Positions 1-29,732 of a DNA stretch of 29,732 bases are shown one piece after another. Both the position numbers and the translations under genes were made by a program. The stretch is from a virus: positions 1 through 29,732 of the IMG/VR virus record IMGVR_UViG_3300017917_000353; one strand, 5' to 3'. The stretch's first letter is position 1, and every line of letters begins with the position of its first letter. Under the pieces are notes generated by a model that did not search any database, had not been told where the DNA came from, and saw only the letters and a list, made by a program, of their open reading frames with translations.

Positions 1-1
1 A

Positions 2-1522
2 GCAAGACATTTAAAAGAGAGAAGGGCAGCAGAGGATATATTTTTTGAACTTTTATGGAAGGGATGGTTAAGTCCTAGTACACCTATTCTAGCCAATATG
101 GGTACAGATAGGGGATTACCTGTTTCTTGTTCTGGTGGTTATATCCATGATAGTATTGATGGATTTTATACATCAAGAAGAGAGACTGCAATACTAACTA
201 AATATGGTTTTGGTACATCTGGATATTTGGGGGATATAAGACCTAGAGGTAGTGATATTAGTATAGGAGGGAAAGCAAGTGGTATCTTACCTGTATTTAA
301 AGGGTTTGTTAGAGATATGCAAGAGGTTTCTCAGGGAGCAACTAGACGTGGTGCTTGGTCTGGATACTTGCCAATCGATCATGGAGATTTTGATGAGATA
401 TGTGATTTTCTACATCATAATCCTGACGACCTCAATATTGGTTGGTGTATCTCTGATAAATTTATTTCTAAATTAGACAAAGGTGATATAGAGTCTATAC
501 GTAGGTATCAAAAAGTATTAAAAACTAAAATGATTACTGGTAAAGGGTATTTCTTCTTTACTGATAAAGCTAATCTATATAGACCGCAATGTTATAGAGA
601 TTTTGGTTTAGATGTAAAAGCTAGTAACCTATGTACAGAGATAATGCTCCATAGCTCTAATGACTATACATTCACTTGTGTACTATCTTCTATGAATCTA
701 GCTAAGTATGATGAGTGGAAAGATACTAAAGCAGTGTTTTGGGCTACTATCTTCCTTGATTGTGTAGCAAAGGAGTTTATAGAAAAAGCAAAAGGAATTT
801 CTGGATTAGAAAAGGCTGTCAAGTTTACAGAGAATGGTAGAGCATTAGGATTAGGTGTTTGTGGGTTTCATACATACTTACAAAGTAAAATGATAGCCTT
901 TGAATCACTAGAAGCTCAGTTCTTAAATACAGAAATATTTAGAAGTATAAGAAATCAAGCCGATGAAGCATCAGAGTATTTAGCTGTCGTTGTAGGTAGA
1001 CCACTTTGGTGTAAAAATACAGATAGAGCTAATACACATTTATTAGCTATTGCTCCGACCAAAAGTACAGCTTTAATAATGGGAGGTATATCAGAAGGTA
1101 TTAATCCTGATCCAGCAATGACTTATACACAAACAACTGCTGCTGGGGAAGTAGAAAGGATCAATCCTATTTTATTAAATTTAATGAAAGAGCGTAACGT
1201 ATATGACGATAAACACATTAATGAGATTGTTCAGAGTTTCGGAAGTGTACAAGGAGTTGATTGGCTCTCAGAACAAGAGAAGTTGGTATTTAGAACAGCT
1301 TTTGAGATCGATCAACGAGTTATCATTCGACTTGCAGCACAACGGCAAAGATTTATTGATCAAGGTCAAAGCATTAATCTCTTCTTTGCTGGAGATGCTA
1401 CGGAAGAATATATCAGTGAAGTTCATAAAGAAGCGTTTAGAGATCGCAACATTTTGTCTTTATATTACTGTCACAGTAAGGCAGGAGTCAAAGCAAGTGA
1501 AGGATGTGTAGCATGTCAATAG
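2..1522 (+). CDS. nrdA: Class I ribonucleotide reductase, alpha (catalytic) subunit, 5'-truncated by window edge
   Basis: Reduces ribonucleotides to deoxyribonucleotides in the cytoplasm, feeding phage DNA synthesis. The frame is open from base 2, so about 506 residues are visible and the N-terminal part lies outside the window; the first internal ATG at 98 is not the true start. Numbering from base 2, Cys43 in LPVSCSGG and the later cysteine in FTCVLSSMNL fit the active-site redox pair. NLCTEI (Asn209, Cys211, Glu213) is the catalytic N-x-C-x-E motif carrying the thiyl-radical cysteine. The LYY tyrosine pair (488-489), which relays the radical from the beta subunit, marks class I rather than class II. 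The tail GCVACQ supplies the C-terminal CxxC that re-reduces the active site. Gene nrdB is not in the window. The next gene overlaps its stop. Confidence 0.95.
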   Translation, partial: ARHLKERRAAEDIFFELLWKGWLSPSTPILANMGTDRGLPVSCSGGYIHDSIDGFYTSRRETAILTKYGFGTSGYLGDIRPRGSDISIGGKASGILPVFKGFVRDMQEVSQGATRRGAWSGYLPIDHGDFDEICDFLHHNPDDLNIGWCISDKFISKLDKGDIESIRRYQKVLKTKMITGKGYFFFTDKANLYRPQCYRDFGLDVKASNLCTEIMLHSSNDYTFTCVLSSMNLAKYDEWKDTKAVFWATIFLDCVAKEFIEKAKGISGLEKAVKFTENGRALGLGVCGFHTYLQSKMIAFESLEAQFLNTEIFRSIRNQADEASEYLAVVVGRPLWCKNTDRANTHLLAIAPTKSTALIMGGISEGINPDPAMTYTQTTAAGEVERINPILLNLMKERNVYDDKHINEIVQSFGSVQGVDWLSEQEKLVFRTAFEIDQRVIIRLAAQRQRFIDQGQSINLFFAGDATEEYISEVHKEAFRDRNILSLYYCHSKAGVKASEGCVACQ

Positions 1523-1755
1523 AGGATGAACGTAACGAATTTAAAGTTATGGATAGCTTAATGGAGATGGAGGAACCTATCTCTTATATGCTAGAGAGTT
1601 TAGCAGGTGATGTAGATGAGAAAGGTTTGAGTTATGATAAACCTATTATATTAACTTGGCAATATGAATCCTTACCAGGTTTAGGATTTACTTTAGTTAT
1701 TAAACCTCTACCACCAAATTTAGTTGATTATTTTACAGGAGATACAGTACATTGA
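1513..1755 (+). CDS. Small acidic protein of unknown function
   Basis: An 80-residue product (MSIEDERNEF...) that I do not recognise. An in-frame ATG at 1504 would add three residues, but the AAGGA at about 1499-1503 sits 9 nt before the ATG at 1513, so 1513 is preferred. The start overlaps the last codons of the reductase gene and the stop overlaps the start of the next gene, so it is translationally coupled within the nucleotide-metabolism operon. The N-terminal half is acidic (EDE, MEMEEP, DVDEK) and the C-terminal half hydrophobic and proline-containing, with no transmembrane segment or cysteine motif. Position suggests a small cytoplasmic accessory protein, but no function can be read from it. 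Confidence 0.75.
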   Translation: MSIEDERNEFKVMDSLMEMEEPISYMLESLAGDVDEKGLSYDKPIILTWQYESLPGLGFTLVIKPLPPNLVDYFTGDTVH

Positions 1756-2015
1756 GCAATGTTAATAATCCAAAACACTACACTCAAGGTAGTATAGAAT
1801 GTATAGACGCATTAGAAGCCGCCACTATTAATAAGAAAGGAATAGAGGCCGTATGTGTAGCAAACATTATTAAATATTTATGGAGGTATGAGAATAAAAA
1901 TGGTATTGAAGATGTTATGAAAGCTGATTGGTATTTACAAAAACTTTTACAGCATCTTGAAGATGAAATAGAAAACAAACCTAGTTATATTTCTTTAAAG
2001 GATGTTATATCATGA
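1752..2015 (+). CDS. DUF3310-type phage protein
   Basis: An 87-residue protein matching the DUF3310 pattern: NPKHYTQGSIECIDALEA near the N terminus, then a central ANIIKYLWRYENKNGIEDVMKA-like stretch (N-x-IKYLWRY) and a KADWYLQKLL helix. The family is common in phages. The T7 member gp1.7 is a nucleotide kinase, so a nucleotide-related role beside ribonucleotide reductase is plausible, but it is inferred. The start codon is TTG at 1752, overlapping the previous TGA. AGGAGA at 1737-1742 is a strong ribosome-binding site about 10 nt upstream. The only nearby ATG (1759) is in another frame, so TTG is well supported. The stop overlaps the next ATG (ATGA). Confidence 0.85.
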   Translation: MSNVNNPKHYTQGSIECIDALEAATINKKGIEAVCVANIIKYLWRYENKNGIEDVMKADWYLQKLLQHLEDEIENKPSYISLKDVIS

Positions 2016-2143
2016 GTTATGAAAAAATTTTATTAGAAAATCTTAAGAAGTTTTTAGAAGAAAATCCACAGAGTGATTTTGAATCTATTTGGTTGGAAGC
2101 AACAAAACAAGCAGATAAGAAATACACTTTACAATTTCAGTAA
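2012..2143 (+). CDS. 43-residue hypothetical protein
   Basis: Short gene starting at ATG 2012, which overlaps the TGA of the DUF3310 gene. AAGGA at 1998-2002 provides a ribosome-binding site. The product begins MSYEKILLENLKKFLEENPQ and is predicted to be mainly helical and charged, with one Trp. No domain recognised. It is coupled to its neighbours on both sides, the next start lying 15 nt after its stop. Coding is supported by start/stop coupling, a good ribosome-binding site and operon position rather than by homology. Confidence 0.65.
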   Translation: MSYEKILLENLKKFLEENPQSDFESIWLEATKQADKKYTLQFQ

Positions 2144-2158
2144 TTGAGGTTTACAATT

Positions 2159-2353
2159 ATGCCTGAATGGAAAAAATTACATGTTAGAAGATGGAAAGAA
2201 ATAGGTATAGAGAAAGTTAATTTTGTTAAACATGAGGATTTTAATTTTTCACCTCTTCATGCTAAACCTATAGATGGTTCAAATTGGTATTGGATTGATC
2301 AAGTACCTTACACTGAGGAAGTTTATGTACCAGATTTAGGTGAAATGCTCTAG
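2159..2353 (+). CDS. Small hypothetical protein, last gene of the plus-strand operon
   Basis: A 64-residue product, MPEWKKLHVRRW..., rich in Trp and Tyr toward its C terminus (SNWYWIDQVPYTEEVYV). A TTG at 2144 could extend it by five residues, but TGAGG at 2145-2149 is correctly spaced as a ribosome-binding site for the ATG at 2159, so the shorter form is chosen. No membrane segment or known motif is visible. It ends just before an inverted repeat that probably terminates this operon at the junction with the opposing late genes. Function unknown. Confidence 0.7.
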   Translation: MPEWKKLHVRRWKEIGIEKVNFVKHEDFNFSPLHAKPIDGSNWYWIDQVPYTEEVYVPDLGEML

Positions 2354-2367
2354 GATTGATTAAAAAG

Positions 2368-2435
2368 AGCTACAATCGATTTTAGGTAGTTTTAATATGA
2401 TTATATCAACCTCTACTTTATAATTGATTGTAGCT
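2368..2435. terminator. Inverted repeat at convergent junction, probable two-way terminator
   Basis: AGCTACAATCGATT (2368-2381) is matched by AATTGATTGTAGCT (2422-2435), 13 of 14 positions complementary (the exception a G-T wobble), with about 40 nt between the arms. It lies between the converging plus operon (ends 2353) and minus block (ends 2444), where a terminator acting on both transcripts is expected. Neither side has a classic T run directly after the stem, so the assignment rests on position and symmetry. Confidence 0.55.
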
Positions 2436-2443
2436 TAAACTGA

Positions 2444-2746
2444 TCAATGTTTTTCTCTGCGTAAATGATCCTCAATTGAAATAAGTTGCCCTCTCATGTT
2501 AGAAAGCATATTTGATATGTCAACTCTTAAAATTGCTATATCATCTTTAGTAACATGATTTTTTGCAATCTCTAATTTGAAATCTGCTAAGTCATCTTCT
2601 AATTTCCTTACATTTTTTTCGTGTTCATCTAATGTGGTATATAATCTTTTAATATAAAAAGCTAAAATACCACATGCACCAGATACGACAGTTATAATCA
2701 CATTTGCTATAACTGCAAAATCCACTTGTTGTAAAAGTTCTTGCAT
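2444..2746 (-). CDS. Membrane-anchored coiled-coil protein, holin candidate
   Basis: A 100-residue protein with one N-terminal transmembrane segment (about residues 10-32, with VIANVIITVVSGACGILAF) followed by a long charged coiled-coil (about 35-100, with LDEHEKNVRKLEDDLADFK). This single-span plus coiled-coil layout is seen in phage holin-like and virion-associated membrane proteins. It is not Rz-like, since a complete Rz/Rz1 pair exists elsewhere. It is the last gene of the late block, 8 nt after the lytic-transglycosylase ejection protein, which would suit either a holin or an accessory to genome ejection. No family assigned with confidence. Confidence 0.7.
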   Translation of the reverse strand: MQELLQQVDFAVIANVIITVVSGACGILAFYIKRLYTTLDEHEKNVRKLEDDLADFKLEIAKNHVTKDDIAILRVDISNMLSNMRGQLISIEDHLRREKH

Positions 2747-2754
2747 GTCTCACC

Positions 2755-5085
2755 TTAGCTCATTTTCCTTTCTGCAAATTTAATTACATCTCCTACTGTT
2801 TTACCTGCTAGTATAGATTTATTAGCTGTTATAGCATCCTGTCTAATTATTTTCTCAGTTGGTAGACTTGGATCAGCATTTAATACTCTAACTGCTGTTT
2901 GTGCACCTAAAAAATGAGCTAGATACAAATTAGTATCTGTAGTGGGTATATTGCTATTGCTTAATACCTTCTTATTATCTTCTATATGTTTATCTAAAAC
3001 CTTTTTACTCCATTCAGGATTAGTGCGAAGTTTTAATAATGCTTCATCTGATTTCCCTTCAGCTAAATCAGGGAAATGACTTTTAATAGTGGACAACCAT
3101 GTACTATTTGTAAATTGCCCTAATCCTGTGGCAGTGCTATTTGGATTCTTAGCATTTGGATTACCACTAGATTCCACTCCTATTATCTTTTTTGCTAAGG
3201 TTGACTCTCCGGCACCTGACTTACTAAAACTACTACTATCTAATTTCAAAACATCAACATAAGCATCTTTGATTTGATTCCATGCTTGATCAATACTCCA
3301 TCCACCAATGTTAGCAAATGTCTTAATCATACGATTAACACGTCTAGCGTATTTATCATTTAATTCAGATTCCAGTTGTGCATCACCTTTAACGACATAA
3401 CGTATACCTACACCAGGAACTTCAACTGCTTTAACATCTTTCCCTTGAGTTTTACTCTCTAAAGCTCTACCAATATATCCTATATATTGTCCACCCATAG
3501 AAAATAAATCAGTGATGGCTTCATTACTTCCAGTTTGTCTAGCTTGTTGTCCAACATTAGGTTGACTAAAAGAATCTGTAAAACTATCCATGAAATTAAA
3601 TACATCGTCTTGAGTCATTTGACCTGACTTAGAAATGTCTTTATACATCTTGACAGATTTCATGAACAAATCACCATTACCAGAATCTAGTGCAGCTTTA
3701 GAAAAACCAACTGCATCAATAACACCTGGAGTATTGCCACGTGATTTCATCATTTCTGCTACACGCCCACCTGTAACATTTCCATGAAATATATCTGCAC
3801 CAGCTTTTATTAAGGCATCTTGTATTTCTGGATTTCTAAATACCCATGTACTCAATACATCACTTGACCCTACTAAGCGAAGCCAAGGGACATTAACTTT
3901 ATCTTGTACAGACATCTCTTGAAGTTTTTCAGTGATGTTATGTTGAGTGTTTAATATTTCTAATTTATCTTTTCCTGATACATCTCCTTCTAGTCTTTTA
4001 ATGGTATTATCCATACCATCCATTAATGTATCAAAATAAAACTTACCTTCTCCAGAAGATAGAGATATTTTACCACCAACACTTTCTATGATAGAAGTTC
4101 TATGTTGATCACGTAAATCTTTTATTTGTCTAATAGCCTCTTCTGGATTATCTTTATTACTTTGAACTATTGCTGAAGCATCCATATGAAAAGCAGCTAG
4201 TCCCCCTTTGAGTAGCTTAGCTCCATTTTGATTTAAGAATTGTTGCCCTTCTTGGGCATTTTGTATATTATTTAATTTATCACTTTCAGTGATGTTAGTG
4301 TATAATGAAATATTACGTTTACGTGCATTTGTTGCATCCTGTACTTCCATCAAATAATCTGGATCATCTAACCTAAAAGCATCTATTTCTACATTATGTT
4401 TAGATGCTTCTTTTAGAACAAAAGATTTTTGTTGCTGAAAAGCCTTTTGAGCAGCATTATCTAACTTCATCTGAGTGTCACGAAGTGATCCTACACCAGA
4501 CAGAGACAAGATTTTTTCTGCATGATTTAGAAGTTCAGCAGAAAGACCAGGATTGTTATTAATATGTTTACGAGTAATAGCAAGTAGTCTAGTTTGTAAT
4601 TCTGAAGGTTGTATAACACCTTGTTGATTTGCAAATCTAAGAGCTTGTGTCTCTTTGTCAAAAGCCTCAAGATTGGCATCTAAATCTCCTATAGTTGCTT
4701 GACCTTTACCTAATTTATCCCATAGAGAGTGAGAAGCTAAATCTAAACTAGCTGCATTTTCAGCAGCAGATTTTGCTAATTCAGGATTTTGTCTCATAGC
4801 AAGGAAATCATCTATCTCCTTGTTCTGTTCTTGTTGTAGTTGAGCTAAGGCATGCCCTTTATAAATCTCTAATCCTGTATCAACTATAGAAGGAATAACC
4901 TTACTAAGATTTTCAATAGCAACAGCCTCAGTTCTTTTTGCTGTAGCAGTTACACCTAATGCAGCAGCTTCCCCTTGACCTGCAAGTAATCCACTTTTAT
5001 CAACCACACCTTGTCTAACAAAGCTAGAAGCAGCTAGATTAGGAGCTGATAAACCTGTTTTAACATCTACATCTCTTTGTGCCAT
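2755..5085 (-). CDS. Ejection (internal virion) protein with C-terminal lytic transglycosylase domain
   Basis: A 776-residue protein. Residues about 1-620 are mostly helical and Ala/Gln/Lys-rich without a recognised catalytic motif. Residues about 628-776 form an SLT-type lytic transglycosylase domain: AKKIIGVESSGN carries the likely catalytic Glu638, followed by the GLGQFTNSTW motif and an AHFLGAQTAV helix. Such virion enzymes cleave glycan strands in peptidoglycan to open a path for DNA entry. In T7 the equivalent domain is at the N terminus of gp16; here it closes a shorter protein. It follows the 1601-residue protein by 12 nt with an AAGGA ribosome-binding site, so the two are co-expressed and probably share the ejection apparatus. 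Confidence 0.88.
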   Translation of the reverse strand: MAQRDVDVKTGLSAPNLAASSFVRQGVVDKSGLLAGQGEAAALGVTATAKRTEAVAIENLSKVIPSIVDTGLEIYKGHALAQLQQEQNKEIDDFLAMRQNPELAKSAAENAASLDLASHSLWDKLGKGQATIGDLDANLEAFDKETQALRFANQQGVIQPSELQTRLLAITRKHINNNPGLSAELLNHAEKILSLSGVGSLRDTQMKLDNAAQKAFQQQKSFVLKEASKHNVEIDAFRLDDPDYLMEVQDATNARKRNISLYTNITESDKLNNIQNAQEGQQFLNQNGAKLLKGGLAAFHMDASAIVQSNKDNPEEAIRQIKDLRDQHRTSIIESVGGKISLSSGEGKFYFDTLMDGMDNTIKRLEGDVSGKDKLEILNTQHNITEKLQEMSVQDKVNVPWLRLVGSSDVLSTWVFRNPEIQDALIKAGADIFHGNVTGGRVAEMMKSRGNTPGVIDAVGFSKAALDSGNGDLFMKSVKMYKDISKSGQMTQDDVFNFMDSFTDSFSQPNVGQQARQTGSNEAITDLFSMGGQYIGYIGRALESKTQGKDVKAVEVPGVGIRYVVKGDAQLESELNDKYARRVNRMIKTFANIGGWSIDQAWNQIKDAYVDVLKLDSSSFSKSGAGESTLAKKIIGVESSGNPNAKNPNSTATGLGQFTNSTWLSTIKSHFPDLAEGKSDEALLKLRTNPEWSKKVLDKHIEDNKKVLSNSNIPTTDTNLYLAHFLGAQTAVRVLNADPSLPTEKIIRQDAITANKSILAGKTVGDVIKFAERKMS

Positions 5086-5097
5086 ATTTGTATTTCC

Positions 5098-8000
5098 TTA
5101 TGGTTTTATAATATTATTATCAATGAGTCGTTTTAAGTGAACTTTACTTACTGGATCATCAGATGATCTTAAATATGCTTTCATATCTTCAATATGTTTA
5201 TCATTCTTCTGTTTAGCATTTTGTGCTAGATACATTAATAAACTTTCTTTTTTACTCATGAAAGAGTCTCTATCCATTTTGACAACTCTATCATAGATTT
5301 CATCTTGTAATTCTTGAGGTGTAAAACTATTTAATACTTTCAATCTCCTTACAAATTCCATATAGTCAGGAGAACCTAAATTACCTTTTAGTTTTAACAT
5401 CCCTTGATGAATTTCTGTAGCACGTTGTTGTATAAAATCTTCACGTTCTTTTTTAGATTCTTGCATCTTATATAAAGAAAGCTCTTCTCTAGTGACTACA
5501 CCAAACATCTGACCAATAGCTTCAGCATAAGTAACATGTAGTCCTAGTTTATTACCCATTTTATCTATCTTATCACTCATCTCCATAGCCATTCTAGCTT
5601 TGGCATAATTCTTATAGCCAGAAGTAAGTTCAGCAGATTCTTGTATAGCAAACTTCAAAGCATCTTCAGTGTCTAAATTACCTGCTCTGAATAAATTAAC
5701 AAAGTCATTTACTGATTCATATACACTTCCAACTGCATTCATGAAAGGTAGTCTAGCATTAGACTTATCACCAGAAGCAAATTTAGCTAATTGATGTAAC
5801 ATATCATAATATGGCACTGTTTCTGGTATTGGGCCAATTCTAGCAGATAATGCTAAATCTGCTGGTGGATCATTTGGATCAGAGAAAAAAGTATCTATGG
5901 TGGTATTCAATGCTGCATCTAATACACCACCTTTCCATCTTTCCCAATCTGCTTGTTGATCTGCTTCAGCAAATTCTTTAAACATATTATCTACTACAGC
6001 ATATGCAGGTACACCATAAACACCATAAATAGCCATCCTAGCAGCAGCCAATTTAACTTTAGGATCAACCAATTCACCTGGAGCTTTCTTCAATGTTTTT
6101 GAAGAAAAAACTTGGAAAAATTGTTTATGCAAGATAGCTTGGAATTGGAAGAATAAACTCAAGAATCCATCTTGATAAGGCATAGCACCAGCTCTAGTGT
6201 GCATACTACCCATTATATCCCATCCATCAGCAGTGATTTGTGCAATGTTTTCTGGTGTATTCCAATTCTTACCAGGATTTAATTTCTGCCATCTGGCTTT
6301 AGCATATAACCATCCACCAATATCTGCCATCATCTGAGCTGGAGTATACCCTACAGCTTTACCTAATTTATTTACTTTATCTGGTATAAAGGCAGCAGTT
6401 TTTCCTATACTATCCATTACAGCTTTACCATCTCTCAACTGTAAAGCCTTGTGCATATCATCCAATCCGCCATGAATCATCATGTTCATATCAACAGACT
6501 GAGGTAGACCAGATTTATATATAGCATTAGCAATAGCATCAAATTCAGGATCATTAGTGAGTTTCTTTCCTAGCTTACCTAATATTCCAGAATAAGGTTT
6601 AATTTCTGATCCCTTACTAAGCATATGAATCATCAAACCAGGAAGCATGTGCATAGTTCTTCTAAATTCAGAAGATGTAGCTGCAAACTCTAATATCATT
6701 TGAGGCTGAACAATCCATTGTGCCATACTATTCAAATTTATAAAAAGAGTATTAGCCAAAGATTTAACAAATTTTAGTGGTAGATTTCCTTTATTAGCAA
6801 TCTCTCTTATTTGCTCAGAAAGTCCTAATAAATTTGCATCTTCTACCACATCACCTATCTTATGTAGAGTAGACTTCCATACCTCATCACCCATATTAAT
6901 TTTATATGATTGATTAGCATACTGTTCAAATAATCTTTGAGCTACTTGAAATCTTTTTAAATCTGTGGTAGTAGGATGTTCTTTAATTTTTAAATCTGTC
7001 AACACATTAGGGAATTCCCCTCTTGGTAGGAAGTCTCCAAAGGAAGCTATAAAATTCTTTTGGAAAATTTCTTGATAGTTTCCCCAAGCATTTAACCTAA
7101 CAGCAGATTGTATAGCTTTAGTTTGTGCTACTAAGGGATCTTCAAGTCTAGCAAATCCATCTAATGTTGGTAGTCTTTCTCCACGTTTACGACCATAATC
7201 AGTCATCTCTTTATAAACTTTATAATCTGTGAGAATAGAATCTCCAATATCTCCCCTTTCTGGTTTAACTTCAATAATAGAATCCGCATGTTCATCTTGA
7301 AGTCTACGAGCAAACTCAATGGCTTCTTTCTCAGATTTAGCAGCTCCAATTATTTTGGTATACTTACCTAATTCTGCCTGATTAGAAATTGCAGTTCCAT
7401 TAACTTTTAGCGATTTTGGTGTAGATTTAATATACCAAGGTTCAATATTTTTCCTTGAGATATATCCTTCTATTCTTGTTAATGTATGTTGTGGAAGTAA
7501 ATCCAACTTATGTCCACCACCTATAGAAGCATATTCGTATATAGAATCTCCCTTTCTAATAGGTTCATTTAATTTAACAAATTTAGCACCCTCACCTACA
7601 TCATCTAAACTCTTATAAGTATTAGAATCAAAATCCCATACATGTTTCAAAGAGGAAGGTAAGCTACTTGTTTCATGAGCATATCCTAAAAGTTCCCCTG
7701 TATTATTATAAATACCTCTATCAAATCCTTGAGCTAATAAATCATTTGTATGTTTTCTATCTGCCCATAAATAATGATAGTCTGTTAAACGTTTATAAAA
7801 GGCATAGCTACGTTCTAGTTGTTTTATTTCTTTACTAGACATATTAGGAAACATAGCAGATAGTTCCCCTCTATCCATCCATTTTTGGTTCTCTAAAGTC
7901 CATTCTGTAGCTTTCTGTAATTCATCTTTATGGGGTGTACTTCTTATTTCATTCTTAATAATTGATAAGAATTCTTGACCGACCCTTTCTGCACGTACAG

Positions 8001-9903
8001 CAGAATTAAATGCACCTTTAGTTGTCCATTCATCTAACCTCATTGTATTTGGTATAACATGTTTAGCCATAGCTGATCTACTAATAGCACTGGTGTTAAT
8101 TCCAGCAAAAGAACTATCAGCACTCTCTATACCAAACATTCTTGATGAGAAAGGATCATAAGTACGTTTCCAATCCATTTCTACATAGAATTGACCATTA
8201 TCTCCAACAATATTAGATTTGAATGTTTGATCATCCGTAGTAATGAATGTGTTATCTATTTGATCTTTAGCACGTTGAGCATCTTCAATAGTTTTAAATC
8301 CATAATCAGCATTCCTACCATAGCGCGCTTTCCCTTCAATATTACCAAGACTTTCTCTAAATGAGCTATTTGCTTGTTGATAATATGCCCCATGTGTTTC
8401 AGAGAATGCTTTAAATAATGTTGCTTTATCTTCTGCACGTTCTGTTACATTGACTAAGAAAGGATCAAAATGTGACTCGTTAAAAAGTTCATTAACTTTT
8501 CTATCCATTTCTAAAATGTCTTTAGAAATATCTGGATTGTTTTTTACAAACTCATCATCTAATTTAGGTAGTAGATTAGTTCCAAGTATTTCACCTTTGG
8601 ATGTACCAGCAGCTTCGGCTATAGCATCATCCATTATAGCAGCTTTAGAGAGTTCTCTAGCTTGTTTAGGATTAGCTATATTAGTAATTCCCATAGGAGT
8701 CATAGGATTTACTTGAGGTTGTACCATTTTAGCATGAATATTAGCATCCATTGCTTCTACTGCTAAACCAGCTTCAGCATTATTAGGTTTAGATTCTATA
8801 CCATTAGAAACACCAGTAGGTTCACTAGATTTAGCTACTAATTCATCTTGAGCTGCTTTACCTATTGTTGGATCAATTTTAGCTGCTTGAGGAACTGTAG
8901 CAGATAATGGACGTAGTTTAGGCATTATCTTTCTTGATAGTACATCATCTTTGAAAGTGAATAAACTTTTAACCCATTGTACAGGATTCTTAATTACTTT
9001 ACCAATACCTGCTGCATCTGCAACAGAAATAAGATTAAAGAATGTTTCACCTGCAAATGATCTACTAGGATCAAGTAATTGCTGTTGTATAATTTCCCAC
9101 TGATTATAATCTGTACCAGGTAATTGTTTAGCGGCTTCAATCAAATGAGCAGCAAATTGTCTTTTCTCTTCAGGATCAAGAGTGTTATCAAAAATATCTG
9201 CAATTTTTTTATTATATGATCCACCAGCAAAGAAAGCTGCTAGTCCATCTTTCATAGCTTCTTTATCAGATGCACCAAAATATTTAGCTGTAGCATTAGC
9301 ACTTGCTGCATTACTTCCTGCCCAAATACCAGGTATAAAATCCCTAGCAATACCTAAAGCAATACTTGATGGAGAAGTATCTAAATTAGCACCCCAATTA
9401 TTAAGATCGTCTTGAAGAGCTTGTTGAGCTTTAAAATTTTTATCTAGTCCATTAACTAGAAACTCCTGCATGTCTCTATCTTCAACTGTATCTGCATTAT
9501 CTAATGCAGCAGTTTTTTGTGCATATTTATCTCTAAGATTATTAGAAATATATCCACCTTGATTATAGGTATTTAATATAACTTTCTTTTGTGTAATAGG
9601 TATATCAGGATCAGCAATGATTTGCTTCATTATAAGTTCATTCTGACCATTCTGTTCATCCTTCCATGTTATCATCTCATTATTAACATGTTCAGATTCC
9701 CCATTAGTGTCTAAATCAAACTTAGCTTGGTTAAAAGTTTGCTTAAATCCAGCTTCACCAGGATTCAATGATGCAGCATAGAATGCTTGCTCAGTAGCTA
9801 CATTTCTAGGTAGCACTTTGCTTTTAGCTAATGGGGGTAAGTCAAATACAGGTGAAATTTCCTGAGGTTGTTTACCCTCTATCATCATTTCTTCATTAGT
9901 CAT
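5098..9903 (-). CDS. Giant internal virion / ejection protein
   Basis: The largest gene in the window, 1601 residues. Size, helical Ala/Gln/Asp-rich composition and position between a small ejection protein and the transglycosylase protein match the large core/ejection proteins of T7-type podoviruses (gp16-like role), which leave the capsid and form the trans-envelope DNA channel. No catalytic motif is visible; the transglycosylase activity is in the next gene. Weakly hydrophobic patches (for example around residues 185-230 and within about 1050-1300) could contact membranes after ejection. The start ATG overlaps the preceding stop (TAATG), showing coupling. Assignment is by context and size, not by a diagnostic motif. 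Confidence 0.75.
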   Translation of the reverse strand: MTNEEMMIEGKQPQEISPVFDLPPLAKSKVLPRNVATEQAFYAASLNPGEAGFKQTFNQAKFDLDTNGESEHVNNEMITWKDEQNGQNELIMKQIIADPDIPITQKKVILNTYNQGGYISNNLRDKYAQKTAALDNADTVEDRDMQEFLVNGLDKNFKAQQALQDDLNNWGANLDTSPSSIALGIARDFIPGIWAGSNAASANATAKYFGASDKEAMKDGLAAFFAGGSYNKKIADIFDNTLDPEEKRQFAAHLIEAAKQLPGTDYNQWEIIQQQLLDPSRSFAGETFFNLISVADAAGIGKVIKNPVQWVKSLFTFKDDVLSRKIMPKLRPLSATVPQAAKIDPTIGKAAQDELVAKSSEPTGVSNGIESKPNNAEAGLAVEAMDANIHAKMVQPQVNPMTPMGITNIANPKQARELSKAAIMDDAIAEAAGTSKGEILGTNLLPKLDDEFVKNNPDISKDILEMDRKVNELFNESHFDPFLVNVTERAEDKATLFKAFSETHGAYYQQANSSFRESLGNIEGKARYGRNADYGFKTIEDAQRAKDQIDNTFITTDDQTFKSNIVGDNGQFYVEMDWKRTYDPFSSRMFGIESADSSFAGINTSAISRSAMAKHVIPNTMRLDEWTTKGAFNSAVRAERVGQEFLSIIKNEIRSTPHKDELQKATEWTLENQKWMDRGELSAMFPNMSSKEIKQLERSYAFYKRLTDYHYLWADRKHTNDLLAQGFDRGIYNNTGELLGYAHETSSLPSSLKHVWDFDSNTYKSLDDVGEGAKFVKLNEPIRKGDSIYEYASIGGGHKLDLLPQHTLTRIEGYISRKNIEPWYIKSTPKSLKVNGTAISNQAELGKYTKIIGAAKSEKEAIEFARRLQDEHADSIIEVKPERGDIGDSILTDYKVYKEMTDYGRKRGERLPTLDGFARLEDPLVAQTKAIQSAVRLNAWGNYQEIFQKNFIASFGDFLPRGEFPNVLTDLKIKEHPTTTDLKRFQVAQRLFEQYANQSYKINMGDEVWKSTLHKIGDVVEDANLLGLSEQIREIANKGNLPLKFVKSLANTLFINLNSMAQWIVQPQMILEFAATSSEFRRTMHMLPGLMIHMLSKGSEIKPYSGILGKLGKKLTNDPEFDAIANAIYKSGLPQSVDMNMMIHGGLDDMHKALQLRDGKAVMDSIGKTAAFIPDKVNKLGKAVGYTPAQMMADIGGWLYAKARWQKLNPGKNWNTPENIAQITADGWDIMGSMHTRAGAMPYQDGFLSLFFQFQAILHKQFFQVFSSKTLKKAPGELVDPKVKLAAARMAIYGVYGVPAYAVVDNMFKEFAEADQQADWERWKGGVLDAALNTTIDTFFSDPNDPPADLALSARIGPIPETVPYYDMLHQLAKFASGDKSNARLPFMNAVGSVYESVNDFVNLFRAGNLDTEDALKFAIQESAELTSGYKNYAKARMAMEMSDKIDKMGNKLGLHVTYAEAIGQMFGVVTREELSLYKMQESKKEREDFIQQRATEIHQGMLKLKGNLGSPDYMEFVRRLKVLNSFTPQELQDEIYDRVVKMDRDSFMSKKESLLMYLAQNAKQKNDKHIEDMKAYLRSSDDPVSKVHLKRLIDNNIIKP

Positions 9904-10514
9904 TATTTACCACCTAAACCTGTAAATTTACTACCACCAAACAATGAAGTAAAACCACCAAATCCAGTATTAAATAAAGACATACCAGCTTCTATACCAG
10001 AACCTATCAATCCTAATGTTGCTTGGGATTTAGCTAAATTAGCATTAATAACATCTGATCTACCTTGTAACACTGCTGATCTACCTTGACTATCTAATAT
10101 AATTTTTTGTTGTGCTGCTGATTGTTCGCCTAGTTGAGATTGATTTTCAGCAAAACCTTTAAATACATTCATAAGTCCAAGATTTTTACCTAACTGTGTA
10201 GTTAATCCACCCACACCACTTTGTATAGAAGATGTACCTTGTGTAGATACACCCGCATTAGCAGCAGAAGCTAGTATTTGTCCTCTCCTAATTCTGGCTT
10301 CTCTAATCTGAGCTATCCTATCTTCTCGTGCAGCAACATTAGCTTGTATTTGAGCAATACGTTGCATCTCACGCTCTATTTCAAACTGTTTACCAGCAGC
10401 TTCAGCTTGTATACCTGCTTCTTTTTGTAATTGTACAGCTATTTGTTTTTGTTTTTTAGCAGCTTTCTTAGCTTTTTTAGCTCCAAATATACCAGTTACA
10501 AGTCCAGCAACCAT
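9903..10514 (-). CDS. Small internal virion protein (T7 gp14-like role)
   Basis: A 203-residue protein. It starts with a Gly/Ala-rich hydrophobic patch (MVAGLVTGIFGAKKAKKAAKK), continues as a long Gln/Ala/Arg-rich helix (IEREMQRIAQIQANVAAREDR...), and ends in a Gly/Phe-rich tail (NTGFGGFTSLFGGSKF). This organisation and its place just before the giant ejection protein match the smallest ejected core protein of podoviruses, which inserts in the outer membrane. The Q/A/R-rich central helix is characteristic of such proteins in my experience of the family, though a profile search would be needed for proof. Coupled to the next gene by a 1-nt overlap. Confidence 0.72.
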   Translation of the reverse strand: MVAGLVTGIFGAKKAKKAAKKQKQIAVQLQKEAGIQAEAAGKQFEIEREMQRIAQIQANVAAREDRIAQIREARIRRGQILASAANAGVSTQGTSSIQSGVGGLTTQLGKNLGLMNVFKGFAENQSQLGEQSAAQQKIILDSQGRSAVLQGRSDVINANLAKSQATLGLIGSGIEAGMSLFNTGFGGFTSLFGGSKFTGLGGK

Positions 10515-10515
10515 T

Positions 10516-10827
10516 TTAATTCCTTATATGTTTATATAGTTTATAACCTTCTAATGTTATACCTGTATATTTAAATCCAAACTTCTCTGTCCACTTCTCA
10601 TTATGAGGTTCTAAAGGTATTGCATATATTGTAGGTATACCTCTTTCATAGAGGTTTTCAGATATAATATTCCAAAGATACTTAGCACGTTTATATTTAC
10701 TAGGTGTGAACTTAGTTAATAGTTCATTATGAACAAATATTCCATCTTTTATTATACTACTTTCATTCTCTGCTGTCAACCATATATCTTCATCTTTATA
10801 TAGTGTGACTTCTTTAAGGGTTATCAT
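10516..10827 (-). CDS. GNAT-like small protein
   Basis: A 103-residue protein whose C-terminal half (GIPTIYAIPLEPHNEKWTEK then FGFKYTG) resembles the last strand-helix-strand of a GNAT acetyltransferase, where N...W/Y-x-K-x-GF is typical. The N-terminal half lacks a clear acetyl-CoA binding R/Q-x-x-G-x-G/A loop, so catalytic activity is doubtful. Podoviruses of the T7 type often carry a small GNAT-like protein in this part of the virion-gene block, so a structural or assembly role is as likely as acetylation. The start overlaps the upstream tail gene by 14 nt, with GGAG about 10 nt before the ATG. Confidence 0.6.
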   Translation of the reverse strand: MITLKEVTLYKDEDIWLTAENESSIIKDGIFVHNELLTKFTPSKYKRAKYLWNIISENLYERGIPTIYAIPLEPHNEKWTEKFGFKYTGITLEGYKLYKHIRN

Positions 10828-11599
10828 TTTGTGTCATCTCCAATCCCCAACCTAATAACTTCATATCCTTACCTTGCTCAGATTGGAAATATAGGGATAG
10901 GGCATCACCTCTACCACGAAGTTTATTTTTAGTTACAATAACTGTATCACCATAATCAAATGCCATTCCAGCTACAGGATTAACAGGGGTAGGTTTAGTA
11001 AATCTATATGCTTGAAATATAACTCCCCATTTACCTTGTGCAGCACTATTGTTCCATTGCCATTGAGATTGAACTTTGCAACTAGATTGACGATTTAATA
11101 TAACACTACCACCAGAAATAGTATAAGACTCTTCAGTCCTTTTACAATATACTTTTAGATATATTGTTTGCTTCTTCCTCATCATATCCCCAGATGTGTC
11201 ATATCCAGTAATTACATAACTATCATAATTATACGATGTACCAGATGAAGTCCAATCTAAGAAATCATAATCATTATATTCTGCAATAGTTATTACTTCT
11301 TCATCTGTGATGAGAAATTTAAAATGTTCAAATCTTTCATCATTAGATCGATTATTTAATACAGTTCTAGTAGCTGTAATAGTATTTCCACCACTATCAG
11401 TTAAAATATTATTACCACTATAAACTGTATCTTCTGTTTCAGTTATATAGTAGGTTGGTAAATCAATATAATCTCTAATCTTTGGAACTGTTGCATCTTC
11501 TCCATGTGACATATCATAAATAGAGAATGCTCCTAGAGTTAAATCTAAGATTAGTTCTCTATTAAATGAATCATAATTATTTATTTCTGTAGTAGCCAT
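10814..11599 (-). CDS. Tail assembly / tail-associated structural protein
   Basis: A 261-residue, beta-rich protein (MATTEINNYDSFNRELIL...) with many Tyr, Thr and Asp residues. The C-terminal segment (VTKNKLRGRGDALSLYFQSE, then GKDMKLLGWGLEM) resembles the end of proteins usually encoded directly after the podovirus nozzle gene. The segment FEHFKFLIT followed by DEEVITIAEYNDYDFLDW appears to be a folded beta domain, in keeping with a virion component that packs against the nozzle. It begins 2 nt after the nozzle stop. No enzyme motif is present. Exact structural role is inferred from gene order. Confidence 0.65.
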   Translation of the reverse strand: MATTEINNYDSFNRELILDLTLGAFSIYDMSHGEDATVPKIRDYIDLPTYYITETEDTVYSGNNILTDSGGNTITATRTVLNNRSNDERFEHFKFLITDEEVITIAEYNDYDFLDWTSSGTSYNYDSYVITGYDTSGDMMRKKQTIYLKVYCKRTEESYTISGGSVILNRQSSCKVQSQWQWNNSAAQGKWGVIFQAYRFTKPTPVNPVAGMAFDYGDTVIVTKNKLRGRGDALSLYFQSEQGKDMKLLGWGLEMTQNDNP

Positions 11600-11601
11600 A
11601 T

Positions 11602-14205
11602 TTAACTTGTAGTAATTAATTGAGTATATATGTTACTTCCTGATGAAGATACTCCTACCCATAAAAGTTTATTATCTTGTACTTTAGATGTTGCAATTCT
11701 ATTAGGTTCAATTAATGGATCTATTTGTTGTTCTACTATATTATCTAGTGTGCCTGATGGTGTTACTATATAAGTATTTATGTATAATTTACTATTTACA
11801 CCATTCTGATAAACATATGCTAGTAAGTCTGCTGTTATAAATACACCATCACCTTGTGAAGCTATTAGTGTATTAGTATTTAAAGTACCAGAAGATAATG
11901 TTGAACCTGTAGAAGTAACTTCCTTGATACTTAATTTAGAACTAGAATTATCATTATAAACTACAGCAGATAATGATGAAGAAGTAGAACTATTAATACT
12001 ACCACTATTAGTATAAGTACCAATATTTACTATAGCTCCAGATGTTAAGGTAGAACCACTTTTTGTTAAAATACAAGCTCTAAAATTACTATCATTCCCC
12101 CAGGTACATAAAAATCTATTTGAATCTAATTTAGAAATATAAGGTAATACTAGATTAGTTTGAGTTTCTATAACAAGTTCTGCACCTACAGATAAAGTAG
12201 TTCCAGATATATCAATTATTCTGGCATTAATTGTCCTTGGCCCAGTATTATGAGTATATAATATAATACTCTGAGTATCTGATATTCCTATAGAATGGAT
12301 TACCCCTGACTGAGTTGTCAAGTCTTTAATACCATATTCAGTTCCTAGTGTTATTGTTGTACCAGATAAACTTACTACTCTACCTCTAACATAAAAATTA
12401 CCACCATTATTTTCAATATATAATGCAAGTGTTCTTGAAGAATCAATAGAATTACATTGAACTTGTTGACATGCTATTGTTGATAATTGTACAGGAGTAT
12501 AGTTTACAGGGATTATTGTAGAAGTATCAAATAACATTATCCATGGTCTATTGTTAGATGTAACTGCCGTGTTTCTATAAATTACTATAGCATAATTAGA
12601 ATTATAACCTATACAATCTATATCATTCGCGGTTATTGTAGATAAAGTTTGTGTTGTTCCTATTTGAGTTACTGGTGCAGGTGGAGGAACTACTTCAATA
12701 GGTTCGCCAATTTGATGCTCTTCTCCAGAATAAAATAACCATCTAATTGTGTTAGTGTGATTATCATGATAAGCTCTTGCATTCTTTTTAGCACTATCAG
12801 GAATACTATTGTACAATCTTTGGATTGTCTGTAATGTTATGTTATTTGTGTCAAATGTACCAAATTGATTAGGAGCAATAGCATAAATACCACTATTGCC
12901 CCAAAAATAAATAACACCATTAACCTCGACAATCGACTTAGCTGAGTACACACCGATGTTACTAATTTTATTAACCTGAAAAGACGTTGCTCTAAATCCT
13001 CCATCATCTCCCCTAATCTCCCATACACCATTTTCAGCAAACACAAATAATGATTGCTTTATTGGTTTTAAAGCATTAATAACTGAACATTCTGGGATAA
13101 TAATATATCCACCATCTGTATCTATAACCTCATTAAAATCTGGATTAGTAGGATCAGCTTCAGTGTAGCATTTAACAAGATCAATTAATCTTGAAAATGT
13201 TTGTGAAAAGAATACAGCTCCAGATAATTTAGGACTTCTATTATCTCCATCATACACTTTACTAAGTATTCCAGAATAGAAGATTCTACCTGCGTAAGAT
13301 GCTATGGTAGTAAATCTACCTAATTCTTGATCTGCTTTTAATAACAAACCTGTTTGATCTATTCTACTTTGTCCACGTTTAAACAATGGAATAACATAGT
13401 GGCCTCTAGCTACTTGACCTGTATTGACAAGATTTCTAGCAGCAATATTAGGATCATACTTATCTACATCAGCAGAAGTTAAATCTTCAACTCTACCTAT
13501 AGACCATTGATCTCCATTACCAGGATATACCCCAAATGTATTAAATGTACAATTAATAGCATTAATACCAGCACCACATGTAGTTACTACTGAATCATCC
13601 CATCCCTGATTTCTGAGATTATAATGATGTTCTGGTGATAGTGTATTAGGTCTATCATTTTCACCTAAATTATCATGTACACCCCATAAATCTCTCACCA
13701 TTATAGGTGCTGTATACGCAGTTATAGTATCTGTGTCTTTATCATAAGACACTGCATATGGATCAGTGAGACCACTACTAACAACTATTAACCAATTATT
13801 GATTGTAGCAAAATTAAATATTGCAGCATTGTCTACACCAGTAAATGTAAGTGGATTACCTCCATTCAAATAATTAGCTGATGGAGCTGATGTTAATAAA
13901 TCTATAAAATATAAAGAGTTTCCTACTTGGATAACACCTATTTCTGTATGAGTGTTCCCTGATGCTTGAGACCATCGATAAGCAGTAAGCCTTGCCCCAG
14001 ACAATACAGAAGCAGATAATCCAGTAGCTTTAGTACCAAATCCAGATTCATAATCCATTCCTAATCTTCTTTCCCTAGTACCATCTTTTTTGAGTTTCAT
14101 ATTCAACTCATCAAGACTTGCCCCTTCTGGAAAAGATAAAGGACTAACCTCAGTGATTAATCCTTTTGTAAATGAATTTATTTGTCTATCACCACGTTTA
14201 GGCAT
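11602..14205 (-). CDS. Tail nozzle (tail tubular protein B-like) with C-terminal seven-repeat propeller-like domain
   Basis: An 867-residue tail protein. The N terminus (INSFTKGLITEVSPLSFPEG, then ASLDELNMKL and RERRLGMDYE) is characteristic of the nozzle proteins that form the distal tube of podovirus tails. The conserved body continues to about residue 510 (FVFAENGVWEIRGDDGGF is a typical internal stretch). From about 515 to the end the protein consists of roughly seven repeats of about 50 residues, each with a hydrophobic strand pair (ALYI, IILY, AVVY, LAYVY) and most with an S-G-T/S-T-h-T-x-G turn. This pattern suggests a seven-bladed beta-propeller, possibly contacting the host surface. 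The start overlaps the upstream small gene by 8 nt. Confidence 0.85.
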   Translation of the reverse strand: MPKRGDRQINSFTKGLITEVSPLSFPEGASLDELNMKLKKDGTRERRLGMDYESGFGTKATGLSASVLSGARLTAYRWSQASGNTHTEIGVIQVGNSLYFIDLLTSAPSANYLNGGNPLTFTGVDNAAIFNFATINNWLIVVSSGLTDPYAVSYDKDTDTITAYTAPIMVRDLWGVHDNLGENDRPNTLSPEHHYNLRNQGWDDSVVTTCGAGINAINCTFNTFGVYPGNGDQWSIGRVEDLTSADVDKYDPNIAARNLVNTGQVARGHYVIPLFKRGQSRIDQTGLLLKADQELGRFTTIASYAGRIFYSGILSKVYDGDNRSPKLSGAVFFSQTFSRLIDLVKCYTEADPTNPDFNEVIDTDGGYIIIPECSVINALKPIKQSLFVFAENGVWEIRGDDGGFRATSFQVNKISNIGVYSAKSIVEVNGVIYFWGNSGIYAIAPNQFGTFDTNNITLQTIQRLYNSIPDSAKKNARAYHDNHTNTIRWLFYSGEEHQIGEPIEVVPPPAPVTQIGTTQTLSTITANDIDCIGYNSNYAIVIYRNTAVTSNNRPWIMLFDTSTIIPVNYTPVQLSTIACQQVQCNSIDSSRTLALYIENNGGNFYVRGRVVSLSGTTITLGTEYGIKDLTTQSGVIHSIGISDTQSIILYTHNTGPRTINARIIDISGTTLSVGAELVIETQTNLVLPYISKLDSNRFLCTWGNDSNFRACILTKSGSTLTSGAIVNIGTYTNSGSINSSTSSSLSAVVYNDNSSSKLSIKEVTSTGSTLSSGTLNTNTLIASQGDGVFITADLLAYVYQNGVNSKLYINTYIVTPSGTLDNIVEQQIDPLIEPNRIATSKVQDNKLLWVGVSSSGSNIYTQLITTS

Positions 14206-14380
14206 CTTTAGATTTCTTTCCTAAATATTTTTGAATAGCTATCTCTGCATTCCTTGCATCTGTAAAAATACCAGAAAGTTCTTCTGGTAATTCTCCACCA
14301 GATTTAAACATAATTCCAATATTCCTATCTATTGGGTATGTAGTAATTTCTTTACCCTTAGGTGTAATATATTCTTTCAT
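14198..14380 (-). CDS. 60-residue hypothetical protein in the tail gene cluster
   Basis: Short protein, MKEYITPKGKEITTYPIDRN..., with a C-terminal FTDARNAEIAIQKYLGKKSK helix. Start ATG overlaps the stop of the preceding 42-residue gene (ATGA) and its stop overlaps the nozzle start by 8 nt, so it is embedded in a chain of coupled genes. No membrane segment or known domain is recognised. It may be a chaperone-like or virion-assembly factor given its neighbours, but that is only context. Confidence 0.75.
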   Translation of the reverse strand: MKEYITPKGKEITTYPIDRNIGIMFKSGGELPEELSGIFTDARNAEIAIQKYLGKKSKDA

Positions 14381-14505
14381 TTTTTACCTTTCTTAGCTTG
14401 ACTTAATGCAATGGCCACCGCTTGATCTTGTTTCCTACCTTCTTTACGAAGTTTACGAATGTTTTTAGATATTGTTTCATTAGACTTTCCTTTAGCTAGA
14501 GGCAT
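14377..14505 (-). CDS. 42-residue basic protein, DUF6496-like
   Basis: Very short basic protein reading MPLAKGKSNETISKNIRKL then an RKEGRKQDQAVAIALSQA helix and a KKGKK tail. The pattern KGKS-x-x-TISKNI...(K/R)EG(K/R)xQ-x-QAVAIAL is one I associate with a widespread small phage family (DUF6496). Members occur in structural gene clusters, and their biochemical role is unknown. GGAG lies just upstream. The stop overlaps the next ATG. Basic charge and size would allow DNA or virion binding, but there is no direct evidence. Confidence 0.72.
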   Translation of the reverse strand: MPLAKGKSNETISKNIRKLRKEGRKQDQAVAIALSQAKKGKK

Positions 14506-14506
14506 A

Positions 14507-14680
14507 CTAAACTCCAGATTTTCTTAATGCTTCATCAATCTTTTGTGTACGATTTTTCTTTTCTTCAGCAGCACCACGTAAAACTCCTCTACCTAATAGT
14601 TTTTCAGGGGAAGATTTTACACTATTAACCAATCCCATAAACTTCTCTTTCAAACCAGGTGTTCTATCATCTTTAGCCAT
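14507..14680 (-). CDS. 57-residue hypothetical protein
   Basis: Small Lys/Arg/Glu-rich protein, MAKDDRTPGLKEKFMGLVNS..., with a second helix containing LRGAAEEKKNRTQKIDEALR. Its ATG overlaps the stop of the tail adaptor gene (TAATG) and its stop lies 1 nt before the ATG of the next small gene, so translation is coupled. I do not recognise a family. The amphipathic helices and position between adaptor and nozzle genes suggest an assembly accessory protein. Confidence 0.7.
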   Translation of the reverse strand: MAKDDRTPGLKEKFMGLVNSVKSSPEKLLGRGVLRGAAEEKKNRTQKIDEALRKSGV

Positions 14681-15432
14681 TATTTCTTCCCTCTTCGTCC
14701 ATAGTTAGGATATATAATACCTTTATTAAATCTCCAAGATTCTTGACTCATTCTTCTACGTTGTGTAACAGAATGTTGTTCAGCTTTTGGATTTTGTGTC
14801 TGTTTTAAAGTTAAGAAAGCAATTGCTTTTGCTTCATTTAATAAATAACTAAATGCTTCTGTAGGCAGATCAAAATACATTCCATCACTTAATGTGACAG
14901 TTGGGTATATCTTACCATAGCATTGATTCTTAGCTGTTTTTAAGAAAGTTTCAACATCACTATCAAAAGCATCAAATACTATAGTATCTTCATCAAAAGT
15001 TGTATAGTATGATGGAGGCCTATCATTATGTATATTAAAAAATATATTATTTGATGTTATTACATCAATATTAGTTGCTGAACTATCCCGTGAATCCAGT
15101 AAGTTCATAAAATCTTTTGGTGGCATCCAATCAATTTCTACATATTTATCCTTAGTGTCAGTTGCAGAACGTACATTATATTTAATATAATTAACATTCA
15201 TAACGTCATTAGCAAGAGTCATGTGAGTAGGGGTAGTTATACTTGTCTCTGCTAGTCTAAAATGTTGGTAAAGATGGGGCCAATCTCTACCATCAATAAT
15301 GTTGAAATAGGTTGTTTTTAATATTTGTGCTACTTGCTGAGATTCTACTGTATCATCATAATTTGTTACTGGATCACTATCTAAATCTGATAGTATGTCA
15401 TCAACCATTTCTCCTAGAGTCATTCTAGCCAT
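14680..15432 (-). CDS. Tail adaptor / tail tubular protein A-like (gatekeeper)
   Basis: A 250-residue protein matching the head-to-tail adaptor of podoviruses, which binds under the portal and connects it to the nozzle. Indicators are the N-terminal helix (MTLGEMVDDILSDLD), the QVAQILKTTYFNIIDGRDWPHLY region with the conserved Trp, and the C-terminal QHSVTQRRRMSQESWRFN, which is typical of this family. The length fits the family (about 190-250). It sits two genes after the capsid-proximal beta-rich protein and directly ahead of three tiny genes and the nozzle, the expected order. Confidence 0.82.
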   Translation of the reverse strand: MARMTLGEMVDDILSDLDSDPVTNYDDTVESQQVAQILKTTYFNIIDGRDWPHLYQHFRLAETSITTPTHMTLANDVMNVNYIKYNVRSATDTKDKYVEIDWMPPKDFMNLLDSRDSSATNIDVITSNNIFFNIHNDRPPSYYTTFDEDTIVFDAFDSDVETFLKTAKNQCYGKIYPTVTLSDGMYFDLPTEAFSYLLNEAKAIAFLTLKQTQNPKAEQHSVTQRRRMSQESWRFNKGIIYPNYGRRGKK

Positions 15433-15433
15433 A

Positions 15434-15994
15434 TTAACCTCTACAACTCATTGCAACCATTGATAAGTTATATACACTTACATTCTCTGCACCACCATTG
15501 TTTTTAACATATAATTCTATATAATCATTAGTAGCTACATTAGGTACTGCAAAACTTAAAGTGAGATTTGATTTCTTAGCAGTTACAGTTGTTACAATAG
15601 TTTCAGTTCCACTTACAGCAGAACCATTTTTATAAATTGAAAATAGTAAATCTCTATCAGCACCCGATGCTTGAGAAGCAGAAACATTAACTTTGACTAA
15701 AGCATCTAATGTAGCTGTACCAGTATATGTTAATCTTGCATTAGTTCCTTCTGTCCATTCTATAGCCATACCACCAGCAACAGTTGTAGGAGCTACTTTA
15801 GTATAAGCTGATGGAGCAGTTACAGTTGATGGTGAACCAATATTACTAAAATAACATGAACCTCTTGGATTAGCAAATCCTAATGATTGACCACTTGCAC
15901 CATCTGCAATAATAGTTTGACCATTAGTTGCAGTTGCCACTCCTTTACAAATATGTAAATCACCAGAAGCAGTTAAACTAGAATGTGCTGCCAT
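15434..15994 (-). CDS. Beta-sandwich virion protein, capsid fibre or decoration candidate
   Basis: A 186-residue protein, low in charge and rich in Ser, Thr, Ala and Gly. Its second half (LLFSIYKNGSAVSGTETIVT, then KSNLTLSFAVPNVATNDYIELYVKN) has the alternating pattern of a jelly-roll/C1q-like beta-sandwich found on phage capsid fibres and decoration proteins. The N terminus (SLTASGDLHICKGVATATNG) is also beta-prone. GAGGT precedes the ATG. The gene begins 19 nt after a hairpin terminator, so it may be expressed at a lower level than the capsid gene. Precise location on the virion is inferred. Confidence 0.62.
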   Translation of the reverse strand: MAAHSSLTASGDLHICKGVATATNGQTIIADGASGQSLGFANPRGSCYFSNIGSPSTVTAPSAYTKVAPTTVAGGMAIEWTEGTNARLTYTGTATLDALVKVNVSASQASGADRDLLFSIYKNGSAVSGTETIVTTVTAKKSNLTLSFAVPNVATNDYIELYVKNNGGAENVSVYNLSMVAMSCRG

Positions 15995-16012
15995 TTATTT
16001 ACCTCGATGAAA

Positions 16013-16034
16013 GAACCCCTATTTCTAGGGGTTC
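16013..16034 (-). terminator. Hairpin with GAAA tetraloop, terminator or attenuator after the capsid genes
   Basis: GAACCCCTA (16013-16021) pairs perfectly with TAGGGGTTC (16026-16034) around a 4-nt loop. On the minus-strand transcript the loop is GAAA, a stable GNRA tetraloop, and the stem is followed by TTTC. Located 6 nt after the stop of the 168-residue gene and before the next ribosome-binding site. The short U run suggests partial termination, allowing high capsid yield with read-through to tail genes, or 3' stabilisation of the capsid mRNA. Confidence 0.75.
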
Positions 16035-16040
16035 AATTAA

Positions 16041-16547
16041 TTACAATGCGGCTGGAACTGGTAGATAATATTCTACAATAATTTCAGCACGACCAGCAGT
16101 TAAATCATTAACATTAGGAACTACAGCAATTTCACCATTAGCAGCACCAATTGTTTTACCAATCAATGCACCAGCAGTTCCACTAGCACCATCAATAATA
16201 GAACCTACAACACCGATGGCAGTTTGTGTAGCTTGTACAGCAGTGATTAAACCATCATTATCAATCTCTGTACCAGCAGAGTTTTGCAACCCTACTTGCA
16301 AGTCAGTAGTTGTTGATGTTGATGTAAATGCAGCTAAAATACGAAGTTTAGCACTAAGAATTGTACTATTAGCAGGAATAGTCAATCCTAAGTTATTAGC
16401 TCCACCCACAGGCAAATCATTATAATCAAAAATATATTTGATTATTTTTTTATCCTGAGTTAGGGATGCTCCCCCAAACTTCATATTTGTTTTTCTAGGG
16501 CCAAAAAACCCTAAAACATTTCTTACAGCTAAAGATTCAAAAGGCAT
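16041..16547 (-). CDS. Capsid-associated beta-rich protein (decoration candidate)
   Basis: A 168-residue protein encoded directly after the major capsid gene. It is hydrophobic/Thr/Ala-rich with a regular beta pattern (LGLTIPANSTILSAKLRI, AEIIVEYYLPVPA) and no cysteine or charge clusters, as expected for a protein that binds the capsid surface. Small genes in this slot commonly encode decoration or head-stabilising proteins, so that role is proposed; no diagnostic motif proves it. It ends 6 nt before the strong hairpin and would therefore share the highly expressed capsid transcript. GGAG precedes the start. Confidence 0.65.
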   Translation of the reverse strand: MPFESLAVRNVLGFFGPRKTNMKFGGASLTQDKKIIKYIFDYNDLPVGGANNLGLTIPANSTILSAKLRILAAFTSTSTTTDLQVGLQNSAGTEIDNDGLITAVQATQTAIGVVGSIIDGASGTAGALIGKTIGAANGEIAVVPNVNDLTAGRAEIIVEYYLPVPAAL

Positions 16548-16563
16548 AATTTACTCCTTAATA

Positions 16564-17547
16564 TTAATATACAGCAGGGTTGGTAAGAATAATACCAAGT
16601 GTATCAGTACGTTGTGCTCCCATACCAAAACGGCTGGTAGTTTTGAAAGCATCACGTTCCATTGCATGCTGTCTCCATGTTTCAGTTTTAACCATACGAC
16701 GCCATGCGTGCATAATAGGTTTACAATTATCATCAGAAACACACATAAAGATATTAGCCACATCACCAATAGCTGCTGTAGTATTTGCTAAATTATAAGT
16801 TGAAGCATTAATAGCTTCTGTTGCAGTTTTAACAGGTAGGAAATTACTTGTCCAAATATCCCAACCATAGATATTTTTTACAAATCGATGAGTTTTTACA
16901 AATCCATCTGTAACAATACCTTCAAACATTGGGTTATTAGATACATTAACTAGATTACTTAAACTATTCATGGTTGCTTCCACTGCTGGATCAACAATAG
17001 CAATACGTCCATCAGCAGGAACATTTGCTTTATCAAAAGCAAACTTCATTGCAATAAGATCACTCATAGACATAACACGGGTGGTTACACCTGCACCACC
17101 ACCAATCCAACGATGTGGACGTCCATTTGTTAAGTTAACATTTGCAGTGGTTTGAGCAGCATTAGCTACTGCTAAGAAACGTGTTTCATGATATTCTGCT
17201 AAAGCACGAGTAGATTCTAAAGCGCGTTGAGCTAACAAAGCATCAATTTGTGAACCATCTTCACGTAGTTTATCGGTGATATACCAAGCATCACCTACCC
17301 AATCAGTAATAGAAAGAGTTAGAGTGTTAGTGTCAATAGGTGTAAATTCTGGTTCAACATCCTCAGCCATATCCTGAATAGATGCTGCACCAATTGTTTT
17401 AACATTTAATGTTGTACCATTACCAAACATACTAACATCACGCCACATTCCTTCTGGAAGTTGGTAAGCTGGTAAGTTTGTTAAGATAAAATCGTCATAT
17501 ACCTGTGCGTCAATAAACGCTGGAGATTGTGTAGTAGTTAAAGACAT
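16564..17547 (-). CDS. Major capsid protein
   Basis: A 327-residue protein of the size and composition of HK97-fold coat proteins. The N terminus (SPAFIDAQVYDDFILTN), the segment TLTLSITDWVGDAWYITDKL, the central RIAIVDPAVEATMNSLSNL domain and the C-terminal FKTTSRFGMGAQRTDTLGII fit the coat proteins found after scaffold genes in podoviruses. It self-assembles into the icosahedral shell around the scaffold and portal. It lies 6 nt after the scaffold gene with AAAGGA as ribosome-binding site. No delta-domain protease site is evident, in agreement with a separate scaffold protein. Confidence 0.88.
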   Translation of the reverse strand: MSLTTTQSPAFIDAQVYDDFILTNLPAYQLPEGMWRDVSMFGNGTTLNVKTIGAASIQDMAEDVEPEFTPIDTNTLTLSITDWVGDAWYITDKLREDGSQIDALLAQRALESTRALAEYHETRFLAVANAAQTTANVNLTNGRPHRWIGGGAGVTTRVMSMSDLIAMKFAFDKANVPADGRIAIVDPAVEATMNSLSNLVNVSNNPMFEGIVTDGFVKTHRFVKNIYGWDIWTSNFLPVKTATEAINASTYNLANTTAAIGDVANIFMCVSDDNCKPIMHAWRRMVKTETWRQHAMERDAFKTTSRFGMGAQRTDTLGIILTNPAVY

Positions 17548-17553
17548 ATTATA

Positions 17554-18276
17554 TTATCCTTTGTTAAGATTATTAAGAACTTTTTGCCTAGATGCTTGAA
17601 AAGCACTCATAACATCTTTGGTAGTAGCATATCTAGGTAATTTAGAACTTGGTTCTGCTTTACCATTAGATGAAGGGGCAATTACACTAGAAGTTAATTT
17701 ACCACTCTGTGTATTTGTATTAGAATTTGTTAATCCAGCTAAAGCTAAAACAGCAGCAGGTGAAGATAAAGCTAATTGATTAAGTTGTAAAACAGACATA
17801 CCATGATCCTTTGCTAATTTGTTATATGTCTCTTCAGCTTTAGTTCCAAATACTTCTGTAAATCTACTAGTAACAATTGAGGCATTAGTTTGTTGTTGCG
17901 TAGCTAATGTCTTTTTTTCTAATACTTGTTCTACAATCTGAGACAAAACATTAGGATCAGCTTCTACACTAGCAGGGGTTTCCTTCTCTTGTTGGAAAGC
18001 AGATTTTTTTATCTCATTAAGCACTTCCTCAGCAGCCTTGCGTTTAATCAATTCCTCTTTCAATTGTCTATTTTCCTCTTCAAGAGTAGAAATATGTTTT
18101 TGAGCATGAGGAACAGATTTAAGGGCATCTTCTGCTGTTTTGTACTTCTTACCATCACCTACTAAATCTACTACTTCTGTCGGAATAGTGAATGTAGGAG
18201 GCGTAGCCACACCTTCTGTAGAAGCAGGTGTATTAGTTACATTTGCTTGGTCAGCATTAAAAATAGTTTCATCCAT
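17554..18276 (-). CDS. Scaffolding protein
   Basis: A 240-residue acidic protein with a disordered Thr/Pro/Val-rich N terminus, a strong central coiled coil (about residues 57-100: HISTLEEENRQLKEELIKRK, AAEEVLNEIKK), a second helical region, and a basic C-terminal helix-turn segment (ATTKDVMSAFQASRQKVLNN). Acidic, coiled-coil and immediately upstream of the capsid gene is the standard profile of phage scaffold proteins, which direct capsid assembly and are then expelled. The basic C-terminal helix is the usual coat-binding element. No protease domain is seen. Confidence 0.85.
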   Translation of the reverse strand: MDETIFNADQANVTNTPASTEGVATPPTFTIPTEVVDLVGDGKKYKTAEDALKSVPHAQKHISTLEEENRQLKEELIKRKAAEEVLNEIKKSAFQQEKETPASVEADPNVLSQIVEQVLEKKTLATQQQTNASIVTSRFTEVFGTKAEETYNKLAKDHGMSVLQLNQLALSSPAAVLALAGLTNSNTNTQSGKLTSSVIAPSSNGKAEPSSKLPRYATTKDVMSAFQASRQKVLNNLNKG

Positions 18277-18277
18277 A

Positions 18278-18499
18278 TTATTCTTTATTTGGTATCATAT
18301 TTAAAAGTTTATTACAAAATCTAACAACTCCACCATTTGCAGATTGTTTTAATGCCCATGATGGAGAGGTAAAATCTTCATCTGAATAATTATCTTTTGA
18401 TCTTATTCTAACTTCTTCTTGTATTATCTCTCTTATAATATTAATTACTTCAGATTTAGATAAATCCTTATATTTTGGAGACTTTAATAAATTATCCAT
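18278..18499 (-). CDS. 73-residue hypothetical protein at the head of the scaffold-capsid transcript
   Basis: A small protein (MDNLLKSPKYKDLSKSEVIN...) with amphipathic helices and a mid-region DEDFTSPSWALKQSANGG; no known family. There is no ribosome-binding site before its ATG. Instead a sigma70-like promoter (TATAAT at 18506-18511) ends 6 nt before the ATG, so transcription would begin at or within one base of the start codon, giving a leaderless mRNA. It stops 1 nt before the scaffold ATG. It may be a capsid-assembly or packaging accessory; alternatively it may serve mainly as a translated leader that couples into the scaffold gene. Confidence 0.7.
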   Translation of the reverse strand: MDNLLKSPKYKDLSKSEVINIIREIIQEEVRIRSKDNYSDEDFTSPSWALKQSANGGVVRFCNKLLNMIPNKE

Positions 18500-18505
18500 A
18501 TTTAT

Positions 18506-18534
18506 ATTATATACTATTATGTTATATAAGTCAA
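18506..18534 (-). promoter_or_regulatory. Sigma70-type promoter for the scaffold-capsid unit, likely leaderless
   Basis: On the minus strand, TTGACT (18534 down to 18529), a 17-nt spacer, then TATAAT (18511 down to 18506): five and six of six consensus matches with ideal spacing. It lies in the only gap (42 nt) between portal and downstream genes. The ATG of the 73-residue gene is exactly 6 nt after TATAAT, so the start site should coincide with the start codon. Confidence 0.85.
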
Positions 18535-18541
18535 TATAATA

Positions 18542-20299
18542 TTAAATCAAGTTCTCTTCTACAGGGGTGATAGACTCATCCTGTAATGCTGTAGATGCTT
18601 GATTGACAAGTCTTTGTGTCTCTTGTTGTTCCATAATAGCCACATTGTCTCTAAATAGTTTATATCTTGTTAATCCCATAGTTTCTTCAATCAATTTAGT
18701 TAATTGTTTACGTGATAAATCTGGTTGAATAATCTGACCTAATGGACTATTAAATATACCTGTTAGATTCTGAATAAGTTGTGATCTAGCTGCAAAATGT
18801 CTAGCTCCAATAGGACGTAATTTACCAGCAGCAGTTATGTCGTCTCTTGTTATTGATTGGAAGGTTACAGCTCCAAATTGATCATCTACAATTTTCAATG
18901 TATCAGCTATATTAAGATTTCTCCTAGATACTTCCAACATTAGATTTAAAATAGGTTCTAAAAATTGAATTTCAAATTTATGAATTTTAGAATTAAAAAT
19001 TCTACCAGCAGCATTATCAAGACTTTGTACTTCAAAAGCAGTTTTTTCCCCTGGTGTACGAATACCCATAGCCTGCTTAGGTGCCCCTGCCATTTCTTCC
19101 ATCATTTCCATAATGAAAGCAATTTCATTGTTTACTTGGAAAGCAGCAGCATTAGGTGCCATTGGTACAAGATCACCATCTTCAGGTATATCAATAATTT
19201 CACCTGGACGCCATTCAAAGGGTGATACATCTCCTACTTTTTTCAATGGTGGATGAATAGTCAAATCAAGTGCATCAGCTTTAAGATTTTCTAAGTGATC
19301 CAATCTATATTGCATTCCTACTAGGTTATCTAAAGCTCCCATAGAATAAAGATTATCTGGTCTATCTCTCCATCCAACACACACTTTATTATCTTTACCT
19401 AACCAGTTAGGGTTAGCTATATTCCTTAATATAAACTCACCATCAGCAATAGTAACTAGGCGATTTTCTAAAAGTTCATCATTTTGATCATCATATATAT
19501 CACCTTCAAATTCTATAATTTCAATTAATCCTGATCCGAGATATTCAGAAAAACTACCAAATCCATCAGCATAATATCCATCTGCTTTATCTAAATCTTC
19601 TCTACCATAAGCAGATAATGTTCTCCTACGATCCATAACCTTTTTAAAGACTTCTTGATCAAATTTAAGATCAGGTCTACTAATCATTTCTTTCTTAAGA
19701 TCACCAATAGTTTTTAAATATCGAGTAAACTTAGGTGATTTGTTATAGTGGATTGCAGTAGGATTGAATACATGATCTAATGGAGAAATCCTTAACAGTT
19801 TTGCTCCTATGTATGTAGTTACATCTTGTTGAATACTTTCATCATAATGTTTCTCATGTATGAAAATCACCTCACCAATAGCCATGCCATAATCTATATA
19901 GTCATACAACAACTGAGAGATAGTTTCTCGTAGATTGGATGTTTTAGCTTTATTCTTAATGTACATCTCAATTATTCTACGTTTTTCTTTAGAAACACTT
20001 GCTTCATCATCCCCTTCCCATATAAGCCACTCATCATTAGGGAACAAAGCATCTATATAATTTGCATGGAGATTATCTCTAATTTGACATATTTTAGGAA
20101 TAGTAGTAGTATTTTTCCACGGTAGAGAACTATTTGATGTAGAGCTTGTATCTGTAGCAAAGATATAATTTCTTAATTCTTTCTTTTCTTCTATCCAATT
20201 ATCTCTTTGTACACGCCACTTATCATATAAATTAATTAAACTTCTAGCTAAGTTATCTTTACTAGATAAAATGTCTTTCAAAATTGCTACCTTATTCAT
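18542..20299 (-). CDS. Portal (head-tail connector) protein
   Basis: A 585-residue protein of typical portal length. It forms the dodecameric ring at the capsid vertex through which the terminase packages DNA. The N-terminal region (ICQIRDNLHANYIDALFPND, then EWLIWEGDDEAS) is characteristic of a podovirus portal group; the middle holds the beta-rich wing/stem section (LRISPLDHVFNPTAIHYNKS) and the C-terminal part is helical, including the MMEEMAGAPKQAMGIRTPGE stretch common in portals. The final segment (about 540-585) is Gln/Glu-rich, like a barrel tail. Its start overlaps the large terminase stop (ATGA), and it is followed by a strong promoter. Confidence 0.88.
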   Translation of the reverse strand: MNKVAILKDILSSKDNLARSLINLYDKWRVQRDNWIEEKKELRNYIFATDTSSTSNSSLPWKNTTTIPKICQIRDNLHANYIDALFPNDEWLIWEGDDEASVSKEKRRIIEMYIKNKAKTSNLRETISQLLYDYIDYGMAIGEVIFIHEKHYDESIQQDVTTYIGAKLLRISPLDHVFNPTAIHYNKSPKFTRYLKTIGDLKKEMISRPDLKFDQEVFKKVMDRRRTLSAYGREDLDKADGYYADGFGSFSEYLGSGLIEIIEFEGDIYDDQNDELLENRLVTIADGEFILRNIANPNWLGKDNKVCVGWRDRPDNLYSMGALDNLVGMQYRLDHLENLKADALDLTIHPPLKKVGDVSPFEWRPGEIIDIPEDGDLVPMAPNAAAFQVNNEIAFIMEMMEEMAGAPKQAMGIRTPGEKTAFEVQSLDNAAGRIFNSKIHKFEIQFLEPILNLMLEVSRRNLNIADTLKIVDDQFGAVTFQSITRDDITAAGKLRPIGARHFAARSQLIQNLTGIFNSPLGQIIQPDLSRKQLTKLIEETMGLTRYKLFRDNVAIMEQQETQRLVNQASTALQDESITPVEENLI

Positions 20300-21813
20300 C
20301 TAACACCTCCAAAACGCGGATGAAATTTAACTACATTAGTAATTGATTGTTTATAAGATGATTTAGCAGGTAATGCTATAGCAATTGCATTAGCTAATGC
20401 TTCCTTAATATCATCATGTGGTGGTCTACGAAGCACTAATTCCTCTTCTAAAAGTTGATTATTTCCACCTTTATAATGCCATATTCTCATATTTTCATAT
20501 CTATGTCCTAATATAGCATCTATTCTTTCTTCTTTATCTCCCTCATGTCTTGAAGGCCTATATTCATCAATAGTTATACTTACACCACGAGGTTTAATAT
20601 AACTATCCTTAAGTTCACGTACAATTGCTTGCTGTGCTACTGTCACCTCAGCTCTCCATTTTCGCACTCCCCATTTATTGTGGGCTTCTAATATCCTATC
20701 AAAGTATTCAGATATTCTATCTGTCTTAAATCGAATAATATCCAAAACATAATGATAGTTTTCTGAATCAGTTCCAACAACAACAATAGCAGTGTTATCA
20801 GCTTTCTTTTTTAGAGAGAAAGCAAAGTCAATTGCAGCAGATAAATTCAATTTTTTGTCTTTAAAAAACCAAAATCCATCTTCTTCCTTGAGAAACTTCT
20901 TTTCATAATATTGAAACTTACTACTATTAATGCTTTCTGATCCTGAAGCATTAGGTTCATTATAATATTGAGCATAAAATTGAGCTTGATCTACATATTT
21001 AGCTTTAATCCTTGATAGCACTTCATCATTAAAACCAAACATTTTTCCATCTTTACGGGAACTTCTCGGCCATAGAAACTCACCTTCTGTTTCTACAACC
21101 CTCATAAATACCTCATAAACTTCATCTTCAACTTCACCATCTGGAGTATAACGGTTTTCTTTCATTGTTATGAGAGTGTTATACAAATCAGAAGGATGAT
21201 ATCTTGTACCTACTACAACCTCTTCTGCATTTGGTTCTTCAATAGATGCTAATTGTGAATATAAGGCTGCAACCTTACTTCTACCTTCCTCAGTGTAAGC
21301 ATTGCCTGGTACAACTAAGTCATCTAATACCACTTTAGTAGCATGGAATCCAGTGGTGTTACCTGTAATACCTATAGCTTTTACTGATGGATCACGAGTA
21401 CCCTCAGATTTTCTAGAAGGATGATCTACAATAAATTCAGTAGTAGTCCATCTCTCACGTTTACCCTCATCTGGATGAATCATATCAGGCCAATATCTGC
21501 GATATATAGGACTATCAATTACTTGTTTAATCTGATACAATTGTTTTTCAGCTAAATCGGCTGTAGCTGATACATATAAAATTGTTTCTGTAGGATTCCT
21601 AGTTATCCACCAAGCAACTAAAAAAGCTACAATTTTACTCTTCATATGTCCACGAGGAAGTAGCACTAATTTATTATCTTTAGCTTCCTCTCTAGTTAAC
21701 CAAGAACCCAATTCTACATGGACATCTCCTAAATGAATATAAGGAGCTACCAATCGTATAAAAGTAATAAAATGAGCCTCAGCAGACTCTCTAATCTCTT
21801 CTTTCGTTGTCAT
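20296..21813 (-). CDS. terL: Terminase large subunit
   Basis: A 505-residue packaging motor. The ATPase domain has a variant Walker A at 52-60 (LPRGHMKSK), Walker B with catalytic acid at 161-165 (VVLDD) and a coupling-type stretch VVVGTRYH. The C-terminal RNase H-like nuclease starts at NLSAAIDFAFS (first metal-binding Asp) and continues through HYVLDIIRFKTD, with a late acidic segment RRPPHDDIKEALANA. The order ATPase-nuclease and the length are normal for podoviruses. It translocates DNA into the prohead and cuts concatemers. The start overlaps the Rz gene by 23 nt, so packaging and lysis genes are coupled. Confidence 0.95.
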   Translation of the reverse strand: MTTKEEIRESAEAHFITFIRLVAPYIHLGDVHVELGSWLTREEAKDNKLVLLPRGHMKSKIVAFLVAWWITRNPTETILYVSATADLAEKQLYQIKQVIDSPIYRRYWPDMIHPDEGKRERWTTTEFIVDHPSRKSEGTRDPSVKAIGITGNTTGFHATKVVLDDLVVPGNAYTEEGRSKVAALYSQLASIEEPNAEEVVVGTRYHPSDLYNTLITMKENRYTPDGEVEDEVYEVFMRVVETEGEFLWPRSSRKDGKMFGFNDEVLSRIKAKYVDQAQFYAQYYNEPNASGSESINSSKFQYYEKKFLKEEDGFWFFKDKKLNLSAAIDFAFSLKKKADNTAIVVVGTDSENYHYVLDIIRFKTDRISEYFDRILEAHNKWGVRKWRAEVTVAQQAIVRELKDSYIKPRGVSITIDEYRPSRHEGDKEERIDAILGHRYENMRIWHYKGGNNQLLEEELVLRRPPHDDIKEALANAIAIALPAKSSYKQSITNVVKFHPRFGGVR

Positions 21814-22252
21814 AAATCTCTTTTTGAGTGTTAGCCCATTCTATAGCATTGTTTAGTTTTATTTGGCACTCTGAGCCTTCTCTAATGAGTTCCTCAACTC
21901 TTGATTGATACCATCCAATTGCTCTATAGAAAGACTCTCTTTTAAATGTGATTTCTGTAGGTAAACTGGTATCTGCGGAAAGGGAGGACAAGTTACTGGA
22001 ACTGGACTTACGCAGCCTGTTAATAGCAATATTAAGATAGTCAATATCATTCTCATATTTTTTATTATTTTCCTTCAAATTTATTGAACTTTCATGCTTA
22101 ACTAATTTTATAAAATCCTCTTGTTTACGAGCAATTTGTTCACTCTGTTTACGGAGATCAACTTCATTTTCATACTTAAATAAGTAGTAGACAGTTGATC
22201 CTCCAAGCATTAATGATAGAGCTGAGAAAGCAGCTATTATATAACCCATCAT
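21791..22252 (-). CDS. Rz-type inner-membrane spanin
   Basis: A 153-residue i-spanin: an N-terminal transmembrane segment (about 4-26, YIIAAFSALSLMLGGSTVYY), then a long periplasmic coiled coil (SEQIARKQEDFIKLVKHE... and NDIDYLNIAINRLRKS), a Ser-rich linker and a second helical part ending near SECQIKLNNAIEWANTQ. With its Rz1 partner it spans the periplasm and fuses inner and outer membranes in the last step of lysis. The Rz1 gene lies wholly inside this gene in another frame. Its start overlaps the lysozyme stop (ATGA) and its end overlaps terL. Confidence 0.85.
   Translation of the reverse strand: MMGYIIAAFSALSLMLGGSTVYYLFKYENEVDLRKQSEQIARKQEDFIKLVKHESSINLKENNKKYENDIDYLNIAINRLRKSSSSNLSSLSADTSLPTEITFKRESFYRAIGWYQSRVEELIREGSECQIKLNNAIEWANTQKEIYDNERRD
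21859..22056 (-). CDS. Rz1-type outer-membrane lipoprotein spanin, embedded in Rz
   Basis: A 65-residue lipoprotein lying entirely within the Rz gene in a different reading frame. The signal peptide (MRMILTILILLLTGC) ends in the lipobox LLTGC with the lipidated Cys15. The mature part is short and proline-rich (VSPVPVTCPPFPQIPVY), followed by a helix (IEQLDGINQELRNSLEKAQ). These are the hallmarks of an o-spanin anchored in the outer membrane that binds the Rz periplasmic domain. It is not a shadow frame: lipobox, proline content and nested position all match the lambda-type embedded arrangement. Confidence 0.85.
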   Translation of the reverse strand: MRMILTILILLLTGCVSPVPVTCPPFPQIPVYLQKSHLKESLSIEQLDGINQELRNSLEKAQSAK

Positions 22253-23016
22253 TTGTTATATTCACCTAAACAAATTCTATATTCCTCTTGACGGCGATTA
22301 TTTAGTCCTTGAACAACTTCACCTTTAACTCGATTCCATCTTAAAATCTGCTCACATGCTTCTTTATATTTAGATTCATTTAAATATTTAACTAATGTGC
22401 TCTTACAAAAATTAGCCCCTCCAATATTGTATACCAAAGAAGCATAAGCATCATATTCATGCTGATATAAGGGAACTTTTACACATTGGGCTATTGCAGG
22501 GTGAAACTTATTAGCTACATCCTTAATTAATTTCCTTTCAGCTTCTTCTTTTGTAATAGTGTCGCCAAGTTTTACACCCTCAGTAGTTCCATACCCAATT
22601 GTAGGAATACCTGCCATATCCACATATGCTTTAGATCGGAATCCCTCAAAATGTGTAATTGTTCCCACCGTAAGAGCTGAACCAATCACTAGGGAAGCAA
22701 TAGCTACTCTACCAGTTTTAGATTCTTCTTTCTTGTCAACTTTTGGTTTAGTTTTAGGTTCAGATTTAAACCCCACTTTATCAGAAGATGCCATAGTTGC
22801 TATTTGATTATAAATACCGTACAATGCCATAATTGCCCCAGCAATTGTATTTAATGTTGTGTCATCTACAACTAAGTTTATCCCAAAGAAAGATAAACTA
22901 GCTAGCACCAAACCTAGAAAACCTACTAAATAGGCTACATTAATCTGACCATTTTTCCATGCTTCAGGATTTGTTACAACCTTCCCTTGTTTTAATACTT
23001 CAGGTAAATTAAGCAT
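22249..23016 (-). CDS. GH24 lysozyme with N-terminal holin-like membrane domain and SAR-like segment
   Basis: A 255-residue endolysin. The C-terminal GH24 domain carries the exact E-8aa-D-5aa-T triad: Glu124 (HFEG), Asp133 (YVDMAG), Thr139 (PTIGYGTT). It cleaves peptidoglycan glycan strands. Ahead of it, residues 104-122 (VAIASLVIGSALTVGTITHF) are weakly hydrophobic and Gly/Ala/Ser/Thr-rich like a SAR (signal-anchor-release) segment. Further upstream two hydrophobic helices (about 27-50 and 56-76) separated by a short acidic turn resemble a small phage holin, joined by a Lys/Glu-rich linker (85-102). Usual GH24 endolysins are 145-180 residues, so about 80-100 residues are extra. A separate holin gene is not obvious beside it. 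The stop overlaps the Rz start. Confidence 0.9.
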   Translation of the reverse strand: MLNLPEVLKQGKVVTNPEAWKNGQINVAYLVGFLGLVLASLSFFGINLVVDDTTLNTIAGAIMALYGIYNQIATMASSDKVGFKSEPKTKPKVDKKEESKTGRVAIASLVIGSALTVGTITHFEGFRSKAYVDMAGIPTIGYGTTEGVKLGDTITKEEAERKLIKDVANKFHPAIAQCVKVPLYQHEYDAYASLVYNIGGANFCKSTLVKYLNESKYKEACEQILRWNRVKGEVVQGLNNRRQEEYRICLGEYNK

Positions 23017-23251
23017 TATCTCCTCCTTCTACAAAAGGACAATATCCTTTAGATGGATAAATTGGAACATAAAATTTAATTTGCTGAATAATTAATTCTC
23101 GCATAGACTCATTAGTTTCTGCACAATATTTATCATTGAGTATTTCTACAGCTTTACCTACTTCTGTCACCATTGTATTTAATTTTTGCTTAGATGTTGC
23201 AGAACATGCAACAGTTGATAATACAATTAAAATTATAAATAAATATTTCAC
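23009..23251 (-). CDS. Small lipoprotein in the lysis cassette
   Basis: An 80-residue protein with a lipoprotein signal (MKYLFIILIVLSTVACS): short charged start, hydrophobic core, and lipobox STVAC giving lipidated Cys16. The mature part has two more cysteines (KYCAETN and GYCPFVE) that could form a disulfide in the periplasm. It overlaps the lysozyme start by 8 nt and the HNH stop by 4 nt, so it is co-translated with the lysis genes. It is distinct from Rz1, lacking the proline-rich stretch. Possible roles are superinfection exclusion or lysis accessory; neither is shown by the sequence. Confidence 0.75.
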   Translation of the reverse strand: MKYLFIILIVLSTVACSATSKQKLNTMVTEVGKAVEILNDKYCAETNESMRELIIQQIKFYVPIYPSKGYCPFVEGGDNA

Positions 23252-23505
23252 TTTTTAGCCTCTCTCTTTTTACGTTGAACTTCTTTTTGTGCATTAGTTT
23301 TTGCTGATACAACTCTTACATTTGATTTATTATTACTTCCACCTTCAGAAAGTGGTTTTATATGGTCAGCTTCTCTAGGATCACCTACTTTTAATCCTGC
23401 ATCACTTCGTGCTTTATTACGCATAGCACGCTCTTTACCTCGTTTATCTCCATTACGTTTTTCCCATGCCCTCTCTTTCTTATAGTCTCTTTTCCCGTTA
23501 GTCAT
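23248..23505 (-). CDS. Small HNH-type nuclease-like protein
   Basis: An 85-residue highly basic protein with a C-terminal HNH-like core: EADHIKPLSEGGSNNKSNVR (Asp47, His48, Asn62) and SAKTNAQKE (Asn71). The N terminus (KRDYKKERAWEKRNGDKRGK, then ERAMRNKAR) is a basic helix. Similar short basic HNH proteins occur near terminase and structural genes of many phages, where they are suspected to help DNA packaging or processing. The start ATG (23505) has no close ribosome-binding site; GGAGG lies 16 nt upstream inside the end of the preceding gene. A 15-bp duplicate of its start region occurs at the beginning of that preceding HNH gene. Confidence 0.8.
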   Translation of the reverse strand: MTNGKRDYKKERAWEKRNGDKRGKERAMRNKARSDAGLKVGDPREADHIKPLSEGGSNNKSNVRVVSAKTNAQKEVQRKKREAKK

Positions 23506-23511
23506 AAATGG
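23497..23511. repeat. 15-bp direct repeat, copy A (start of small HNH gene)
   Basis: GTTAGTCATAAATGG, identical to 24029-24043. On the minus strand it reads CCATTTATGACTAAC and contains the ATG of the 85-residue gene. The two copies bracket the 176-residue HNH gene almost exactly, as expected if that gene was inserted with duplication of its target. Confidence 0.85.
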
Positions 23512-23515
23512 AATT

Positions 23516-24046
23516 TTATAATCCTCCTTCCAAAAGTCTATTTCCTTTGGTTAAATTTTGAATAGCTGGTATTAACTGTAAATTGTTCCATACATGTAAA
23601 CCACAAACTTCTTTACCTTTAAGTGGAACTATATGATCTACATGCCATAGAAAATTGGTTAATTCATTCCGTAGTGCTCTTAGCTTATGTAATTCTAAAT
23701 TAACAAAATCAGTTAACTCTTTTCCCCAAATAGCTCTAGCTTGTTTTGCTCTGGTTACTCTTTTTAGTGCCTTCTCCCTTCTCCAAATAATTCTGAGTTC
23801 CTCAGTCATATCCAGAGGGCTTCTTCTACTAAGTTCTCCACCTACACTTTTTAAATATGAAGTCTTATTATAATGTCTAAACTTCTCTAAATTATCTTCT
23901 TGATAGATTCTAAATTTAATTTTATTACAGTCCTTACATGTAGATTGTAAATAATATTTCTCATTCGTATAATGATATTTGACTCTTGTCTCTTTATTTA
24001 TTTCTCCACACATCCTACAAGGTTTTGGGTTAGTCATAAATGGCAT
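23516..24046 (-). CDS. HNH endonuclease with N-terminal zinc ribbon, probable mobile (homing-type) gene
   Basis: A 176-residue nuclease. Cys10-Cys13 (CRMC) and Cys37-Cys40 (CKDC) form an N-terminal zinc ribbon. The middle is basic and helical. The C-terminal HNH core is [20 protein letters not shown] with Asp137-His138, then [16 protein letters not shown] with Asn155 and Asn164. Free-standing HNH genes like this spread between phages by cutting DNA at uninserted sites. The first six codons (MPFMTN) come from a sequence duplicated at the start of the next gene, so the protein may have acquired its N terminus at the insertion site. Translation may begin at ATG 24046 (GGAG 6 nt upstream) or 24037. 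Confidence 0.85.
24029..24043. repeat. 15-bp direct repeat, copy B (start of the HNH endonuclease gene)
   Basis: Identical to 23497-23511 and located within codons 2-6 of the 176-residue HNH gene. The bases outside the 15 bp also share some similarity (an A/T-rich stretch and GGAG/GGAGG upstream), so the ancestral duplicated segment may have been longer. Confidence 0.85.
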
Positions 24047-24049
24047 ATT

Positions 24050-25384
24050 TTACTCCACAAAAGTATCTGTAAATATATCTAAACCACATCTTTTAAAATA
24101 ATCTGTTGGTGTAGTTACTACAACTTTACCTTCTAATTCTTTAGCTTTAATTAAATTACACCATCTTATTAAATGATCTACATAGAAAGAAGTAGATTCT
24201 GGATAAGTATCTATACCATTTCCACCTAAAACAGCATTATGTCCATATAGGAACATACTTTGTCCCCTCATTATTGCACCATTAATATTAGTATCAACAT
24301 GCCAAGAATTTGCTGTATCTGTTGTAGTTCCTGGTAAAGTAAATCGACTTATTCCAGGTATCCATGACTGATGAAATCCACCTACAGTAGACCTTGCTAA
24401 TTTATATCCATATTCTTTTAGTAAAGAAACAGTTTCATCATCATATGCACCAAAAGGGAAAGCCATAAAATTTGCAGCAGATGGTATACCATGTGCATAC
24501 CAATACTCTCTAGCCATAGTTAATTGTTTTCTCTTCTGTCTTAGATAATCTGCCTTATCTGCTACAGTAGGTAGGGTTCCAAATCTAAAATGAGTATAAC
24601 CATGTCCCCAAATTTCATGCCCAACACTAATATTTCTGTGTATATCATCCATACTAATATAATTACTTAAATTTGAAGTATATTTTACAGTAGTGTTCAA
24701 TACACATTTCCATCCAAAACTTTCTATAACTGGTAAAGCAAAATCTTGGAAATTTTTTGGAATATCGTCAGCTCCAATCATAATTACAGGTTTACACCAT
24801 CCACTAGGTGCAGTATAAATACTAGCAAAATTAACTGCTGTATAATTTGTAATACCGCTAACTACTATCTGTATACATCCTATAGATTTATTTGATGTCA
24901 TATTACCTACATTAACCCACTTTTGAGGGAAAGAGGTAATAGTTCCTACAGTTCCATAAGTTGTAGCTGGTACATATTGCTCTACATGTTTTACAATAAG
25001 GACTTGCCAACCATTTCTTATAGCTTTCCCTGTAAAAATTGTTTCTCTATAATTAGTATTAATTTCAGATACATTAGGGGAAATTCTTAATTTAACTGAT
25101 ATTGTATCTGATATACCTTCTGCATCATAAAAGAATGGTATAAGCCATACATCATCATCCCCCATAAAGAATGGGGATACATTAAAATTTACTCTAATAT
25201 AATTAGTAGATGTATTAGAAAATTGTACCCTTAAAGTATTTAAAGCTGAAGCAATGTCAATTTTTTCAGTGTCTAATCTATAAGAAATATCACCAATACC
25301 TCCTATACTATCATAAGTAGCTGATCCATTAAAATCATATACATTACATCTTATAGTTGGTTGAGTAATTAAAAATTCATTCAT
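24050..25384 (-). CDS. Tail protein with CE4 polysaccharide deacetylase domain
   Basis: A 444-residue protein in the tail-fibre position. Residues about 1-190 are beta-rich (MNEFLITQPTIRCNVYDFNG..., KLRISPNVSEI), like a carbohydrate-binding or attachment sandwich. Residues about 197-430 form a NodB/CE4 deacetylase fold: VIMIGADD (Asp206-Asp207) for metal and catalysis, HGYTH (His261, His265) as the H-(S/T)-x-x-H metal motif, the MAFPFGAYD motif near 307-315, and a late LYGH (His382) matching motif 5. CE4 enzymes remove N- or O-acetyl groups from polysaccharides. A likely use is deacetylating host capsule or O-antigen during adsorption, in place of a cleaving tailspike. Start and stop are tightly coupled with neighbouring genes. 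Confidence 0.85.
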   Translation of the reverse strand: MNEFLITQPTIRCNVYDFNGSATYDSIGGIGDISYRLDTEKIDIASALNTLRVQFSNTSTNYIRVNFNVSPFFMGDDDVWLIPFFYDAEGISDTISVKLRISPNVSEINTNYRETIFTGKAIRNGWQVLIVKHVEQYVPATTYGTVGTITSFPQKWVNVGNMTSNKSIGCIQIVVSGITNYTAVNFASIYTAPSGWCKPVIMIGADDIPKNFQDFALPVIESFGWKCVLNTTVKYTSNLSNYISMDDIHRNISVGHEIWGHGYTHFRFGTLPTVADKADYLRQKRKQLTMAREYWYAHGIPSAANFMAFPFGAYDDETVSLLKEYGYKLARSTVGGFHQSWIPGISRFTLPGTTTDTANSWHVDTNINGAIMRGQSMFLYGHNAVLGGNGIDTYPESTSFYVDHLIRWCNLIKAKELEGKVVVTTPTDYFKRCGLDIFTDTFVE

Positions 25385-26757
25385 GTCCTTGAGAGACTCC
25401 TAACAAAATTGTCATTCATTCTTACATTATAATATTTCATTGAATCCAACCAAAAAGTTTGACCAGTTACCACCAATTGAGTAACTGTTGGAATAGTGCA
25501 GCTAGTGTCTAATGTACCTAATACATTATTTACAGCACAATTGGAATCATTTAATTTATACCCTAAAGCTATCCCAAATGTAGTGTAGTTTGCACTACCT
25601 GTTAATGTTTGATCAAATTGATCTACCCCACCATCAGTGTATTTTATATTAACATCTGTAGCTGATGTTCTATTAAATAAAATTTGTTCTAAAGCAGTTG
25701 TATCATTAACAGTTAGATAAACTCCAGAAGTATCACCATCATTTATACCTTTTAATGATAATACACCTTCAGAAGCATTCCAAAATCCTGAGAAAGTGAG
25801 TCCTGTAATGGATAGAGAATCTGCACTTCTACTAGCTGTAGCTGCAACAGTAGGAATGTAACTTGATCCGAAATTACCTAGTTCTGCCTGAACTCCCCAA
25901 ACATATATAGATGAAGTTCCATCACCAGTGTAACTTCTATTTGACGCTTGATTTGTATCACACATCCTAATAAGTGCGTTAAAATTTTGAACATTAACAG
26001 TTGTGGCAGCAGTTACAACTATTCTATACCATCCATTAGGACATTTATCAACTCTACCAGATAAAATTCCAGTTCCTAGCACTAATGTTTCTGTTTGAAA
26101 ATTAAAATTAGTGTATAATCCTACATAAGCACTACCTGCAAAAATAACTTGTACTCTTCTAGTACCTACACCTGCTTTCACATATACAGATAGTGTATAT
26201 GTAGTTCCTACAGGGATTAATGTAGCTATATTAGTCATTGTAACACCATGAGTACCTGCTGCTACTGTTTCTATAATTTCATCTGCAGTGAGTGTACCAT
26301 CTGGTGCTGTTGTGGCGTCTGCTGTAACAGTTGTATTTGCTTTAGACCAAGAAACACTATCTAATGTTTGACTTTGTAAACATAAATTAGTGGCTGCATC
26401 TTCAATTAATAGTCCTTTTAACACCAAAGTGGAAGGATTGTAGTCAAATCTAGGAGTATTTATTGCAGCAGAAACTAGTGCACCAGAAGAATCATAATAA
26501 TATCCTGTACTAGCTCTAGTGAATGTAAAGTCTGGATCGAGTGAACCAGATAATAAGTTGTAGTTTTTAATAGGAGCAACTAACGAAGTAAACTCGGTAG
26601 TTCCATAGGTTATTAAATATTCTCTAAGAAGGTCAGGTAGAGACAAATCTTTCCCTAAAAGCTGTCTTAGATAGGCTGTCATCCCATCATTATATTCCTC
26701 AAGAAAGCCATTATCTCTAAAGAAAGCTCTAGCTTCATCATTATTCCATATTGTCAT
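25381..26757 (-). CDS. Tail fibre / minor tail protein with carbohydrate-binding-like domains
   Basis: A 458-residue protein. Residues 1-60 are a helical N-terminal part (WNNDEARAFFRDNGFLEEYN) that may dock to the virion. Residues about 76-125 carry a pattern frequent in phage tail proteins: FTFTRASTGYYYDSSGALVS, then NTPRFDYNP and KGLLIEDAATNL. Two beta-sandwich regions follow (about 130-300, with TTYTLSVYVKAGVGTRRVQV; and about 310-458), resembling carbohydrate-binding or lectin-like folds. It probably binds host surface glycans and cooperates with the deacetylase protein, whose start overlaps its stop by 4 nt. No catalytic motif is visible. Confidence 0.78.
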   Translation of the reverse strand: MTIWNNDEARAFFRDNGFLEEYNDGMTAYLRQLLGKDLSLPDLLREYLITYGTTEFTSLVAPIKNYNLLSGSLDPDFTFTRASTGYYYDSSGALVSAAINTPRFDYNPSTLVLKGLLIEDAATNLCLQSQTLDSVSWSKANTTVTADATTAPDGTLTADEIIETVAAGTHGVTMTNIATLIPVGTTYTLSVYVKAGVGTRRVQVIFAGSAYVGLYTNFNFQTETLVLGTGILSGRVDKCPNGWYRIVVTAATTVNVQNFNALIRMCDTNQASNRSYTGDGTSSIYVWGVQAELGNFGSSYIPTVAATASRSADSLSITGLTFSGFWNASEGVLSLKGINDGDTSGVYLTVNDTTALEQILFNRTSATDVNIKYTDGGVDQFDQTLTGSANYTTFGIALGYKLNDSNCAVNNVLGTLDTSCTIPTVTQLVVTGQTFWLDSMKYYNVRMNDNFVRSLSRT

Positions 26758-27290
26758 TTAACCACCCTTATTCTAGCTAAATCACCTGCAATTTCATCCT
26801 CAACTCTAGCTTGTTTCTTAGCTTCCCTTTCAATGTCCTCTTTCTTAGGTCTACCTTTCTTCTCCATCCATCCCTTGTCAGCTAAATATTTCTTAGCATT
26901 AAACCCTGTGGGTGTATCATCATAAGAAGTATTAATCATACTTCTTAAAGCTCTAGCTTGTAGCTTAACTTCTAATGTCTCCCTCCATTCTTGAATGTGT
27001 GGAGCTAATGTCTTACTCTTACAAAGCTCTTGCCAATGCTTCCAACCACCTAAGAATTTATCTGCAAAATCATATTCCAAACCAGGAGCATGATCAAAAG
27101 CTAAATATATCTTCCTTAGAGAAGGATAGGTAGTTCCCTCTTTCTCAAAGTCATCATCGTAGGTGGTGTATATAGCATGTCTGTTTCTTTCATCACAATA
27201 TAAATCAATAAACAGATTGACCACCTTCCACCTACCCAAGTTGTCCTTCCATTTATTACCATCTACATTCCTTCCGTAGCATACACCCAT
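26754..27290 (-). CDS. Probable terminase small subunit
   Basis: A 178-residue protein. The segment LEYDFADKFLGGWKHWQELC followed by HIQEWRETLEVKLQARAL resembles helical DNA-binding regions of small terminases in podoviruses. The C terminus (NAKKYLADKGWMEKKGRPKK then EDIEREAKKQARVEDEIAGD) has the AxxxLADKGW...GRPxKxEIERExKxxAxxxxEI pattern I associate with phage packaging proteins. A small terminase recognises phage DNA and hands it to TerL. Here it is separated from terL by tail, HNH and lysis genes, which is unusual but still one transcription unit. N-terminal residues 1-60 have no known motif. The call is from pattern memory and should be treated as probable. Confidence 0.6.
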   Translation of the reverse strand: MGVCYGRNVDGNKWKDNLGRWKVVNLFIDLYCDERNRHAIYTTYDDDFEKEGTTYPSLRKIYLAFDHAPGLEYDFADKFLGGWKHWQELCKSKTLAPHIQEWRETLEVKLQARALRSMINTSYDDTPTGFNAKKYLADKGWMEKKGRPKKEDIEREAKKQARVEDEIAGDLARIRVVK

Positions 27291-27532
27291 ATTATTCCTA
27301 CCTCGTAAATTATCAAGAAAATGTACAATGCTGTTAAAAGCGTTAAAACCCTATTAGAATGCGTTAATTTTAAAATGCTATACCCTAAGATGGATATACT
27401 CATTTTAATTGAAATAAACCACCATTCTGATTGTTTTAGAAGTATTTCCATAAATGGATTAACTTCTTTTCCACCTAAAGCAATAATTTTTAATGTTAGC
27501 AGTGCATCTAAGAAAGAAAGAATGATAATCAT
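27263..27532 (-). CDS. DUF5658-like small integral membrane protein
   Basis: An 89-residue protein with about three transmembrane helices (2-19, 38-54 and 61-83). The pattern FLDALLTLKIIALGGKEVNP, with Asp9, Glu23, Asn25 and Pro26, matches the D-x-x-x-T...G-x-E-x-N-P motif of DUF5658. It is the first gene of the late minus-strand block. A sigma70-like promoter ends 6 nt before the ATG with no ribosome-binding site between, so the mRNA is probably leaderless. It overlaps the next gene by 28 nt. Its role is unknown; multi-span topology would also allow a holin or an exclusion protein. Confidence 0.75.
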   Translation of the reverse strand: MIIILSFLDALLTLKIIALGGKEVNPFMEILLKQSEWWFISIKMSISILGYSILKLTHSNRVLTLLTALYIFLIIYEVGIIWVYATEGM

Positions 27533-27538
27533 GGAAAT

Positions 27539-27567
27539 ATTATAACATACATCAAGTTGTTTTTCAA
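27539..27567 (-). promoter_or_regulatory. Sigma70-type promoter at the head of the late minus-strand block, likely leaderless
   Basis: On the minus strand TTGAAA (27567 down to 27562), 17-nt spacer, TATAAT (27544 down to 27539), then ATTTCC and the ATG of the DUF5658-like gene at 27532. The predicted start site coincides with the ATG. A small inverted repeat, AGTTG-AAAAA-CAACT, overlaps the -35 element and could be a regulator site. Confidence 0.85.
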
Positions 27568-27780
27568 CTCTTAAGTTTTTTAGACCTCTGGATTTTTTGC
27601 TAGAAAAATTTTAGGTGCAATGCACTACAAAACCTACAGACTAAAACCCCTGCTACCCCTTCAACATAGAAGGGATTATTTAATAGATATTAATATAATT
27701 ATATATATATTAATAAATAATATTAATTATATACACAATAATAAATAATATTTATATATAAATAAATAATAAATATATTA

Positions 27781-27820
27781 ATTAATATAATAATACTGTA
27801 AGTATTATTATTATATTAAT
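27781..27820. repeat. Bulged palindrome 1 in the A/T tract
   Basis: ATTAATATAATAATACT (27781-27797) is complementary to 27801-27820 (AGTATTATTATTATATTAAT) across a 3-nt centre, with three extra bases (one ATT unit) in the right arm. This gives a 17-bp stem with one bulge. Confidence 0.8.
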
Positions 27821-27860
27821 TATATAAATATATAAACTAATAATATATTAATAATAATAT

Positions 27861-27901
27861 ATTTATATAATAAGTACATAAGTACTTATTATTATATAAA
27901 T
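27861..27901. repeat. Bulged palindrome 2 in the A/T tract
   Basis: ATTTATATAATAAGTAC (27861-27877) is complementary to 27882-27901 (GTACTTATTATTATATAAAT) around ATAA, again with exactly one extra three-base unit in the right arm. Same architecture as palindrome 1, with partial further symmetry outside the arms. Confidence 0.8.
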
Positions 27902-27937
27902 ATATATTAATATTAATTAATATATATATAAAATCTT

Positions 27938-27966
27938 ATTATAACACATCTTAACAGATGTGTAAA
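27938..27966 (-). promoter_or_regulatory. Sigma70-type promoter with dyad operator filling the spacer
   Basis: Minus strand: TTTACA (27966 down to 27961), 17-nt spacer, TATAAT (27943 down to 27938). The spacer is occupied by a perfect dyad, ACACATCT (27944-27951), TAAC, AGATGTGT (27956-27963), touching both hexamers. A dimeric repressor bound there would block polymerase. Transcription would run through the A/T tract toward the late block. On the plus strand the same dyad could act as a terminator stem, with TTTTTT following 6 nt later. Confidence 0.6.
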
Positions 27967-27980
27967 GTCTTTTTTACTAA

Positions 27981-28019
27981 ATAAGTGTGCAATGATTCTT
28001 CCAATCATTCCCCACTTAT
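27981..28019. repeat. Compound inverted repeat (two-part hairpin)
   Basis: Inner stem AATGATT (27991-27997) / AATCATT (28003-28009) around CTTCC, and outer stem ATAAGTG (27981-27987) / CACTTAT (28013-28019), separated by a 3 x 3 internal loop. Fourteen base pairs in all. A perfect 16-bp A/T palindrome follows at 28022-28037. It may be a structured RNA or a protein-binding site next to the control region. Confidence 0.6.
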
Positions 28020-28076
28020 AATATATAATATTATATAATATAATTAAGTAGTTACAATCTTTCTTTAAAATACTAC

Positions 28077-28106
28077 TAAAGTTTCTTTCTGTTGATTCGT
28101 TAACAT
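28077..28106 (+). promoter_or_regulatory. Plus-strand cassette promoter motif, copy 1
   Basis: TAAAGTTTCT (28077-28086), 11 nt, CG (28098-28099), 1 nt, TAACAT (28101-28106). Spacing is identical to copies 2-4, with two mismatches in the box. It precedes the first small plus-strand gene at 28148. It is the most divergent copy. Confidence 0.5.
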
Positions 28107-28147
28107 CTACAACACCAACAAAAATATTTCTTAAACGAAGGGAACTT

Positions 28148-28264
28148 ATGGACATCACTACAATCTACAACAATGTGCAACAACCAATTTACTACATTTA
28201 TTTCTTGACAAATAAACCAATTTACTATTACGATGTGCTTAATGATTCAATTGTTTATTTCTAA
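28148..28264 (+). CDS. 38-residue Tyr/Asn-rich peptide
   Basis: Short reading frame starting MDITTIYNNVQQPIYYIYFL, with nine Tyr residues and no basic residue other than one Lys. AAGGGA (28138-28143) is a good ribosome-binding site, though only 4 nt from the ATG. It is the first frame after promoter copy 1 and is followed 11 nt later by another ribosome-binding-site-led frame. No known family. Coding is supported by the ribosome-binding site and arrangement, not by homology. Confidence 0.5.
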   Translation: MDITTIYNNVQQPIYYIYFLTNKPIYYYDVLNDSIVYF

Positions 28265-28275
28265 CGAGGTGAGAT

Positions 28276-28347
28276 ATGAGACTAATTCTGATTCTACTAG
28301 CAATGCTATCAATGCTAATTTATAAATTTATTTTATATTTTGATTAA
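28276..28347 (+). CDS. 23-residue hydrophobic micropeptide
   Basis: Reads MRLILILLAMLSMLIYKFIL plus YFD: almost one continuous transmembrane helix. GAGGTGA lies directly upstream as a strong ribosome-binding site. Its stop codon TAA forms the first three bases of promoter copy 2. Membrane micropeptides of this kind can be host-membrane disruptors, inhibitors or regulators, but no specific role is supported. It could also be a chance frame. Confidence 0.45.
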   Translation: MRLILILLAMLSMLIYKFILYFD

Positions 28348-28374
28348 AGTTTTATTTCTAAATACCGATATAAT
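28345..28374 (+). promoter_or_regulatory. Plus-strand cassette promoter motif, copy 2
   Basis: TAAAGTTTTA (28345-28354), 11 nt, CG (28366-28367), 1 nt, TATAAT (28369-28374). The box starts on the TAA stop of the preceding micropeptide. The hexamer is a perfect -10, and the box would lie at about -36 to -27, where an activator or an altered -35 contact would be expected. Confidence 0.75.
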
Positions 28375-28398
28375 ATTACAACTAACAAGGAGAATATA

Positions 28399-28560
28399 AT
28401 GAAATATTTAACATACCATAGAAAGCCAACAACATATGAAATTAAATTAGGATATGGTGCAATACATTACATGGATTTCCCATATGAGGAATGTTTGAAA
28501 AAGGATGGAAGTATTAAGAAAAGATTAAAATTTGAAGGATTAATCTATACAAGACACTAA
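28399..28560 (+). CDS. 53-residue hypothetical protein
   Basis: Small basic protein, MKYLTYHRKPTTYEIKLGYG..., predicted beta in the first half, with Cys32 and a Lys-rich C-terminal part (LKKDGSIKKRLKFEGLIYTR). AAGGAG at 28387-28392 is a near-perfect ribosome-binding site, and promoter copy 2 lies 24 nt upstream, giving a short leader. It is followed by another gene after 11 nt. No family recognised. Small early-type phage proteins of this sort often modify host functions, but nothing here shows which. Confidence 0.7.
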   Translation: MKYLTYHRKPTTYEIKLGYGAIHYMDFPYEECLKKDGSIKKRLKFEGLIYTRH

Positions 28561-28571
28561 AGGAGATTAAC

Positions 28572-28760
28572 ATGATAGAATCAAAATATACATTACAAAG
28601 TATGATAACAGGAAGATATATAAGTTCTTTATTCTCTGACTTACATAATGAAACATTCCAAGGTCGGTCATTAAATGACTGCTATGTATGGAATTCATTA
28701 GAAGCAGTTACACGAGTTAAACAAGAAATAGATTTTAGTTTAATAGTAAAAATAAATTAA
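28572..28760 (+). CDS. 62-residue hypothetical protein
   Basis: Protein beginning MIESKYTLQSMITGRYISSL. It contains YVWNSLEAVTRVKQEIDFSL near the C terminus and one Cys. AGGAG lies 7 nt before the ATG, and the gene is the second of the promoter copy 2 cassette. The TAA stop at 28758 is the start of promoter copy 3. I do not recognise a family. It lacks transmembrane segments and is likely cytoplasmic. Confidence 0.68.
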   Translation: MIESKYTLQSMITGRYISSLFSDLHNETFQGRSLNDCYVWNSLEAVTRVKQEIDFSLIVKIN

Positions 28761-28787
28761 AGTTTTATTTTAGAGTGTCGTTATAGT
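28758..28787 (+). promoter_or_regulatory. Plus-strand cassette promoter motif, copy 3
   Basis: TAAAGTTTTA (28758-28767), 11 nt, CG (28779-28780), 1 nt, TATAGT (28782-28787). It overlaps the stop of the preceding gene in the same register as copy 2 and lies 31 nt before the ATG at 28819. Confidence 0.72.
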
Positions 28788-28818
28788 TTTATAAACAATT
28801 TAATATAGGAGAAATAAA

Positions 28819-29199
28819 ATGATTATACTAAATGGAATAAAAATTGAAATGGAAATAATAGATCATAATTTTGGGTTATATTTTCCTCAAGATACAAAAG
28901 AAAGAGATATATACACATGTAGATTAAAAGCTAACAATAGACAATATACTTTTAAATTTGGACAATCTTTAGCAAAGCATGGGGTAGAACCAGAATTAAA
29001 GGATGTTCTAGAATGTTTTACCTGGTATAATCCTAATAGTTTTGAAGATTTCTGTAAAGATTATGGCTATAATAACGATCCTATTTCTGCCTATAAGATA
29101 TACAAAAGTGTTATGAAAGAATATAAAGCACTTTTGAGAATGTTTGGTTCAGAAGAAACTTTAATAGATTTAGCAGATGCTATTTTTAATGGAGAATAA
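28819..29199 (+). CDS. Conserved phage protein of unknown function
   Basis: A 126-residue protein. The segment KDVLECFTWYNPNSFEDFCK followed by DYGYNNDPISAYKIYKSVMK matches a pattern I know from many phage proteins (DVLxCLxxYDPxxFEDFCxxFGY...KAxxIYxxVxxE). The biochemical role of that group is not established. The N-terminal part (IILNGIKIEMEIIDHNFG, YTCRLKANNRQYTFKFGQ) is beta-rich. AGGAG precedes the ATG and the gene is the first of the copy 3 cassette. It is predicted to be soluble, with three Cys. The 3' end runs directly into the next gene, with the ribosome-binding site of that gene inside its last codons. Confidence 0.75.
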   Translation: MIILNGIKIEMEIIDHNFGLYFPQDTKERDIYTCRLKANNRQYTFKFGQSLAKHGVEPELKDVLECFTWYNPNSFEDFCKDYGYNNDPISAYKIYKSVMKEYKALLRMFGSEETLIDLADAIFNGE

Positions 29200-29201
29200 T
29201 T

Positions 29202-29456
29202 ATGAGATACTTTGCTCAGTATTACAGATACAGCGATACGCCAGTTCTAGGCTTCGACCAGTTTTTAGTCGAAGCGGACGATAACGCGGGGATTTTGGAA
29301 CTCGATGGTAGGTTATCTTTTTTTAGCATGTTTAACGCAGCCTTAGACGCTAATAAATCCCCTTCACGCAATTACCCTGCTTTGCGGATTATGCGAAAAG
29401 AATCGATCACATCAGGCGGTAATGTAATCCCTATATCAAGCATTATATTTATTTAA
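29202..29456 (+). CDS. Hypothetical protein with GC-rich, atypical codon use
   Basis: An 84-residue protein, MRYFAQYYRYSDTPVLGFDQ..., with ILELDGRLSFFSMFNAALDA in the middle. GGAG at about 29190 serves as ribosome-binding site. Its GC content (around 41-44% by count) is well above that of the preceding gene (about 27% in a sampled stretch), and it uses codons such as GCG, CGC, CGG and ACG that are rare in neighbours. This suggests recent transfer from a higher-GC source. An 8-bp perfect inverted repeat (GCTTCGAC/GTCGAAGC, 29251-29275) lies in the coding region. No family assigned. Confidence 0.68.
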   Translation: MRYFAQYYRYSDTPVLGFDQFLVEADDNAGILELDGRLSFFSMFNAALDANKSPSRNYPALRIMRKESITSGGNVIPISSIIFI

Positions 29457-29463
29457 ATATTAA

Positions 29464-29480
29464 AAACCACACATGGGTTT
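29464..29480 (+). repeat. Small intergenic hairpin
   Basis: AAACCA and TGGGTTT can pair around CACA with one bulged G, in the 43-nt gap before the 29500 gene. It has no U run after it, so termination is uncertain; it could be a weak terminator or an mRNA 5' structure. Confidence 0.35.
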
Positions 29481-29499
29481 ATTATAGAGGAAATACAAA

Positions 29500-29700
29500 A
29501 TGAGACAAATTACAAAACAAGAATTCATTAATTTAGTAGCTAATAAACCATATACAACTAAGAGAATAGAGTTAGGTAATGCTGTATATACAAACTATTA
29601 CAATAAACATAAAACCAATAGAGCAAAAGACGGTCATATAGTTGCAGCTATACGGGAAACAAAACTTGAGGGAATAAAATATTTTACAAATAAAAGCTAA
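29500..29700 (+). CDS. 66-residue hypothetical protein
   Basis: Basic protein, MRQITKQEFINLVANKPYTT..., with a polar middle (NYYNKHKTNRAKDGHIVAAI) and an LEGIKYFTNKS end. AGAGGA lies about 10 nt before the ATG. No membrane segment, cysteine or known motif. Return to an AT-rich base composition sets it apart from the preceding GC-richer gene. Its TAA stop (29698) is the first part of promoter copy 4, repeating the arrangement of the earlier cassettes. Function unknown. Confidence 0.7.
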   Translation: MRQITKQEFINLVANKPYTTKRIELGNAVYTNYYNKHKTNRAKDGHIVAAIRETKLEGIKYFTNKS

Positions 29701-29727
29701 AGTTTTAAAATACATTGACGTAATAGT
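29698..29727 (+). promoter_or_regulatory. Plus-strand cassette promoter motif, copy 4
   Basis: TAAAGTTTTA (29698-29707), 11 nt, CG (29719-29720), 1 nt, AATAGT (29722-29727). It again overlaps the preceding stop codon. The gene it would serve lies beyond the window end. Confidence 0.68.
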
Positions 29728-29732
29728 GTTAT

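Follow-up and report, generated by a model that had tools for sequence, protein, structure and literature searches.

Which RNA polymerase reads the first genes of a phage if the sites in front of them carry -10-like hexamers and lack a sigma-70 -35 element? This question is raised by four repeated promoter-like sites in the window analyzed here, which is the entire 29,732-base record of a podovirus-like phage with a GC content of 33%.

Position and sequence of the four promoter copies

The large terminase encoded in the window was 55-65% identical, over its full length, to those of Methylophilales phage MEP401, Lentibacter and Celeribacter phages, and Vibrio phage ICP2. MEP401 and ICP2 are members of the Zobellviridae, and the window phage appears to be a Zobellviridae-like, low-GC podovirus. 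Its structural genes are carried on the minus strand from approximately 27.5 kb down to 2.4 kb, and small plus-strand genes begin at approximately 28.1 kb, past a strongly AT-rich divergent region. In MEP401, MW202697, and ICP2, the early gene block opens at the same divergent point. Because the early block starts at this point and the record ends, the early region is represented in the window by its first 1.6 kb alone, and the record probably lacks approximately 40% of the phage genome. The divergent region between the late and early genes (27660-28030) was very AT-rich and full of palindromes. In addition, a minus-strand TTTACA-N17-TATAAT sequence with a TG (27966-27938) had the look of a sigma-70 promoter and is a candidate for the transcription of the structural genes. 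A terminase search of bacterial genomes found no relative of the window phage, and an array-specific pattern search of bacterial genomes gave no match.

When the whole window was scanned for TAAAGTTT-N13-CG, four copies with identical spacing were found on the plus strand, all in the last 1.7 kb; there was none elsewhere, and the count on the minus strand was zero. Dinucleotide shuffles of positions 28037-29732 contained 0.0027 copies on average and one at most, and none of 20,000 shuffles reached four. The scan thereby confirmed the four copies of identical internal spacing (28077, 28345, 28758, and 29698) that had been described in the first-pass annotation of this DNA. The -35 element and the hexamer are AT-rich, as expected if the copies were a chance or compositional artefact of the AT-rich early region; in view of the shuffles and of the lack of copies on the minus strand and in the rest of the window, such an origin is hardly credible.

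Copy 1 (TAAAGTTTCTTTCTGTTGATTCGTTAACAT, 28077-28106) consists of TAAAGTTT at 28077-28084, CG at 28098-28099, and the hexamer TAACAT at 28101-28106. Copy 2 (TAAAGTTTTATTTCTAAATACCGATATAAT, 28345-28374) has the form TAAAGTTT-N11-ACCGATAT followed by AAT, and copies 3 (TAAAGTTTTATTTTAGAGTGTCGTTATAGT, 28758-28787) and 4 (TAAAGTTTTAAAATACATTGACGTAATAGT, 29698-29727) have the forms TAAAGTTT-N11-GTCGTTAT and TAAAGTTT-N11-GACGTAAT, respectively, each followed by AGT. The ten-base box TAAAGTTTTA, earlier given as common to all copies, was exact in three of them; the 28077 copy reads TAAAGTTTCT and shares only TAAAGTTT. A search for this ten-base box together with the hexamer of the first-pass annotation returned 22 viral-contig matches, most of which were located inside long coding frames (KVL...DIV-type peptides), and the combination was therefore rejected as not diagnostic. 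Short AT-rich blastn matches around the motif, from Campylobacter, Fusobacterium, and faecal phages, were also discarded; they had the wrong spacing and no CG.

All of the genes around the copies are on the plus strand. Promoter 1, which has no gene ahead of it, is followed by a small early frame of 38 aa (28148-28264). A 23-aa hydrophobic frame with a ribosome-binding site (28276-28347; read by eye) ends within promoter 2, which precedes a 53-aa early gene, phrog_38643 (28399-28560). Similarly, a 62-aa early gene (28572-28760) ends within promoter 3, upstream of the 126-aa early gene phrog_4273 (28819-29199), and a 66-aa early gene for which no relatives were found (29500-29700) ends within promoter 4; the frame served by promoter 4 falls beyond the window end. 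In these three copies the first TAA of the box was indeed the stop codon of the upstream gene, as had been noticed before. A ribosome-binding-site-like sequence was present at the frames starting at 28148, 28399, and 28819, implying leaders of approximately 20-35 nt downstream of three copies. An 84-aa orphan gene (29202-29456), which has no phage homologue that we could find and is apparently more GC-rich than its AT-rich neighbors, is possibly a recent acquisition. In a search for early-gene relatives, made to examine the conservation of the motif, the homologues were distant or absent, and none carried it.

Correspondence to the sigma-28 (FliA) consensus

The view that these promoter-like sites have no sigma-70 -35 element was supported. 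Read from the sequence, at most two of six positions matched TTGACA at a distance of 16-18 nt, and no site listed in a sigma-70 consensus scan used any of the four hexamers. The published consensus of sigma-28 (FliA) promoters is TAAAGTTT-N11-GCCGATAA (PMC2859248). All eight positions of TAAAGTTT were matched in the four copies, and the N11 spacing and the CG of the extended -10 were exact in each of them. The altered sigma specificity suggested in the first-pass annotation thus gains support, in that box, spacing, and CG are those of the sigma-28 consensus. Both strands of the window were then scored with a matrix based on the 25 FliA sites that have a FAT score of >4 in E. coli ChIP-seq data (PMC4183435). 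The copies at 28345, 28758, 28077, and 29698 ranked first, second, seventh, and tenth, respectively, in the whole window. In the early region, the plus-strand scores were 17.7, 13.9, 9.2, and 9.0, compared with 3.7 for the best reverse-strand site, and none of 2,000 shuffles equalled the four sites.

The sites therefore resemble bacterial sigma-28 (FliA/SigD) class 3 flagellar promoters in the -35 sequence TAAAGTTT, the N11 spacer, and the CG of the extended -10. They differ from them in preceding small phage genes, where the use of sigma-28 is a prediction, and in a core -10 that departs from GCCGATAA in three of the four copies. The match to GCCGATAA was weak, at 5, 6, 5, and 4 of 8 positions across the four copies; the -10 reads ACCGATAT at 28345 and TTCGTTAA, GTCGTTAT, and GACGTAAT at the remaining three sites. 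The bases from the CG onward were CGATAT in one copy and CGTTA, CGTTA, and CGTAA in three, unlike the arrays of other phages described below, which almost always keep CGA. One E. coli FliA ChIP-seq site, in secD, carries CGTTAT (PMC4183435), and the variant -10 may therefore still be compatible with FliA. On the other hand, the hexamers TATAAT, TATAGT, AATAGT, and TAACAT fit sigma-70 about equally well, and because the -10 bases can be read in this way, there is room for sigma-70 with an activator or for dual use.

In the former case, a phage-encoded activator would act as MotA does, binding TAAAGTTT(TA) at -36 to -27 and bringing the sigma-70 polymerase of the host to the TATAAT-like hexamer. 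The hexamers, the lack of TTGACA, the MotA-like position of the box, and the ten bases common to three copies, which exceed the need of a sigma-28 -35, speak for this possibility. In T4 middle promoters, too, a box near -30 takes the place of the sigma-70 -35 and is combined with a TATAAT-like hexamer. The T4 MotA box, centred near -30, has the consensus WWTGCTTYA. However, AAAGTTTTA lacks the TGC core, and the box showed no match to the MotA consensus; the window sites further differ from T4 middle promoters in their box sequence, in the fixed CG, and in genes that look early rather than middle. Since these genes appear to be the first transcribed, they would be read ahead of the presence of any phage activator. 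A MotA family search of the partial-genome window gave no match, and neither did the control search anywhere. An activator offers no reason for the identity of box, spacing, and CG with the sigma-28 consensus. The T4 middle-promoter likeness in position that had been drawn did not extend to the sequence, the box being unlike the MotA consensus and the fixed CG being left unaccounted for. What had been taken for an anonymous, phage-specific activator box is the known sigma-28 -35 element, correctly spaced from the sigma-28 CG, and a phage-specific activator is therefore needless. We regard an activator as unlikely, and as less likely than host sigma-28.

In the case of dual promoters, host sigma-28 would read TAAAGTTT and the CG, and host sigma-70 would read the overlapping TATAAT as a CG variant of an extended -10. 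CGATATAAT in copy 2 satisfies both sigmas, and TTGAC was present inside the spacer in 10 of the 124 perfect sigma-28 sites among the viral-contig matches listed, many of them with a sigma-70-like hexamer downstream. However, TTGACA is absent from the window sites, and sigma-70 prefers TG, not CG, at the extended -10. We consider this arrangement improbable, and equally so its consequence that the early genes would be read in both motile and non-motile cells; it refines transcription by host sigma-28 more than it contradicts it.

The altered -10 would be explained if the phage encoded its own sigma factor, similar in specificity to sigma-28, to read the sites; the gene for it could sit in the probably missing part of the genome. 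Searches of the window for Sigma70_r2 and FliA gave no match, and a sigma-70 region 2 gene was absent from all 14 records tested (the window, its relative G002, and twelve records with sigma-28 sites). A host sigma factor is therefore indicated, and a phage sigma factor is very doubtful.

Sigma-28 arrays in other phages and the fusion of promoter and stop codon

In IMG/VR viral contigs, the perfect sigma-28 consensus was found in at least 120 stretches at the correct spacing, compared with 17 at a wrong spacing (the same half-sites at N16). Among the matches listed, 87 of 124 distinct, correctly spaced sites were outside reading frames of at least 100 aa, compared with 2 of 11 control sites. 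The sites formed one-stranded clusters, with forward and reverse counts of 11 and 0 in G013, 9 and 0 in G015, 0 and 4 in G016, 1 and 7 in G020, and 2 and 11 in G024. All 11 sites of G013, the source of L110, were within 458-5037, i.e., there were up to 11 sites in 5 kb. G013 encodes a RepO-like replication initiator and RecE, G014 a terminase and a primase, and in G015 (L239, 5607-14849) sigma-28-type sites are immediately followed by DUF932 and rIIA/rIIB-like genes; this gene content supports the phage origin of the records examined. In G013 (L236, 458-5037), an unrelated, temperate-looking phage, the sites are situated between consecutive small genes, several of them coinciding with the preceding stop codon or no more than 7 nt away from it, and the -10 is followed by another conserved stretch, which is TAGTATA-like. 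G020 (L243) has a 685-aa frame at the same relative place as the rIIA/rIIB-like genes of G015.

Like the window sites, the IMG/VR arrays (G013, G015, G016, G020, and G024) are one-stranded, lie between small genes, in many cases overlapping the stop codon, and occur with no phage sigma gene. They differ from the window sites in keeping CGATA in the -10, and their phages are unrelated to the window phage in the main structural proteins. When six structural proteins of the window were compared with the array records, only the terminase was matched, weakly (approximately 25% identity), in L150 and G014; judged from these proteins, the array phages are not closely related to the window phage. TTGAC(A) within the sigma-28 spacer, often with a sigma-70-like hexamer downstream, was observed at L086 1601, L115 3058 and 3609, and L112 5684, and composites of the same type were found at L153 8252, L163 11304, L164 3176, and L191 5006 (positions counted on the matched strand). 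These composites are apparent sigma-28/sigma-70 dual sites and suggest that some phages hedge between the two sigmas.

The exact motif was absent from twelve phage relatives identified by terminase, and the early regions of MEP401, MW202697, ICP2, and G002 had no sigma-28 cluster. No array was present in the first 50 kb of the cultured flagellotropic phages Chi and 7-7-1, and use of the flagellum as a receptor is therefore not in itself a predictor of such promoters. In Salmonella phage Chi, a single sigma-28-like site, TCAAGTTTTACAACACTATGCCGATAT (L254, 40093), lies a short distance ahead of the lysis genes. A Salmonella prophage site was degenerate in its Fels-1 copy, which was dropped.

Stop/promoter fusion was counted at sites outside long frames among the viral-contig loci listed. 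The TAA of the -35 terminated an upstream frame of 40 aa or more at 25 of 100 sigma-28 sites, compared with 1 of 76 control TAAAGTT boxes without CG (Fisher p = 2.6e-6, on rows that are not fully independent, related phages recurring). Among the matches listed, the stop-to-box offset peaked only at zero (23 of 87), with no more than 5 at any other offset. The fusion pointed out in the first-pass annotation is thus real in the window and recurs as a general feature of the promoters of array phages. The -35 begins with TAA and can therefore double as a stop codon, and economy is the simplest reading of the fusion. A putative exchange of cassettes at the stop/promoter seam is possible. In T4-type phages, small early genes are reportedly separated by repeated promoter elements with a stem-loop beside each, as mobile promoter/stem-loop cassettes. 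The window resembles these in its small early genes separated by repeated promoters, but its promoters are fused to stop codons and the mobility is only putative; no stem-loop was found at the cassette borders, the two terminator-like sites (27657 and 27944) being upstream of all four promoters.

Proposed transcription by the host flagellar sigma factor

Phage early promoters are normally regarded as strong sigma-70 sites. From the motif, we infer with a probability of about 0.6 that transcription of the first phage genes in the window starts from the four sites and is due to the sigma-28 polymerase of the host; host identity and a coupling to motility are likewise inferred. TAAAGTTT, at approximately -36 to -29, would be the sigma-28 -35 element, the CG would be the extended -10 of sigma-28, and the bases after it would make up a -10 with a likeness to TATAAT as well. 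One small early gene or gene pair would be served by each promoter, and at three promoters the packing is so tight that the -35 supplies the stop codon of the preceding gene. FliA is released from its anti-sigma factor at a late stage of flagellar assembly. Early expression would be strongest in cells at this stage, and fliA-deficient cells would be expected to be resistant after DNA entry.

Sigma-28 arrays in unrelated phages appear to be unreported in the searchable papers and are more interesting than the window motif itself; a literature search of limited coverage, with subscription papers largely outside it, found no report of them. We see about an even chance that unrelated phage lineages, of which the window phage would be one example, independently built arrays of host sigma-28 promoters, often stop-fused, before their small early genes, with an early programme conditional on, or boosted by, the late flagellar stage. 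The array pattern can be searched for in any genome, and the stop-codon fusion provides a second, independent signature for locating such promoters. These arrays suggest a link, in some phages, between the first genes and the swimming programme of the host. If this is true, infection would be coupled to motility through early genes that need the flagellar sigma factor, a phage could wait in cells until the flagella are complete, and non-motile or fliA-defective hosts would resist infection after DNA entry, besides at adsorption.
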